Virus record (IMG/VR): IMGVR_UViG_3300048925_000245
Coordinates: 1-43,693 of that record
Length of the DNA stretch: 43,693 nt
Reading direction: 5' to 3' (one strand)
DNA from: a virus
The stretch's first letter is position 1. The number at the start of each line of letters is the position of its first letter. The translations under genes and the position numbers were made by a program. The notes beneath the pieces were generated by a model that did not search any database, was not told the origin of the DNA, and saw only the letters and a list, made by a program, of their open reading frames with translations. Positions 1 to 43,693 of the stretch are shown piece by piece.

Positions 1-663
1 ATTGAATTCTGCCCGGGTATTGATATCACCGTTAAGAGAAATGTATTCGCCACTTATTGATAACCGCACAGTAGTTGGTTGAGTGCAGGTCACCTTAATA
101 CTGCGTGACAGTTCAATTTCATCGGCTTTCGTATTAGGCTGGGTTCCCCAGTCAAATGTCAGGCTTTCAGGCGTCAAGCTACACGACGCTGGAGATACTG
201 GCGCATCAGCGCAGTTTGACGCCAGCGTCCCGGCTTGCTGCACATGGCCAGGTGCCGCGTATATACAAAAAGTGGGATCGTCCCCCTCTTTTATAGGAAG
301 ATAGCCACTCATTTCTATGTAGAGTACTCCTTTATCTCTTAATCCCCAGGCTAACTCCCCCATAGTTTTGGCTGAATATGCCACACGTTCTCTTTTTTCT
401 ATGCTTAAGGTATCGATAGTGATATAGGATTGCTTCCCCTGCTCCCCCCAGCTTTTAGAATTAACAAACCCTGCCAAATAACAGCTTCTTTTCTGATAAC
501 AAAAATTAGGTGTCGGATCATCAAAATCAGCCCCCGTAACCCTTGCCGAAAAATATCCGTTAGGCGTTTGTGGTATACCTGTAATCTGAACGTGAAACGT
601 TTTAGCATTACTGTTTACACACAAGACAAGGAAAACGCCTGCAAATAATGATTTAAGTAGCAT
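1..663 (-). CDS. Fimbrial adhesin-like secreted protein, partial (3' end outside window)
   Basis: The frame is open from an ATG at 663 to the window edge (221 codons, no stop), so the C-terminus is missing. Residues 1-20 form a typical signal peptide (basic start, hydrophobic core, N-A-K cleavage region). The mature part has a Cys-containing N-terminal region, then from about residue 165 a stretch opening with CSLTPESLTFDWG and continuing in beta-rich, Thr/Ser-rich sequence. That resembles the pilin domain of two-domain chaperone-usher tip adhesins (MrpH-like). This implies an outer-surface adhesin exported through the periplasm. No usher or chaperone gene is in the window. The region is more AT-rich than the tail genes beside it. 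Whether it belongs to the host or is prophage cargo is not decidable here. The adhesin assignment rests on overall pattern, not on a diagnostic motif. Confidence 0.6.
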   Translation of the reverse strand, partial: MLLKSLFAGVFLVLCVNSNAKTFHVQITGIPQTPNGYFSARVTGADFDDPTPNFCYQKRSCYLAGFVNSKSWGEQGKQSYITIDTLSIEKRERVAYSAKTMGELAWGLRDKGVLYIEMSGYLPIKEGDDPTFCIYAAPGHVQQAGTLASNCADAPVSPASCSLTPESLTFDWGTQPNTKADEIELSRSIKVTCTQPTTVRLSISGEYISLNGDINTRAEFN

Positions 664-912
664 CTTAACAAGCCGACTCGTAGGTTCCGGGTGCATAAAT
701 TAAAAGGCCTTAAGCAGGGAGAGGGGACAAATATAGCTAATATTAGAGATTACTTCCACTCCTGGTGTTAAACTTCCGTTTCTTTAGAAGAAATATCTGG
801 CCAACCATAAGGCATCAAAAGGATATTACACATTTTAAACGTCATAATCCCGGGAGATAATACCATACTCGCTGTTACATTCCCCGGGATATGATTCGAA
901 TACTTGTGCCGT
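664..912. other. Gap between tail fibre gene and adhesin-like gene
   Basis: No convincing gene. An open frame on the minus strand enters this gap from inside the tail fibre gene (768-1013) but is out of frame with it and has no ribosome site of its own; I treat it as a shadow or at most a gene remnant. No copy of the SdsR terminator sequence from the right prophage end is visible, so the left attachment site is either diverged here or lies beyond the window. Confidence 0.5.
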
Positions 913-2811
913 TTAATAATCAGACCACTTTCCAAACACAGGCGGCTCACCATACCCACAACGCCGGTACTCCGTGGTCGAATTGTATGGCCAGTAGAAC
1001 TGCCTACACGCACCTTTGCTCACCCCTGTAGCGACCACACGCAAAGCCCCTGCCGTTTCCTCCGGATAGTGATTTTCCGATGTTGCGTGGCTGCTGACGC
1101 TCTGGAAGTAGTCGCCTGGCACGGTGAGTGTGTCCAGGTCCAGATCCTGCGGCAAGGATAAAGTGGCCATCGGCGCTGCACCGACATCTTCTGCGCTCAG
1201 GCTGTCTCTGGTTGCCAGCTCTCCCAGCCCGATATGTTCGCGTGCTTCGGCCTGTGCCGCGTCTCCCGCTTCAGCAATTTCTGACAGATTATTTTCAATC
1301 CGCAAAAACTCTTCAGTGACTTCACCTGCCGTCACTTTGATAGTTTTCGATGCCGAGATACCAGAATTAATCCCCGTTACGGCGACCGTTGCCGTCCCTC
1401 CGCTGCGTGCGTCAATCTCTCCATCAATGAAAGTGATTACCGATGAATCAGAAGAGCTGTACTGCACGGGTTCGGTAAAATTCAGGGGGGTGAATACAAT
1501 GCCAGCTGTGAATGTCTCACCTTCTGCCATTTCTTCCGGTGCAACCAGTTCAATTTTCTGCAGCCAGATTTGTTGCATTAGCGTCGCGGTACCTGTGACC
1601 GTTCCTGCCTCAGTCTGGACAGTCGCGATTATGGTCTGCTCACCGGCTTTGTTTGCCGTCGAGCTGTACAGCCCGCTTCCGTTGATGCTCCCAAGTGAAG
1701 CATCTGCCACGCTCCACGAAATAACATATCCGCCAGCTACGCTTGCGGGGAGGATGGTTCCCGTAAACTGGCGGTTTTCCCCTGCCTGAAGCGTTCCTGT
1801 TGCGGGTGAAACAACAATGGCGGTGGGATATTCAACCCCTTCCTGCTCTTCCGCCTGGTCTGTTTTAATGATGTACATGGCTGCAATATTGCGTGGCCTT
1901 GTTTCATCCCCGCCTTCTGGCGACGTCCCCGCATTCGTCGTAATGCGGGTATATTTACCCGGCCAGTAAACACCACGTATAGCACGTGGTCCCACAAGGC
2001 CATCACTGGCTCGTTCTACAGGTGCGGAATGACTATGCTTTTCAAAAGCACTCATCTGCTCGCTGCCAACATCCCTCCCGACATCAGGATCGATGCCTGC
2101 GCCGTTATCCCAGGCGCGAATAAAACGCCCCCGCCAGTCGGGTACCCTGCCTGACGGGTATTGTTTGAAGAGCTCTGGATTTTCTGAGGTGTTAAATGCC
2201 TGCCCGTTTAATTCGATCCATCCGTCAGGCGGAACCCTGCCCCCCCAGAGCACAATCGCACCGACAGGCAGAATGAAAGGGGTAACCGTCGTATTGATCG
2301 ACTCTTCAATCCTGTCTTCAAGTTTATCGGTGACTCTTTTCAGGCGGCGCGGCGAAATGATAAGCGTGCCGCTTATACCTGCATCAGTTTCTTCATCACT
2401 GGCTTCTGAGAAAATAAACTCCTGCCATTTCGACGCATCAGCACCAGGCGTGGACGTATTGTTATCCACAAGAGAAACGTAATTTTTGAAAGCGGCAGTA
2501 ATGCTGCCGCGATAGCGCACCACCGTGCCCGCCGAATAAGCGAAAGCTGAACCGTTGTTATCTGCAGCGGTAATGAATTCGGGAAACGCCGAAGACTGAT
2601 ACTGACGCAACGCCACAGTGACAGCATTGAACATGAAGTTCATCACGTCACGCTCTACCGGCTTCGCATTCGCGTCTGCGTCCATATCCTTCTCATAGTC
2701 TCCCGGCCAGCCTTGCGGCCAGTTAACGGAGCCGTCAGCCGTGACAGTATCCGGGATGGTGGCAGTATCACCGTCTGACGCGAACGGCACACGAAAAAAA
2801 ATCTGGTCCAT
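913..2811 (-). CDS. Tail fibre protein with collar, Ig-like and pyocin-knob domains
   Basis: 632 residues. The N-terminus (about 1-150) is a baseplate-attachment region. Residues about 180-320 look like a phage tail collar domain (LPVGAIVLWGG, DGWIELNGQ, DWRGRFIRAWD, and ETRPRN near its end). Two Big2-type Ig-like domains follow (about 328-410 and 415-495), then a short helical linker. The last 70 residues (DLDTLTVPGDYFQ to KWSDY) fit a pyocin-knob/receptor-binding tip. It is the last gene of the leftward late operon, where host-range fibres usually sit, and should bind the surface receptor. No tail-fibre chaperone gene follows it, which is unusual for myovirus fibres but fits a knob-type tip. 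The start is the ATG at 2811, 110 bases after the preceding tail gene. Confidence 0.88.
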   Translation of the reverse strand: MDQIFFRVPFASDGDTATIPDTVTADGSVNWPQGWPGDYEKDMDADANAKPVERDVMNFMFNAVTVALRQYQSSAFPEFITAADNNGSAFAYSAGTVVRYRGSITAAFKNYVSLVDNNTSTPGADASKWQEFIFSEASDEETDAGISGTLIISPRRLKRVTDKLEDRIEESINTTVTPFILPVGAIVLWGGRVPPDGWIELNGQAFNTSENPELFKQYPSGRVPDWRGRFIRAWDNGAGIDPDVGRDVGSEQMSAFEKHSHSAPVERASDGLVGPRAIRGVYWPGKYTRITTNAGTSPEGGDETRPRNIAAMYIIKTDQAEEQEGVEYPTAIVVSPATGTLQAGENRQFTGTILPASVAGGYVISWSVADASLGSINGSGLYSSTANKAGEQTIIATVQTEAGTVTGTATLMQQIWLQKIELVAPEEMAEGETFTAGIVFTPLNFTEPVQYSSSDSSVITFIDGEIDARSGGTATVAVTGINSGISASKTIKVTAGEVTEEFLRIENNLSEIAEAGDAAQAEAREHIGLGELATRDSLSAEDVGAAPMATLSLPQDLDLDTLTVPGDYFQSVSSHATSENHYPEETAGALRVVATGVSKGACRQFYWPYNSTTEYRRCGYGEPPVFGKWSDY

Positions 2812-2844
2812 ATATTTACATCCTGATAATTAATGAATAAGCGG

Positions 2845-2863
2845 GGTGGCCTCCCCGGCCACC
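2845..2863. repeat. GC-rich hairpin between tail genes
   Basis: A perfect 7-bp inverted repeat (GGTGGCC / GGCCACC) with loop TCCCC lies in the 110-bp gap upstream of the fibre gene. There is no U-tract on either strand, so it is not a classical terminator. It may be an attenuator or RNA-stability element between the knob protein and the fibre. Confidence 0.45.
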
Positions 2864-2921
2864 ACGATTCAATTCTTCTCTGCAGTCTGGTATTAACCGG
2901 CACGCCCTTTCTGGTTGTGGT

Positions 2922-3425
2922 TTACGATGTGGCTATCTGCTTCCACCTGTCCCATTTAGCCCCGTCTGAAGTGCGGACATACATTCCCCCCGGCTCTGCC
3001 CATACAGCAAAATACGTCTGCGTAATCATGATGGGTTTAATCGTTCCCTGGCCTTTCACAACTTTCGAAACGATCATTAAAACTTTTGTCCCTTCATAAC
3101 AGGCAAAAGGATGATGCTGATCGTCGTAATACAACGGATTGTTCAGCAGATACATTCCCGGTTCTGTAACGGTGTCTAAGTCAGTCTCAGAAGCGACTTC
3201 AGACATTGAAACCGGGAAGATATTTTTTATCTGCTCTGTGGTCGCGCTGCGGGTTTCTTTATCCTGCACTACGGGAAAAAGCTCATCCCCGTTCAATTTT
3301 TCTGCTGGTGGCAGTTCAGAAATTGCCACGCCTGCCGCGCCAGCCTTCACGGAAACCTGCTTTTTTGAAGATGTAGAAACGCCCCCGGCAGGCCTGCGCC
3401 CGCCAGGTAATTTTTTATTAGCCAT
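2922..3425 (-). CDS. Tail/baseplate appendage protein with C-terminal pyocin-knob domain
   Basis: 167 residues. The N-terminus is basic and Gly/Pro-rich (MANKKLPGGRRPAGGV). A segment at about 35-70 (AISELPPAEKLNGDELFPVVQD) is typical of phage fibre-attachment regions. Residues about 80-167 (DLDTVTEPGMYLLNNP to WDRWKQIATS) have the pyocin-knob pattern also seen at the tip of the next gene's fibre. The two proteins therefore probably share this fold and may be related by duplication. Likely role: short receptor-binding or accessory fibre. It starts 13 bases after the DUF2612 gene. Confidence 0.75.
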   Translation of the reverse strand: MANKKLPGGRRPAGGVSTSSKKQVSVKAGAAGVAISELPPAEKLNGDELFPVVQDKETRSATTEQIKNIFPVSMSEVASETDLDTVTEPGMYLLNNPLYYDDQHHPFACYEGTKVLMIVSKVVKGQGTIKPIMITQTYFAVWAEPGGMYVRTSDGAKWDRWKQIATS

Positions 3426-3438
3426 CGTTGGCTCCTGG

Positions 3439-4299
3439 TTAGTTTATCGTGAGTGGTTGAGATTCAAGTTCAAGCGCTTCGCAATCGAGAGTGATCAGCA
3501 TTGCGCGGGCAACGATTGTTGCGGGTGGTGAGATAGCTGTCAGAGAGAATTTTCCTTCGGCATCGGTGACAGCACGCTGTACCCGCTGCGCACCGTCCTC
3601 GCCAGTGATAGTGACCGTCACGTCCTGATCGGAAACATCCAGCTCATTGACGATGATTTGCCCTGAGAGAATGCCGTCAGCCCAGCTAATTTTGATCGAA
3701 CCGTAGTAATAGACTGGGGGTCTTCCGTCGCCGTACCAGAACGGCGCATTGCCGAAATTATTGTTGTGCCGTCCGAATCCAAACGGCTTGCGTTTTATGA
3801 CGCGGTGTTTTCGCATACCCACGCCCTGCGGTCGGGGGATCAGGTCGTAGTCCTCCACCAGCTGCTGAACCGCAATGCTGACCGTGTCCTCATGCCATAC
3901 CAGCCGCATGGTCATGTCCTGCGCATCGAGTACGGTGGCGTTTACGTCAAGGATGTAATCCGCTGCCGCCTTAGCATCGTCGATGGTGGCGATCCCGTTG
4001 TTCCTGCAGATTTTGGCCTTTATCATTTTTCGATAAAGAACATCATCCACTTCGGCAATTTCGCACCCGGGGTAGAAGCGTCCAACAGGCCGCTTACGGT
4101 ACCCCGCAATGCGACCGCAGATATTGAGCTGCTCACCTTCCGCTTTATCAATATCCAGAATGTTACGGACCTTTTCTATCTGCTCCACGAGCCGACTTTG
4201 CGCCACGTCAGGAAGCGTCAAAATCCACTGAATGAGTTTCGGCGCGTTTTTGTACTCCCAATAAATTCGGCTTTTCGCCTTATCACTGAGTTCAGACAT
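3439..4299 (-). CDS. DUF2612 family baseplate/tail protein
   Basis: 286 residues. The N-terminal two thirds (YWEYKNAPKLIQWI, ICGRIAGYRKR, FGFGRHNNNFGNAPFWYGDG) have the pattern of DUF2612 proteins, which occupy the place of P2 gpI between baseplate J and the fibre genes. The last ~80 residues (DVTVTITGEDG, TDAEGKFSLTAISPP) look like a carboxypeptidase-regulatory or Ig-like beta sandwich, probably where fibres dock. The start overlaps the end of the J gene by 8 bases, implying coupled translation. Confidence 0.82.
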   Translation of the reverse strand: MSELSDKAKSRIYWEYKNAPKLIQWILTLPDVAQSRLVEQIEKVRNILDIDKAEGEQLNICGRIAGYRKRPVGRFYPGCEIAEVDDVLYRKMIKAKICRNNGIATIDDAKAAADYILDVNATVLDAQDMTMRLVWHEDTVSIAVQQLVEDYDLIPRPQGVGMRKHRVIKRKPFGFGRHNNNFGNAPFWYGDGRPPVYYYGSIKISWADGILSGQIIVNELDVSDQDVTVTITGEDGAQRVQRAVTDAEGKFSLTAISPPATIVARAMLITLDCEALELESQPLTIN

Positions 4300-5497
4300 A
4301 ATTTATCGTAATGTTCTCCGTGCTGAATACGCCGAGCTGGTTAAACTTAACGGGGATGACGCTCCTGTTAATCTCACCTGCAGCCGTACCGATAGAAATA
4401 TTGCTGACGTAATCATCAGCGCCGACAAAATAGTTTGCTGGGGTGTACAACCGCCCCGCCGCGAGGGCTTCACCGATTCGAAACCCCTGCTTTGCAAAGC
4501 CCGTGGTTTCGTCAAAGCCCACCAGCGTGTAATCCACAATGGCCTCTTTAATTTTTGCCTTTTCATCCTCGCCCAGCGTGCTGGTTTTGATATCAACCTG
4601 GACATAGACAGTCACATATTCAGGGCGAAAGAACGTGATGTTTACGGGCTGCCCTTTTGGCGTGAACGTGTCCACACTGATTTTGTTCTGGAAGGTGTTA
4701 TAGCGATTCAGACCGCAGCCTGGATTTTTATGTGTGGCCATCGCCAGCACGATAGCATCAGTTTCCCCGCCGTCGATAAATATCGCCATCGAGTGGCCGT
4801 ATACCCCATGCTCGTCAGTTTCATTTTCGACGTTCTCATGAACCAGCGTCTGTTTTACGCCTGTAACGTTATCCAGCGCGGCTTTGATATTGTCGATCTG
4901 GTTATTGCCAGGCAGCGCCACCGAGTAATTACGCCTCACCCGAAAGGCGTTATCGCTCTCTTCGGCTTTCCCGAGACTTGCGCCCTGAGTGTTCGTCACC
5001 GCGCGGATACGGGCCACTGGCGAAGCAATGATGGTGAGAGTGCCTGGATTGGCGCTCTGCGCTCCAGCAGTCGTACAGGTAACGCTGACGGATGCCTTTC
5101 CACTGGTATCGGTGATAACCTTCGCGTCCGTGGCCCAGAGCGTGCCAGTAACGCGATGACGGACCTTCACCCCTGCCGGTATTTCGATTAGCCCGTCGCC
5201 CTCAAACTCAACCACATCAGTGGAGAAGCTTTCCGGCTGACGCTGTAAACCTGCAAATGCCGCTATGCGGTCAAGCTGTTGCCCCCTTGCCGCGTTCGGG
5301 TCCGCCGAGTGGTAGGCGTTGATGACTTCCTCATCCAGGTTAGCGAGTAACTCTGACCAGATGGCAATCGCCATGCCGTCAGGGGTTTCGGGTGACAGGT
5401 TCCAGCCGCTGTCTATGCCGAGGTATTTTTCAGTCACCTCGTCTTTGTATTCCTGGAGGGTCGTTCCCGTCACTCCATCTTTCGTGATTTCAGCCAT
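4292..5497 (-). CDS. Baseplate J-like protein
   Basis: 401 residues, a normal length for the baseplate_J family (P2 gpJ, Mu gp47), which forms the wedge of contractile-tail baseplates. Typical sequences are visible: the N-terminal TGTTLQEYKDEVTEKY and LSPETPDGM region, then ARGQQLDRIAAFAG near residue 70. A central beta-rich domain follows (IPAGVKVRHRVTGTLWAT), then VRRNYSVALPG near residue 190. The gene overlaps the W-like gene by one base (5497) and DUF2612 by 8 bases, so these form a tight W-J-I-like block. Confidence 0.92.
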   Translation of the reverse strand: MAEITKDGVTGTTLQEYKDEVTEKYLGIDSGWNLSPETPDGMAIAIWSELLANLDEEVINAYHSADPNAARGQQLDRIAAFAGLQRQPESFSTDVVEFEGDGLIEIPAGVKVRHRVTGTLWATDAKVITDTSGKASVSVTCTTAGAQSANPGTLTIIASPVARIRAVTNTQGASLGKAEESDNAFRVRRNYSVALPGNNQIDNIKAALDNVTGVKQTLVHENVENETDEHGVYGHSMAIFIDGGETDAIVLAMATHKNPGCGLNRYNTFQNKISVDTFTPKGQPVNITFFRPEYVTVYVQVDIKTSTLGEDEKAKIKEAIVDYTLVGFDETTGFAKQGFRIGEALAAGRLYTPANYFVGADDYVSNISIGTAAGEINRSVIPVKFNQLGVFSTENITINYV

Positions 5498-5844
5498 CAG
5501 AGATCCTTGTCGTACAGGAATTCAAACTGTTCGTTGTTGATGTCGGTCAGCGTGGCCCTAATCGTGAACGTGCGTTTTCTGGTGTCGCTGTCCATATCGA
5601 ACGTGTTGATTGCCAGCACTCCCTTTGTGGAGAGAATGCGCTGTTTTATGTTGGCTTCAGCGATATCGCGGGAAGACTTACCCAGGATGCTCTGAAACCA
5701 CGGCGTACCGTCGGTGGCATCCAAAAAATACTCCCCCAGAAAAAGACGAAGCCTGCAAATGCAGGCCTGTCGGGTTTCTTCTTTTCCGGTAACGAAGTGA
5801 TCGCCACTTGTCACGATATCGCCGTCTGAGAAATTGCGTATCAC
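5497..5844 (-). CDS. Baseplate assembly protein, W/gp25-like
   Basis: 115 residues, about the size of P2 gpW/T4 gp25-type wedge proteins. The motif GEYFLDATDGTPWFQSILG (about 37-55) is the conserved core (E-x-x-x-D, then G-x-x-W) of this family. The start is a GTG at 5844, preceded by a strong AGGAGG site five bases upstream. The upstream stop of the 28-residue peptide overlaps that ribosome site. It links inner-tube baseplate components to the J wedge. Confidence 0.82.
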   Translation of the reverse strand: MIRNFSDGDIVTSGDHFVTGKEETRQACICRLRLFLGEYFLDATDGTPWFQSILGKSSRDIAEANIKQRILSTKGVLAINTFDMDSDTRKRTFTIRATLTDINNEQFEFLYDKDL

Positions 5845-5853
5845 TTGCTCCTC

Positions 5854-5940
5854 CTACCACCACCGAGTAGCTGAAATCAGGCTTGATAGTCCGAAAAGAA
5901 GAAATACTGACCAAGCCATCAAAAAGCGCCAGCCAGTCAT
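5854..5940 (-). CDS. 28-residue single-span membrane peptide
   Basis: This small frame is too short for ordinary gene calling. Its ATG (5940-5938) overlaps the stop of the preceding 51-residue gene as ATGA, a classic translational-coupling arrangement. Its stop (TAG, 5856-5854) touches the AGGAGG ribosome site of the next gene. The peptide is one hydrophobic segment (residues about 5-24) with a Trp-rich C-terminus (TRWW). Function unknown. A tail-module membrane peptide could be a second holin-like or spike-related factor, but that is speculation. Evidence is positional only. Confidence 0.5.
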   Translation of the reverse strand: MTGWRFLMAWSVFLLFGLSSLISATRWW

Positions 5941-6092
5941 TTTGTCAAAACCTCTATCAGAGGTACGGCAGCAGATAATAATTTCGCGATGCCATACATA
6001 ATTAAAGTGAAAGCAAGACCACGGATAACCCATGAAGCCGCCTTACCTATTTCTTCTGTCATGGGAGCGTCAACCTCAAAGCCATTTTTCAT
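5937..6092 (-). CDS. Small membrane protein in the baseplate region
   Basis: 51 residues from the ATG at 6092. A GAGG ribosome site lies six bases upstream; a longer GTG start at 6125 has no comparable site. Residues about 20-48 (AASWVIRGLAFTLIMYGIAKLL) form one hydrophobic span after an acidic N-terminus. It lies between the spike gene terminator and the W-like gene and is coupled to the 28-residue peptide downstream. No family recognised. The pair resembles small membrane-protein pairs such as holin/antiholin, but the true lysis genes are at 28-29 kb. Confidence 0.55.
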   Translation of the reverse strand: MKNGFEVDAPMTEEIGKAASWVIRGLAFTLIMYGIAKLLSAAVPLIEVLTK

Positions 6093-6165
6093 GGTAAACC
6101 TCATCAATATTCGTTTATAATTCACCCAAAGCTATTCCTTGTTAGATATCGACATGTAGCAATAA

Positions 6166-6199
6166 AAAACCCCTGAACGCCGCAAACGTCAGGGGTTTT
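6166..6199 (-). terminator. Rho-independent terminator after the spike gene
   Basis: Stem AAAACCCCTGA / TCAGGGGTTTT with a 12-base loop and A/T runs on both sides, so it could act in both directions. It follows the Gp138-like gene on the minus strand and would attenuate late transcripts unless Q-modified polymerase reads through. Confidence 0.8.
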
Positions 6200-6224
6200 G
6201 TTTTTCTGTATCTATTGTGTCACT

Positions 6225-6827
6225 TTATTCAGGACCGTCTGTTTTGCTTCCCCCTGGTTCAACGCCACCATGTTTGTGTGTTGAGCCGATATTCTTCCCG
6301 TTGTGCGTAAGCCCGTCAGACGACAGTGAGAGAGTCTGGCTCCCTACTTTGAGGTTTATCCCTCCATCAGAAAGATGGAGCCGCACAGAGCCGCTGGCGT
6401 TGCTCATTCCGATACCTTCAGTGGGTAAACCAGAAATACAGGTGGCGCGTGAGCGGTAGCCAGGGGCAAAAAAGGCATCGGTCGCATCGAACATGCGAGC
6501 ATCGAGAGGACGAACGGGCCCTCCCTGCTCGATCCAGTAATCAACGGAACGCTGCGAAAAATGAATAAGTCCTTCAGTGCCTTCCGGCAGTTCGTGAAAA
6601 ACGGACCAATTCGCATTACCTGAAAACTGAACCGGCACATGTTTGATCTCAGGCAGCGTATTAAACACTCCCTCTCCCTCATGCCGCTGAATACCTATTT
6701 CAACAATCGCACGCTGCAAATCGGGATCATATCCCGTCACCTTGCCAGGCAAGCAAAACATCAGATCCCACAAAAGTTGCGGCCTGAGTTGCATCATCAT
6801 CGTGAGAAAAGGGTTTGTGTCCTTCAT
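6225..6827 (-). CDS. Gp138-like membrane-puncturing tail spike (baseplate V equivalent)
   Basis: 200 residues from the ATG at 6827. A GAGGA site precedes it by seven bases, and the upstream hub gene's TGA ends one base before it. Longer starts to 7007 would overlap the hub gene by 180 bases. The pattern fits the Gp138 N-terminal OB-fold family of central spikes. It shows a short helix (PFLTMMMQLRPQLL), a beta-rich OB-like region (FCLPGKVTGYDPDLQRAIVEIG), and a beta-helical tip with SGSVRLHLSDGGINLKVGS. The end, THKHGGVEPG, has the His/Gly pattern of spike apex metal-binding tails. It pierces the outer membrane at tail contraction. Confidence 0.85.
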   Translation of the reverse strand: MKDTNPFLTMMMQLRPQLLWDLMFCLPGKVTGYDPDLQRAIVEIGIQRHEGEGVFNTLPEIKHVPVQFSGNANWSVFHELPEGTEGLIHFSQRSVDYWIEQGGPVRPLDARMFDATDAFFAPGYRSRATCISGLPTEGIGMSNASGSVRLHLSDGGINLKVGSQTLSLSSDGLTHNGKNIGSTHKHGGVEPGGSKTDGPE

Positions 6828-6828
6828 A

Positions 6829-7722
6829 TCAACTTCCTCGCCACAAACAGATTGCGGTCGTTTTCCAGGTGTTTCCCCAGAGCGATCCTTCGTGAGTTGT
6901 TCTGAGAATGGTGAATTTTCCGGTTCTGCGCTGTTTTTCAGCAAGGTTCTGGAGGTCAGTAAAATAGGCCTGACTGAAATTGAGTGTCCAGAATCTGGAG
7001 GTAACATTCATCACATCGGCTGGCTGAAGTTGATAATTCAGTTTTACGTCAACCTCCAGAGAACTCGCATACCAGCGCGGAGCGCCCTCCATACCGCTCA
7101 AAGCTGATATGTCATGCTCTACCCAATCACGCGCCGCACCCTCGCGGATAATGAGCGTACGCGTGGGAGTATGGAGCCACCAGAATCGGAAATATTGTTT
7201 CAGCTCGTCCAGAAGGATTCGGCAAAGTTTTCCGCCTGCGTTGCGGCCCCTGATCAGCACAGGGAGATCTGAGAAGTCACCGACAAACTCCACTGGTGCG
7301 CCCAGCCCCTCGGCTATATCCCTGATGACTTCCTGATATGGCGTGTTATCGCCCCATGACTGGTAAGATGTTGCATCCCATTCCGTAGATGTTGCTGTGC
7401 AGTAGAGTTTTATGCAGGTGCTTACGCCATCCTTTGCAACCTGGACATTATTTATTCGGCCCGTAAATATCACGCCTATATCATTACCATAACCCGCTTT
7501 AAGACTTACCGTACCGTAATGATTTCCTGCATCATTTCTTATCTGGATCAGCTCTCTCGCCCTGGATGAAATACCAAATACAGTGATTCCGGCAGTCGCA
7601 TTTGTGTGCTGTGGAAAATTATCAATCAGAAAGCTCGTTTCAATTGGCGGGGCATAGGTCAGAACTTCTCCGCTGGTGGTGGTGATTTCAAGCAGGTAAT
7701 TTCTGTCAAACAATCTGCTCAT
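6829..7722 (-). CDS. Baseplate hub protein (gpD/gp44-like)
   Basis: 297 residues from an ATG at 7722. The frame is open to 7800, but upstream codons would lie inside the preceding gene. The sequence is that of late-control/hub proteins: an N-terminal beta-barrel (MSRLFDRNYLLEITTTSG), FTGRINNVQV near residue 110, TPYQEVIRDIAEGLG, and FWWLHTPTRTLIIREGAA. It lies between the Pam3_gp18-like plug gene and the Gp138-like spike, as in other small contractile tails. The C-terminus ends four bases before the spike start. Confidence 0.82.
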   Translation of the reverse strand: MSRLFDRNYLLEITTTSGEVLTYAPPIETSFLIDNFPQHTNATAGITVFGISSRARELIQIRNDAGNHYGTVSLKAGYGNDIGVIFTGRINNVQVAKDGVSTCIKLYCTATSTEWDATSYQSWGDNTPYQEVIRDIAEGLGAPVEFVGDFSDLPVLIRGRNAGGKLCRILLDELKQYFRFWWLHTPTRTLIIREGAARDWVEHDISALSGMEGAPRWYASSLEVDVKLNYQLQPADVMNVTSRFWTLNFSQAYFTDLQNLAEKQRRTGKFTILRTTHEGSLWGNTWKTTAICLWRGS

Positions 7723-8002
7723 GAGCAACCCATTCCAGTTTATTATCACGGCCCAGGTTACTGACTGTAGGGCTTTCACCTCGCAGGTATAACGCGCCAA
7801 TATCAGTATTCAGACCAGCCAGCAAATTAACATCAGGATGCAGCGCACGCCCAAGCACTACCGGCTCGCCGTTTTCCAGAATATCCACGCAGAAATATTC
7901 AAAACGAGTAAGCCAGCGCAGCTTGAAAACCAGAAAATGCGATCCAAGTTGAATACGAAAACGCTGGAATGCGTGACCACTGGATAGTGGAATGATGATC
8001 AT
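7706..8002 (-). CDS. Baseplate plug-like protein (Pam3 gp18-like)
   Basis: 98 residues, beta-rich. It opens with MIIIPLSSGHAFQRFRIQLG, followed by a conserved-looking WLTRFEYFCVDILENGEPVV and GRALHPDVNLLAG. Size, pattern and position (between the tape-measure/adaptor genes and the hub) match the small baseplate plug proteins described for cyanophage Pam3. It overlaps its upstream neighbour by four bases (ATGA) and the hub by 17. Confidence 0.7.
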   Translation of the reverse strand: MIIIPLSSGHAFQRFRIQLGSHFLVFKLRWLTRFEYFCVDILENGEPVVLGRALHPDVNLLAGLNTDIGALYLRGESPTVSNLGRDNKLEWVAHEQIV

Positions 8003-8664
8003 GCTACCTCCACAATTTGGGTAATGACTTCCCCTCCGGCAAATTCACGCTGCCCCTGCGTTGTAACACTGTCACCCCAGGGTAAATTTGCGTTCGTCTC
8101 TTCAACCGTGTCGTGAATAATTGTTAACTGCAACATATCCACGACGATGATCAAACCGCCTTCAGTCTCCTTATCGATCTCCGTTCTGGTGCTGGTTATG
8201 ATGCAGTTTTTATAAGATGCGCCTTTACTGGCCACCAAATCGAAGGTTTCATGGTTCCTCTGTATAGCCCGTAACTGCTCAAGGAGATTTTGAGAGCGAG
8301 TTGTTCCCTGGCTGTTCTGATAGACTGCCAGCCCCACACTGGCCGCAATACCTGATAGTGCAGCCGTGCGCCCAGACATTAGCGAAGCCGCTACGCCAGC
8401 AGTAAGCCCGCCTCCGATATCAACCAGAGGCTGTGCCAGTTCTTCCTGCTGGGCGATCAAACCCCTGTACCAGTTATCTGATACCCCTATTTCCATAGTG
8501 ATTTCCAGCGCCCTGGTCACCGCGTTATCTTGCGCGGTTTCAGCGGTTTCCAGTGGGAATTCACTTACGTCTGTACGCAGTTCGGTACTTTCTTTAAGGA
8601 GAGCATCAAAATAGAGGTTTCCGATCTGCGGCCTGTTTCGCGTAAACAGTCCTGTTATTGCCAT
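7999..8664 (-). CDS. Baseplate/tail hub-adaptor protein, family uncertain
   Basis: 221 residues. It follows the tape measure gene directly (one shared base at 8664) and precedes the plug gene with a 4-base overlap. The N-terminus (GLFTRNRPQIGNLYFDALLKES) resembles Dit-like N-terminal regions that connect tube to baseplate. A Gly/Ala-rich hydrophobic segment lies at about 82-117. The second half has a beta pattern (YKNCIITSTRTEIDKETEGGLIIVVDMLQ) seen in baseplate proteins of this type. Position and size argue for a tail-tube to baseplate adaptor. I do not recognise a precise family. Confidence 0.6.
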   Translation of the reverse strand: MAITGLFTRNRPQIGNLYFDALLKESTELRTDVSEFPLETAETAQDNAVTRALEITMEIGVSDNWYRGLIAQQEELAQPLVDIGGGLTAGVAASLMSGRTAALSGIAASVGLAVYQNSQGTTRSQNLLEQLRAIQRNHETFDLVASKGASYKNCIITSTRTEIDKETEGGLIIVVDMLQLTIIHDTVEETNANLPWGDSVTTQGQREFAGGEVITQIVEVA

Positions 8665-10301
8665 CAGAATTTGTCCGTTGAGAGGTGTGCTGTCGCCTGA
8701 CTGGTTTTATCCGATATTTGCCCGAAGACAAGATCAGCGACTTCATCAGCATTCGCGCCACTCGCATTGATAACGATATTGTTATTAGCGGTCACGGAAC
8801 GCGAACCAGCACTACCAGCATAGTTAGTTGGTTGAGGAATGCTGTTTGCGCTTGCGTAGTACCCTGCCAGTGCATTCTGTCCAGCAGATGAATTCAGGCC
8901 CGTCCAGACCTGCCCAAGTCCGTTAGCCGCTCCGGTGATGTTCCCGTTACGAATGTTATCGCCCTGTCCCGCACGCTGCGCCAGCCATAGAGCAACTTTA
9001 TCCTGGTTGGCTGGAGAGAAATCCATCGGGCCGAGTGCTTTCACCGCGTCGTCCCATGAACCAGCAGTTATTTGATAGCGGCCAGCAGCTGATGTGCGTG
9101 TGCCGTTGTGTTCAAAATACTGACGTGGGTGATCGCTATAATCGGAAAATTGACCACCTCCAAACAGGGTGTTGTACCCATTATTCGCATAGTTTGATGT
9201 CCCTTCCGCCTGAGAAATTAAGTTAAGGAAATCACTTTCATTTTTTGTTCTGCCGCCTCCCTCCAGTTGCTGAAGGTATTGTTCTTTCCAGTCGACCGTT
9301 CCGGAAGGGAGTGCCTTGCCTGGGTTTCTTTTCTGCCAGTTTTTTATAGGATCACTCATTGCCTGAGCGTCTTCTTTCTCCACAAAGGCATTTCCAGGAG
9401 CGATGATGCCGAGTATTGTTGCAATCACTGGGTTTGCTAATAACCCCCCACCAAAGGAAGTTGCAGCCTGCCTTCCAAATAAGGCACCTAAAGTTTTCCA
9501 GGCAACAGCGGTTCCGCCAATACCTGCCGCATAGCTGGCATATTTGACTTCATCTGGATACTTTTGCATTAAATCATTTATTATCGCAATAAAACTAGCA
9601 AGAGGACCAATAAGATCCTCACCAATTGCTTTTTTAAGATTTTCAAAATTCAACGATAAAACAGCCAATTCATCATTAAGCCTCTTTGCATTTTCTGAGA
9701 GAGCCGGATCTATTGCTTTATGCATTCTCTCAAATTGTTCGTTAATTTCCTTAAAGTCACTCACTCCAGTTTCAAGCAAGCGTGTAAGGGGATCATTATC
9801 ACCTAAACCAACACCACCCCGTAAAATGCGCTGCTGATCGGTGTTCATTCTGGAGTAGGACTCAACCAGATATTGAATAGCCTCTTGCCCACTCAGATTT
9901 GCAAATTGCTGTGGATTGAATGCCCCGTTCCAGTACGCCTGGTCATTTAGACGCCCTTCACGCGCAGCCTGCTGCAATGCTGGTATTTTTTGAACGATGG
10001 AATAAGCAGCCCCATCATCAGAGACACCAACCTTTTTCAAGGCAAACTGTAACCCTTCGATCTGCTTTGTAGTAAAGTTCGTAATCTTGCCTAGTCTTTC
10101 CAGCTCTTGAATTTTATTCGCCAGTCCAAATGTTGCCGAATTAAAACCTATACCAGCGCCAGCCGCAGCTCCTAACTGAACCAAACCGGATTTTAGTCCA
10201 TTTACCGTATTGGTCGCGGCTTTGAAACTCTTGTCATCTAAATCTATTCCAAGAGATACGAATAAACTATCAACGACATCAGATGCGTTTGCCTGTGACA
10301 T
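8664..10301 (-). CDS. Tape measure protein with lambda-R-like (GH104) transglycosylase domain
   Basis: 545 residues. Residues 1-300 are helical with a hydrophobic stretch (about 285-303), as in tape measure proteins that set tail length and enter the membrane at ejection. Residues about 355-480 match the lambda endolysin R fold: SQAEGTSN (E366 in the place of lambda's catalytic Glu), FGGGQFSDYSDHPRQYF, SAAGRYQIT and FSPANQDKVALW. The particle therefore carries a peptidoglycan-cutting domain for entry. At 545 residues it is short for a tape measure, predicting a short tail of roughly 80 nm by the usual 1.5 A per residue rule. The neighbouring tail chaperone with frameshift supports the role. 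Confidence 0.87.
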   Translation of the reverse strand: MSQANASDVVDSLFVSLGIDLDDKSFKAATNTVNGLKSGLVQLGAAAGAGIGFNSATFGLANKIQELERLGKITNFTTKQIEGLQFALKKVGVSDDGAAYSIVQKIPALQQAAREGRLNDQAYWNGAFNPQQFANLSGQEAIQYLVESYSRMNTDQQRILRGGVGLGDNDPLTRLLETGVSDFKEINEQFERMHKAIDPALSENAKRLNDELAVLSLNFENLKKAIGEDLIGPLASFIAIINDLMQKYPDEVKYASYAAGIGGTAVAWKTLGALFGRQAATSFGGGLLANPVIATILGIIAPGNAFVEKEDAQAMSDPIKNWQKRNPGKALPSGTVDWKEQYLQQLEGGGRTKNESDFLNLISQAEGTSNYANNGYNTLFGGGQFSDYSDHPRQYFEHNGTRTSAAGRYQITAGSWDDAVKALGPMDFSPANQDKVALWLAQRAGQGDNIRNGNITGAANGLGQVWTGLNSSAGQNALAGYYASANSIPQPTNYAGSAGSRSVTANNNIVINASGANADEVADLVFGQISDKTSQATAHLSTDKF

Positions 10302-10316
10302 TTTGACTCCATAAAA

Positions 10317-10336
10317 AAAACCGCCGAAGCGGTTTT
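10317..10336 (-). terminator. Rho-independent terminator of the superinfection gene
   Basis: Stem AAAACCGC / GCGGTTTT with loop CGAA, followed on the minus strand by a run of eight U. It closes the Imm-like cargo gene before the tape measure gene begins at 10301. Confidence 0.85.
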
Positions 10337-10344
10337 ATGTATAT

Positions 10345-10755
10345 TTAAAGCTCTCGTTGGCAGAATCTACATATCCTGGCCTCTATCTTTACTAACTCTG
10401 CACAATGCGGACAGGTTTTAGAAGTATAATTTTCTTTTAACCTCTCCTTTTTTAAGTTCGGTCCTGTAAAAGACCAAATAAAAGAGCCGATCCATCCGAT
10501 AGCCGTCCAGCCCAAAAATAAATTCAGCGCTAACACAGCTTTTTTATCTTTATGCCATCTATTAAACGCATTAATGGAAGGCAATAGATAGATCGCCAAT
10601 AAAAATAGAATAACAAGGATAGTTTCAACATTGCCGTTTATTTTATCTATATATAAATCTTTGAGCAGTAAAGCCGCTAAAGATAAACAAAAAAGAAGTA
10701 CGGCAATAAGAAATAAAGTAGATACGATATTTTTAAGCGACGCTTTAAAAGACAT
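10345..10755 (-). CDS. Superinfection-immunity (Imm) membrane protein with zinc ribbon
   Basis: 136 residues. Three hydrophobic spans are visible (about 11-31, 43-60, 74-97). The third contains LNLFLGWTAIGWIGSFIW, the hallmark of the T4 Imm-like superinfection family, which blocks DNA entry of a second phage at the inner membrane. A C-terminal zinc ribbon follows (C115-x2-C118, C129-x2-C132), as in many bacterial TM2/Imm-like hybrids. A GGAGG site precedes the ATG. With its own likely promoter and terminator between the tail chaperone and the tape measure gene, it looks like a moron, expressed from the prophage to protect the host. Confidence 0.82.
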   Translation of the reverse strand: MSFKASLKNIVSTLFLIAVLLFCLSLAALLLKDLYIDKINGNVETILVILFLLAIYLLPSINAFNRWHKDKKAVLALNLFLGWTAIGWIGSFIWSFTGPNLKKERLKENYTSKTCPHCAELVKIEARICRFCQREL

Positions 10756-10771
10756 ATATCCTCCATGAAAA

Positions 10772-10801
10772 AGAATATTGTCTCTTGAATTATCGGCCCA
10801 A
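10772..10801 (-). promoter_or_regulatory. Candidate promoter of the superinfection gene
   Basis: On the minus strand TTGGGC (10801-10796) and TATTCT (10777-10772) are 18 bases apart, about 20 bases upstream of the gene's ATG. This is a partial sigma70 match; it is supported mainly by the gene having its own terminator. Confidence 0.4.
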
Positions 10802-10831
10802 TCCTAAACAATAACTAAACGAGTGGTTTAT

Positions 10832-11382
10832 CTAAGCTTTAGCTTTCTCAGCAGCATCGTAAATGTCGTCCATAGCATCGTGCATCAACTGAATTTCCTC
10901 AAGGCTATAGGTGCCGTCAGTCATATCACTCCACTTAGCAAGAGGCGGGCAAAGCTGCCCCATACCCGTACAAGGACGCCATAAAAACCAGTCAACCCGC
11001 GTTACTTCGGTTCTGTCGGTTCGTCGGGGTTTTCGTCGCTGCTGAGATTCCAGAAAGGGCCAACATTCTCAGCAAGCGCACGCCCCAGAAGCAACAGGAA
11101 AAAATGGACCTGATCCTGAAAAAGATTTTCACTCAACGGCACATTATCCGAAGCACGTTTGAATTCACCTTTACGAATAACCAGTTCTTTAAGTCGCTCG
11201 AACGTCATGGTGTTTAACCCAGCGATGCCGGAAACGATCGTCATGTCTTTGACGTTTTTTGTAAGATAGGGGAGTAAACCGTTTTGTGTTGCAATGCTCA
11301 ACATCTCAACTTGATCACGCGCTGGCGCGGTATCACCCACATAAACTTCGTTATTAATCTGAATCTCAATTTTACGTGCCAT
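10832..11382 (-). CDS. Tail assembly chaperone, -1 frameshift (G-T type) product
   Basis: Slippery heptamer A-AAC-CCC at 11032-11026 in zero frame. A -1 slip joins 119 zero-frame codons to 64 further codons ending at TAG 10834-10832, giving 183 residues. The extension has the hallmark composition of chaperone T domains: VDWFLWRPCTGMGQL, then PPLAKWSDMTDGTYSLEEI and MHDAMDDIY. Those conserved-looking residues in a frame without its own start are strong support for recoding, as in lambda G/GT. The gene track would miss the extension. Confidence 0.85.
11002..11382 (-). CDS. Tail assembly chaperone, zero-frame product
   Basis: 126 residues (MARKIEIQINNEVYVGD start) with an AAGG site upstream. 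The gene lies just upstream of the tape measure region, the standard place for the gpG-like tail assembly chaperone that coats the tape measure protein while the tube polymerises. Middle residues (LKELVIRKGEF, FFLLLLGRALAEN) are helical. The C-terminus is acidic and Pro-rich (DENPDEPTEPK), as is common just before a frameshift site. A slippery A AAC CCC lies seven codons before the stop. Confidence 0.8.
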   Translation of the reverse strand: MARKIEIQINNEVYVGDTAPARDQVEMLSIATQNGLLPYLTKNVKDMTIVSGIAGLNTMTFERLKELVIRKGEFKRASDNVPLSENLFQDQVHFFLLLLGRALAENVGPFWNLSSDENPDEPTEPK

Positions 11383-11468
11383 TTGTTAGCCTTATATTTA
11401 ATGTGGTTATGCTCCATTATTCAGCACCCAGCGGTGCCTCGCTGGGCAACTGAAAATGAAGGATATTT

Positions 11469-11969
11469 ATGGAAATTGATTTATGCATGTGCAGGGCTTT
11501 GCTGGAGCGCTTGATGCAGAGTTACACCTCATTAGATACCGAGGAGTTGCAGGATGACTTGCTTGTAATTACGGGTAGCGACGAGCATTACATTTCTCAT
11601 ATAACTTACCTGTCAGAACATGGATTAGTTCAGGCAAATTTGAAGCGTGGCCATAACGCTTACGTGTTAGTGGCTCCTCCAGAAATAACAGCCAAAGGCC
11701 TCGACTTTATCCGTAAGGATGGTGGCCTTTCAGCCATGATTGATCGCTCTAACGTGAACTATCAGCTTCATGAAGCGCTACTTTCTGAGCTACTTCGTCA
11801 AATACAGAGGTCACACGAAAGTGTTCCCCGTAAAGAGGCATTGTCATCTCAGCTTCGAGCGCTTCCCGCCGAGACCATAAAACACCTGTACCTGAAATTT
11901 TTGGATCAGGGTGCTTCGAGTCTGCCGGACGTATTTCAGCTAATTCAAACTCTGCTCCGCCAGGGCTAA
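11469..11969 (+). CDS. Plus-strand cargo gene, DUF2513-like winged-helix protein
   Basis: 166 residues, opposite in direction to the late operon. AAGGA precedes the ATG by six bases. The N-terminal half (MEIDLCMCRALLERLM, YISHITYLSEHGLVQANL, PEITAKGLDFIRKDGG) fits the DUF2513-like winged-helix pattern. The second half (YQLHEALLSELLRQIQ, HLYLKFLDQGA) is helical. It starts divergently from the tail chaperone and its last 221 bases run antisense to the 120-residue tail gene. Likely a moron expressed in the lysogen; function unknown. Confidence 0.72.
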   Translation: MEIDLCMCRALLERLMQSYTSLDTEELQDDLLVITGSDEHYISHITYLSEHGLVQANLKRGHNAYVLVAPPEITAKGLDFIRKDGGLSAMIDRSNVNYQLHEALLSELLRQIQRSHESVPRKEALSSQLRALPAETIKHLYLKFLDQGASSLPDVFQLIQTLLRQG

Positions 11970-12111
11970 ATTCGTCACAGGGGCGGATCATAGTGAACCG
12001 CCCCCATCCAATATGTTTACCCAGGAAAAACCAGAAATCGAACATAACGTTGGCCTGAACAAACAGGCCATTTGGATGGAATACCATGCTGTGGATGCGA
12101 AATTGTTTCAT
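11749..12111 (-). CDS. Tail-module protein overlapped by an antisense gene
   Basis: 120 residues. GGGAGAG stands eight bases before the ATG, and the gene begins three bases after the preceding tail gene, so it fits the late operon. The sequence (FFLGKHIGWGRFTMIRPCDEFSPGG) is not a family I recognise. The 3' 221 bases are shared antisense with the plus-strand gene at 11469. The C-terminal 70 residues could therefore be constrained by two coding frames, or the real protein may once have ended differently. Confidence 0.6.
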   Translation of the reverse strand: MKQFRIHSMVFHPNGLFVQANVMFDFWFFLGKHIGWGRFTMIRPCDEFSPGGAEFELAEIRPADSKHPDPKISGTGVLWSRREALEAEMTMPLYGEHFRVTSVFDEVAQKVALHEADSSR

Positions 12112-12114
12112 CGC

Positions 12115-12384
12115 TTAAACTCTCCCGAGGCTCAATAAACCGGCAACCACATCATTGAAATGCTGCCCTAAATCTACCGTCTGCGTCAGCTCCATCATTC
12201 CATCCTTTCCTTCCGTGACTGAGGCTTTTGAAATAACAACATCGTCCATCAGTCGCTTCACCACGTTCCCATTGTTTTGAGACAAAGAGCCTGACTCACT
12301 GGCGAGTAAATTCAGGTAGTTCAGTTTGGTTTCAACCGGAGAGGTATCAAGAATGATACGGAAATTAATATGCTGCTGGTCCAT
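12115..12384 (-). CDS. Small tail protein after the tube gene
   Basis: 89 residues; the ATG overlaps the stop of the tube gene by one base. The content is helical with a Glu/Asp/Gln mix (VETKLNYLNLLASESGSLSQ). In contractile-tail phages a gene here is often a tail assembly or tube-associated protein. No family recognised. Confidence 0.65.
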   Translation of the reverse strand: MDQQHINFRIILDTSPVETKLNYLNLLASESGSLSQNNGNVVKRLMDDVVISKASVTEGKDGMMELTQTVDLGQHFNDVVAGLLSLGRV

Positions 12385-12788
12385 CAGGTCTCCTCACTGT
12401 CTGCAAATTCAAAGGTAAATGTCTCATCACTGGCGCTGGTTTTACCGCCACGGGTCATGCTTCCGCGTTGAGTCATCACCCCGTCAAACGCCGTGACGGT
12501 TTCATCCGTCCCCCGCTGGCGAAAGGTGAAGAAAAAATCCACGCCTGATTTTTCGATAGCGAGAAGCTGTCGGACCTGGTCGCATCCGGGGATTAGACTC
12601 ACTGATAAACGCTTTGGTCGGGTCGGCCCGTCGAGGCGGACAGACGTTTTGCCAATCCCGCGTTTCAGGGTCGCACGCGGATCGATATCTTCAATCGTGA
12701 TCGGCGGATCACTGTCGCCAAATTCATCAATGGGCAGTCCGTTAATGGTGAGGTCGGCGTGACTGGCACCGTAATTCTTCATTGTCAT
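12384..12788 (-). CDS. DUF3277 family tail tube protein
   Basis: 134 residues. It opens with MTMKNYGASHADLTINGLPI, and the middle contains IKRPKRL-like and VDFFFTFRQRGT segments, ending TFTFEFADSEE. This matches DUF3277, the tube partner of DUF3383 sheath proteins. The inner tube forms by polymerising around the tape measure. A GGAG site nine bases upstream supports the start, and the gene follows the sheath gene by six bases. Confidence 0.82.
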   Translation of the reverse strand: MTMKNYGASHADLTINGLPIDEFGDSDPPITIEDIDPRATLKRGIGKTSVRLDGPTRPKRLSVSLIPGCDQVRQLLAIEKSGVDFFFTFRQRGTDETVTAFDGVMTQRGSMTRGGKTSASDETFTFEFADSEET

Positions 12789-12794
12789 AATTCA

Positions 12795-14045
12795 TTACTC
12801 CACGGTTACATTCAGCTCGGCCACATGCCCAGCACGTGCCAGGATGACAAGAATTTTTGTCGGCGGGAATTCTCGTTTTCTGCGCTGGGCAGCGGTCAGC
12901 TTCAGCACATCCTCAGGGACAGAAAGTACGATATAGCCAAATTTGGCCGTTTTCTCCGCCCCCGTTTCCTCGTCAGTGTACGTTCCCTCACCCAGCACCC
13001 CGTTGTTATAAAAACGCTTCAGGGTGTCGTTCAGGACATTCAGTAGCCCCGCGTATCCTTTCGGGGTCAGCGGGCGTTTTGTCCCCACATTGGCGATATA
13101 GTTATACCCGTCCACCTGCAGGTGATTCTTCAGCACATCGATGTTGATCACATCATCGATAAATTCTCCGTAGGAGGACATCGAGACACTGTTAATTACG
13201 CGGCTCGTGTCTTTCTGCCCCGCCAGCTCAATCGGGGTAAAAAACACTGCCTTTTTCGCCTTCAGCGCACTGTAATGCGCCGTAAGAAGTTCATCTCCTT
13301 CTATTCCGGGCAGAACCTGATACTCAGCCGTAATCGCTGTGTTGAGGCCGCCAGGACGGAATTTAGCGAACGTGGCGGCAACCTGAACCATCGAGTGGGC
13401 CTGTGACGGGTCAGTTTCTACCGCTTCGGGCGCACGCCAGCCCACCAGCATATGCCGGTTCCCCTTTTTCGCCAGGCGAGACACGATATCGTTAGTCTCG
13501 TTCTGGTCGATCACTTCATCCTGTGTATTGGTGTACCAGACGGGGTGATCGGTCGTGTCGCTCCAGTCGCTCAGCACCATCAAATTTTCATCACTGAAAT
13601 CTTCAGTTTTGAAAAAGTAGTTGTAGCGCCAGGCGGCTTCGTTCGCTTTATTCACCGTCGCGATCAGGCTTTCATCTTCCGGATTTTTCATCCAGACGCT
13701 GAGCGAGGACGGTCGGGGGATTTGCGTAAAATAACGGGTGGCGATCAGATAAATTTCTGACTCTGTACCGAAATCTTTTCCGATATCCGTCGCGCCTGAA
13801 TAATCGCGGTACGTATCAACAGGAAAGGCTTCACCGCGTGACACAATCGGTACAGCTTCAGGTGTCAGTAATTCCCCATTTTCGGTCTGAAGCTTTTCCC
13901 CGCCCTCCGTAAGAATGGCGGGTTCGTCTTTCGGGAGATCTGACGCATCGGCAAAAACAAACGCCGTTGTGAAATCGGCGTACCCCAGGCCCGCCGCGCC
14001 GATAATTACGTTGACCGGAATAATATTATCTACTGAGTACGCCAT
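12795..14045 (-). CDS. DUF3383 family tail sheath protein
   Basis: 416 residues, at the normal size of this family. The N-terminus (YSVDNIIPVNVIIGAAGLGYADFTTAF) and the C-terminus (RRKREFPPTKILVILARAGH) follow the DUF3383 pattern. The contractile sheath surrounds the DUF3277 tube and drives it through the cell envelope. A GAGGAG site stands upstream of the ATG. It marks this phage as a myovirus. Confidence 0.88.
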   Translation of the reverse strand: MAYSVDNIIPVNVIIGAAGLGYADFTTAFVFADASDLPKDEPAILTEGGEKLQTENGELLTPEAVPIVSRGEAFPVDTYRDYSGATDIGKDFGTESEIYLIATRYFTQIPRPSSLSVWMKNPEDESLIATVNKANEAAWRYNYFFKTEDFSDENLMVLSDWSDTTDHPVWYTNTQDEVIDQNETNDIVSRLAKKGNRHMLVGWRAPEAVETDPSQAHSMVQVAATFAKFRPGGLNTAITAEYQVLPGIEGDELLTAHYSALKAKKAVFFTPIELAGQKDTSRVINSVSMSSYGEFIDDVINIDVLKNHLQVDGYNYIANVGTKRPLTPKGYAGLLNVLNDTLKRFYNNGVLGEGTYTDEETGAEKTAKFGYIVLSVPEDVLKLTAAQRRKREFPPTKILVILARAGHVAELNVTVE

Positions 14046-14051
14046 ACGGCT

Positions 14052-14591
14052 TTACTCCTCTGTGAAATGTTCGATTGAGAAACCCGCAGCGCGTAAAACC
14101 CTGCTGCTGACTTCGTGATCCACAAAAAGATGAATGTCGGCCTGCCAGCGTGGCTGGATGCCTGACTGAAAATGCGTGCTGAGATTGCGGGGGTTACTGA
14201 CGTAGCGAAAACCCAGTTTATTGAGGAACAAAAAATCACTGACATGGGAGCGAAAATTCGCATTATGAAACATCATGGCCGCCTGAGCTGCGCCCTCGTT
14301 GAAGAAGTTCACAGACAGCATTAGCTCCATTGACGAAACGGTGATTTCTTCCAGGTCCTGCCAGTTTTCCCCCAGAGACTCGTCGTAATCCTCCAGCGGA
14401 TCAATGTACCTAAGCCGTTGCGAAGGTTGTCCGTAAGCCCGGATGGGGACCGGATTATAGGTAGCATATAATCCGCCACCTTTAGGAGGTGCCCTTCCCT
14501 GGTCCGCCAGGATAATCCGGGGAGCGTTCACCCCCGTACAGACAGAGACCAGCTCCTGCAAAAGCGTGTGGAGTTCGCTTATCTCCCTCAT
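14052..14591 (-). CDS. Phage neck/tail terminator protein
   Basis: 179 residues. It lies between the head-completion genes and the sheath, and overlaps its upstream neighbour by four bases (ATGA). Residues such as LHTLLQELVSVCTGVNAPRI and PVPIRAYGQPSQRLRYI, plus a beta-rich end (QADIHLFVDHEVSSRVLRA), fit the neck terminator proteins (LIC_12616-like) of sal3-type myoviruses. These cap the tail and join it to the head. Confidence 0.72.
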   Translation of the reverse strand: MREISELHTLLQELVSVCTGVNAPRIILADQGRAPPKGGGLYATYNPVPIRAYGQPSQRLRYIDPLEDYDESLGENWQDLEEITVSSMELMLSVNFFNEGAAQAAMMFHNANFRSHVSDFLFLNKLGFRYVSNPRNLSTHFQSGIQPRWQADIHLFVDHEVSSRVLRAAGFSIEHFTEE

Positions 14592-15007
14592 GTGACCGGC
14601 TCCCTGATGACCTGAACGACAGCGCGGCAGAAATTACGCCACGGGCGATTGTCCGCAGTCATTATGCGCCAGCGCCGCATCACCACCCCGTCGCTGAATT
14701 CAAGCTGGTCGGTATACTCTCCGCTTTCATCCGGCATGAGATACGTTTTGCCGTCGTTAATATGGACCGTCCTGAAGTCACTGATGACCGCCACGCCTCC
14801 CTCACCAGTCAGCAGGTTTATTTCCCGCCATTTGCCAGGCTGGACGTTTACGCGCTTCAGCTCTACACGTTCGGTTTCTTTTTCCTCCCACGTTCCGCCA
14901 GGGCCGCTGTAATCCCCCTCCTTACGGATTAACCAGATGCCTCCCTCTATCTTTGATTTGAAGGTCGAATCAACATGGCCGCGCATGTCCAGCCCGTTCC
15001 CGTACAT
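14588..15007 (-). CDS. Head-tail joining/stopper-type protein
   Basis: 139 residues, beta-rich (GGIWLIRKEGDYSGPGGTW, VELKRVNVQPGKWRE, VVMRRWRIMTADNRPWR). Its place between the HK97-gp10-like and terminator genes suggests a head-closure or stopper role. No specific family is recognised. The start follows the upstream stop by three bases and its end overlaps the terminator gene by four. Confidence 0.6.
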   Translation of the reverse strand: MYGNGLDMRGHVDSTFKSKIEGGIWLIRKEGDYSGPGGTWEEKETERVELKRVNVQPGKWREINLLTGEGGVAVISDFRTVHINDGKTYLMPDESGEYTDQLEFSDGVVMRRWRIMTADNRPWRNFCRAVVQVIREPVT

Positions 15008-15009
15008 AC

Positions 15010-15477
15010 TCAGTCCTCCACAACATGGGTGATCGCGTTTTTCAGAATGCCTTTATCGATAAGCGGCGTGGCGGAGCCTTTGCGCTTAATCGTCGAAGGT
15101 GCGTTAGCAGGAGCAATCCCTGTTTCTATCGCCTCCTTGCAATAACCTGCAGCACGCGCCCCCATCTGATCCAGCATCTGAAAAGCGGATATTTCTCCCC
15201 GTGTTACCTGACGGGATAGCGAAGCGAACCCCTTTTTGATGTTGTCCACGTTCTGGCGTAGCGGCACGCGAAGAAATGAACGTTCAGGAATACGGCCGTC
15301 AGCAGAGCCAAACTCCTGAACGGCTCCGATAACGGCTAATGGTGCGCCGTCTTCATAAACGCCACTCCCTGCCGGCAGGCCAATCAGAACCCGCTTTTTA
15401 CTGGTCAGACGGTCCTGAATTTGCTTCAGCTTTTTCGCCAGCTTTTCCCCGCCGCGAACCTCTGAATTAATTTTCAT
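15010..15477 (-). CDS. HK97 gp10-like neck/tail-completion protein
   Basis: 155 residues with the typical pattern of this family: a helical N-terminus (GGEKLAKKLKQIQDRLTSKK), AVIGAVQEFG at about 48-57, PERSFLRVPLRQN, and a closing PLIDKGILKNAI before the end. These proteins complete the connector or tail end. The start overlaps the DUF4054 gene by four bases (ATGA). Confidence 0.85.
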   Translation of the reverse strand: MKINSEVRGGEKLAKKLKQIQDRLTSKKRVLIGLPAGSGVYEDGAPLAVIGAVQEFGSADGRIPERSFLRVPLRQNVDNIKKGFASLSRQVTRGEISAFQMLDQMGARAAGYCKEAIETGIAPANAPSTIKRKGSATPLIDKGILKNAITHVVED

Positions 15478-15941
15478 ACGATGGCTGGCCCCGCGCTGGC
15501 CCGACGCCGCAGGCGTAAAAACTCAACGCCGTACTGGGTCATAGGCAGATCACCGTTCAGAACCAGGTCATCCGTGCTTACCGATGGCACGGCAAAAGAG
15601 GTCGATTCATCACCAACACTCTTTGACGCCACCGCATAAAGCGCCCCTGCGTCCTCTTCCTCTTCGGCCCGCTTCCACATGAGTAGCCTGTGGGCTGCAT
15701 AGGCATACATCCCACGGGCTTTTATTGATGCGGTTTTGGCTCTGTACTTCCCCCAGCGTGGTCCCGTCTCTGCGTCAGCCTCTTCCAGAGCACGGATAAC
15801 AATGTCATCCGGCCACAGGTCGGGATTCGCAAAAGCGGGATAGTACGCGCGGAAGTTAGCCACGATCTGAGCCGTGATTTTTACAGAGTTTTTTCCGGAG
15901 GAAGGCATGACGGCAGAGGGAACAAAAAACTGATTAAACAT
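15474..15941 (-). CDS. DUF4054 family head-tail connector (adaptor) protein
   Basis: 155 residues. The start at 15941 has GGGAG eight bases upstream; earlier in-frame starts (15947, 15968) lie too near that site or inside the terminator hairpin. KITAQIVANFRAYYPAFANPDLWPDDIVIRALEEAD and MYAYAAHRLLMWKR match the helical DUF4054 head-tail adaptors that bind under the portal. Confidence 0.83.
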   Translation of the reverse strand: MFNQFFVPSAVMPSSGKNSVKITAQIVANFRAYYPAFANPDLWPDDIVIRALEEADAETGPRWGKYRAKTASIKARGMYAYAAHRLLMWKRAEEEEDAGALYAVASKSVGDESTSFAVPSVSTDDLVLNGDLPMTQYGVEFLRLRRRASAGPAIV

Positions 15942-15958
15942 CGGCATTTCTCCCAATA

Positions 15959-15986
15959 AAAAACCCACCGTCAGTGGTGGGTTTTA
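15959..15986 (-). terminator. Rho-independent terminator after the head gene block
   Basis: Stem AAACCCACC / GGTGGGTTT with loop GTCAGT, followed on the minus strand by a U-rich run. It overlaps the stop of the 103-residue gene and divides capsid genes from connector genes. Confidence 0.85.
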
Positions 15987-16295
15987 ATCCTGCTCTTCAC
16001 GCCATTTTTCGATCTCCTGCCGGAGTTTCGCCTTACCCGAGTTTTTATGTGGAGGTTTTCCGAAGATGCTCTCGAACTGCGCACGCAACGCGACAAGTTC
16101 TTCATCAACTTCGTCACTGCCTGACGCTTCACGCACTTCCGCGCTGGAAATTTCAAGGCGGTCTTTTTGCACCCACGGATGATTTTGGAAATCACCCGCA
16201 ACGGGTTTTCCCTGACCTGGTTTGATGGTGATGCGGTCGCCATTTTCATCAACAACCACTACCGGAGATTTGGTCCAGTTAATTAACGTCTGCAT
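15984..16295 (-). CDS. Small head-module protein, function unknown
   Basis: 103 residues directly after the capsid gene (four-base gap). The N-terminal half is beta-like (INWTKSPVVVVDENGDRITIKPGQGKPV). The C-terminal third is a charged helix (LRQEIEKWREEQD). Proteins of this size after the capsid in sal3-like phages are often head-decoration or Rho-like-motif proteins, but I do not recognise this one. The ribosome site is weak, suggesting coupling to the capsid gene. Confidence 0.6.
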   Translation of the reverse strand: MQTLINWTKSPVVVVDENGDRITIKPGQGKPVAGDFQNHPWVQKDRLEISSAEVREASGSDEVDEELVALRAQFESIFGKPPHKNSGKAKLRQEIEKWREEQD

Positions 16296-16298
16296 AGA

Positions 16299-17261
16299 TT
16301 AGATCCCGTCGATGTAGTGGAAAGCACCAGGCACACGAATTTCAGTGCCGCCAGTACGGGTAAGAGCCGGTACTTTGAAATTCACGTTGTCTGCGGTGGC
16401 AGGAGCCAGGAACTGGAGCGGCATAACGTCATGGCCTTTGACCACTTCCATATCCCTGCAGTAGACGACCATACGGTCTTCATCCAGCGGGGTTTCTTCC
16501 GGCTGGCCGTTATCGTCCTTCACTTCTGTTGAAAGCAGAATGTCATCGGTAAACGTCATGTCAGGGAAGTTTTCGCGCAGGAACTGCAACAGCGTGTAGT
16601 TCGATGCGTTGTGCGTGGAAAGCATGGTGCGCATCAAAAGCTGCATCTGAGCGGGTGGAAGCACGAAATCGGTCGGACGAAACACCGTATTGGTATTGTT
16701 CAGATAGACCTGGTTGTACGCGTTGCCGAAGAAATCAATGATCGGCTGCGTGCCCTTTGTAGGGATATCAGCCACCAGCGCTTTAAGGGTGGCTAGCGCG
16801 GCTTCGCGGGTGACATTCTTGCTGGTGTAAAGACCTTCACCAATATGACGGCCCCAGAGATAGATTTTATTCAGCCCACGCTCAGTAACATCACGCACCG
16901 CCTGAGCCTTACGCGCATCCAGCGGAATATCATAGAGCTGGGCGCGGCCAATCTCTTCGATGGTGTAGGTGTAACCCAGCGCCGCCGTTTTGATCTGATG
17001 GAAACCGATGCTCGTTGCCACATCAACGGTTGGGATGTCCGTTGAGTTCGGGCCCAGCAGTTGCAGCTCGCCGCGCGCATCGGTGGCCTGAAACGCTACA
17101 GACTCCACCCAGTCTGGCGCAGAGTCATCAAGTGGCACAAGTTGGGTGTATTTGTACTGAGGGTATTTTTTTTCGTAAACCTTATGCTCCAGGTGAACAG
17201 CCTGCTGGATCAGAAAACCCATCGCTGCGGTAGGAGACATATCAAACATATTGCGTCGCAT
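16299..17261 (-). CDS. Major capsid protein, DUF2184 family
   Basis: 320 residues. The start MRRNMFDMSPTAAMGFLIQQ and body features (GYTYTIEEIGRAQLYDI, PLDARKAQAVRDVTERG, YNQVYLNN, QFLRENFPDMTF) match DUF2184 capsid subunits of the HK97-fold group in sal3-like myoviruses. An AGGGA site precedes the ATG by seven bases. The protein forms the icosahedral shell with the cement protein and nested scaffold encoded just upstream. Confidence 0.9.
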   Translation of the reverse strand: MRRNMFDMSPTAAMGFLIQQAVHLEHKVYEKKYPQYKYTQLVPLDDSAPDWVESVAFQATDARGELQLLGPNSTDIPTVDVATSIGFHQIKTAALGYTYTIEEIGRAQLYDIPLDARKAQAVRDVTERGLNKIYLWGRHIGEGLYTSKNVTREAALATLKALVADIPTKGTQPIIDFFGNAYNQVYLNNTNTVFRPTDFVLPPAQMQLLMRTMLSTHNASNYTLLQFLRENFPDMTFTDDILLSTEVKDDNGQPEETPLDEDRMVVYCRDMEVVKGHDVMPLQFLAPATADNVNFKVPALTRTGGTEIRVPGAFHYIDGI

Positions 17262-17282
17262 ATTATTTTCCCTGAATTAAAT

Positions 17283-17822
17283 TTATTCGCCCTGACCAGC
17301 GTCGGAACCTGATGCACCAGCATCAACTGAAAGGATGCCATGAACGCGGATCTCACCGATTTTTCCGGCTTCAACGTCATTCACCCACTTAACAAGATTC
17401 AGCGCCACACCGTTCCCGCCCGCCGTCAGGCGACCTAGATTCTCTTCATCATCAACAATGACTTCGACGGGATCGCCACCTTCAGCACCATCCACGCAAA
17501 GCGCGAACATTGCACCGTCTTCCAGCACTGAGGCCACATCGTTGATGCGGTAGCCGCTTGCGTATACGCCTTCGTCATTCGGCGGGGTCGGGCTTGACTG
17601 TGCCTGGCTGCGAACAGTGAAACCGACAATATCAGCCGCGACAGTATCAGCCTTAACAGGCGCAACAGAGCGACGAGCCGCACCACGGATCACCGCGCGG
17701 CCGAACGGAATAAATTGCTCTTCGGTCAGGCGTGACACGATTTTGTTTACTTCGATGGTGGATACCTGGCCTTCATAGCCGAGGCCGTTAAACAAGCCGA
17801 AAGAGTCCTGAGCAATAGCCAT
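17283..17822 (-). CDS. Capsid cement/decoration protein (gp24-like)
   Basis: 179 residues. It lies between the DUF2213 protease-scaffold and the capsid gene, the usual place for structural cement proteins of this cluster. It is beta-rich (NKIVSRLTEEQFIPFGRAVIRG, IVGFTVRSQAQ, VYASGYRINDVASVLEDG) with a Gly/Ser/Asp-rich tail (VDAGASGSDAGQG). The ATG overlaps the preceding TAA by one base. Confidence 0.75.
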   Translation of the reverse strand: MAIAQDSFGLFNGLGYEGQVSTIEVNKIVSRLTEEQFIPFGRAVIRGAARRSVAPVKADTVAADIVGFTVRSQAQSSPTPPNDEGVYASGYRINDVASVLEDGAMFALCVDGAEGGDPVEVIVDDEENLGRLTAGGNGVALNLVKWVNDVEAGKIGEIRVHGILSVDAGASGSDAGQGE

Positions 17823-18436
17823 TATTTTTTACCTTGTTGGTTGCGACCGTAGCGCTGGTCGAGGAAGTTATTACGGGCGCTTACCCGCTGCTGGTTCGCA
17901 TCGCCCGTCTGACGGTGCATGACGTTGGTCATGTCGTTGGCGAAACGGCGATGTGAATCGTTGGTGCTCTTGTTCTGCGGATCGTCAGGATTTTCATCCT
18001 CACTTTCTTTTTGCTCTTCAGCCGCATCAAAGAACGCAGAAACATACGCATCAGGCGCTTTATCCCAGGTCGCGTATTTTTTGCATTTGATACCGGCCGC
18101 ATCGAGTGCGTTGCGCTTAATGGTCAGCGGGTCCATCGAATCACAGGAGAAATTTTTCCCTACAATTTTGCGGGCACCGCCCAGCGTTGAGACAACCTGA
18201 TCAACACGCTGCTGGATTGCAGCATCAGAAGTCTGGGTTTTTAGTTCTTCCAGTTCTTCCTCCTTTTTCTCCAGTTTCACTTCAAGCTGAGCGATTTCCC
18301 CTTCCAGCTTTTCCTGGTTTTCATCGCCAGTTCGGATCCGCGTCATAAGACTGTCTAACGTGGTCTGGATCAGCGTGGCGGTGGCCTGGTCTGCCACTTC
18401 CACTTTTGCGCCGCTATCGAGAGTGATTTGTGGCAT
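17822..18436 (-). CDS. Nested scaffolding protein from an internal start
   Basis: An in-frame ATG at 18436 inside the DUF2213 gene is preceded by AAAGGAG nine bases upstream, stronger than the site of the full-length protein. The product (204 residues, starting MPQITLDSGAKVEVADQ) begins where the protease part ends and consists of the coiled coil plus acidic tail. This mirrors lambda C/Nu3. Sequence supports initiation; expression is inferred. Confidence 0.72.
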   Translation of the reverse strand: MPQITLDSGAKVEVADQATATLIQTTLDSLMTRIRTGDENQEKLEGEIAQLEVKLEKKEEELEELKTQTSDAAIQQRVDQVVSTLGGARKIVGKNFSCDSMDPLTIKRNALDAAGIKCKKYATWDKAPDAYVSAFFDAAEEQKESEDENPDDPQNKSTNDSHRRFANDMTNVMHRQTGDANQQRVSARNNFLDQRYGRNQQGKK

Positions 18437-19009
18437 AGGTTTTTGCTCCTTTGGTTTATTTGAATCAAAAAGTCGCGCCAGATGCCCCGCCCGAGCGGAA
18501 TCACAAAGCGCTATGTGGTTAACGAGAATGTCAGTCTGAATAAATTCATAAGGTGTGCCGCAAGGGGCAACACCAGGCTGACGGATGTATTCAGCGCTAT
18601 ATCCGGCTGATAGCTCGGCGGTGCCAGCGTTTATGGCGTCTATCGCGGCCTGATCTTTGATGAGGTGATCAACAACGACGAAATCACCAAATCTGCGCCC
18701 TGCGGTCGTGGCATGGCCGACAGAAACCTCTTTGAAGGTTTTCGAATCGACAAAATCGTCGGGGTGCTGAAGGGTGATATCGGCGTTGTCGTAGCTGGCG
18801 AGGCTTTCCGGTTTAAAAACTTCTTCCGGTGGGCGATAGACGTTTACTAACTCGTTCGGTGGTCTGTCCGTTAATCCCAGCTCCTGCGCGGTGTACTGCT
18901 GCACGCCAGTACGCGCCACTCTTCCAGGCACGGAGAGATATCCGTTATCAAGAATTTTTCGCTGAGAATCGACGCGGAAAGACAGCCGATCCGTTACCGT
19001 GATCCGCAT
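17822..19009 (-). CDS. DUF2213 prohead protease/scaffold protein
   Basis: 395 residues from the ATG at 19009, which has AGGA eight bases upstream; the open frame reaches 19078 but earlier codons overlap the gp7-like gene. Residues 1-190 (RFGDFVVVDHLIKDQAAIDAI, GTAELSAGYSAEY, NHIALCDSARAG) match the DUF2213 domain, a prohead-protease-like fold. The NHIAL-x-x-x-x-R segment is a recognised feature of the protease fold, so self-cleaving maturation is likely. The second half is a coiled coil (about 235-270) and an acidic region that serves as scaffold. A nested start at 18436 would give the scaffold alone. Confidence 0.85.
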   Translation of the reverse strand: MRITVTDRLSFRVDSQRKILDNGYLSVPGRVARTGVQQYTAQELGLTDRPPNELVNVYRPPEEVFKPESLASYDNADITLQHPDDFVDSKTFKEVSVGHATTAGRRFGDFVVVDHLIKDQAAIDAINAGTAELSAGYSAEYIRQPGVAPCGTPYEFIQTDILVNHIALCDSARAGHLARLFDSNKPKEQKPMPQITLDSGAKVEVADQATATLIQTTLDSLMTRIRTGDENQEKLEGEIAQLEVKLEKKEEELEELKTQTSDAAIQQRVDQVVSTLGGARKIVGKNFSCDSMDPLTIKRNALDAAGIKCKKYATWDKAPDAYVSAFFDAAEEQKESEDENPDDPQNKSTNDSHRRFANDMTNVMHRQTGDANQQRVSARNNFLDQRYGRNQQGKK

Positions 19010-19029
19010 GTTTTTTTCCTGAGTTGGTT

Positions 19030-19854
19030 TTACTTGTAATCCAGCCCCTGTATCTGAGGAATGCCAGTACAGCGGCAATTTATGTGCGCACGCCCCGGGT
19101 AAAGCCCTGTTTCCCCGTTGTACATCGCACCGCGTGACCAGAGATAAACGCCTGGACCGTAGCCCACGTCATTTCTGGCGATGTAGAAACATTTTATTTT
19201 TGCCCGCGGATATTTCCCTGCGGGATTGCCTGACACCCTGGCATCTTTCGAATCAGACCACCTGAAACGCGTTATACCGGATGAAGTCTGTCGCTTGCGA
19301 TTAATGTCACTGGTGACCTTCAGCGTCTGGTCACGCGCTATCAGAGCCGCTCTGCGATACGTTGCCCCTGTGACCGCCTGAAGATTGCGCGTCAGGGTGG
19401 TAACGCTATCTCCCCTCAGGATGCTGTCCATCACCTGCCGCTGGATATTGTCAAAATAATCAGACGACAGAGAGCGGATCAGGGCCACGTTTTCCTCTAC
19501 CGCTGCATCGAAAAAATCACCCAGACTTTCGCGTGTCAAAAGCCCCTCGATATCCACGCCCAGCGCCCTGTTAATTTGCTCGACGAACGCCGCCGATGTT
19601 TCCGACTCAGCCAGGCTAACTACGCGCTGCGCCAGCTTGTTCTGCTGCCCGTGATAAGCATCAGAATAAAAACGCTCTGCGGCATGGTTTAACGCGGCTT
19701 TAATCAGGTCGGTGAGAAAACTGTCGGCGGTATAGCTTCGTTTGAGGGCGGGGATCAGCGCTTCCTGAACGCTGCGGGCCATCAGGTTAATCATTGCCCT
19801 TAGCTGGCCGTTGTAATACTTCTCCAGCTCGCCGTTAATCGTCTGCGGCTGCAT
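19030..19854 (-). CDS. Head morphogenesis protein, SPP1 gp7/Mu gpF-like
   Basis: 274 residues from the ATG at 19854. The open frame extends to 20055, but those codons lie inside the portal gene and look unlike the family. Family features: MINLMARSVQEALIPALK, IQRQVMDSILRGDSVTTLTRNLQ, IARDQTLKVTSDINRKRQTSSGI, WSDSKDARVSGNPAG and the closing Cys-containing NCRCTGIPQI. It binds the portal and joins early head assembly. It overlaps the portal gene by about 20 bases. Confidence 0.85.
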   Translation of the reverse strand: MQPQTINGELEKYYNGQLRAMINLMARSVQEALIPALKRSYTADSFLTDLIKAALNHAAERFYSDAYHGQQNKLAQRVVSLAESETSAAFVEQINRALGVDIEGLLTRESLGDFFDAAVEENVALIRSLSSDYFDNIQRQVMDSILRGDSVTTLTRNLQAVTGATYRRAALIARDQTLKVTSDINRKRQTSSGITRFRWSDSKDARVSGNPAGKYPRAKIKCFYIARNDVGYGPGVYLWSRGAMYNGETGLYPGRAHINCRCTGIPQIQGLDYK

Positions 19855-21247
19855 TGGCTGGCGGCGTGTCGCCTGTTCCTGAATTCTCCGTTTCAGTTTC
19901 TCCGATACTGAAGCGGAACTCTCCGGCGGCTTCTGCTCGTTCGTCCTCCACAACGCGTTTAAGGAATTCTTCGCTGATAACATACTGGCCACTCTCTTTG
20001 AGTTTTCGAACCACTGCAGATCGCGGAATGACTTTTTGCTGAAGGCGTAAATCATCGGTCTGGGCTTCTGCCAGATTGCGATCTTTCACTTCGGATTCAT
20101 TCGGAATTTCGAGAGGGTTGAACTCATAATTCAGGTCGTCGGGCGCAACGCCCAGCGTCGAGCGAATTAAAACCTCGTCGATCTGATTCAGGAATTTCCG
20201 GTACTTCATTTCCTGATCGCCCCGAACGCGGTTGTAGTAGTTCTTTGCATCCCCCTGACCAGAATCACCCAGGCCTTTTGACTGCACGCCAAACAAGCGC
20301 GTCATGGGCTGTTTAGCGGCTCCTGCTGTCCACTCCATGAGAACGGAGAGGATTTCCCCCAGCCCACCGAATGAAATCGGCTTGCGCTCGAATGTCTCCG
20401 TGCTGTCCATGAGGGCCAGCCTGAACATGGATTTCAGCATCCCGAAATTCAGGAAACGGTTCATGATGGACTGGTCCATATCACCAGAGGAAAGGTCCGT
20501 AGCCAGATTTTCGCGGGAAATCACATCAACGTTGGCTTCCAGAATGAGCGACGCTATACCGGCTTTCGCTGCGGCTGAGTCCTTCAAATCCTCCATGCAT
20601 CGCCTTAATACGCTGTCATCCCAGCCGTTATTCAGCAACCGCAAGCGTGGCGGCAGGGCTTCCCCAGGCGCGATGATGAAATGGCTGTGGTGAACGTTCT
20701 GCACCCCGCCGTTTATCCGGTAGGTTTCCGCTCGCATGTAGTTTTCTGCGGTCGGATCCGAATAGTTGTAGGTAGAGGGGGAAATCATCGTTCTGTCGAG
20801 ATTTACCAGACGTTTAAGCGAACCCTGCTTTATTTTGTCCAGTTCTAACGGCTGGCCCAGCTCCTGATCGGTAATCAGCAAAACGCCAGCACCACCGTAA
20901 ACGCCAGCCCAGGTAAAAGCGGCCTGTGTTCTTTCCTGAAGCTCGAATAATTTTTCAGCCTCATGAATTTTCGCCGCATCTTTGCCCGTAATGGTCCGCC
21001 ATTCCCGCGTGGCATCCTCTACTGGGTGATCGACTACGGCCCCAGCTATCCAGTTATCGAAATAAGCGGCTTCCATTTCCAGATAATCATTGAGCTGGGT
21101 AATGGTGAAGCGGTTATAAGAGCGACGGTCGCGATTCGTTCCCATGCCTGTGACGACATTAGAAAGACTGTCAAAGACAGGCATCACCCCGCCGCTATTG
21201 GTTAATTTAAAGCGGGGCTTAGCCGCCTGGTTTTCTTTCTCGGCCAT
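19835..21247 (-). CDS. Portal protein, DUF1073 family
   Basis: 470 residues. Features of DUF1073 portals include DNWIAGAVVDHPVEDATREWR, AGVYGGAGVLLI, HHSHFIIAPGEALPPR, and GQGDAKNYYNRVRGDQEMKYRKFL (about 335-360), whose long-helix region forms the portal wing. The portal ring is the DNA entry/exit channel and binds TerL. It follows TerL by three bases. Note that databases sometimes label this family after anti-CBASS Acb1 because some members carry that domain; no Acb1-type domain is visible in this one. Confidence 0.9.
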   Translation of the reverse strand: MAEKENQAAKPRFKLTNSGGVMPVFDSLSNVVTGMGTNRDRRSYNRFTITQLNDYLEMEAAYFDNWIAGAVVDHPVEDATREWRTITGKDAAKIHEAEKLFELQERTQAAFTWAGVYGGAGVLLITDQELGQPLELDKIKQGSLKRLVNLDRTMISPSTYNYSDPTAENYMRAETYRINGGVQNVHHSHFIIAPGEALPPRLRLLNNGWDDSVLRRCMEDLKDSAAAKAGIASLILEANVDVISRENLATDLSSGDMDQSIMNRFLNFGMLKSMFRLALMDSTETFERKPISFGGLGEILSVLMEWTAGAAKQPMTRLFGVQSKGLGDSGQGDAKNYYNRVRGDQEMKYRKFLNQIDEVLIRSTLGVAPDDLNYEFNPLEIPNESEVKDRNLAEAQTDDLRLQQKVIPRSAVVRKLKESGQYVISEEFLKRVVEDERAEAAGEFRFSIGETETENSGTGDTPPANAAADD

Positions 21248-21250
21248 AAT

Positions 21251-22789
21251 TTACCATTCGTTGTATGGGGTGGCGCCGCTGTCAAACGCCTCTTTAATGG
21301 CATCCATCATCGGATCAAGCTGGTCATCATGAGTGTTAAACGCGGCGTTGATACCCTCCATTTCCTGAAGGAAATCACTTACCCAGGGAGCGGAGGCCGG
21401 AAGCCTGATATAACCAGACTCGATCCAGCCCTGCGTATCCATGAGGCGGGTGTATTTGTCCTGATCGCGCTGTATTGCGCGTATAGGGCAGAGAGCGCCC
21501 TTGCGGATAGACTGAATCAGGCCAGTACCGGAAGATTTATCCTCAACGGCCATGAAGCGCAGCGGCCCGTTCTGCATCGGCTTGCACTTGTTCCAGAACG
21601 CGATGGCTCGCCTTTTCAGCTCGTCGGATTCCCATTTCCCGCGTATCAGGTCAATCAGATAGAGATAACCGTCAACGCCCAGCCCCCAGTGCTCGAAAAC
21701 AGAGAAGTCATTAACTTCTTTTATTTTCTGCGCTGTATCAGCGTAAATGGCGCGCCACTTCAGTTTCGGAAGCTGGGTATACTCCCCGAACCACGCCGAT
21801 TTAATCAGGCCACCACCTTTCGCCGCTGGCCGTTGCTGGTACAACGCATTCCAGACCAGTGATCCGCGCTGTTTGCACTTCTCCACAAAGGCCTGAGGCA
21901 TTCGCTCAGGAAAAAGAATTTCGCCTTTTTTTCTCAGCGCATATTTTTTCCCGTTCAGTTCGTGGTTTTCGTCCTTTTCGGCTTCCATAGGGAAACTAAC
22001 CACTCGCCACTCTTCGCCGCCCTCCTTCGCTTTCTTCAGGAGCTGCCCCGCCAGATCGTCCTTATGCCAGCGGGTCAGGATGATGATGACGCCGTTTAAT
22101 TTCGGATCAGCACGCGTGAAAAATGTCGTGTCGTACCAGTCCATGACTGTTTCCTGGTACACCGGAGAAGACGCGGTTTTGTAATCCTTTGCAGGGTCAT
22201 CAATGATGCCGATCTGCATCCCCTGACCAGTGATACCACCATTAACGCCAGCAGCGCGGTAAGAGCCTGAATGAATGACGCCTTTACTGTTTACCATCTC
22301 CCATAGCGCCGCCGTTCTGATAGCGCCGGTACGGGCGTTTGCCAGGCATGTATCAGGGTAAACGTCACGATAACGCTCACTTTCAATGATGCGCTGCGTG
22401 TCGCGTGACATACGCTCTGCAAGGTCTGAAGAATACGAACAAGAAATCACGTTCCAGTCGGGATGTTTCCCCAGCACCTTTGCAGGGAATCGACGAGAGG
22501 CCAGTTCACTTTTACCAGAACGAGGGGGAGCGAAAATCATCAGGCGCGGCATCAGGCCTTTTTCCACGTCCTCCAGAAATTTATCCAGCTCAAGACAGAT
22601 TAATTCGTTAAACCAGCCCGTCTCATAGGTCGGGTGAGTGTAGAGCGTGAAATCCAGCATCGACTCCCGCGCTTTTTCTACTGCCCTTTTTTTAAATCCC
22701 TCCAGGATCTGCCTGTTCGTCAGCTCCCGCTTATTCCTGGTCGTCTGGTGGTGCTTCCCTGTCTGAGAGTTGATCGCTAAATCTGCCAT
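21251..22789 (-). CDS. Terminase large subunit (ATPase and nuclease)
   Basis: 512 residues. Walker A APPRSGKS (87-94), Walker B IGIIDDP (193-199) and coupling motif IILTRWH (236-242) form the packaging ATPase. The C-terminal RNase-H-like nuclease shows IYADTAQ, FMAVEDKSSGTG and DDQLDPMMDAI with candidate metal-binding acids. It cuts concatemers and pumps DNA into the prohead through the portal. It overlaps the small-subunit gene by 59 bases; the start at 22789 has GGAG nine bases upstream. Confidence 0.93.
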   Translation of the reverse strand: MADLAINSQTGKHHQTTRNKRELTNRQILEGFKKRAVEKARESMLDFTLYTHPTYETGWFNELICLELDKFLEDVEKGLMPRLMIFAPPRSGKSELASRRFPAKVLGKHPDWNVISCSYSSDLAERMSRDTQRIIESERYRDVYPDTCLANARTGAIRTAALWEMVNSKGVIHSGSYRAAGVNGGITGQGMQIGIIDDPAKDYKTASSPVYQETVMDWYDTTFFTRADPKLNGVIIILTRWHKDDLAGQLLKKAKEGGEEWRVVSFPMEAEKDENHELNGKKYALRKKGEILFPERMPQAFVEKCKQRGSLVWNALYQQRPAAKGGGLIKSAWFGEYTQLPKLKWRAIYADTAQKIKEVNDFSVFEHWGLGVDGYLYLIDLIRGKWESDELKRRAIAFWNKCKPMQNGPLRFMAVEDKSSGTGLIQSIRKGALCPIRAIQRDQDKYTRLMDTQGWIESGYIRLPASAPWVSDFLQEMEGINAAFNTHDDQLDPMMDAIKEAFDSGATPYNEW

Positions 22790-23831
22790 AACCTAAACTC
22801 CGCAAAGCATCGTTCAACTGTTCATCAGTGATGTCGTTTTCCTCCGGCTCCGGATCCTCACCCTCTTTTTTCGCCGCCCTATTTTTTCTGGCCTCAATTA
22901 TTTTCAGGAGATCCCGGCGTGCTGCCTCCTGATTAGCCATGCGAACTTCTAACCCGTTCTGTGTCTGCTTAATCCCTGCATACAGCCAGCGGGCATCACC
23001 TTCCAGCTGAGTGGTATCAGCAACAAAGAGCTGCGTTTGCCCCTCTCCGTTGCACCTGGGACAATCTTCATTGGGAAAACCTGTCTCAACGAATCCAAGC
23101 CCTCCGTATTCAGGTTCCTCTTTGCCGTCGGCGCTGGCCTTCTCTGCCGCCTTGTCGAATTCCTCGATATCCCGCCACTGATAAAGATGACGCTCACCCC
23201 AGCAGTGCCGGCAGTTAACGCGGCGATACTGAACGAGTTCGTTTGGGTTAGCGCTGGCGATAGCAGAGAGCTGGTGAATGATTTCGTCTTCGGTGAGTGA
23301 AAGGCGTTGCTGGCGTTTATCTCTGAGAAAACCTACTGCACGAAAAACCTTAGCATTTCTTAGCATGCGGGAAGCGTTAACGTGAGCCGTTGAACCTTCC
23401 CCTTCATATCCTGCAATCCGGTACGCATCGACAAGTTTTTTTCCTGCTGCTACGTTCTCAGCAAAAATTCCCTGTTGCTCTGAAAGCCCGAAATCCGCAG
23501 GGTTGAAGCTCAGTAAAAACTCTTCAGGGGATGATTTATCAGCAGAGATTTTTGATACCCGAACATCGCAAATATCAGTCGTTTTTAGGGCATTTTTTTT
23601 GGGGCATATTTCAGTTTTTTTTGCCCCTGTTTTTGCCCCTGGTTTTTGCCCTGAATCTGCCCCTAATTTTTTCTTTTCTTCAGCGGTAAGCCTCTTCCTC
23701 ATCCACCCGTTTTTTTTAGCCTTACAGCGTAGTGCTTTTAATGTGATTCCGTACTTCTCAGCAACAGCCTGTTGAGAAAGCACGCCAGCACAGTAATCAC
23801 GCTCAATGGCTTTCTCTTCCGGCTTGCTCAT
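22731..23831 (-). CDS. Terminase small subunit
   Basis: 366 residues, long for a small terminase. The N-terminus (RDYCAGVLSQQAVAEKYGITLKALRCKAKK) is an HTH. Residues about 112-200 (GLSEQQGIFAENVAAGKKLVDAYRIAGY, RMLRNAKVFRAVGFLRDKR) match the Terminase_2 DNA-binding pattern. A zinc knuckle follows (C-x2-C near 209 and C-x2-C-x-G near 259). A basic Lys/Gly-rich linker (about 60-85) is encoded by short repeats that may be the packaging site itself. AGGA upstream supports the start. Confidence 0.88.
   Translation of the reverse strand: MSKPEEKAIERDYCAGVLSQQAVAEKYGITLKALRCKAKKNGWMRKRLTAEEKKKLGADSGQKPGAKTGAKKTEICPKKNALKTTDICDVRVSKISADKSSPEEFLLSFNPADFGLSEQQGIFAENVAAGKKLVDAYRIAGYEGEGSTAHVNASRMLRNAKVFRAVGFLRDKRQQRLSLTEDEIIHQLSAIASANPNELVQYRRVNCRHCWGERHLYQWRDIEEFDKAAEKASADGKEEPEYGGLGFVETGFPNEDCPRCNGEGQTQLFVADTTQLEGDARWLYAGIKQTQNGLEVRMANQEAARRDLLKIIEARKNRAAKKEGEDPEPEENDITDEQLNDALRSLGYGRFSDQLSDREAPPDDQE
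23587..23665. repeat. Tandem GCCCC-T repeats inside terS (candidate pac/cos recognition site)
   Basis: On the plus strand four near-copies of TTTTTGCCCCTG run in tandem (centres near 23626, 23638, 23649, 23661; period 11-13), with two inverted copies (TAGGGCATTTT near 23590 and GGGGCATATT at 23601). They encode the low-complexity linker of TerS. Small terminases commonly bind repeats within or near their own gene. Binding here is inferred. Confidence 0.5.
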
Positions 23832-24273
23832 TAGTTACCGTCCTGTATCGTCTCCTGACTCAGTTATTATCAGTGCATCTGAAGTGTTTAGTTTCCAGCG
23901 CGAATATCTAACTAATGTTTGTTTTTATGCCATACTTTCTTTGCTTGATACTCTCAGATCACCAGGGAAATGGCTCAGGGATGAACCGCTCTTCGCCATC
24001 CTATTACGAATAGAAAATGACTGAGGACAGGGATCAGAAAAATCCTAATACCAACCACTTGCGCTTGTTATGTATCCAAATACTGCCATGCTTCTTAAGA
24101 CTCTGATGTGGAGAATGCCATCTCCAGGGAAACCCGATAAATAGAAAATAAAACTTAGACTCCGGTTGCCCTCCTTGTGAGGGCTATTTTTATACTCCCG
24201 AACTTCGCCTTTTAAATTCTGCGGATGACAAGGTATTATTTATGCCTCAGCACAGAGTACTAATCCGTTCCAT
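23832..24273. other. Gap between terS and the HTH/TAGT cassette
   Basis: 442 bases with no supported gene. It holds a plus-strand terminator (24168-24191) and a few stop-rich stretches. A 72-residue plus-strand frame (23806-24024) overlaps the terS start and has no ribosome site. The gap may hold the cos/pac region or an untranslated RNA ending at the terminator. Confidence 0.5.
24168..24191 (+). terminator. Plus-strand Rho-independent terminator with no gene in front
   Basis: Stem GCCCTC / GAGGGC with loop CTTGT followed by TATTTTT on the plus strand; the minus strand lacks a U-tract. The late genes around it are on the minus strand, so it must end some plus-strand transcript, perhaps a small or antisense RNA. 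Confidence 0.65.
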
Positions 24274-24534
24274 TCATTGGCCAGTACCCTGCTCTTTCTC
24301 CCGCCTCAGTAATTCATGATAAGCATGCGTATCACCGCTTTTCGCTTTCCGGTATAAGGCGGCTCTTATCTGTGCCTCTCCCTTTGCCCTGCCTTTGCGT
24401 ATGGCCTCACGGAAACGAGAAATCTCGCTGTGCTGTTTCTTCAGCTCCGGAAGGTTGATATCCAGTACATCGGCAATTTGCTGTTCACTCATCCGGCACG
24501 CGGCGAGTGACTCAACTTCGGCATAAGGGATCAT
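24274..24534 (-). CDS. Small HTH protein (terminase-small-like or regulator)
   Basis: 86 residues, mostly helical. The N-terminal region (EVESLAACRMSEQQIADVLDINLPEL) has a homeodomain-like HTH. The C-terminus (RAKGEAQIRAALYRKAKSGDTHAYHELLRREKE) resembles the phage-type HTH/small-terminase helix pattern. It overlaps the TAGT gene by four bases (ATGA) in the same cassette. A DNA-binding partner of the glycosyltransferase or a second packaging protein are both possible. Confidence 0.6.
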   Translation of the reverse strand: MIPYAEVESLAACRMSEQQIADVLDINLPELKKQHSEISRFREAIRKGRAKGEAQIRAALYRKAKSGDTHAYHELLRREKEQGTGQ

Positions 24535-25397
24535 TTTCCACCCCCGATTTTTTCAGGAGCGGATTTTTTATGTTTCTCGCGGAGGATTTTTACTGCGGCG
24601 TTGTTCCAGCTCACCTGATGATGGATGCGCTTATGGGTTGAGCCCATCAGGGAAATCTTCACGCAGGACGGCGTGAACATCACCGAGTAAAAACTTTTTA
24701 CGTATGTTCCTGATGCCAGATAAAGCTCTGTCATCCCTCCACTGTTGCTTTGCGTCGTTCCCTGTCGCAGCTGTATAGCCCCGACCGTCAGAAACAATTC
24801 ACCGCGCCGCCCGAGTGTCGTGTAAGTATTCACGTCCTCATTGATACGGCCCATAAATTTAAACGGTCTGTCCGTGCTGCATATCAGGCTGTTCATCGCC
24901 TTACGCTTTAGCCAGGCCGCTTTGCCTGAGTCACCGAGGAAGTCGCCCCCCTGGGACATAGCGATACACGCGGCGGGAATTGACTCGTAATAAGCCAGCA
25001 TCGCTTCCAGAACTGCATCCAGATTTTTTATCAGCGCGTATGAAGCATCCAGATTTTTATCAATCCGTAGCTGTAAGGCGCTGTAGTCATCGTCCAGCTC
25101 AATGAAGTATTTGCATCCCACCAGCCGCGCCAGCTCAAAGCATGCGTTGCGGGCGTAAAATATGGAGCGCCGATCCCCGAAGTTATCCGCTTCATCGAAC
25201 CGACTGGCGATATCCTCCTTCGAAAAGATAAGCACCTGATCCCCGAATTTCTCAAGGTACTGCTCCCGGGTTTTATCTTCATCGTCGATAACGATAAAAA
25301 CCTTCCCCGTATAACCTGAACGTTTAAGCAGGTTGTACGTGTAAACTTTTTCCGGCCGTCCGTTGGTCAGGATGAAAGCACAGAAATCTTCACGCAT
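24531..25397 (-). CDS. TAGT-type (TET-associated) DNA-base glycosyltransferase
   Basis: 288 residues. It opens with CAFILTNGRPEKVYTYNLLKRSGY, has VFIVIDDED (33-41), then FIELDDDYSAL (98-108), where the D-D-D is the metal- and sugar-nucleotide-binding DxD of GT-A glycosyltransferases. A second acid motif INEDVNTY lies near 185. This fits the TAGT family that sugars modified bases in phage DNA, reported mostly in phages with TET/JBP oxygenases and often beside ParB-like proteins. No hydroxylase, thymidylate-type synthase or other base-making gene is in the window. The substrate therefore may be a host base or something other than hydroxymethylated cytosine. It overlaps the ParB-like gene by 8 bases. 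Confidence 0.75.
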   Translation of the reverse strand: MREDFCAFILTNGRPEKVYTYNLLKRSGYTGKVFIVIDDEDKTREQYLEKFGDQVLIFSKEDIASRFDEADNFGDRRSIFYARNACFELARLVGCKYFIELDDDYSALQLRIDKNLDASYALIKNLDAVLEAMLAYYESIPAACIAMSQGGDFLGDSGKAAWLKRKAMNSLICSTDRPFKFMGRINEDVNTYTTLGRRGELFLTVGAIQLRQGTTQSNSGGMTELYLASGTYVKSFYSVMFTPSCVKISLMGSTHKRIHHQVSWNNAAVKILREKHKKSAPEKIGGGK

Positions 25398-26175
25398 TTT
25401 CGCCCTCTTCGCTGTACACGATTTCGGCCATTTTTTTAGTCAGGTGAACGAAGCCGTTCTCTATCGCCTTTTCATAGTCGATGATCACCAGTGCAGACTC
25501 TTCAAACAAAGCCTGAACCTCTGCCCCGGCGCTGGCGTAATAATCTGCGATTTTGTTGAAGTTAAAGACCGTATGACGCTCTGCAGCGCTCAACAGGAAC
25601 TTCTCCACATCAGCAGGTAAGCCAGCCTTTTTAATCCGTGACTGTAACTCCTTTGTTTTCTCCTCGTCGTACAGATCCCCGACCTCAGGAACAATGTCTG
25701 ACGGCTCGTAAACAGGTGAGTCAATTTTGGTGGTGTACGGGTCTGCATCGCCCCCTGGCGGCTCGATGGCCACCAGCAGATCGTCAATCTCTTGTTGGGT
25801 GAAGCCCGTCAGGGAAAGATTAAAATCCGCATCCAGCAAATCAGTCACTTCAAGCTTCAGCAGATCATTATCCCAGCCAGCATTTAGCGGCAGTCTGTTA
25901 TCTGCCAGCCGGTAGGCGCGTTTCTGCTCTTCCGTCAGGCCCGTCAGCTTTATCGTCGGTACCGAAACAATGCCGATGGCCTCAGCAGCCAGAACGCGGC
26001 CATGACCAGCGATGATCTCGCCGTTCTCGTCAATCAATACAGGGTTCGTCCAGCCAAATTCCTCGATGCTGGCTACCAACTGCGCTACCTGCTCACCGCT
26101 ATGGGTTCGGGCGTTTCGCGCATATGGCGTTAGTTCCTTTAACGGGCGATATACGATCTTAAGCTTGTCGTTCAT
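25390..26175 (-). CDS. ParB/Srx-domain protein of the TAGT cassette
   Basis: 261 residues from the ATG at 26175 (GGAG four bases upstream); a TTG at 26193 is a weaker start. Residues about 5-80 carry the ParB N-terminal fold: LKELTPYARNARTHS, IEEFGWTNPVLIDENGEIIAGHGRVLAAEAIG, and RAYRLADNRLPLN. This domain is a CTP/ATP-binding or nuclease-like fold. In DNA-modification clusters it accompanies modifying enzymes. Residues 160-261 are helical and acidic. No ParA exists, so partition is unlikely. It leads the TAGT and HTH genes, with overlaps that imply coupled translation. Confidence 0.8.
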   Translation of the reverse strand: MNDKLKIVYRPLKELTPYARNARTHSGEQVAQLVASIEEFGWTNPVLIDENGEIIAGHGRVLAAEAIGIVSVPTIKLTGLTEEQKRAYRLADNRLPLNAGWDNDLLKLEVTDLLDADFNLSLTGFTQQEIDDLLVAIEPPGGDADPYTTKIDSPVYEPSDIVPEVGDLYDEEKTKELQSRIKKAGLPADVEKFLLSAAERHTVFNFNKIADYYASAGAEVQALFEESALVIIDYEKAIENGFVHLTKKMAEIVYSEEGENA

Positions 26176-26198
26176 ATTGCTCCGCTCTGACAAAATGA

Positions 26199-26250
26199 AA
26201 GCGGCTGGCAGTCATGCGCAGGGTGCGCGGTAGGGAACCACCAGCCGCTT
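26199..26250 (-). repeat. Long inverted repeat upstream of the ParB-TAGT cassette
   Basis: AAAGCGGCTGG (26199-26209) pairs with CCAGCCGCTTT (26240-26250): a perfect 11-bp stem with a 30-base loop. Read on the minus strand it ends in a U-containing tail (CTTTCATTTT), so it may be an attenuator or leader hairpin for the cassette, or a processing/packaging signal. Confidence 0.55.
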
Positions 26251-26380
26251 TATATTCTCACTAAAGGGTATCGTTGTGTTTAACCGTACTGCTGGATAAA
26301 CATTTTCGAAGCTACCAGGAAGGTGGCTTTGAAAATGTTCATGTAAATAAAGGAAAAACAGAATATAAATGCAATAAAAA

Positions 26381-26396
26381 ACCGCCCGAAGGCGGT
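26381..26396 (-). terminator. Rho-independent terminator of the two-gene cargo unit
   Basis: Stem ACCGCC / GGCGGT with tetraloop CGAA and a U-rich tail on the minus strand. It follows the stop of the membrane protein gene directly and closes the unit that starts at the promoter near 27.93 kb. Confidence 0.88.
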
Positions 26397-26969
26397 TTAG
26401 TCATTTGGCTGATGTATTCGCACTGCTAGGTAGTACAAGCCCAACAAAGTGGTGCATATCATGTTGAAGAGAATGAAACTGTATGAAAACAAAAAAACAG
26501 TTTTCGCCACAAGTAAAGCCTTAGGATAAGGTACTAGCTCCATCACCGATGTTATTGATTTTGTGAATAAAGAAGCAACTAAACCAAATCCAAAAACAAT
26601 AAAACTGACCAATGATAGATAACCGAACAGATAACATAAAAACCTACGCCTAATGAGAGGTACTTCGATTACCTTCCCTCGATAAAGCTCTTTAATCACC
26701 GGTGCTTTGCCTGCCATCTTTTCATCAATAGAAGGATTAGCAAATGTAGCAATAGCAGCCAGCGCAGCAATGTAAAAGCCAATCAAAACCTGGAGCAAAC
26801 CGTTGACTTGTGGAACAAGCCCGCCTTTACCCAACAGGCTGAATGGTTCGTCCATACACAAGTACACAACACTAATCACTGCAGCGCAGATCAGGGGGAA
26901 CCAGTAGTCATAGAGCTTCTTTTCATCGTGCTTGATCCGTAAATAACTCAGTGGGGCAAGCAGTTTCAT
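26397..26969 (-). CDS. Four-span membrane protein, second gene of a two-gene cargo unit
   Basis: 190 residues with four hydrophobic spans (about 23-40, 54-77, 109-135, 152-183) and a charged cytoplasmic loop (about 80-108: IDEKMAGKAPVIKELYRGKV). No family recognised. It starts 10 bases after the 308-residue gene, in the same direction, and the pair has its own promoter and terminator. A membrane protein paired with a soluble partner is the build of several phage-exclusion systems (e.g. Kiwa-like KwaA), but I see no sequence basis to name one. Confidence 0.75.
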   Translation of the reverse strand: MKLLAPLSYLRIKHDEKKLYDYWFPLICAAVISVVYLCMDEPFSLLGKGGLVPQVNGLLQVLIGFYIAALAAIATFANPSIDEKMAGKAPVIKELYRGKVIEVPLIRRRFLCYLFGYLSLVSFIVFGFGLVASLFTKSITSVMELVPYPKALLVAKTVFLFSYSFILFNMICTTLLGLYYLAVRIHQPND

Positions 26970-26979
26970 GTTCCACTCC

Positions 26980-27906
26980 TTAGGCGTTAAGCACCCTAAT
27001 CATCCTTTGCTGCAAGTCAGCGTGTATTTCAGCTTCACATTGTTCAATTCCGTCAGGAAGTATGATTTTTTCTTGCTTTGTAAATAGCTTTGTAGCCGCG
27101 TCTTCTCTGACATCTAAGTCTAAACTAGATTGCTTTCCATCCTTAGAGTAGCTAACAATCAGTTTGGTATACCCCTCACGTTGTGCCCGAGTTTTGAGTG
27201 AAGCAAACAAGCGTTTACGTGTTGAAACCCCAGGCTGTTTTTTTATCTTCAGCTTCACTGATTTTTCAATCATATCAGTATATGGGTTTTTATCCAGTGG
27301 TTCTTCACGTCTTGTGCTAACCAATCTGATGCCCTGCAGCCTCGAGCCAAGCAGACTTTGCTCAAAGGTTTCTGAAGCATGCGAAAGAACGTTGAGAGTT
27401 GGGCGTAGTTTGTATGTCTTACGAGTTAAAAGGCTTTGAAACTCTTCATTTTCATATGCTTTTCGTAGAATGGCATTCAGAAACGGTTCAAAAACACTCT
27501 TCGTTATACCAGGTACGCATTCAACAATAGCCTTATAGTGATCTGCTGAATCTTGAGTTGCATCTCGACTAATAACAAAGTGAGCGGAGACAGCGATTCC
27601 TTCACCGTCCAGCTTAGGTTCTCTTCTAAGGCTACCACTCTCAAGATCAGCGAAAACAGGGTCTGCCATACGTTGATCTGAAAGCTGAACTAAAAGTGTA
27701 AGTACACCTGCTTCTTCGTCGTAGGCGAGATCAGAAATTCTGAGCGCCCTAGTATTGTTGTTATATAACTTTACAGCCTCTCCTGCTTGGAAGGTGTTTA
27801 CGAGGCGAGGTATGACTTGCTCAAAAGGCAAGTATGGAGCTTCGTCATGGCTCGGTTTGATTGCAAACTCTAAAACTGAAACCCAACGCTCTAAATTTGA
27901 TAGCAC
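26980..27906 (-). CDS. 308-residue soluble protein of unknown function, cargo unit
   Basis: 308 residues from a GTG at 27906 (AGGGA seven bases upstream). Beta-rich N-terminal half (ALRISDLAYDEEAGVLTLLVQLSDQ, GEGIAVSAHFVISRD), then helices (FEPFLNAILRKAYENEEFQSLL), and a C-terminal beta region rich in Lys (KLKIKKQPGVSTRKRLF, GYTKLIVSYSKDGKQSSLDLDV). The size and the basic middle suggest nucleic-acid binding. More AT-rich than the phage backbone. Not recognised: DUF4868-like KwaB or DUF4747-like proteins were considered but no motif fixes it. Confidence 0.72.
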   Translation of the reverse strand: MLSNLERWVSVLEFAIKPSHDEAPYLPFEQVIPRLVNTFQAGEAVKLYNNNTRALRISDLAYDEEAGVLTLLVQLSDQRMADPVFADLESGSLRREPKLDGEGIAVSAHFVISRDATQDSADHYKAIVECVPGITKSVFEPFLNAILRKAYENEEFQSLLTRKTYKLRPTLNVLSHASETFEQSLLGSRLQGIRLVSTRREEPLDKNPYTDMIEKSVKLKIKKQPGVSTRKRLFASLKTRAQREGYTKLIVSYSKDGKQSSLDLDVREDAATKLFTKQEKIILPDGIEQCEAEIHADLQQRMIRVLNA

Positions 27907-27916
27907 TATTACATCC

Positions 27917-27945
27917 CTAATATTAGTGATTTAAGGGATTTTCAA
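27917..27945 (-). promoter_or_regulatory. Candidate promoter of the two-gene cargo unit
   Basis: Minus strand TTGAAA (27945-27940) and TATTAG (27922-27917) with 17-base spacing, about 10 bases before the GTG start. The rest of the gap up to the endolysin stop (27946-28127) shows no gene and no spanin. An independent promoter is the mark of a moron expressed in the lysogen. Confidence 0.5.
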
Positions 27946-28127
27946 TCAAATGAATGACAGGTTCAACCTGATAAATACACAGTTGTAATTCCATACAGCC
28001 AATTCTTTTAACGCTGTTAATGCTTCATTTACGCTGGGATTAGGAGTATGCAAAACCGATAACAATCTACAGCCCTACACCACTTTAGATGTGTCAGTTT
28101 TATTTTGGACAGCAGTCATAGCAATAG

Positions 28128-28676
28128 TTAACTGCACGGGATTTTAACACGGTTCAGCATCCAGCCAAAAATGAAGTCCTCATTGGCTTCCCTAGCTTCA
28201 GCCAGCTCCAGATAACGCGCTCCCTGACTTGAATTAAGACCGCGAAGAACGACTGTCTCACCATCCTTTCCGCGATGCCGCAGAAGAGCTTTTAACGCGG
28301 CGATGGTGCGTGGACCAATTCGCCCATCGGGATCAAGGTCAGGATAGAGTTTGCCGCGCAGGTTCAGAGCCGATAACCAGCGCTGGAAAAACTTACTTGC
28401 GACTGACGGGCCCATATTCGCGCCGGTATCGCAAAGCTCGTCTGCTATTTTCGGTGATAGTTCCGCAACTTGATCGAATCGCGGACCATACCAGTAATCA
28501 GCCTCGTAAATAGCGCGAGCCTGTTCTTTCGTCAGGGAGCGAACGTCACTGTAGCCATGAGCCAGGGCGGTTTTTGCAGTGATCCCCCAATTAGTGGGAC
28601 CGCCTTTATCAGAGGGATGGTTTACATAACCTGCCTCACGGTCCAGCAGACCATTAATAATTTCATCTTTGGTCAT
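28128..28676 (-). CDS. Endolysin, GH108 N-acetylmuramidase with peptidoglycan-binding domain
   Basis: 182 residues from the ATG at 28676 (AAAGG eight bases upstream; overlaps the holin by 14). The GH108 signature is clear: LLDREAGYVNHPSDKGGPTNWGIT, where E14 is the catalytic Glu. IYEADYWYGPRFDQV and DTGANMGPSVA follow, then a PG_binding_3 region with DPDGRIGPRTIAAL. It degrades the cell wall once the holin lets it through. No signal-anchor is present and no Rz/Rz1 spanin gene follows, which is unusual. Confidence 0.9.
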   Translation of the reverse strand: MTKDEIINGLLDREAGYVNHPSDKGGPTNWGITAKTALAHGYSDVRSLTKEQARAIYEADYWYGPRFDQVAELSPKIADELCDTGANMGPSVASKFFQRWLSALNLRGKLYPDLDPDGRIGPRTIAALKALLRHRGKDGETVVLRGLNSSQGARYLELAEAREANEDFIFGWMLNRVKIPCS

Positions 28677-29007
28677 CGTTGATACCTTTCTTACTTGCAA
28701 ATAACGTAACAGCCGCGTTAATCAGAGAGCGGCAGCGGTCTACACCAGCACCACCGACAGCGGCACCGATAACGAAAGACCAGTCCATGTCTGATACGCC
28801 AAGTTGTTCAAAAAAGCTCACCACTGCCAGTGCGACGAATCCGCAGATAAACCCAGCAGTGAATGAGCGGCGCCAGGCTACCCCGTCCCACAATGAGAAA
28901 AGCAAGGCTATAAAGAACGCAGTCAAAGCGCCCTGCAATGCCAGCCTGTTCTCATGTAAAAAATGAAGTACCGGACCCCAGCCCCCTGACGGGGTGTAGT
29001 TCTGCAT
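28663..29007 (-). CDS. Holin, lambda-family (holin_3-like)
   Basis: 114 residues from the ATG at 29007 (GGGAGGA five bases upstream). Three hydrophobic segments: LQGALTAFFIALLFSLWDG, FTAGFICGFVALAVVSFF and FVIGAAVGGAG, followed by a charged C-terminus (ASKKGINDDQR). It forms inner-membrane holes that release the endolysin encoded next. Earlier in-frame codons lie within the upstream terminator hairpin. Confidence 0.85.
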   Translation of the reverse strand: MQNYTPSGGWGPVLHFLHENRLALQGALTAFFIALLFSLWDGVAWRRSFTAGFICGFVALAVVSFFEQLGVSDMDWSFVIGAAVGGAGVDRCRSLINAAVTLFASKKGINDDQR

Positions 29008-29030
29008 GATTCCTCCCAGATCGCAGGCAT

Positions 29031-29051
29031 AAAAAACCGCCAAAAGGCGGT
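29031..29051 (-). terminator. Rho-independent terminator ahead of the holin
   Basis: Stem ACCGCC / GGCGGT with loop AAAA and six U on the minus strand, 25 bases before the holin start. It would stop unmodified polymerase before the lysis genes; Q-antiterminated polymerase reads through. Confidence 0.82.
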
Positions 29052-29141
29052 AATAATTGAAGCCAGCGCAAACTGGCGAGCTATCACTTTGTTTGATAAG
29101 GTGCAATCGCCAGAAAGACCATTCCAAACAAAAGGATTTCT

Positions 29142-29681
29142 ATGTCGAAAAGAAAATATACCCTTTATCACGCTGACAGAGGGAACAGGCTTACGCCAGG
29201 TATGGAGATAAAAGCAAACGAGCAAGGTCTGTCGCTATTTGGCGAGCATTACTTGAGTGCACTACACAGCGGCGATATCTCTAGGGTTTCGGATCCGGCA
29301 GTTCAGCGAGAAGCCATGATTGAGTCTGTAAGACAGCAATTTTTTCAGCAGCTTCCAAGTCGCTTTGAATGCATGTTCGGTGCTACCACGATTGAAGACG
29401 CATGCTATTTCGCCAAAGCCGTTACGCCTTTGCCTTCACATCCAATAAAAATTTATGAAGTCTTTTGTGAAGCTTTTTCAGTCCATGACATGAACTGGCT
29501 AGATTACGAAAACGACAATATAGAAGTCAGAATAAATTACTGTAAACAGTACTGGTGGACTTCAATCTCGCAACACAGACCCGAAGAGGGTGAGATGAGA
29601 ATCCCAAGACTGGAAGCTTTGATAAGATTACCGGCTACTGTTGGGAATGTTGTTTATGAAGTTCCTGCCCCCCTGACCTGA
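29142..29681 (+). CDS. ART-fold-like (DUF2441-type) cargo protein between Q and the lysis genes
   Basis: 179 residues on the plus strand, against the late genes. AAGGA stands five bases before the ATG. The opening (YTLYHADRGNRLTPGMEI), the conserved-looking LPSRFECMFGATTIEDACYFA (about 71-91) and YEVFCEAFSVHDMNWLDY fit the H-R...R/S-x-F pattern of DUF2441 and related ADP-ribosyl-transferase-fold proteins. Enzyme activity is not proven. Its position inside the late leader, reading the other way, suggests a moron expressed in the lysogen. Confidence 0.65.
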   Translation: MSKRKYTLYHADRGNRLTPGMEIKANEQGLSLFGEHYLSALHSGDISRVSDPAVQREAMIESVRQQFFQQLPSRFECMFGATTIEDACYFAKAVTPLPSHPIKIYEVFCEAFSVHDMNWLDYENDNIEVRINYCKQYWWTSISQHRPEEGEMRIPRLEALIRLPATVGNVVYEVPAPLT

Positions 29682-29845
29682 CATGTTTGGTCTGGTGGAA
29701 TCAGGTGATTTTGATACGACAGCCAAATAGCCTCTGTAAGCACAGCTCGAACTAAATTAGGGTCATTTTCTTCAAAGGCGAAGTGACTTGAATATAAACA
29801 TTCGTAAACTACCTTTCCGCTATTTGAAAGGATCTGAACTCTCAT
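29654..29845 (-). CDS. Small protein encoded just after the late promoter
   Basis: 63 residues from the ATG at 29845 (AAGGA six bases upstream; earlier codons to 29923 lack a site). Sequence MRVQILSNSGKVVYECLYSS, then DPNLVRAVLTEAIWLSYQNH. Its 3' 28 bases overlap the end of the plus-strand ART-like gene. Family unknown. First gene behind pR'/tR'. Confidence 0.6.
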   Translation of the reverse strand: MRVQILSNSGKVVYECLYSSHFAFEENDPNLVRAVLTEAIWLSYQNHLIPPDQTCQVRGAGTS

Positions 29846-29942
29846 AGGGTTTCCTTTTAATAACAGGGGAGCACACCACCCAACAAACCACCCCACGTTA
29901 ATGGGATGAGGTGGTGCGCTCATCGAATATCATACATAAAAA

Positions 29943-29962
29943 AACCCGCTCAGTGGCGGGTT
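29943..29962 (-). terminator. tR'-like terminator downstream of the late promoter
   Basis: Stem AACCCGCC / GGCGGGTT type (minus strand ACCCGC...GCGGGT with loop CACTGA) followed by seven U. It lies about 30 bases after the expected late start, where Q normally suppresses termination. Confidence 0.85.
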
Positions 29963-29997
29963 AATACAATTTTGGCAACATATCAAAATTAGCCTCA

Positions 29998-30026
29998 AAT
30001 ATGGCATAAAGTGTCGGGTTTTGCAA
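29998..30026 (-). promoter_or_regulatory. Candidate late promoter pR'
   Basis: Minus strand TTGCAA (30026-30021) and CATATT (30003-29998), 17-base spacing, directly after Q and before tR'. It is the expected place for Q-controlled transcription of lysis, packaging, head and tail genes. The QBE itself is not identified. Confidence 0.55.
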
Positions 30027-30028
30027 TA

Positions 30029-30697
30029 TCAGACGGTTTCACCATCACTCATTAATTGAGAGCCAACCCTATAAAGTGCACTTCTGTCTAAATCAGTGGC
30101 AAGCCCCTTAAACTCCCTCCATGGGGAAGCGTATGTGTCATACCAGGTATCACGGTTTATTGATAGAAAATTTGCCAGTGTAGTGGCCGCGTAGTCCTTA
30201 TAAGTTTCGTTTGTGTTCCGTGCAACAACCTCCTGGACTGCCAGCCAAACAAGCTGAATTAGGCGCTTCTCAACGCGCTTCTGAAGTTTAACTTCCCCTT
30301 GTTGTTTGAGATAGTTTTCCCAGATAAAGCGGCAAATCTCTCTTTGATAAGCGAAGTGGAGATCAAACCCATAGCAGTATTTAATCCAGGCTTGCTGGCT
30401 ATCATCCAACGTTAAAACGGCCCTACGCCATGCACATAAAGAAAATGCCCTATCTCGTATCGGAGGCATAGGACGGCGTCGGCTGCGCGTCTCAAGGACG
30501 TACAAAGCGCTATTTTCCGCCTGAACTTGTCGCCCGTCTTCCAGTTCTACCACATGCACAGGCTTGCGAGGGTTTCGGTCCTTATCTGCTGGCGGATTTT
30601 CCGCGAACGCCTCCAGTTGCCCTTTGGTGCCTCCAGAGTCATCCACCAGCGCAGCGCGTAGTTGAATGCGTACATATTCCAGTTGCTGGGCGTTCAT
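30029..30697 (-). CDS. Q: Late antiterminator Q
   Basis: 222 residues of the phage 82/HK-type Q family: MNAQQLEYVRIQLRAALVD, GTKGQLEAFAENPPADK, RNPRKPVHVVELEDGRQV, ALYVLETRSRRRPMPP and AWIKYCYGFDL. Q binds near pR' and lets polymerase ignore terminators such as those at 29.95 and 29.04 kb. The ATG overlaps the Ref-like stop by four bases. Confidence 0.9.
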   Translation of the reverse strand: MNAQQLEYVRIQLRAALVDDSGGTKGQLEAFAENPPADKDRNPRKPVHVVELEDGRQVQAENSALYVLETRSRRRPMPPIRDRAFSLCAWRRAVLTLDDSQQAWIKYCYGFDLHFAYQREICRFIWENYLKQQGEVKLQKRVEKRLIQLVWLAVQEVVARNTNETYKDYAATTLANFLSINRDTWYDTYASPWREFKGLATDLDRSALYRVGSQLMSDGETV

Positions 30698-30990
30698 GCG
30701 AGAAACTCCCCTTGTAGTTCTCTGTTAACCTGCTCAAGCAGGGATTCTTCACTTCCGTAGTTTTCTTCCCACTTACGTTGTCCTGCGTGGATAGCAACGC
30801 CATAACCTCCGATCCGGTGATGTGGAGGGCATAAAGGGATCGATCGTGTATGCTCTGAGCGCTGCCCTGTACCACAGCCATTTCTCAGGTGATGAATTTC
30901 AGCAGGTGAGTAACCAAAGCCAAGGTTTCGACAAACTACGCAACCCAGGTCCGATACTTTCTGTAGGTGAATTCGGTCGGCCTTTTTCAT
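30694..30990 (-). CDS. Ref-like RecA-dependent HNH nuclease
   Basis: 98 residues: CVVCRNLG (zinc-binding Cys pair), IHHLRNGCGTG, IPLCPPHHRIGGYGVAIHAG and WEENYGSEESLL. These match the P1 Ref-type 'RecA-dependent nuclease' family, whose HNH fold cuts DNA at RecA-bound D-loops and, in P1, is under LexA control. Overlaps: ATGA with Q downstream and four bases with DUF1367 upstream. The LexA box 1 kb upstream fits an SOS link. Confidence 0.85.
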   Translation of the reverse strand: MKKADRIHLQKVSDLGCVVCRNLGFGYSPAEIHHLRNGCGTGQRSEHTRSIPLCPPHHRIGGYGVAIHAGQRKWEENYGSEESLLEQVNRELQGEFLA

Positions 30991-31583
30991 GCAGCGAACT
31001 CCAGCAGCTGCATGGCTACGTTGTCGGCTTCCTGATAGTTGCGGAATTTTTTAAAAAGAATGGTGTTCCACAGGACGTTAAAAACAGCCTTGTAGACCTG
31101 GAAGAATTCAGCTTCTTTCATGTTGGCGAAAGAGATAGATTTTGCTTCGCGGCGGCGGGTGCCATCAGGAAGGATAAACTCATCGTAGAAACCCGCCTCG
31201 ATGATGGCCCACTTTCTGAAGGCCTCGAAGGATTTGGTGATTGCCGCCTCTTTCGTTCGCCATTGCCCGTGAGTTTCGTTGTAGACCTTTTCCGTCTCCG
31301 TCAGAAGATCCTCATTACCGGCCATCGAGATCAGGTATCGCACGTACCCGTGAAGATACTCTTTTTCCGCAGGAGTGATTGCCCCGCCGACTGGTGTCCA
31401 GTATTCGAAGCCAAGATTCAGCAGTGCGAAGAAGCGTTTATGAAAGAGGTAGTTTCGGACAAGCTTAACGTCGCAGTTAAGCCACACGCCGATTTTGATA
31501 CGTTGCAAAAAATCGCTGGCCTCGGGCGTAGCCGTGGTCAGGGTGGTGGGTGAAGATTTAAAGAGTTGTATTACCTGTGCCAT
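30987..31583 (-). CDS. DUF1367 family protein
   Basis: 198 residues from the ATG at 31583 (GGAG near). MAQVIQLFKSSPTTL, IGVWLNCDVKLVRNYLFHKRFFALLNLGFEYW, FRKWAIIEAGFYDEF and FKKFRNYQEADNVAMQLLEF match DUF1367, a nin-region family of unknown role common in lambdoid phages. It leads Ref and Q in one coupled operon. Confidence 0.88.
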   Translation of the reverse strand: MAQVIQLFKSSPTTLTTATPEASDFLQRIKIGVWLNCDVKLVRNYLFHKRFFALLNLGFEYWTPVGGAITPAEKEYLHGYVRYLISMAGNEDLLTETEKVYNETHGQWRTKEAAITKSFEAFRKWAIIEAGFYDEFILPDGTRRREAKSISFANMKEAEFFQVYKAVFNVLWNTILFKKFRNYQEADNVAMQLLEFAA

Positions 31584-31654
31584 CGTTCTCTCCGGTGGCA
31601 CAGTGTTTCAGCAGGGTTGTTCAGACCCGTCAAACATTATAAATCATTGATGTC

Positions 31655-31846
31655 TCAATCGTCATCTTTTGATCGTTCAGGTGCGGACGTTGCAGTTACT
31701 AACTCGCTGTACGCTTCAACATTTGCAACGAATTCGCCAGGTCGCATAACAAATCCACTTCTGAAAGAACCGTCACCATTGCGATAGATAACAACCGCTC
31801 TGGTGCTCTGGTGAAATCCCATTATCAAATGGTCAGGTATATACAC
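31655..31846 (-). CDS. Small nin-region protein, function unknown
   Basis: 63 residues from a GTG at 31846 with AGGAG seven bases upstream; the frame is open to 31960 without another good site. Residues include HLIMGFHQSTRAVVIYRNGD and VMRPGEFVANVEAYS. It precedes DUF1367 and follows the LexA box, so it may be the first gene of an SOS-influenced transcript. Confidence 0.6.
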   Translation of the reverse strand: MYIPDHLIMGFHQSTRAVVIYRNGDGSFRSGFVMRPGEFVANVEAYSELVTATSAPERSKDDD

Positions 31847-31972
31847 TGTTTTTCTCCTGTTCACTCTGGATTTGTCCTTTGCTCTCCCTCGCGCGTCCTG
31901 ACAGTTAAGAGCAAGCAGCGCACTAAAAAAACGATGACTCCTGAAAGTGTCTGTTAACACACGAGATGAAAT

Positions 31973-31992
31973 TACTGTATACGCATACAGTA
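31973..31992. promoter_or_regulatory. Consensus-like LexA (SOS) box
   Basis: TACTGTATACGCATACAGTA: CTGT-N8-ACAG with near-perfect dyad symmetry. It lies upstream of the 63-residue gene, DUF1367, Ref and Q on the minus strand. A -35-like TTGCTT stands just upstream, so LexA would sit on the promoter. The 31847-32212 stretch around it has no gene. Confidence 0.85.
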
Positions 31993-32212
31993 TTCATTTC
32001 CAGTTTGAAGCAATTTTTTTGCACAAATTCAAATTATTCATATGGTTGCAGGTTTTTTCGGAATGATTAGGATATTTTCAGAATTTGAACAAACAATAGA
32101 TATTACTTATGAATAAGCGGTATAGCGCCACGAAATTTAGTTAGCTTGCAAATTATGACTACTATTTTCAGGAGGGTGTGGGTGCATTGAGGATATCCTG
32201 ACTTAGCAAAAA

Positions 32213-32232
32213 GGCGGGGAGGATTCCCCGCC
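32213..32232 (-). terminator. Rho-independent terminator after hok
   Basis: Stem GGCGGGGA / TCCCCGCC with loop GGAT and five U on the minus strand, 10 bases after the hok stop. Confidence 0.85.
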
Positions 32233-32241
32233 AAGCTGCCC

Positions 32242-32394
32242 TTACCTGGATTCGTAAGCCGTGAAAACAGCAACCTCAGTTTGTCCGGTACGATAGCGGA
32301 TTTCACAGAGATCCTTTCTCGTCAGAACCACCACCAAAAGTACGGTGACGCAAATAACGATAAGGGCGAGTAACCTCGCCTTCTGCTGCTTCAT
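32242..32394 (-). CDS. Hok/Gef family type I toxin
   Basis: 50 residues, too short for ordinary gene calling. Residues include [20 protein letters not shown] (membrane span), [19 protein letters not shown] and AYESR, the exact Hok build (single span then Cys-containing periplasmic tail). Expression would depolarise the inner membrane. A leader peptide overlaps its ATG and an antisense Sok-like RNA lies opposite the leader. Similar loci (hokD/relF) are common in lambdoid prophages; this one is intact. Confidence 0.92.
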
Positions 32395-32453
32395 GGCGTT
32401 CTTCTCCTTGACCCAAAGGTCTGTAAGAAGCTAACCTTGCATGTGTCGAGCAT
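32391..32453 (-). CDS. Mok-like leader peptide coupled to hok
   Basis: 20 codons from the ATG at 32453; its TGA overlaps the hok ATG as ATGA. Translation of mok is known to be needed for hok translation in R1. The peptide ends RRRTP. Confidence 0.7.
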
Positions 32454-32498
32454 ACAGGGAGCCTCAAGTTGATGTTAAAGTCACTTGGGGCTTTTCTC
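32444..32498 (+). ncRNA. Sok-like antisense RNA
   Basis: On the plus strand TTGACC (32408-32413) and TAACCT (32432-32437; 18 bases apart) form a promoter. A hairpin with stem GCCTCAAGT / ACTTGGGGC and a U-rich tail ends near 32498, giving about 55 bases opposite the mok/hok leader. Size and layout match Sok. Both ends are estimated. Confidence 0.7.
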
Positions 32499-32580
32499 TG
32501 CCTGTCTCGTGTATGCCTGAGACAAACAGCCTCAAGCACCCGCCGCGATTCTACGTTAACCATCTGACTTATCGCAAACT

Positions 32581-33300
32581 TTAACTGCTGTGCCTGTAGC
32601 TTTGCCAGTTGAAAGTCACCCAAATTCCACCATCCATCTTAAGACGGTCAAATGCTCTTTCGCCTATGGCTCCGGGTAGATCCTCCGAGTTCAGATTCGT
32701 GAGAATACCGACAGGTTTCAGCATCGCCGTTCGGCGGTCAATAATCTGGTGCAGTATCACTTTCTCGTACTGCGAATACATCTGAACGCCTACCTCATCG
32801 AGAACCAGCAGATCCAAAGTGGTCATTTCATCCATAAGTTTTGACTCAGACTTTCCACCGTTAAACCCCGCCTTAAATTCAGTCATCAGGTCAGCCACGG
32901 TGATAATCAGCACGCTTTTTTGCTGCGCGATGAGGGCATTACCTATCGCCGCAGCAAGGTGGTTTTTACCTGTGCCAGGGCTACCGCCGAAAACAAAACA
33001 AGCGCACCCCGACCCGAAGTTATTAAGCCAGGATTTAGCCTCGGAAAACGCTTTACGCTGCCCATCACAACGTACCTCGTAATTTTTGAACGTGCAGTTG
33101 TGGTAACGCTCGCGTATCCCTGAACGTCCGAATGTTTTTTGTATGCGAGTGCGTCGGTTTTCCATGGTGATTTTCTCCGAGTGCTTACGGGCTTCCTCCT
33201 TCTGCCAATCCATCAACTCCTGCGCACTTGAAAATTTCGGCTGGACCCCGGCAGGAACAATCCGCTGCAGTCGTTTCAGAACGTCAGACATATCACGCAT
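32581..33300 (-). CDS. DnaC-like helicase loader (P equivalent)
   Basis: 239 residues from the ATG at 33300 (AGGGG seven bases upstream; the TTG at 33306 overlaps the previous stop). AAA+ ATPase of the DnaC type: GGSPGTGKNHLAAAIGNAL, where GKN instead of GKT/S also occurs in E. coli DnaC. Further motifs are LLVLDEVGVQ (Walker B) and ERAFDRLKMDGGIWVTFNW. It loads DnaB at the phage origin. Overlap and coupling with the O-like gene support an O-P pair. Confidence 0.9.
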   Translation of the reverse strand: MRDMSDVLKRLQRIVPAGVQPKFSSAQELMDWQKEEARKHSEKITMENRRTRIQKTFGRSGIRERYHNCTFKNYEVRCDGQRKAFSEAKSWLNNFGSGCACFVFGGSPGTGKNHLAAAIGNALIAQQKSVLIITVADLMTEFKAGFNGGKSESKLMDEMTTLDLLVLDEVGVQMYSQYEKVILHQIIDRRTAMLKPVGILTNLNSEDLPGAIGERAFDRLKMDGGIWVTFNWQSYRHSS

Positions 33301-33302
33301 GG

Positions 33303-34139
33303 TCAACCCCTGAAGCCCGCAGGAATGCTTGTGTCAGGCGCAGAAATTCCGCCAGGCCTAGTTCGCTGTTGTTCAGGCTTTTCCCAGGCTTCCAGAAAGA
33401 AATTTGACGGTCCGTAAAACGTTTTGGCCTGTTTCACGTATTGAGTACCGGCGGCACCAGTAGCGACTACGAAATCAGCGTATCGCCTTGTACCATCCAG
33501 CATGGCCTGAATACTCACCCCTTCTCGAATTCTCGCGTTCCAGGCTTTAAACGCTCCCGCCTTGTCCTGCCCTCCAGCGCGTCGAGGGTAAGCAGCCCAG
33601 GCAATTTCAAATTCCGGAGAATACTCCGTGATTTTATTTTTGCGGCTCACTTTCCCCCTGGGGGGTAAGGGGGGATCTTTAGGTTCTTTGACTGGATCTA
33701 ATAACTGACTGATTCTGGGTGCAGCTCCTGCACCCTCCCCCCCTGCACCATTTGCACCAGGGGGTGCAGCTCCTTCACCCTCCCACCCTGCACCATTTGC
33801 ACCATAGGGTGCAGCTCCTTCACCCTGTGCCGGAGTATGCTTTTGATAGGGTGCAGGATTTTCACCCTCATGGTTAAAGGTCAGATGATAAATATTCGAT
33901 CTGTTAACTCCATTAGCGTCGCGACGTTCTTCAACACGTACAAATCCATCCTTCACCAGTTGCCGGATGTGTGTCTGAACAGAGCGGGAGGAAATCTCGC
34001 ACTCATACGCAATTGTGGCCACTGCCGGCCAGCACTCCCCCGTGTCACTGGCGTTATCAGCTAGCTTGATAAGCACCAGCTTACGGAGAGGATTTCCCAC
34101 CCTTGCTTTCATGGCCTGAACCATCAAGGACATACTCAT
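33303..34139 (-). CDS. Replication initiator, O-like winged-helix protein
   Basis: 278 residues; AGGAG seven bases before the ATG. HTH_36-type winged helix (about 15-90: GNPLRKLVLIKLADNASDTG, IAYECEISSRSVQTHIRQLVKDGFVRVEERRD). A Gly/Ala/Pro linker (about 95-145) is encoded by the iterons. The C-terminal region (EYSPEFEIAWAAYPRR, GGQDKAGAFKAWNARIREG) resembles primosomal DnaT-like domains. It binds the iterons in its own gene and recruits the DnaC-like loader. Confidence 0.88.
   Translation of the reverse strand: MSMSLMVQAMKARVGNPLRKLVLIKLADNASDTGECWPAVATIAYECEISSRSVQTHIRQLVKDGFVRVEERRDANGVNRSNIYHLTFNHEGENPAPYQKHTPAQGEGAAPYGANGAGWEGEGAAPPGANGAGGEGAGAAPRISQLLDPVKEPKDPPLPPRGKVSRKNKITEYSPEFEIAWAAYPRRAGGQDKAGAFKAWNARIREGVSIQAMLDGTRRYADFVVATGAAGTQYVKQAKTFYGPSNFFLEAWEKPEQQRTRPGGISAPDTSIPAGFRG
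33717..33868. repeat. Replication origin iterons inside the O-like gene
   Basis: Four copies of a 20-base element (GGGTGCAGCTCCTTCACCCT type) start at 33717, 33762, 33807 and 33849 (period 45, 45, 42). Each is a partial palindrome (GGGTGCAG...CTGCACCC in the first). Copies 1-2 are parts of 43-base direct repeats that also share CCCTGCACCATTTGCACCA. This is lambda's ori arrangement. Binding is inferred. Confidence 0.8.
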
Positions 34140-34179
34140 ACTGCTACTCCTGCGAAATCATTACGGGTGATCCCGCCAC

Positions 34180-34626
34180 TCAAACTGACATCAATACTTC
34201 TGCTATTGGGATCAGCGCCTGAAGCTCGTCGATAAGCCTGTTCAGCTTCGCGGTTGCTGTCGGGCATCTGACCGCAACGGCCGACATTGCCGCACCGAAC
34301 GACTCCATGACTTTCGCTTTAGCCAGTTCAGGCGAATCTGGCTCTTCCAGCTCAATTCGCTTTCGGGTAGGCATGGCGCCCAACGCGACGCCTGAAAGCT
34401 CGGAAGCCATTTTGATATAACGAGGCCCACCTAAACCAAAAATGCGTTTTACGCGTTGTTTCGCGTTGCGTATGCCCTGCTCATCCGTCGCTGGTGGGAT
34501 TAGTTTTCCGCCCCCCCTGCGTTGATATTCATCCGCAAAACGAACGCCGACCGTTTTCCAGCCAGCCTCATGCGCCCATGACTCAACGCCAGCGGCAACT
34601 TGCTCAACCGTAGGAGTGATTTTCAT
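34180..34626 (-). CDS. YdaT-like protein (cII position)
   Basis: 148 residues. VEQVAAGVESWAHEAGWKTVGV, ADEYQRRGGGKLIPP, GIRNAKQRVKRIFGL and RLIDELQALIPI follow the YdaT (Rac prophage) pattern. YdaT-type proteins sit where lambda cII does and cause cell-division or lysis effects when overexpressed. It overlaps the YdaS-like gene by 23 bases. Confidence 0.78.
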   Translation of the reverse strand: MKITPTVEQVAAGVESWAHEAGWKTVGVRFADEYQRRGGGKLIPPATDEQGIRNAKQRVKRIFGLGGPRYIKMASELSGVALGAMPTRKRIELEEPDSPELAKAKVMESFGAAMSAVAVRCPTATAKLNRLIDELQALIPIAEVLMSV

Positions 34627-34864
34627 GCTTCAGTTTCCTTTCTCGCTTTGCTTTACGCTTAGCCAAGCTTTCAGTTTTTTTTGTTTGATAAAACTCGCGA
34701 TTAAATTTCAGCGATCCGCATGTAACCACTGCTAGATCAGCTGCAGCTCCTTGGGGAATATATCCAGCTTTAACCCAACGAGAGACTGCGGCTTGAGATA
34801 CGCCAGCAATTTCCGCCAGTTTTGTTTTTGTCCCAAAAAATTCGATTGCGTCTGTAGTTAACAT
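34604..34864 (-). CDS. YdaS-like Cro-type regulator
   Basis: 86 residues; GAGGAAAG upstream. HTH at about 10-35 (TKTKLAEIAGVSQAAVSRWVKAGYIP) as in YdaS/Cro. The last 25 residues are very basic. It is the first gene of the rightward-type operon opposite the repressor and should repress or retune the immunity promoters. Confidence 0.85.
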   Translation of the reverse strand: MLTTDAIEFFGTKTKLAEIAGVSQAAVSRWVKAGYIPQGAAADLAVVTCGSLKFNREFYQTKKTESLAKRKAKRERKLKHENHSYG

Positions 34865-34939
34865 TCAACTTTCCTCTTACAAGATGGAAAGAAACTATAA
34901 CTTAACAAAATGAAAGTCAACTTGATTTATATTAAGCGG
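34865..34939. promoter_or_regulatory. OR-like divergent operator/promoter region
   Basis: The minus strand has TTGACT (34920-34915) and TATAGT about 15 bases on: pR for the YdaS-like gene. The motif CTTTCATTTTGTTAAGTT on that strand recurs at the OL site. Half-sites AACTTAAC (34899-34906) and GTCAACTT are visible. The repressor promoter is not resolved. Confidence 0.68.
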
Positions 34940-35344
34940 ATGAAGAACAAAACATTAAGTGAGCGCTTAACTTTTCGTCGAAAGGAGCTGGGTTTATCCC
35001 AGAAGAGACTCGCGGATCTCGCAAAAGTCTCGTATGTGACGATCTATAAGTGGGAAAACGGAGACACTGAACCTAAGGGTAAAAACCTTTTTTCCTTAAG
35101 CAATGCGTTAAAGTGCAATCCTACTTGGCTTATGTTCGGCGATGACGATAAGCAGCCCGTTCCCGCATCTGACTTGCCGATTGAGTTAGACGACAGGCAG
35201 AAACGATTATTAGAACTGTTTGAATCGCTTCCGGAATCTGAAAAAGAAGCTCAAATCAAAGAGTTAGAAGCGAGAGTCGAAAACTTTAACACCCTTTTCG
35301 AAGAGCTTTTGAAGGTCAGAAAAAAACAAAATCAGCCTAAATAA
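34940..35344 (+). CDS. RacR-like repressor
   Basis: 134 residues from the ATG at 34940; an upstream ATG at 34910 lies within the operator and is unlikely. HTH_3 (about 8-62): LGLSQKRLADLAKVSYVTIYKW, ALKCNPTWLMFGDDDKQPVP, then helical LLELFESLPESEKEAQI. This is the RacR pattern. It has no LexA/CI-type self-cleavage domain. It faces ydaS/ydaT-like genes as in Rac, where RacR silences them. Confidence 0.85.
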   Translation: MKNKTLSERLTFRRKELGLSQKRLADLAKVSYVTIYKWENGDTEPKGKNLFSLSNALKCNPTWLMFGDDDKQPVPASDLPIELDDRQKRLLELFESLPESEKEAQIKELEARVENFNTLFEELLKVRKKQNQPK

Positions 35345-35350
35345 AAATAA

Positions 35351-35380
35351 AAAAGCAATGTTTTCAATGACATTGCTTTT
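35351..35380 (+). terminator. Bidirectional terminator of the repressor gene
   Basis: Perfect stem AAAAGCAATG / CATTGCTTTT, loop of 10, U-tract on the plus strand and A-run on the other side. It separates the repressor from the OL/pL-like region. Confidence 0.88.
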
Positions 35381-35389
35381 TCTTCACCC

Positions 35390-35455
35390 TTCAACTTAAC
35401 TTTTTTTAAGCTTCATACTTGTCAATTATCTTTCATTTAGTTAAGTTTACCCCAT
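35390..35455 (+). promoter_or_regulatory. OL/pL-like operator region
   Basis: AACTTAAC at 35393-35400 and GTTAAGTT at 35440-35447 flank TTGTCA (35419-35424). The string CTTTCATTTAGTTAAGTT (35430-35447) is nearly the one on the minus strand of the OR-like site. The repressor should control both, as with lambda OL and OR. A clear -10 is not assigned. Confidence 0.62.
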
Positions 35456-35525
35456 CGAAACACGCACAGTGTTATCAGCAAAACGTTCAGCCAGCCTGGC
35501 TAAAGGGCATCACAGGAGAAATGAC

Positions 35526-35759
35526 ATGAGTGAAAAGAATGAAGCAACCGTATTAATTGCAGGGCACGAGGTTAAAGCCAGCGCGGCCCAAATGGTTGTT
35601 GATCTGGCCATCCCATCCGTCAGGAAGGTGATAGAAGAAATGGTTCTAAAGGGTCGTAGCGTTGAGTCAACCAGTAGCGCAGCAAAAACCGCTGCCGAAG
35701 CAGCGGTGGCGACTATCTTGTGGATGACCAACTGCGGCCCTTGTCACCAGCCCTTATAG
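35526..35759 (+). CDS. First gene of the leftward-type early operon, function unknown
   Basis: 77 residues from the ATG at 35526 (AGGAG upstream). MSEKNEATVLIAGHEVKASA, helical VVDLAIPSVRKVIEEMVLKG, Ala-rich SSAAKTAAEAAVATIL. Its position is that of N or cIII but it resembles neither. The last 16 bases overlap a minus-strand gene. Confidence 0.6.
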   Translation: MSEKNEATVLIAGHEVKASAAQMVVDLAIPSVRKVIEEMVLKGRSVESTSSAAKTAAEAAVATILWMTNCGPCHQPL

Positions 35760-35923
35760 GACATTGGCTTCTCGGGATCAGGTGGGTTTTTCTCTGCAAG
35801 AAGTTCTATAAATCGTGCTTCTGAGCGAATTAGTTTTTGGAGAAATCGGTCTTCTGACATTTTCTCTCCCTGACTTAAAAGATATTGAAACGCCAGCTTT
35901 CTAGCGCAAAGTTTTTCAGACAC
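35744..35923 (-). CDS. 59-residue minus-strand small protein
   Basis: GTG start at 35923 with AGAGG seven bases upstream; one residue short of the usual length cut. It has a second possible start at 35860 (ATG, GGGAGA site). Sequence LCARKLAFQYLLSQGEKMSE and SEARFIELLAEKNPPDP. It runs against the early operon with its end overlapping the previous gene's end. No family recognised. Confidence 0.55.
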   Translation of the reverse strand: MSEKLCARKLAFQYLLSQGEKMSEDRFLQKLIRSEARFIELLAEKNPPDPEKPMSYKGW

Positions 35924-36069
35924 AGATTTTCCTCTTAGGTTGTTGGAATCAAAGAGGATACCACTGCCGCCTGAGGTGGAGAATTAACCAGGCACATATT
36001 CAAAACTGCGTTGCTAAATGATAGCGAAACGGCAATACATAATCAGAATATTCACAGTAGAGGTGAGCG

Positions 36070-36216
36070 GTGAGCAGGAAAGAGTTAGCTGATTTGTTTA
36101 TTTCCCGAACGGGCGAAACATGGGAGATGGCTTACAGGTATCTTCAGGATATCTACTGGAGCTTGTCGACAGCCCTCACCTTCTATCGCGTCGATAAGAA
36201 CGAAGGAAAAATTTAA
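36070..36216 (+). CDS. 48-residue early protein, function unknown
   Basis: GTG start at 36070 with GAGGTGA upstream; the stop at 36214-36216 abuts the next ATG. Residues include ELADLFISRTGETWEMAYRY and QDIYWSLSTAL. Too short for ordinary gene calling. The stretch before it (35924-36069) holds no gene. Confidence 0.55.
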   Translation: MSRKELADLFISRTGETWEMAYRYLQDIYWSLSTALTFYRVDKNEGKI

Positions 36217-36420
36217 ATGGATTTAACACAATTAACGCCAGTTAGCTCAGCACAAAGTAAGTTCGCCATTGCCGCTTTTATTGGTGATAAAGAAATGTTC
36301 GAACAGGCAATTATTCAATTCGCTATTGCAACAGGAACAAAGGTAAATCATGACAACTCTTTATGCATTAGTTTTGACCGTCTTTCTGACTTCAGGGGAG
36401 GCTCAAGAACAGATCATTGA
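36217..36420 (+). CDS. 67-residue early protein, function unknown
   Basis: AAGGA eight bases before the ATG, which directly follows the preceding stop. Helical middle (FAIAAFIGDKEMFEQAIIQFA). Its last 71 bases overlap the DUF1482 gene in another frame, so the C-terminal 23 residues may be weakly constrained. Confidence 0.58.
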   Translation: MDLTQLTPVSSAQSKFAIAAFIGDKEMFEQAIIQFAIATGTKVNHDNSLCISFDRLSDFRGGSRTDH

Positions 36421-36541
36421 TGTTTACGACAATTATTCTGATTGTGTCTCCACTGCAAAAGAGCAGAAATTATCAGGTGAATGTTATCCTGTTGAGGCCA
36501 TTATACCAATGAATCAGAGTGAAGTTCCTGCGGGGTATTAA
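36350..36541 (+). CDS. DUF1482 family small protein
   Basis: 63 residues. MTTLYALVLTVFLTSGEAQ, then IIDVYDNYSDCVSTAKEQK and GECYPVEAIIP with two paired Cys match DUF1482. The N-terminus is a signal-like hydrophobic segment, so it is probably exported or membrane-bound. Common in the pL operons of lambdoid phages; role unknown. Confidence 0.85.
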   Translation: MTTLYALVLTVFLTSGEAQEQIIDVYDNYSDCVSTAKEQKLSGECYPVEAIIPMNQSEVPAGY

Positions 36542-36663
36542 TGGACTGGCAAACAACAAAGATGTTGCTGAAAGCCTTTGCATCACTTGCAGTTATTTTT
36601 TATCTGATTGCTATTTTTGGCTTTCGACTTTTTGCTGAAGACAAAAACGACAGCGGCATTTAG
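36541..36663 (+). CDS. 40-residue single-span membrane protein
   Basis: The ATG shares its first base with the DUF1482 stop (TAATG). Hydrophobic residues about 12-31 (AFASLAVIFYLIAIFGF), with an acidic tail. Not in ordinary gene calls. It is likely translated with DUF1482 and may partner with it. Confidence 0.62.
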   Translation: MDWQTTKMLLKAFASLAVIFYLIAIFGFRLFAEDKNDSGI

Positions 36664-36730
36664 TTAACCACAATCTTTTTATATGCCTGGAAAATGGCAG
36701 GGTTTCCCACACACTTTTTTGGAGTTAAAT

Positions 36731-37078
36731 ATGAACCATGAATTTACCGTAGCATTCAATACTGACCTGTTACTTTCCACTGATGATTGCAAAGTGCTGT
36801 CCTTAACCTGCGGCGATGAACAGCTGGGTTATATCGCGTTCAATACCCTCGACCGTGATTCTGACAAGCGCACCTTCGTTACACCATTCACGGCTGAAGG
36901 CGAACTGAAAGAAACGTGCTGTGCAAGCTGCGCGGCGAAGGCATTATTCCATCATCGCACAGGCTTCAGACTCAAGCTTATATCTATTGCCGAAACTGAA
37001 GACTTAAAACCTTCACTGACTCAGCTTTTGCCCCTGCTACTGCTGGCGGATATTGCCAAGCGAGCCAAAGCGCACTGA
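36731..37078 (+). CDS. 115-residue early protein, Cys-rich centre
   Basis: GGAG six bases before the ATG at 36731; an earlier ATG at 36683 lacks a site. Residues include FNTDLLLSTDDCKVLSLTCG and ETCCASCAAKALFHH (a C-C-x2-C cluster), ending with a Leu-rich helix. Family not recognised; could be a metal-binding or host-takeover protein. Confidence 0.65.
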   Translation: MNHEFTVAFNTDLLLSTDDCKVLSLTCGDEQLGYIAFNTLDRDSDKRTFVTPFTAEGELKETCCASCAAKALFHHRTGFRLKLISIAETEDLKPSLTQLLPLLLLADIAKRAKAH

Positions 37079-37086
37079 TTAATCCC

Positions 37087-37104
37087 GCCCCGTTAAGGCG
37101 GGGC
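37087..37104 (+). terminator. GC-rich hairpin after the 115-residue gene
   Basis: Stem GCCCCG / CGGGGC with loop TTAAGG, followed by ATTTAT. The weak U-tract suggests an attenuator inside the early operon. Confidence 0.55.
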
Positions 37105-37158
37105 ATTTATCCGAGTGACCATTTACAAGTGGTCAGCCTGATAAAAAGAGGAATGCAA

Positions 37159-37422
37159 ATGGATATTACTCTGGCGTTTAAAAAATTAGCCCTCGTTAAC
37201 GGCGAGGAAGCCGTTATCAGCATTGCCCCCAGCGCAATGAAAAAGATGGTCATGAATTTAGTGGCGAATGGTTATTTATCCACTGAGGATTTAATCATTT
37301 TTGCAATCGGTCAGGTGAAAATCTGTGACCGCAAAAACCTTGAGCATGTTTTGCCCGACAACGTTTTAAAGAAATTAACTGAAGTTTTTGAATCCGTAAA
37401 AGAAGGAGAAAACAATGACTGA
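37159..37422 (+). CDS. 87-residue early protein, function unknown
   Basis: Start at 37159 (AGAGG seven bases upstream; upstream ATGs at 37129 and 37153 fit worse). MDITLAFKKLALVNGEEAVIS, then KKMVMNLVANGYLSTEDLI and a helical end. Overlaps the RecE-N fusion by 8 bases. It may act with the recombination genes. Confidence 0.62.
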   Translation: MDITLAFKKLALVNGEEAVISIAPSAMKKMVMNLVANGYLSTEDLIIFAIGQVKICDRKNLEHVLPDNVLKKLTEVFESVKEGENND

Positions 37423-39760
37423 CCAGAAAATTTTCATCGCGGGATATTTCCCAGATGAAGAATCAGAAAAGGCAGGTATTAAGCGTGTCGCTACCGCGTT
37501 CAATGCGAAGGATATTGATCGGGCAAAAGCAAAGGCAAATTTCATCTTTCTGGAAGAGTATGAACCCGCTCAGGATGCGGCGTATAAATTGCTTATTTGT
37601 GAAGATACGCCAGACGTTCCCGCCCGCCCTTCTCGTGGCGTATGGGACACTGAGTTTCTTTATACATACGACTGGCCTGAAGACGTTGGCCACCCTGTAA
37701 AACGCCAGGCTGAGAAAGTCGATTTTGACAAACTCTCTCGCGAATTGCAGATCGCGTGCCTGATTAAATACGGCTCTACCGAGTTAACTAAAAACGATCT
37801 GCCTGGTGCGCTTGAAATTACCCAGGACGATGACAGTTTTGAAGGGCATATTTACGCCGCCATTATCAAAACGCCTTCAGTCGCTAACATGTTCCATGAG
37901 CGTATTGAAAACGCGATCGGCTGGTTAGGTGCTAAGTGCGATCACTCCGCTAAATGGCCTGAGATCCAGAAAGAGCTGGCTGCATGGGAAAAGCGACAGA
38001 ACGCTGAACGCAAACAAACCGGTTCGTCAAAATCAGTTGTCGATATCGCCCGCGAAAGAGCTGCGGCCGAAAAACTAAACCAACAAAATCCGGCTCCAGT
38101 TCACTTGCAGGATGAAGAGTCATTAAAGCGCAACATTGCCCTGGGTCTGGTCGCTAAGGCGATGGATTTCGACATCCTCAACCCTCCGGCGAGCATCGTT
38201 AACCGCGCACGCGAAATTATCAAACTGAAGGAGAAGCCCTTCCCTGCATGGTTAGCGGCAATGAGCGCTACGCTCGGCATTTATGAATACTCCACCGTTC
38301 AGATCATCTACAGCGTGAAAATCTCACCTGAAGATATCGACAAAACCACTGGAGCTATTCAGGGACACATTAACCGCACGTTTACCGAAACGGACCATGC
38401 CAACCCGTCCGCAGAAATGCTGGCCATTGCCTGCGGTACCGTGAAAACCGAAGAGGCTAATAATAATGAGACCAAACAGAACGAAACGGGCGCAAATGGG
38501 CCGCTGGAAACTGCGCCACAGGTAGAGCGTACGGGCCCGTTCTATTACCTCTTTTCAGATGGTGTAAAAGTTGGACGCGCCAACAAGATGCCAGGCCTTG
38601 AAAAAGCGCTGGCTGATGGTGGCAAGGAAATCAGCCAGGAAGAGTATTTAGCCCGTAAGAACGGCACATACGAAGCCCCTGACGCTCCCGCTAATACCTC
38701 AGGCTCGGGTAATGAGCCTGAAGTGACCAATCACGGCGCGGGTCGCTTTTCCATTGATGGATTGCTGGCAGAAAAACCAAAAGAAGACGAGGCAAAAAGT
38801 GAAAATAGTCATGTTGAACAGAAATCAGAGAATGATAACACTGCCGCTGAAAGCGTCCAGGCGGCTATTAATGCCCGCGCAGAAATTGCCGAAGCTGAAT
38901 ACAACGGTTATACGGATAATTCAGACAAAGAAAATCTGTCTATCTGGATGCGGGTGCATAGAACAGACCCCAGTCGGACAAAGAGCAAAATCCAGTACGG
39001 CAAAGAATTGCCTGATGGAACAAAGCCAATACTACGTGTTACTACAAGTATTAACCCGACCTATCAGACAGAACGTGCAACAAAACTCTTCGGACCATTT
39101 GGTATTGGCTGGGGCGTAAATATTGAAATGGAAAGATTTGATAATGGTATGCCATTTACTGAACCGACCTATGATGCCAATGGGCGTTTTACAGGTAAGA
39201 AAGTAATTCGAGATAATGACGGCACCATTATCTTTACGCTTAACCATACAATGTTGATTTCGCTATGGTACATCCACAATGGAGTAAAGGGTGTAATTAG
39301 TAGCTATGGTCACACAAAGTATTTATATCAAACGCTTAACGGTATTACTTGCGATGATGAGTATGCTAAAAAAAGTTTAACCGATGCCACAACGAAAGCA
39401 CTTTCACAGCTTGGGTTTAGTGCTGATGTTTATGGCGGCTTGTTCGAAAATAGTGAATATAGCGAACAAAACAAACTTGAACATGATCTGATTAATGCAA
39501 CGAATAGAGCTGATGAAGTGGTTCGCATACGGGAAGAACTTGATCAACGTTTCAAAGCAAATGTTGAAACGATGAAATCTGCCAAAACCCCTAATGAGGT
39601 TTCAAAGATTGCCAGCAGTCTCACCCGCAAAATTGGAGTGCATTTAAAAGCAGCAAATGCAACGGGTGATCATGATTACGTCAAATACCTTGACGGCCGA
39701 CTGAATCGCCTTGAATCCATAAAAGTTGAATGCCTCAAAGCTCTAGAGGAAAAAGCATGA
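37415..39760 (+). CDS. RecE-N domain fused to a Rad52/ERF-like single-strand annealing domain
   Basis: 781 residues. Residues about 236-345 (NIALGLVAKAMDFDILNPP, FTETDHANPSAEMLAIACG) follow the N-terminal, non-nuclease part of E. coli RecE, including TETDHANP. A low-complexity linker runs to about 490. Residues about 508-690 look like an annealing protein (SSAP): WMRVHRTDPSRTKSKI, ERATKLFGPFGIGWG, DDEYAKKSLTDATTKALSQLGFSADVYGG. RecE's C-terminal exonuclease is absent. The DNA visibly becomes more AT-rich in the second half, suggesting a mosaic join. Likely role: annealing recombination of phage DNA. The next gene is Gp157-like, often beside such annealases. Confidence 0.75.
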   Translation: MTDQKIFIAGYFPDEESEKAGIKRVATAFNAKDIDRAKAKANFIFLEEYEPAQDAAYKLLICEDTPDVPARPSRGVWDTEFLYTYDWPEDVGHPVKRQAEKVDFDKLSRELQIACLIKYGSTELTKNDLPGALEITQDDDSFEGHIYAAIIKTPSVANMFHERIENAIGWLGAKCDHSAKWPEIQKELAAWEKRQNAERKQTGSSKSVVDIARERAAAEKLNQQNPAPVHLQDEESLKRNIALGLVAKAMDFDILNPPASIVNRAREIIKLKEKPFPAWLAAMSATLGIYEYSTVQIIYSVKISPEDIDKTTGAIQGHINRTFTETDHANPSAEMLAIACGTVKTEEANNNETKQNETGANGPLETAPQVERTGPFYYLFSDGVKVGRANKMPGLEKALADGGKEISQEEYLARKNGTYEAPDAPANTSGSGNEPEVTNHGAGRFSIDGLLAEKPKEDEAKSENSHVEQKSENDNTAAESVQAAINARAEIAEAEYNGYTDNSDKENLSIWMRVHRTDPSRTKSKIQYGKELPDGTKPILRVTTSINPTYQTERATKLFGPFGIGWGVNIEMERFDNGMPFTEPTYDANGRFTGKKVIRDNDGTIIFTLNHTMLISLWYIHNGVKGVISSYGHTKYLYQTLNGITCDDEYAKKSLTDATTKALSQLGFSADVYGGLFENSEYSEQNKLEHDLINATNRADEVVRIREELDQRFKANVETMKSAKTPNEVSKIASSLTRKIGVHLKAANATGDHDYVKYLDGRLNRLESIKVECLKALEEKA

Positions 39761-40320
39761 GCAACCGCACTATTGATTTAGCCAACGAAATCAGAAAAAT
39801 TATTGCCCTCGGTGAAAGTGGCGAAATTGACGAGCAGACTATCAAAGATACTTTGGAAGGTATCGAAGGTATGCTGGAAGATAAATTCGATGCTGCAATG
39901 TCTGTTATTAGACAGTTTGAATCAAATAAAGAACATTGCAAAAAAGAGGCTGCCCGCTTTAACGAAAGAGCGAAGCATTGGGATCGCCAGGCTGGAATGA
40001 TAAAAACCTATCTTCTTCTTTGCCTGATTACGGCAGAAAGAAATCAACTTAAAACCGTTGAAAACACATTTTCGGTAAGGAAAGGTAGTATCTCACTCAC
40101 CATCGTAAATGAAGATGATATACCAGACGACTATTTAATTTCTTCTAAATCTGTTGTGGTGAATGAATTTGATACAGCAGGAATAAAAAAGGTTCTTACT
40201 GAAGCTCTAAAAGAGATAGAAGAACTACGTGAAAAAGGTGAGCAGGTTCCTGAAGAACTTCTTAACAAAGTACCTGGCGCAAAAGTAGAGCGTGGACCAG
40301 ATACGCTTTCTGTTCGATGA
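39757..40320 (+). CDS. Gp157-like protein (Siphovirus Gp157 family)
   Basis: 187 residues from the ATG at 39757, coupled as ATGA to the annealase stop. Helical first half (EIDEQTIKDTLEGIEGMLEDK, KEHCKKEAARFNERAKHW), then TFSVRKGSISLTIVNEDDIPDDYL. This is the Sipho_Gp157 pattern, found beside SSAP genes in Gram-positive phages and thought to act in recombination or resistance to other phages. Confidence 0.82.
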   Translation: MSNRTIDLANEIRKIIALGESGEIDEQTIKDTLEGIEGMLEDKFDAAMSVIRQFESNKEHCKKEAARFNERAKHWDRQAGMIKTYLLLCLITAERNQLKTVENTFSVRKGSISLTIVNEDDIPDDYLISSKSVVVNEFDTAGIKKVLTEALKEIEELREKGEQVPEELLNKVPGAKVERGPDTLSVR

Positions 40321-40327
40321 AACACAT

Positions 40328-40342
40328 GGCCGCAAAGCGGCC
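40328..40342 (+). repeat. Perfect hairpin between Gp157-like gene and next small gene
   Basis: GGCCGC-AAA-GCGGCC: a 6-bp stem with three-base loop ahead of CGGGGGC. It could be an attenuator or stability element. Its place argues that the following gene begins at 40359, not 40317. Confidence 0.6.
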
Positions 40343-40358
40343 TGTTTCGGGGGCTTAT

Positions 40359-40523
40359 ATGTTCGTATTCAGAAACGAAATCATCGAAGAGAAAAATGAC
40401 GATTTACGATATCCGCGCATGCAGTCTTTGGGTTCTGCACCTGACTATACAAAGAAAATAGTCGCTGAGTTATCTAAACGTCGAAATCTGAGAAAGAAAA
40501 ATGTTCAACCTAAAACGCGGTAA
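40359..40523 (+). CDS. 54-residue basic early protein, function unknown
   Basis: ATG at 40359 behind a G-rich site; a longer frame from 40317 would run through the hairpin. Sequence MFVFRNEIIEEKNDDLRYPR and a basic tail (SKRRNLRKKNVQPKTR). It overlaps the next small gene. Confidence 0.5.
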   Translation: MFVFRNEIIEEKNDDLRYPRMQSLGSAPDYTKKIVAELSKRRNLRKKNVQPKTR

Positions 40524-40644
40524 GTCAGTGTTTAAAGTTCGCCCTCTCCTGTTTACCAAAAGTTTCAAGTGGGCAAGCGTAAAAGTATTTGATACGCGGC
40601 AAGGCAAATATTACGGGCGTGAGACAGGGAAACGTTATGGGTGA
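40501..40644 (+). CDS. 47-residue basic early protein, function unknown
   Basis: ATG at 40501, stop at 40644; very basic (FNLKRGKSVFKVRPLLFTKS) and not in ordinary gene calls. It overlaps the end of the 54-residue gene and the start of the next gene by a few bases, the packing typical of real pL-operon genes. No clear site upstream. Confidence 0.45.
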   Translation: MFNLKRGKSVFKVRPLLFTKSFKWASVKVFDTRQGKYYGRETGKRYG

Positions 40645-40909
40645 TATGGGCGATTATTTCCGCGACATTGCACCCTATCTCAAAGAGCGTAGAAAAAAGG
40701 CCCGTGATGGAGCGCATCAAAGAATCAAGAGTTTCTTCGTGCGTAATGGCGTTGTTTTTGAAGAGGGCAATAACACCCTCCTTTTCAGAACTCCGGCTGG
40801 AACAGTGTGCTATTACACTCCGAGCCAGAAGATGCGGCATAAAAACCAGTGGACACAGTGCAGCCCTACCAAATGCATGAATCACGTGAAAAAGCTTAGA
40901 GGTAATTAA
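40637..40909 (+). CDS. 90-residue early protein, function unknown
   Basis: ATG at 40637 (AGGGA six bases upstream). MGDMGDYFRDIAPYLKERRK, VRNGVVFEEGNNTLLFRTPAG, a Cys/His-rich end (TQCSPTKCMNHVKK). Small proteins with this opening are common in enterobacterial lambdoid phages but of unknown role. The next gene's ATG follows by two bases. Confidence 0.68.
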   Translation: MGDMGDYFRDIAPYLKERRKKARDGAHQRIKSFFVRNGVVFEEGNNTLLFRTPAGTVCYYTPSQKMRHKNQWTQCSPTKCMNHVKKLRGN

Positions 40910-40910
40910 G

Positions 40911-41738
40911 ATGGCTAACTCATTCAAGCAAATGTTTAAAGACGGCGTAATAAAGCGCCCTGACGGTCGGATGTTAATTCGTCTTGATGATATTCACATC
41001 ATCGAGGGATTCAACCCACGTGATTACAACTCGGAAAAGTGCAAAGAAGCTGATGAAAGCCTTTACCAGCATCTGATGGCTGGCGGCTCTATTCCCCCGC
41101 TTGAGGTTAAGGCGCTCGATAGCGGCGGCGTCTGGATTGTTGAAGGTCATCGACGTTACCGCATGTTTCTGCGTTGCCGTGAAGCAGGCCAGCCTGTTGA
41201 GTGGATTAGCATCGTTCAGTTCAAGGGCAGCGATATTGATGCCCAGGCGCATGTGATCAAATCCTGCAATCAGCTTGCGCTTAGCCCTATGGAAAAAGCA
41301 CGAAACATAAAGCGCATGGAGGCCTTCAACCTCACGGTTAGCGAGATTGCCGTTTACGTTGGGCTTTCAGTTCCGACTGTCGAAAAGCTAATGGCCCTGA
41401 ATGATGCTGACCATGCAGTTCAAAAGAGCGTAGAGAATAACGAAGTATCTCTCGACGTTGCGCTAAGCCGAGTTGATGAGTATGGAAGCCGCGCCGCAGA
41501 GGTTCTGGAAAAGGATAAAGCGGTAGCCGCTGCTGCCGGCAAGAAGAAAGTCACCCGAAGTGTCATTGCCCCTGAAATCAGCGTGAAGAAAGCCCGCCGC
41601 CTGGTTGAGCTTATCACCCTTGCAGGAATCGACGAGAGCGGCGCTATTACGCTTTCTGGCGAGTTATTGAATGAGGTTGTGGAAATCATCAAAGAACAGC
41701 GCGATATCGAAGCACAGCGCAGCAGGAGCGCAGTATGA
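40911..41738 (+). CDS. ParB/KorB-like DNA-binding protein without ParA
   Basis: 275 residues. ParB N-terminal domain (about 22-105: RLDDIHIIEGFNPRDYNSEK, IPPLEVKALDSGGVWIVEGHRRYRMFLRC) with the G-H-R-R motif, followed by a KorB-like HTH (about 120-160: LSPMEKARNIKRMEAFNLTVSEIAVYVGLSVPTVEKLMAL). No ParA or parS is visible, so plasmid-like partition is unlikely. A regulator, nucleoid-like or replication-linked function is more plausible. This is the second ParB-fold protein in the window. Confidence 0.85.
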   Translation: MANSFKQMFKDGVIKRPDGRMLIRLDDIHIIEGFNPRDYNSEKCKEADESLYQHLMAGGSIPPLEVKALDSGGVWIVEGHRRYRMFLRCREAGQPVEWISIVQFKGSDIDAQAHVIKSCNQLALSPMEKARNIKRMEAFNLTVSEIAVYVGLSVPTVEKLMALNDADHAVQKSVENNEVSLDVALSRVDEYGSRAAEVLEKDKAVAAAAGKKKVTRSVIAPEISVKKARRLVELITLAGIDESGAITLSGELLNEVVEIIKEQRDIEAQRSRSAV

Positions 41739-42100
41739 ACAAGGTAAAGAAAGAACGTTTAGTTAATTATCGCCGCTGGCTTTATCAAGCAGAACTGAAC
41801 GAAACAAAACTGGTCGCTTATAACTGCCCTAAATGCCTTGAGAAGTTACAAACCACTGAAGCGCCGGAAGGTGAAACGTGGGACACGTTTTCTAACTGCC
41901 CTTTTTGCGGGTCGTTACTTTCTAAGGTAACGCAAGGTTTCAATGTCAAAATTGAATTAATTCTGAAAATTGGGAAAAAAGAACCTGCGGAACAAACTGA
42001 AGCTGATCATCCAGAGATTCCCCCGGCATCTTGCCCTCGTTGTGGGACGATATCAGACAGACCAGACGGCGTGCATTATTGCCACTCAAGAAATAAGTGA
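41735..42100 (+). CDS. Double zinc-ribbon protein
   Basis: 121 residues. Two pairs of Cys knuckles: CPKCLEKL...CPFCG (about 31-61) and CPRCG near 103 with Cys/His near the end (HYCHSRNK). Likely binds DNA, RNA or a host protein. It overlaps the ParB-like gene by four bases (ATGA). Confidence 0.7.
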   Translation: MNKVKKERLVNYRRWLYQAELNETKLVAYNCPKCLEKLQTTEAPEGETWDTFSNCPFCGSLLSKVTQGFNVKIELILKIGKKEPAEQTEADHPEIPPASCPRCGTISDRPDGVHYCHSRNK

Positions 42101-42163
42101 TTCTCGTAATTCAGTTTTGATACCCGACCAGCGTTAACTTGCTGGTCGGTCATGGGGTAACAA

Positions 42164-42451
42164 ATGCTTTTGACACTCAAAGAGTGGGCGTGCGATGTCT
42201 ATCAAGATCCGCCGTCTATTGGAACTTTGCAACGCTGGGCGAGGAACGGGAATATTTACCCACCTCCAGAAAAACATGGGCGTGAATATAAAGTTCAACA
42301 TGATGCTTTTTATATCAAACCGAATAAAGCGTGTAGCAAAATCCAACATCAAAACCCAAATGGCCGAACTGGTAAAAAAAGCAGCTTACTGGAGAGGATT
42401 GAACATGAGCAGGAAATACAATCGCGATCTACCGCGAAATCTAACTTATAG
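42164..42451 (+). CDS. xis: Excisionase Xis
   Basis: 95 residues. MLLTLKEWACDVYQ, TLQRWARNGNIYPPPEKHGREYKV match lambda/HK022 Xis (W and PPP-x-K-x-G-R-E-Y wing). It bends attachment DNA to favour excision. The end overlaps integrase by 47 bases, as in lambda. Confidence 0.9.
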   Translation: MLLTLKEWACDVYQDPPSIGTLQRWARNGNIYPPPEKHGREYKVQHDAFYIKPNKACSKIQHQNPNGRTGKKSSLLERIEHEQEIQSRSTAKSNL

Positions 42452-43472
42452 GAAAAAATATAAAAAGTATTATTGGCGTAATCCTGTTAGTGGAAAAGAG
42501 TTTCCTCTCGATGGACTTTCAAAAAGTCAGGCGATAGCTCAGGCTATCGAAGCTAATAATTATATTACTAATAACTTTACGCCCAGTGGTTTACTGCAGC
42601 GAATCACGGACGAGAAACAGTTAACTATGGGTGATTGGCTTGAGCGTTACAGCGTCATACTGCAGCGCAGAGAGCTGGCGGCCAATACCTATAAAGTGCG
42701 TGCGGGGCAGATTGCCACCATCAATGAAAAAATGGGTGAGCTGATACTGAACAAGATAAATACTCGCCATATAGCTGACTTCCTTGATACATGGATCGCA
42801 GAAGGAAAAAAGACCATGGCCGCAACTATGCGCTCTGTGCTGATCGATATTTTTCGGGAGGCGATTGCCGAAGGCGCACTGACGCTTAATCCGGTTGAAC
42901 CGACGAGAACGCCAAAGATCGTCGTATTCCGTCAACGTCTAAGCTTGGAAATGTACGGACCGATCAGAGCCGCAGCTGATACTTTGTCGCCCTGGTTACC
43001 ACTGGCGATGGATCTTGCGTTGGTAACCGCACAGCGCCGCGAGGATATAGCGAACATGCGGTTCACTGATGTTTATGATGACCGTTTACACGTAACCCAG
43101 ATAAAAACGGGGGCAATGATTGCCATACCGTTATCCCTGTCACTGAACGGAATACGTCTGAGCGCAATCATTGATCGCTGTCGTTTGTTGAGTACAACTG
43201 ATTTTCTGATAAGTGCCGGCAAGCGTAAAAACAGTCCTGACGGAGCTATTCATCTGGACAGTTTGACGAAAGGTTTTGTGAAGGCGAGGAAATTGTCGGG
43301 GCTGGAGTTTTCTGAACATCCCCCCTCTTTCCATGAGATCAGAAGCTTGTCTGGTCGCACGTATGAAGCGAGTCGGGGAAAGGATTTTGTCCAGAAACTG
43401 TTCGGTCATACATCCAAAAAAATGACCGAAAAATACTTGGATGTGAGGGAGAAAGTGTTTACATTGTTGTAA
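42405..43472 (+). CDS. int: Lambda-type tyrosine integrase
   Basis: 355 residues from the ATG at 42405 (GGAGAGG upstream); the frame stays open to 42195 only as a shadow of xis. Lambda Int has 356. Catalytic residues: R211 (TAQRRED), K234, H310 and R313 (FHEIRSL), H335 (FGHTS), Y344 (EKYLD). N-terminal arm-binding domain about 1-65. It targets the SdsR terminator next door. Confidence 0.93.
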   Translation: MSRKYNRDLPRNLTYRKKYKKYYWRNPVSGKEFPLDGLSKSQAIAQAIEANNYITNNFTPSGLLQRITDEKQLTMGDWLERYSVILQRRELAANTYKVRAGQIATINEKMGELILNKINTRHIADFLDTWIAEGKKTMAATMRSVLIDIFREAIAEGALTLNPVEPTRTPKIVVFRQRLSLEMYGPIRAAADTLSPWLPLAMDLALVTAQRREDIANMRFTDVYDDRLHVTQIKTGAMIAIPLSLSLNGIRLSAIIDRCRLLSTTDFLISAGKRKNSPDGAIHLDSLTKGFVKARKLSGLEFSEHPPSFHEIRSLSGRTYEASRGKDFVQKLFGHTSKKMTEKYLDVREKVFTLL

Positions 43473-43497
43473 CAGGCACAAATGACCGGATATGTGA

Positions 43498-43525
43498 TTT
43501 CGTGCATTTTTCGTGTAATTTCGTG
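43498..43525 (+). repeat. Three tandem P'-arm-type integrase sites
   Basis: TTTCGTG at 43498-43504, 43509-43515 and 43519-43525, spaced 11 and 10 bases (one helical turn) between int and SdsR, like lambda's tandem P'1-P'3 arm sites. Confidence 0.7.
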
Positions 43526-43575
43526 TCGCGCCTTGTAACCCCATGATTTATAAGGCGGATAAAAAAAGACCGAAT
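43526..43575. other. Right attachment site (attR) region at the SdsR terminator
   Basis: Phage sequence ends and host SdsR begins around 43553-43567 (GCGGATAAAAAAAGACC). The crossover should lie in or just beside the terminator, since the whole 104-base SdsR with its U-run is intact. The exact core needs the attL copy. Confidence 0.6.
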
Positions 43576-43664
43576 ACGATTCCTGTATTCGGTCCAGGGA
43601 AATGGCTCTTGGGAGAGAGCCGTGCGCTAAAAGTTGGCATTAATGCAGGCTAAGTCGCCTTGCC
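43561..43664 (-). ncRNA. sdsR: SdsR (RyeB) small RNA
   Basis: The minus strand from 43664 reads GGCAAGGCGACTTAGCCTGC and continues through the well-known SdsR body. It ends in the terminator stem GACCGAATAC...GTATTCGGTC and a run of U at 43561, 104 bases in all, the known length. SdsR is a sigmaS-dependent Hfq sRNA that represses porin, tolC and mutS messages. The opposite strand normally encodes SraC/RyeA. The locus is a known insertion hot spot in Salmonella. Confidence 0.95.
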
Positions 43665-43669
43665 TTTTA

Positions 43670-43676
43670 AGAATAG
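43670..43676 (-). promoter_or_regulatory. SdsR sigmaS-type -10 element
   Basis: CTATTCT on the minus strand six bases before the SdsR start, close to the sigmaS consensus CTATACT. The prophage does not touch it. Confidence 0.7.
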
Positions 43677-43693
43677 ATGACGACGCCAGGTTT

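Follow-up and report, generated by a model that had tools for sequence, protein, structure and literature searches.

Results

A two-gene operon between the lysis and packaging genes of a prophage

The DNA examined here (the window, 43,693 nucleotides) is a temperate tailed phage in prophage form, and genes A and B lie between its lysis and packaging genes (Table 1). PHROGs assignments place an endolysin, a holin and a Q antiterminator on one flank and a ParB-like protein, a glucosyltransferase-like protein and the small and large terminase on the other, in agreement with the position given by a first-pass annotation made from the sequence alone. Both open reading frames are present as that annotation described, separated by 10 nt in one minus-strand operon, with an RBS-like AGGGA 5′ of the GTG of gene A. 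Directly 3′ of gene B, the minus strand (26398-26379) reads AAACCGCC-TTCG-GGCGGTTT followed by a T-run, which bears out the strong terminator called earlier. The pair segment is likewise AT-rich, with 42.2% GC as compared to 48.6% for the whole window, and an equally low GC content is reached in only 7.5% of stretches of the same size. Two further parts of the description did not hold. The pair had been credited with its own promoter, but a scan of the region found five sigma-70-like sites as compared to 4.3 in shuffled sequences, no better than chance, and none of the five is well placed just upstream of A. Gene product A had been called basic, but it is near neutral (pI 6.99, net charge 0); gene product B is basic (pI 9.2). 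A LexA box was looked for upstream of A and none was found.

Table 1. Features of the A-B locus and its flanks, in window coordinates
Feature	Coordinates	Strand	Description
Gene A	26980..27906	-	308 aa, GTG start, PDC-M53A / RexA-pp-like soluble protein, phrog_16499
Gene B	26397..26969	-	190 aa, four-helix membrane protein, PDC-M53B / RexB-pp-like, phrog_8257
Intrinsic terminator of the A-B pair	26379..26398	-	8-bp stem, TTCG loop, T-run
Exchangeable cargo segment	26305..28134	.	limits are the breaks in DNA identity to close relatives
Endolysin flank	28128..28700	-	phrog_315
ParB-like protein flank	25390..26193	-	93-97% identical in relatives without A and B

Other features of the prophage were recorded alongside the pair. 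At the right end of the window lie the small RNA genes SdsR/RyeB (43561-43660, minus strand) and SraC/RyeA (43557-43693, plus strand), close to a lambda-type integrase (42195-43472); the prophage adjoins this host small RNA locus and is perhaps integrated in it. A sok antitoxin RNA (Rfam RF01794; 32389-32541, minus strand) marks a hok/sok-type module inside the prophage, and the sok stretch shares 77% identity with the mokC region found in almost every E. coli genome. The early region also holds a 781-aa open reading frame (37415-39760, plus strand) without any Pfam match.

In close relatives the same position is occupied by other genes

Seven loci (L218, L219, L221, L222, L223, L224 and L234) retain the ParB-like gene in the near-identical form given in Table 1 and lack both A and B. 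DNA identity to these relatives breaks at 28135, within the last endolysin codons, and returns at 26304 (L218) or at 26184-26209 (the others). What they encode between these points varies: a protein of 141 aa, an alpha/beta hydrolase, a 161-aa and a 125-aa reverse-strand protein, or short open reading frames. Because seven close relatives hold other genes exactly there, the position of A and B is a cargo slot. The earlier suggestion that homologous pairs might swap in and out at this site is thus upheld for the position itself, with other genes as the alternatives. None of the alternative cargo proteins tested matched a PADLOC model.

The hydrolase (L222 3861-4721; Abhydrolase_1, 9.9e-26) is an unusual prophage cargo. 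In relatives, a small Rz1-like lipoprotein gene follows the lysis genes (for example, L218 6005-6196); it was not found in the window at 27907-28134 and seems to have been replaced by the A-B cargo. A 179-aa DUF2441 protein is encoded in reverse orientation within the late region of the window (29142-29681, plus strand), and its gene is likely further cargo.

The pair belongs to a widespread candidate defense family

Neither protein matched Pfam (up to an E-value of 10) or NCBIfam, a sequence search of the PDB returned nothing for either, and PHROGs groups both within families of unknown function. Against the models of PADLOC-DB 2.0.0, by contrast, both were assigned to the candidate defense system PDC-M53 (A to PDC-M53A, 8.9e-26; B to PDC-M53B, 8.3e-53). 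The first-pass description of the proteins as unknown thus stands for Pfam and NCBIfam and falls for PADLOC, which has models for both. A literature search for the name PDC-M53 found no paper.

Homologous loci were taken from genomes (80 of the 88 confirmed) and from viral contigs (80 of 147). They come mostly from Proteobacteria (Alpha-, Beta- and Gammaproteobacteria), with a few from other phyla, and their carriers are tailed prophages, PM2-like prophages, including two from Vibrio, and chromosomes. Gene A was directly upstream of gene B in 163 of the 169 loci fetched, with a median gap of 7 nt (range, from an overlap of 86 nt to a spacing of 67 nt). The distance matrices of A and B are correlated with r = 0.81, as compared to a maximum of 0.07 in 500 permutations, and the pairing is far from chance. 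One pair is otherwise intact but has gene A in two parts ∼1.1 kb apart (L110 5868-7988), where it was probably split by an insertion. Distribution within Pseudomonas is patchy, since gene A was present in only 6 of 400 species genomes. Among the genes that lie next to the pair are those for restriction enzymes, Fic, PD-Lambda-5 and HEC-06, as compared to housekeeping-helicase-type hits in control stretches drawn at random from genomes; with small and uneven samples, this contrast is qualitative and suggestive only.

PDC-M53 and RexAB-pp of Pseudomonas putida

A scan with a Pseudomonas-type B recovered a locus (L424) on IMG/VR contig 637000222_000004, whose taxon number, 637000222, we take to be that of P. 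putida KT2440. Its genes run in the order S24/HTH repressor, A (330 aa, 36.6 kDa), B (188 aa) and a reverse-strand HicB. Its A protein matches the PDC-M53A family HMM at 4.7e-87, and the window proteins align to their counterparts with 28% identity over 148 aa for A (E-value 3e-7) and 32% over 189 aa for B (E-value 3e-24). A search with the Pfam model for RexA gave no hit over the cut-off in 250 Pseudomonas genomes.

A RexAB-type defense of P. putida prophage P1, RexAB-pp (PP_5643/PP_5644), was published in January 2026 (PMC12894663). In that prophage a CI-like repressor (PP_3896) lies upstream of the pair, hicAB2 (PP_3900-3899) is next in numbering, and RexA-pp-His has a mass of 37.5 kDa (PMC12894663). 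The repressor-A-B-HicB layout and the size of A thus match at the two loci. For this reason, and with the taxon number, L424 is almost certainly prophage P1 of KT2440. By the context and size of L424 and its match to the family at the level of sequence, PDC-M53 and RexAB-pp are taken to be one family.

According to the same article, loss of either gene sensitizes P. putida to phages, both genes being needed, and RexA-pp binds DNA, non-specifically and as a dimer (PMC12894663). RexB-pp has four membrane helices and is a growth-suppressing, membrane-damaging effector; when RexA-pp is overexpressed, RexB-pp suppresses growth and permeabilizes part of the cells (PMC12894663). A two-hybrid assay reported there saw no contact between the two proteins, and a DALI search with the model of RexA-pp in the presence of DNA matched lambda RexA (8TWQ) with a Z score of 8.8 (PMC12894663).

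Predicted structures and conserved residues

AlphaFold2 models were built with 107 homologues for A and 111 for B. The model of A (pLDDT 92.7) shows a soluble protein with two halves, both rich in beta strands and both capped by a helix. That of B (pLDDT 94.2) has four long helices of membrane length, and a beta-hairpin separates helices two and three. The models agree with the earlier prediction of a soluble, beta-rich protein with a four-span membrane partner. B further contains a conserved GFYIAALAAxATF segment in the second helix and a conserved TRRRF at the third. A fold search of the PDB with either model gave no significant match. Among viral models (BFVD), four uncharacterized phage proteins were the first matches of A (E-values 9e-13 to 2e-8), and the first named match was RdgC of Xanthomonas phage FoX4 (E-value 2.3e-3, probability 0.97); among the matches listed, those below it had a probability of 0.51 or less. 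Lambda RexA has the RdgC fold by crystallography and, as a dimer, binds DNA non-specifically (PMC11077077). RdgC as the first named viral match, together with the RdgC fold of RexA, may point to a Rex-like fold for A, and the order of elements in the model (strand, helix, strands, helix, second beta domain, C-terminal helix) can be read as fitting the RdgC/RexA plan. RexA (8twq) and RdgC (2owl) are both in the PDB, and neither was among the best 50 fold matches of A. Profile comparison of A with RexA or RdgC by hhalign likewise gave no match (probability 0.1-1.7), but the method is without power here because the accepted relation of RexA to RdgC, used as positive control, also gave no signal. 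B had no Pfam match to lambda RexB and an hhalign probability of 1.5.

All 107 A proteins in the alignment have the histidine at position 109, and Arg7, Asp77, Glu129 and Asp205 are near-invariant (81-94%). These polar residues may mark a binding or active site.

Discussion

A probable divergent RexAB-type exclusion system

The guess that this is a prophage exclusion or defense pair, in which a soluble sensor works with a membrane partner, is now well supported, because both proteins match a PADLOC candidate system, the slot that holds them swaps its content, and they are homologous to a protective pair of P. putida. That the system was undescribed no longer stands, given the PADLOC entry and the publication of RexAB-pp (PMC12894663). 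We consider it probable, with good confidence, that the window pair is a divergent RexAB-type exclusion system (PDC-M53 = RexAB-pp) carried as temperate-phage cargo, in which a RexA-like A switches on B. Two properties of A count against this reading: the protein is not basic, and its invariant His109 and the other polar residues resemble a catalytic or binding site more than they do a simple DNA clamp.

By homology, the window copy would act like RexAB-pp. A would be a RexA-like, DNA-binding sensor of two domains and B a four-helix effector of the inner membrane, silent and held inactive in the lysogen. Upon infection by another phage, A would respond to a phage protein or to an intermediate of replication or recombination and switch B on, perhaps through contact between the two proteins. 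B might then perturb the inner membrane, so that growth stops and the infection aborts.

Other readings of the pair

The conserved residues could instead belong to an enzymatic sensor-effector system. A would then have an active site for producing a signal or cleaving nucleic acid, B would serve as effector or anchor in the membrane, and the likeness to Rex would be one of fold only. Conservation of His109 throughout the alignment, with the acidic residues and Arg7 close behind, speaks for it, but no enzyme family matches A, and RexA-pp is described as DNA-binding with a RexA-like model, no enzymatic test of it being reported in the part of the article available (PMC12894663). We regard this as unlikely. 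Equally doubtful is a variant in which PDC-M53 is Rex-like in layout and fold but a catalytic or ligand-binding site allows A to produce or read the signal by which B is gated; if true, RexAB would represent an entire class of membrane exclusion systems that are gated by a signal, and not DNA-triggered pores.

Slightly less plausible still is that the pair serves phage physiology, by tuning lysogeny and lysis or helping lysis or energetics, and that exclusion merely follows from this, a view that has been put forward for lambda Rex. In the window the pair shares the strand of the late genes and adjoins the lysis cassette, it directly precedes the holins in Salmonella phage F1055, and RexA biases the bistable switch of lambda (PMC11077077). 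Against this, the pair of Shigella phage SfII, between Q and holin, is not on the late-gene strand but on the opposite one, relatives do without the pair at this slot, and unrelated PM2-like prophages and chromosomes carry it as well. Deletion of the P. putida pair, moreover, sensitizes cells to phages (PMC12894663).

A Kiwa-like system, with B as a KwaA-type membrane sensor and A as a KwaB-type effector binding injected DNA, is very improbable: the layout is alike (a four-helix membrane protein of ∼190 aa with a soluble partner of ∼310 aa), but hhalign against alignments made from loci found with PF16162 gave 0.1% for A with KwaB and 0.3-2.4% for B with KwaA. The structure search against KwaA and KwaB proposed in the first-pass annotation found no fold match, KwaB structures being in the PDB but absent from the best 50 matches of A, and the PADLOC KwaB models, which recognize KwaB, did not match A. 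A was thus not identified as a KwaB (DUF4868) protein by Pfam, PADLOC, fold search or hhalign, nor B as a KwaA-type protein by the latter two; profile comparison largely refutes kinship with Kiwa, and the fold search gives it no support. Gene order is no argument against Kiwa, because in one Kiwa-type locus (L176 1189-2672) the order is reversed, the gene for a membrane protein of 186 aa coming after KwaB. Aliivibrio sifiae has a Kiwa pair (L172 471-2124) ∼6.5 kb from a PDC-M53 pair (L074 6991-8534).

Significance

RexAB is the oldest known exclusion system, and what triggers Rex is a 70-year-old question. What appears to be new here is the link between PDC-M53 and RexAB-pp, which provides a PADLOC candidate so far listed without explanation with a function and enlarges a family of five described systems to one of well over 100 loci. 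That count of five RexAB-like systems is as of January 2026 (PMC12894663). The homologous pairs are found in phages, including the well-studied SfII, in PM2-like prophages and in chromosomes. Deep alignments, with their invariant residues and sensor-effector covariation, together with carriers available in the laboratory, open the way to a test of the Rex trigger.

Comparison with known systems

Kiwa resembles the window pair in its four-helix membrane protein, soluble partner and similar sizes, and differs in having no sequence or fold match and, usually, the reverse gene order. RdgC (PF04381) resembles A in that the model of A matches the RdgC of a phage in structure; it differs in its absence from the best 50 PDB fold matches, in the lack of a profile match and in having no membrane partner. 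Lambda RexA/RexB (PF15969/PF15968) share the A-then-B order, the soluble sensor with a four-helix membrane protein and carriage by a prophage, along with a possible fold relation via RexA-pp and RdgC. They give no sequence-profile match to the window pair and are of other sizes (279 and 144 aa as compared to 308 and 190 aa), and the window pair lies outside the immunity region and has a set of invariant polar residues in A. From PDC-M53, an entry that PADLOC lists without function or mechanism, no difference was found, both window proteins matching its models. RexAB-pp is only ∼28-32% identical to the window pair and lies downstream of a CI repressor, whereas the window pair lies between lysis and packaging genes, but the two agree in gene order, protein sizes and a four-helix B, and by sequence appear to be of the same family.

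Follow-up and report, generated by a model that had tools for sequence, protein, structure and literature searches.

The question raised by this locus is what a RecE-type front half does when it is found on a protein that is not the RecE nuclease. The gene lies in a viral DNA of 43,693 nt (IMG/VR record IMGVR_UViG_3300048925_000245, positions 1 to 43,693), referred to here as the window. A single unbroken open reading frame at 37415..39760 (+) encodes a 781 aa prophage protein, which an earlier note made from the sequence alone had taken for a RecE N-terminal domain joined to an annealase. The presence of a RecE front half on an annealase is confirmed by the analysis below. Among the E. coli genomes searched, no near-identical DNA to 35400-42200 was found. 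A chimeric contig can be ruled out as the source, since more than 100 distinct fused proteins occur across many records. The accessible text of the literature searched, with subscription papers mostly outside its coverage, yielded no description of RecE-N fused to a Rad52-like domain and no mechanism for the RecE front half; in the part seen of one RecE study, the enzyme was used solely as a C-terminal fragment starting at residue 588 (PMC3945230).

The protein consists of a RecE-type N-terminal chassis and a Rad52/Sak-type annealase, as judged by homology and predicted fold. All segments are encoded on the plus strand. Module A (aa 1-95, 37415..37699) is a compact alpha/beta domain with a model pLDDT of 85-96 by blocks of ten, and module B (aa 100-203, 37712..38023) is helical in the predicted model. 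Module C (aa 231-341, 38105..38437), also helical, carries the RecE core homology, and module D (aa 374-417, GPFYYL...ARKNG, 38534..38665) is a small domain also present in DEDD-type proteins of E. coli phages. A linker motif, HGAGRFSIDGL (aa 440-450, 38732..38764), is followed by the annealase core (aa about 505-675, 38927..39439) and a long helical tail in the AlphaFold2 model (aa 676-781, 39440..39757). The shift in base composition previously noticed at the join is real: the front modules have a GC content of 47-52% and the annealase part 40-41%. Of 842 positions tested across the window, 19 show a contrast as large, which is thus unusual, not unique.

Residues 231-341 share a 36% identity with residues 258-368 of E. 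coli K-12 RecE (E = 8e-19), and the match to K-12 RecE is confined to this module. The TETDHANP and IACG patterns, on which the RecE-N reading of the first half had been based, are both present and both fall inside this genuine homology, so that the RecE match proposed for residues 236-345 is borne out at the sequence level. Positions 236-384 of the NCBIfam ExoVIII model align with residues 186-346 (E = 1.3e-20, under the model's whole-protein cut-off), and residues 5-436 show a 37% identity with the 'ExoVIII' of phage PhiR42_1 (2e-72). PF06630, the Exonuc_VIII N-terminal domain, gives a Pfam match in K-12 RecE and none in the window protein. Among the fused loci listed, the RecE type of module A is found in one of 128 (L076). 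The N-terminal model, a monomer, gave no clear match in a PDB fold search (best E = 0.77, Z = 4.7), with rows covering mainly residues 102-203.

The C-terminal part, residues 505-675, is predicted with confidence to be a Rad52/Sak-type annealase domain, and Pfam matches of relatives back the prediction. The AlphaFold2 model of this part has a pLDDT of 91. In a VIA-align comparison with the PDB, RAD52 is the best match, with the top seven rows at Z 10.2-11.0 over 135-169 residues (rmsd 3.9-9.4); Mgm101 reaches Z 9.8 and 80alpha Sak 8.3. CorA chains reach Z 9.3, aligned to the helical tail of the model. RAD52 is absent from the 50 best rows of a Foldseek search against the PDB, which is weak by itself, and the RAD52 assignment rests on VIA-align together with the Pfam matches of relatives. 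Rad52_Rad22 (PF04098) gives no Pfam match in the window protein itself, and is matched at E<=1 by 48 of the 84 members of its annealase family, A3; the best of these (L137, 2.2e-7) is over the gathering score. A PDB sequence search returned nothing for the whole protein and chance-level matches only for the A3 profile. The annealase domain shares a 37% identity with F116p19. Pfam shows no nuclease match in the C-terminal half and no nuclease family in A3. Thus the suggestion that a Rad52/ERF-like domain stands in the place of the exonuclease is upheld at the level of predicted fold, relatives' Pfam matches and domain content.

A search for other proteins combining RecE-N with such a domain shows that the fusion recurs. 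The locus lists hold the best 80 for each query (80 of at least 590, 80 of 106 and 80 of at least 516), and proportions among them are not representative. Some contigs are counted twice among the 130 fused loci, which represent 112 distinct proteins; module counts exclude L003 (an annotated frameshifted pseudogene), L010, L011 and L012. In the set gathered by the annealase domain alone, 106 of the 107 distinct fused proteins contain module C, and they span many Enterobacterales genera among the loci listed. As the query held only the annealase, this co-occurrence is not by construction. The chassis is also found on PD-(D/E)XK nucleases, on DEDD (Rv2179c-like) exonucleases, or with a short tail only. 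Among the loci listed, module C accompanies a Rad52-like domain in 127 of 128 fused loci, PD-(D/E)XK in 42, DEDD in 15 and none of these in 6; the last three sets were gathered by chassis queries and so necessarily contain the chassis. Two of the six forms with other endings (L197, L201) may be interrupted genes, and 9 of the 80 chassis-query loci are unclassed, with the open reading frame split or running off the contig. Since RecE-N also occurs on a DEDD exonuclease and in a nuclease-less form, the earlier proposal of a shared module not tied to the nuclease gains strength. The other modules are distributed less evenly among the loci listed. The module A profile matches 125/128 fused, 2/15 DEDD, 1/42 PD-(D/E)XK and 2/6 other forms, module B 118/128 fused loci, and module D 32/128 fused, 2/15 DEDD and 1/42 PD-(D/E)XK.

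Two short motifs in the linker are found with more than one type of effector, each of them being absent from some of the proteins. GxGxFSIDGL, the form seen in the window and common to annealase, PD-(D/E)XK and DEDD versions, is found in 78 of 128 fused loci listed; ISDPND, an alternative common to RecE and some annealase-fused relatives, is found in 9 of the 128. Significant matches of the motif profiles outside the classed proteins sit in partial or split chassis open reading frames. Close relatives show swaps of modules within the gene, as read from their alignments: against L007, module C of the window protein has a 21% identity between long flanking modules at 90-99%, and against L032 the annealase core has 48% with modules A-D at 72-93%.

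The gene directly downstream, at 39730..40320 (+), overlaps the fusion gene and belongs to the Sipho_Gp157 family (Pfam, 5.5e-25). Among the loci listed, 129 of 130 fused ones have a Gp157 gene on their downstream side (111 of 112 when each distinct protein is counted once), and 37 of 46 stand-alone annealases are accompanied by one, or 36 when loci short of downstream DNA are excluded; these counts are from a single phmmer query, which may miss divergent copies. Too little downstream DNA is present in 1/130 fused, 2/46 stand-alone, 2/42 PD-(D/E)XK, 1/15 DEDD and 1/7 other loci. A NinB/Orf-like recombination mediator is indicated at 30987..31601 (-) by its PHROG label (phrog_319, 2.1e-58). This family is present in 39 of 42 records (32/32 annealase-fused, 7/8 PD-(D/E)XK, 0/2 DEDD), and Pfam NinB (PF05772) in none of the 42. 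One stand-alone annealase (L168) lies near an SSB gene, and another (L161) immediately precedes the gene of a YqaJ exonuclease.

The lack of a separate 5'-3' exonuclease gene, remarked on earlier for this operon, holds for the families searched. In a hand-picked set of 32 annealase-fused phage records, the window included, with a few positives added, neither the YqaJ (lambda-Exo-like) nor the DUF3799 (PF12684, RecE-like) nuclease was found (0/32 each, some records possibly incomplete), and the DUF3799 positives L212 and L179 match. A separate Rv2179c-like exonuclease is found in one of the 32. Among the 40 window open reading frames scanned against PHROGs, some shorter ones lying outside the scan, no exonuclease label appears except on the fusion itself. 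RecT (PF03837) is likewise found in 0 of the 32 records, which may be incomplete, while three chassis records added as positives match. RecT, one of the partners offered for the module by the earlier note, is therefore an unlikely partner for the annealase form. The RecT genes that follow PD-(D/E)XK forms escaped a phmmer search with K-12 RecT and were recovered by Pfam in the three checked.

Two small open reading frames are found upstream. One of 97 aa (37129..37422, +) overlaps the start of the fusion gene; among the loci listed, 34 of 125 fused genes are preceded by a relative of it, with none found in the other classes. Relatives of a 63 aa open reading frame (36350-36541) are seen at 24/123 fused, 16/40 PD-(D/E)XK, 11/13 DEDD, 4/6 other and 1/45 stand-alone loci among those listed, a distribution near chassis classes too patchy for it to be claimed as a chassis partner.

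The best explanation, to which we give an even chance, is a modular phage recombination protein in which a RecE-N chassis, not bound to any one effector, positions a Sak-type annealase. The C-terminal third would be a Sak/Rad52-type single-strand annealing domain, and the N-terminal two thirds a shared positioning module belonging to no single enzyme. Host exonucleases or replication forks may supply single strands, which a Rad52-like ring or filament would bind. Modules A-D and the short linker docking motif would hold the annealase at its site of action, for which DNA ends, SSB-coated forks and a phage or host factor are candidates, and Gp157 and the Orf-like mediator may help loading. Recruitment by the chassis and the candidates for its partner are inferred from this arrangement, as are the reliance on host nucleases and the parts given to Gp157 and Orf. 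A wider form of the proposal, which falls a little short of an even chance, is that enterobacterial phage recombination proteins have in RecE-N a general effector-independent chassis that docks any domain it carries at a common site by short motifs (GxGxFSIDGL or RGEYVEGISDPNDPKW), with classical exonuclease VIII as just one version in a family whose effectors can be exchanged. The domains carried would be a 5'-3' nuclease, a DEDD exonuclease, an annealase, or none.

The module swaps between close relatives and the existence of several module variants could also be the marks of an arms race, the chassis being a counter-defence or decoy module, for instance against anti-recombinase systems or nucleases of the host, to which the enzyme is incidental. 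In line with this, the nuclease-less chassis L232 and L233 lie directly ahead of a lambda-type Gam-Bet-Exo block (Pfam-confirmed for L232). However, no known inhibitor family was matched in Pfam or PHROGs, and repeated fusion to DNA-recombination and exonuclease domains with conserved linker motifs fits docking better than free variation; this explanation appears unlikely. Equally improbable is a self-assembly or end-tethering domain that joins two protein-bound DNA ends with no outside partner. Any protein that acts at ends could use such a domain, and in the parts of the reports seen, full-length RecE is used for linear-linear recombination and together with RecT is the reference for it (PMC4381043, PMC4877586); the short linker motifs, however, point to a peptide-binding partner.

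It is very unlikely that the front half has simply been carried along by mosaic recombination, with no part in the work of the annealase. Chassis-free forms do exist, 46 stand-alone loci among those listed, five of them with a separate, split-off chassis open reading frame in the same locus. F116p19 functions without a chassis: in the parts of the report seen, it was tested as 'Rec6' with recombineering comparable to Ssr, and recombineering is also reported for the P. putida CSV86 Sak, 'Rec5' (PMC5743808). Rec6 is given as 'Sak' in Table 1 and once as Sak4 in the discussion of that report; Sak is kept here, following the table and the sequence. The stand-alone relatives are active in an oligonucleotide assay, an activity that thus does not require the chassis. 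Against the passenger explanation, module C is retained in nearly all distinct fused proteins across many genera, and 35 of the 42 stand-alone genome loci listed are in records not titled Enterobacterales, mostly Pseudomonas, while four of the seven Enterobacterales ones adjoin a separate chassis open reading frame. An exonuclease as the C-terminal domain, the name given by phrog_2489 and phrog_7838, the RefSeq entry of F116p19 and several GenBank records, is scarcely credible given the predicted fold, the Pfam matches of relatives, the lack of a nuclease family match and the recombinase behavior of F116p19 in the part seen of PMC5743808.

The exonuclease label seems to have been inherited from the RecE portion of the fusions, and its use for an annealase family is called into question. 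A chassis shared by at least three unlike DNA-handling domains gives a handle on the function of the front half: its recurrence on such different domains, together with conserved short motifs, implies a role separable from nuclease activity and directly testable by domain swaps. For recombineering, the fusions offer annealases that may bring their own positioning module.

Compared with known systems, the fusion resembles E. coli RecE (exonuclease VIII of the Rac prophage) in module C, with the identity extending over 111 residues, and in a long multi-module front half ahead of a C-terminal enzyme. However, RecE starts with the PF06630 domain and ends in a PD-(D/E)XK (DUF3799) nuclease, and recE adjoins recT, whereas the fusion has a different N-terminal module, ends in a Rad52-like domain and adjoins Gp157, with no RecT found. 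It also differs from the SynExo pairs (Red/RecET) in the absence of YqaJ and DUF3799 exonucleases from the 32 fused-phage records. The PhiR42_1 and Tritos 'ExoVIII' proteins of E. coli phages share the front half, module D included, but carry a C-terminal DEDD Rv2179c-like exonuclease (PF16473 in PhiR42_1, by similarity in Tritos) and are followed by excisionase and integrase genes. The annealase domain and its Rad52 fold are shared with the phage Sak annealases F116p19 and P. putida CSV86 Sak, and by fold with 80alpha Sak; many stand-alone relatives share the Gp157 neighbour, but F116p19 and its Pseudomonas relatives are about 245 aa and display no RecE-N chassis. Gp07 of Pectobacterium phage ZF40, annotated as a putative exonuclease, and a hypothetical protein of Stenotrophomonas phage BUCT708, whose next gene is annotated as Gp157 family, both combine a diverged chassis-like front with the same annealase domain.

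The gene at positions 37415–39760 (+) of the 43.7-kb virus record is an uninterrupted open reading frame of 781 codons, in which a RecE-type N-terminal half (the chassis, modules A–D) is joined to a Rad52/Sak-type annealase. The RecE-N pattern that the earlier note had seen in the first half is borne out: K-12 RecE 258–368 and fusion residues 231–341 share 36% identity (E = 8e-19), and the NCBIfam ExoVIII model matches this region as well (1.3e-20, under the model's whole-protein cut-off). A longer match, over residues 5–436 (37%, 2e-72), is to "ExoVIII" of E. coli phage PhiR42_1. The AlphaFold2 model of residues 1–425 (63 sequences, pLDDT 86) displays an alpha/beta module A (aa 1–95), helical modules B (aa 100–203) and C (aa 232–342), a low-confidence stretch (aa 345–368) and a small module D (aa 374–417). 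A fold search with this model gave no clear PDB match.

Residues 505–781 were modelled with the 84 sequences of the annealase family A3 (pLDDT 91). Human RAD52 ranks first in VIA-align (seven rows, Z = 10.2–11.0, rmsd 3.9–9.4), followed by yeast Mgm101 (9.8). The score of phage 80alpha Sak is 8.3; CorA chains reach 9.3, on the helical tail alone. Foldseek by itself shows no significant RAD52 match. PF04098 (Rad52_Rad22) is found at E ≤ 1 in 48 of the 84 homologues, the best being L137 (2.2e-7, over the cut-off), and the window protein itself has no PF04098 match in Pfam. Residues 507–727 are 37% identical to F116p19. The annealase identity proposed for the half behind RecE-N is well supported.

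The gene is mosaic. Relative to L007, identity in the long flanking modules is 90–99% (modules A, B and D 92, 94 and 94%, linker 90%, annealase core 99%, tail 97%), but module C is just 21% identical and one short linker 74%. Relative to L032, modules A–D are 72–93% identical, the annealase core 48%, the tail 58% and the linker preceding the core 36%. The base-composition shift described at the join is present, GC changing from 47–52% to 40–41% at the annealase, and a contrast as large occurs at 19/842 positions of the window. The linker motif GxGxFSIDGL is found in 78/128 fused, 12/42 PD-(D/E)XK and 3/15 DEDD loci, and RGEYVEGISDPNDPKW in 9/128 fused, 40/42 PD-(D/E)XK, 13/15 DEDD and 3/6 other loci. 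Significant profile matches of the linker motifs outside the classed proteins are partial or split chassis open reading frames.

Viral contigs and genomes were searched with the annealase domain. Among the matches listed, 115 loci are fused; they encode 107 distinct proteins, and RecE module C is present in all but one of these (106). The fused loci come from Serratia, Yersinia, Pantoea, Rahnella, Xenorhabdus, Photorhabdus, Proteus, Providencia and other Enterobacterales; the stand-alone domain is listed at 44 loci, mostly Pseudomonas, some being split genes. Phages ZF40 and BUCT708 have the same fusion. The RecE-N plus annealase architecture is solid, and the family is catalogued under exonuclease names in PHROGs and in records such as ZF40 gp07 and F116p19.

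With the front half as query, the best 80 of at least 516 loci were taken and 71 classed by phmmer similarity to the C-termini of K-12 RecE and PhiR42_1: 42 PD-(D/E)XK, 13 DEDD Rv2179c-like, 10 Rad52-like and 6 none of these. Pfam finds DUF3799 in 4/4 PD-(D/E)XK proteins examined and PF16473 in L240 and L228. Two further DEDD cases are the phages PhiR42_1 (L171:3995–6463; PF16473 by Pfam) and Tritos (L172:2995–5466; by similarity), whose proteins are annotated as exonuclease VIII, the DEDD domain replacing the RecE nuclease. In L232 (2210–6313) and L233 (4434–8261) the chassis lacks a nuclease domain and ends in a short tail, directly followed 3′ by a lambda-type Gam-Bet-Exo block (in L232, Gam, RecT-family and YqaJ genes by Pfam). 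These two belong to the six loci with none of the three domains; of the other four, L183 and L184 seem by eye to end in much the same way, and L197 and L201 may be interrupted genes. RecT-family genes lie downstream of the PD-(D/E)XK form in 3/3 loci examined by Pfam. RecE-N as a shared module, as the earlier note suggested, agrees with these classes, and independence of the chassis from its effector domain is well supported. Recruitment is our best guess for the chassis role.

Going by the PHROG labels of other ORFs (tail sheath and baseplate, head and terminase, integrase, O-like replication, DnaC-like, Q-like), the record looks like a temperate myovirus. An ORF at 24531–25397 (−) matches phrog_842, named beta-glucosyl-HMC-alpha-glucosyltransferase (4.3e-85), and adjoins a ParB-like nuclease/methyltransferase-like ORF (25390–26193). 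A 97-aa ORF (37129–37422, +) overlaps the fusion start; relatives are upstream of 34/125 annealase-fused genes and were absent from the other classes examined, and Pfam and PHROG give no match. Relatives of a 63-aa ORF (36350–36541, +) lie 5′ of chassis genes of all C-terminal classes (24/123 fused, 16/40 PD-(D/E)XK, 11/13 DEDD, 4/6 other) and of 1/45 stand-alone genes.

The Sipho_Gp157 gene (39730–40320) overlaps the 3′ part of the fusion gene, with a ParB-like gene and integrase further downstream. Gp157 follows 129/130 fused loci, the lone exception having too little DNA downstream. Where DNA sufficed, it follows 36/44 stand-alone loci and 0/40 PD-(D/E)XK, 0/14 DEDD and 0/6 other loci. Thirty-two fused-phage records, picked by hand and with the window among them, were searched for a separate exonuclease, which had not been visible in the operon, and for RecT. 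YqaJ, DUF3799 and RecT are each 0/32, and Rv2179c-like gives one match over cut-off and one weak match below. The annealase form therefore probably draws on single strands from host enzymes or forks. The phrog_319 ORF (30987–31601, −), labelled NinB/Orf, has counterparts in 32/32 fused, 7/8 PD-(D/E)XK and 0/2 DEDD records. Since Pfam NinB (PF05772) matches 0/42 of these records against 39/42 for phrog_319, the PHROG name may be loose.

In Firmicutes phages, according to an excerpt of PMC8093625, the gene upstream of an Erf or Sak4 annealase may be Gp157-like, DUF1351 or Mu-Gam-like, and these alternatives are suggested to function analogously; Gp157 as a putative helper fits this neighbour pattern. 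Among stand-alone annealases, L161 has a YqaJ exonuclease gene directly 3′ and L168 an SSB gene close by. F116p19 (L253:13847–14602, −) is named exonuclease in RefSeq, though tested as an active recombinase in the excerpted PMC5743808; the label may have been carried over from fused relatives. L131, from the P. bharatica CSV86 genome, is 44% identical to F116p19 and, going by strain and length alone, is probably Rec5, the P. putida CSV86 Sak which that excerpt reports as likewise active (about 1e-4). The same excerpt lists F116p19, a stand-alone protein similar to the annealase part of the fusion, among the Sak proteins; under the name Rec6 it gave P. putida recombineering comparable to the Ssr standard.
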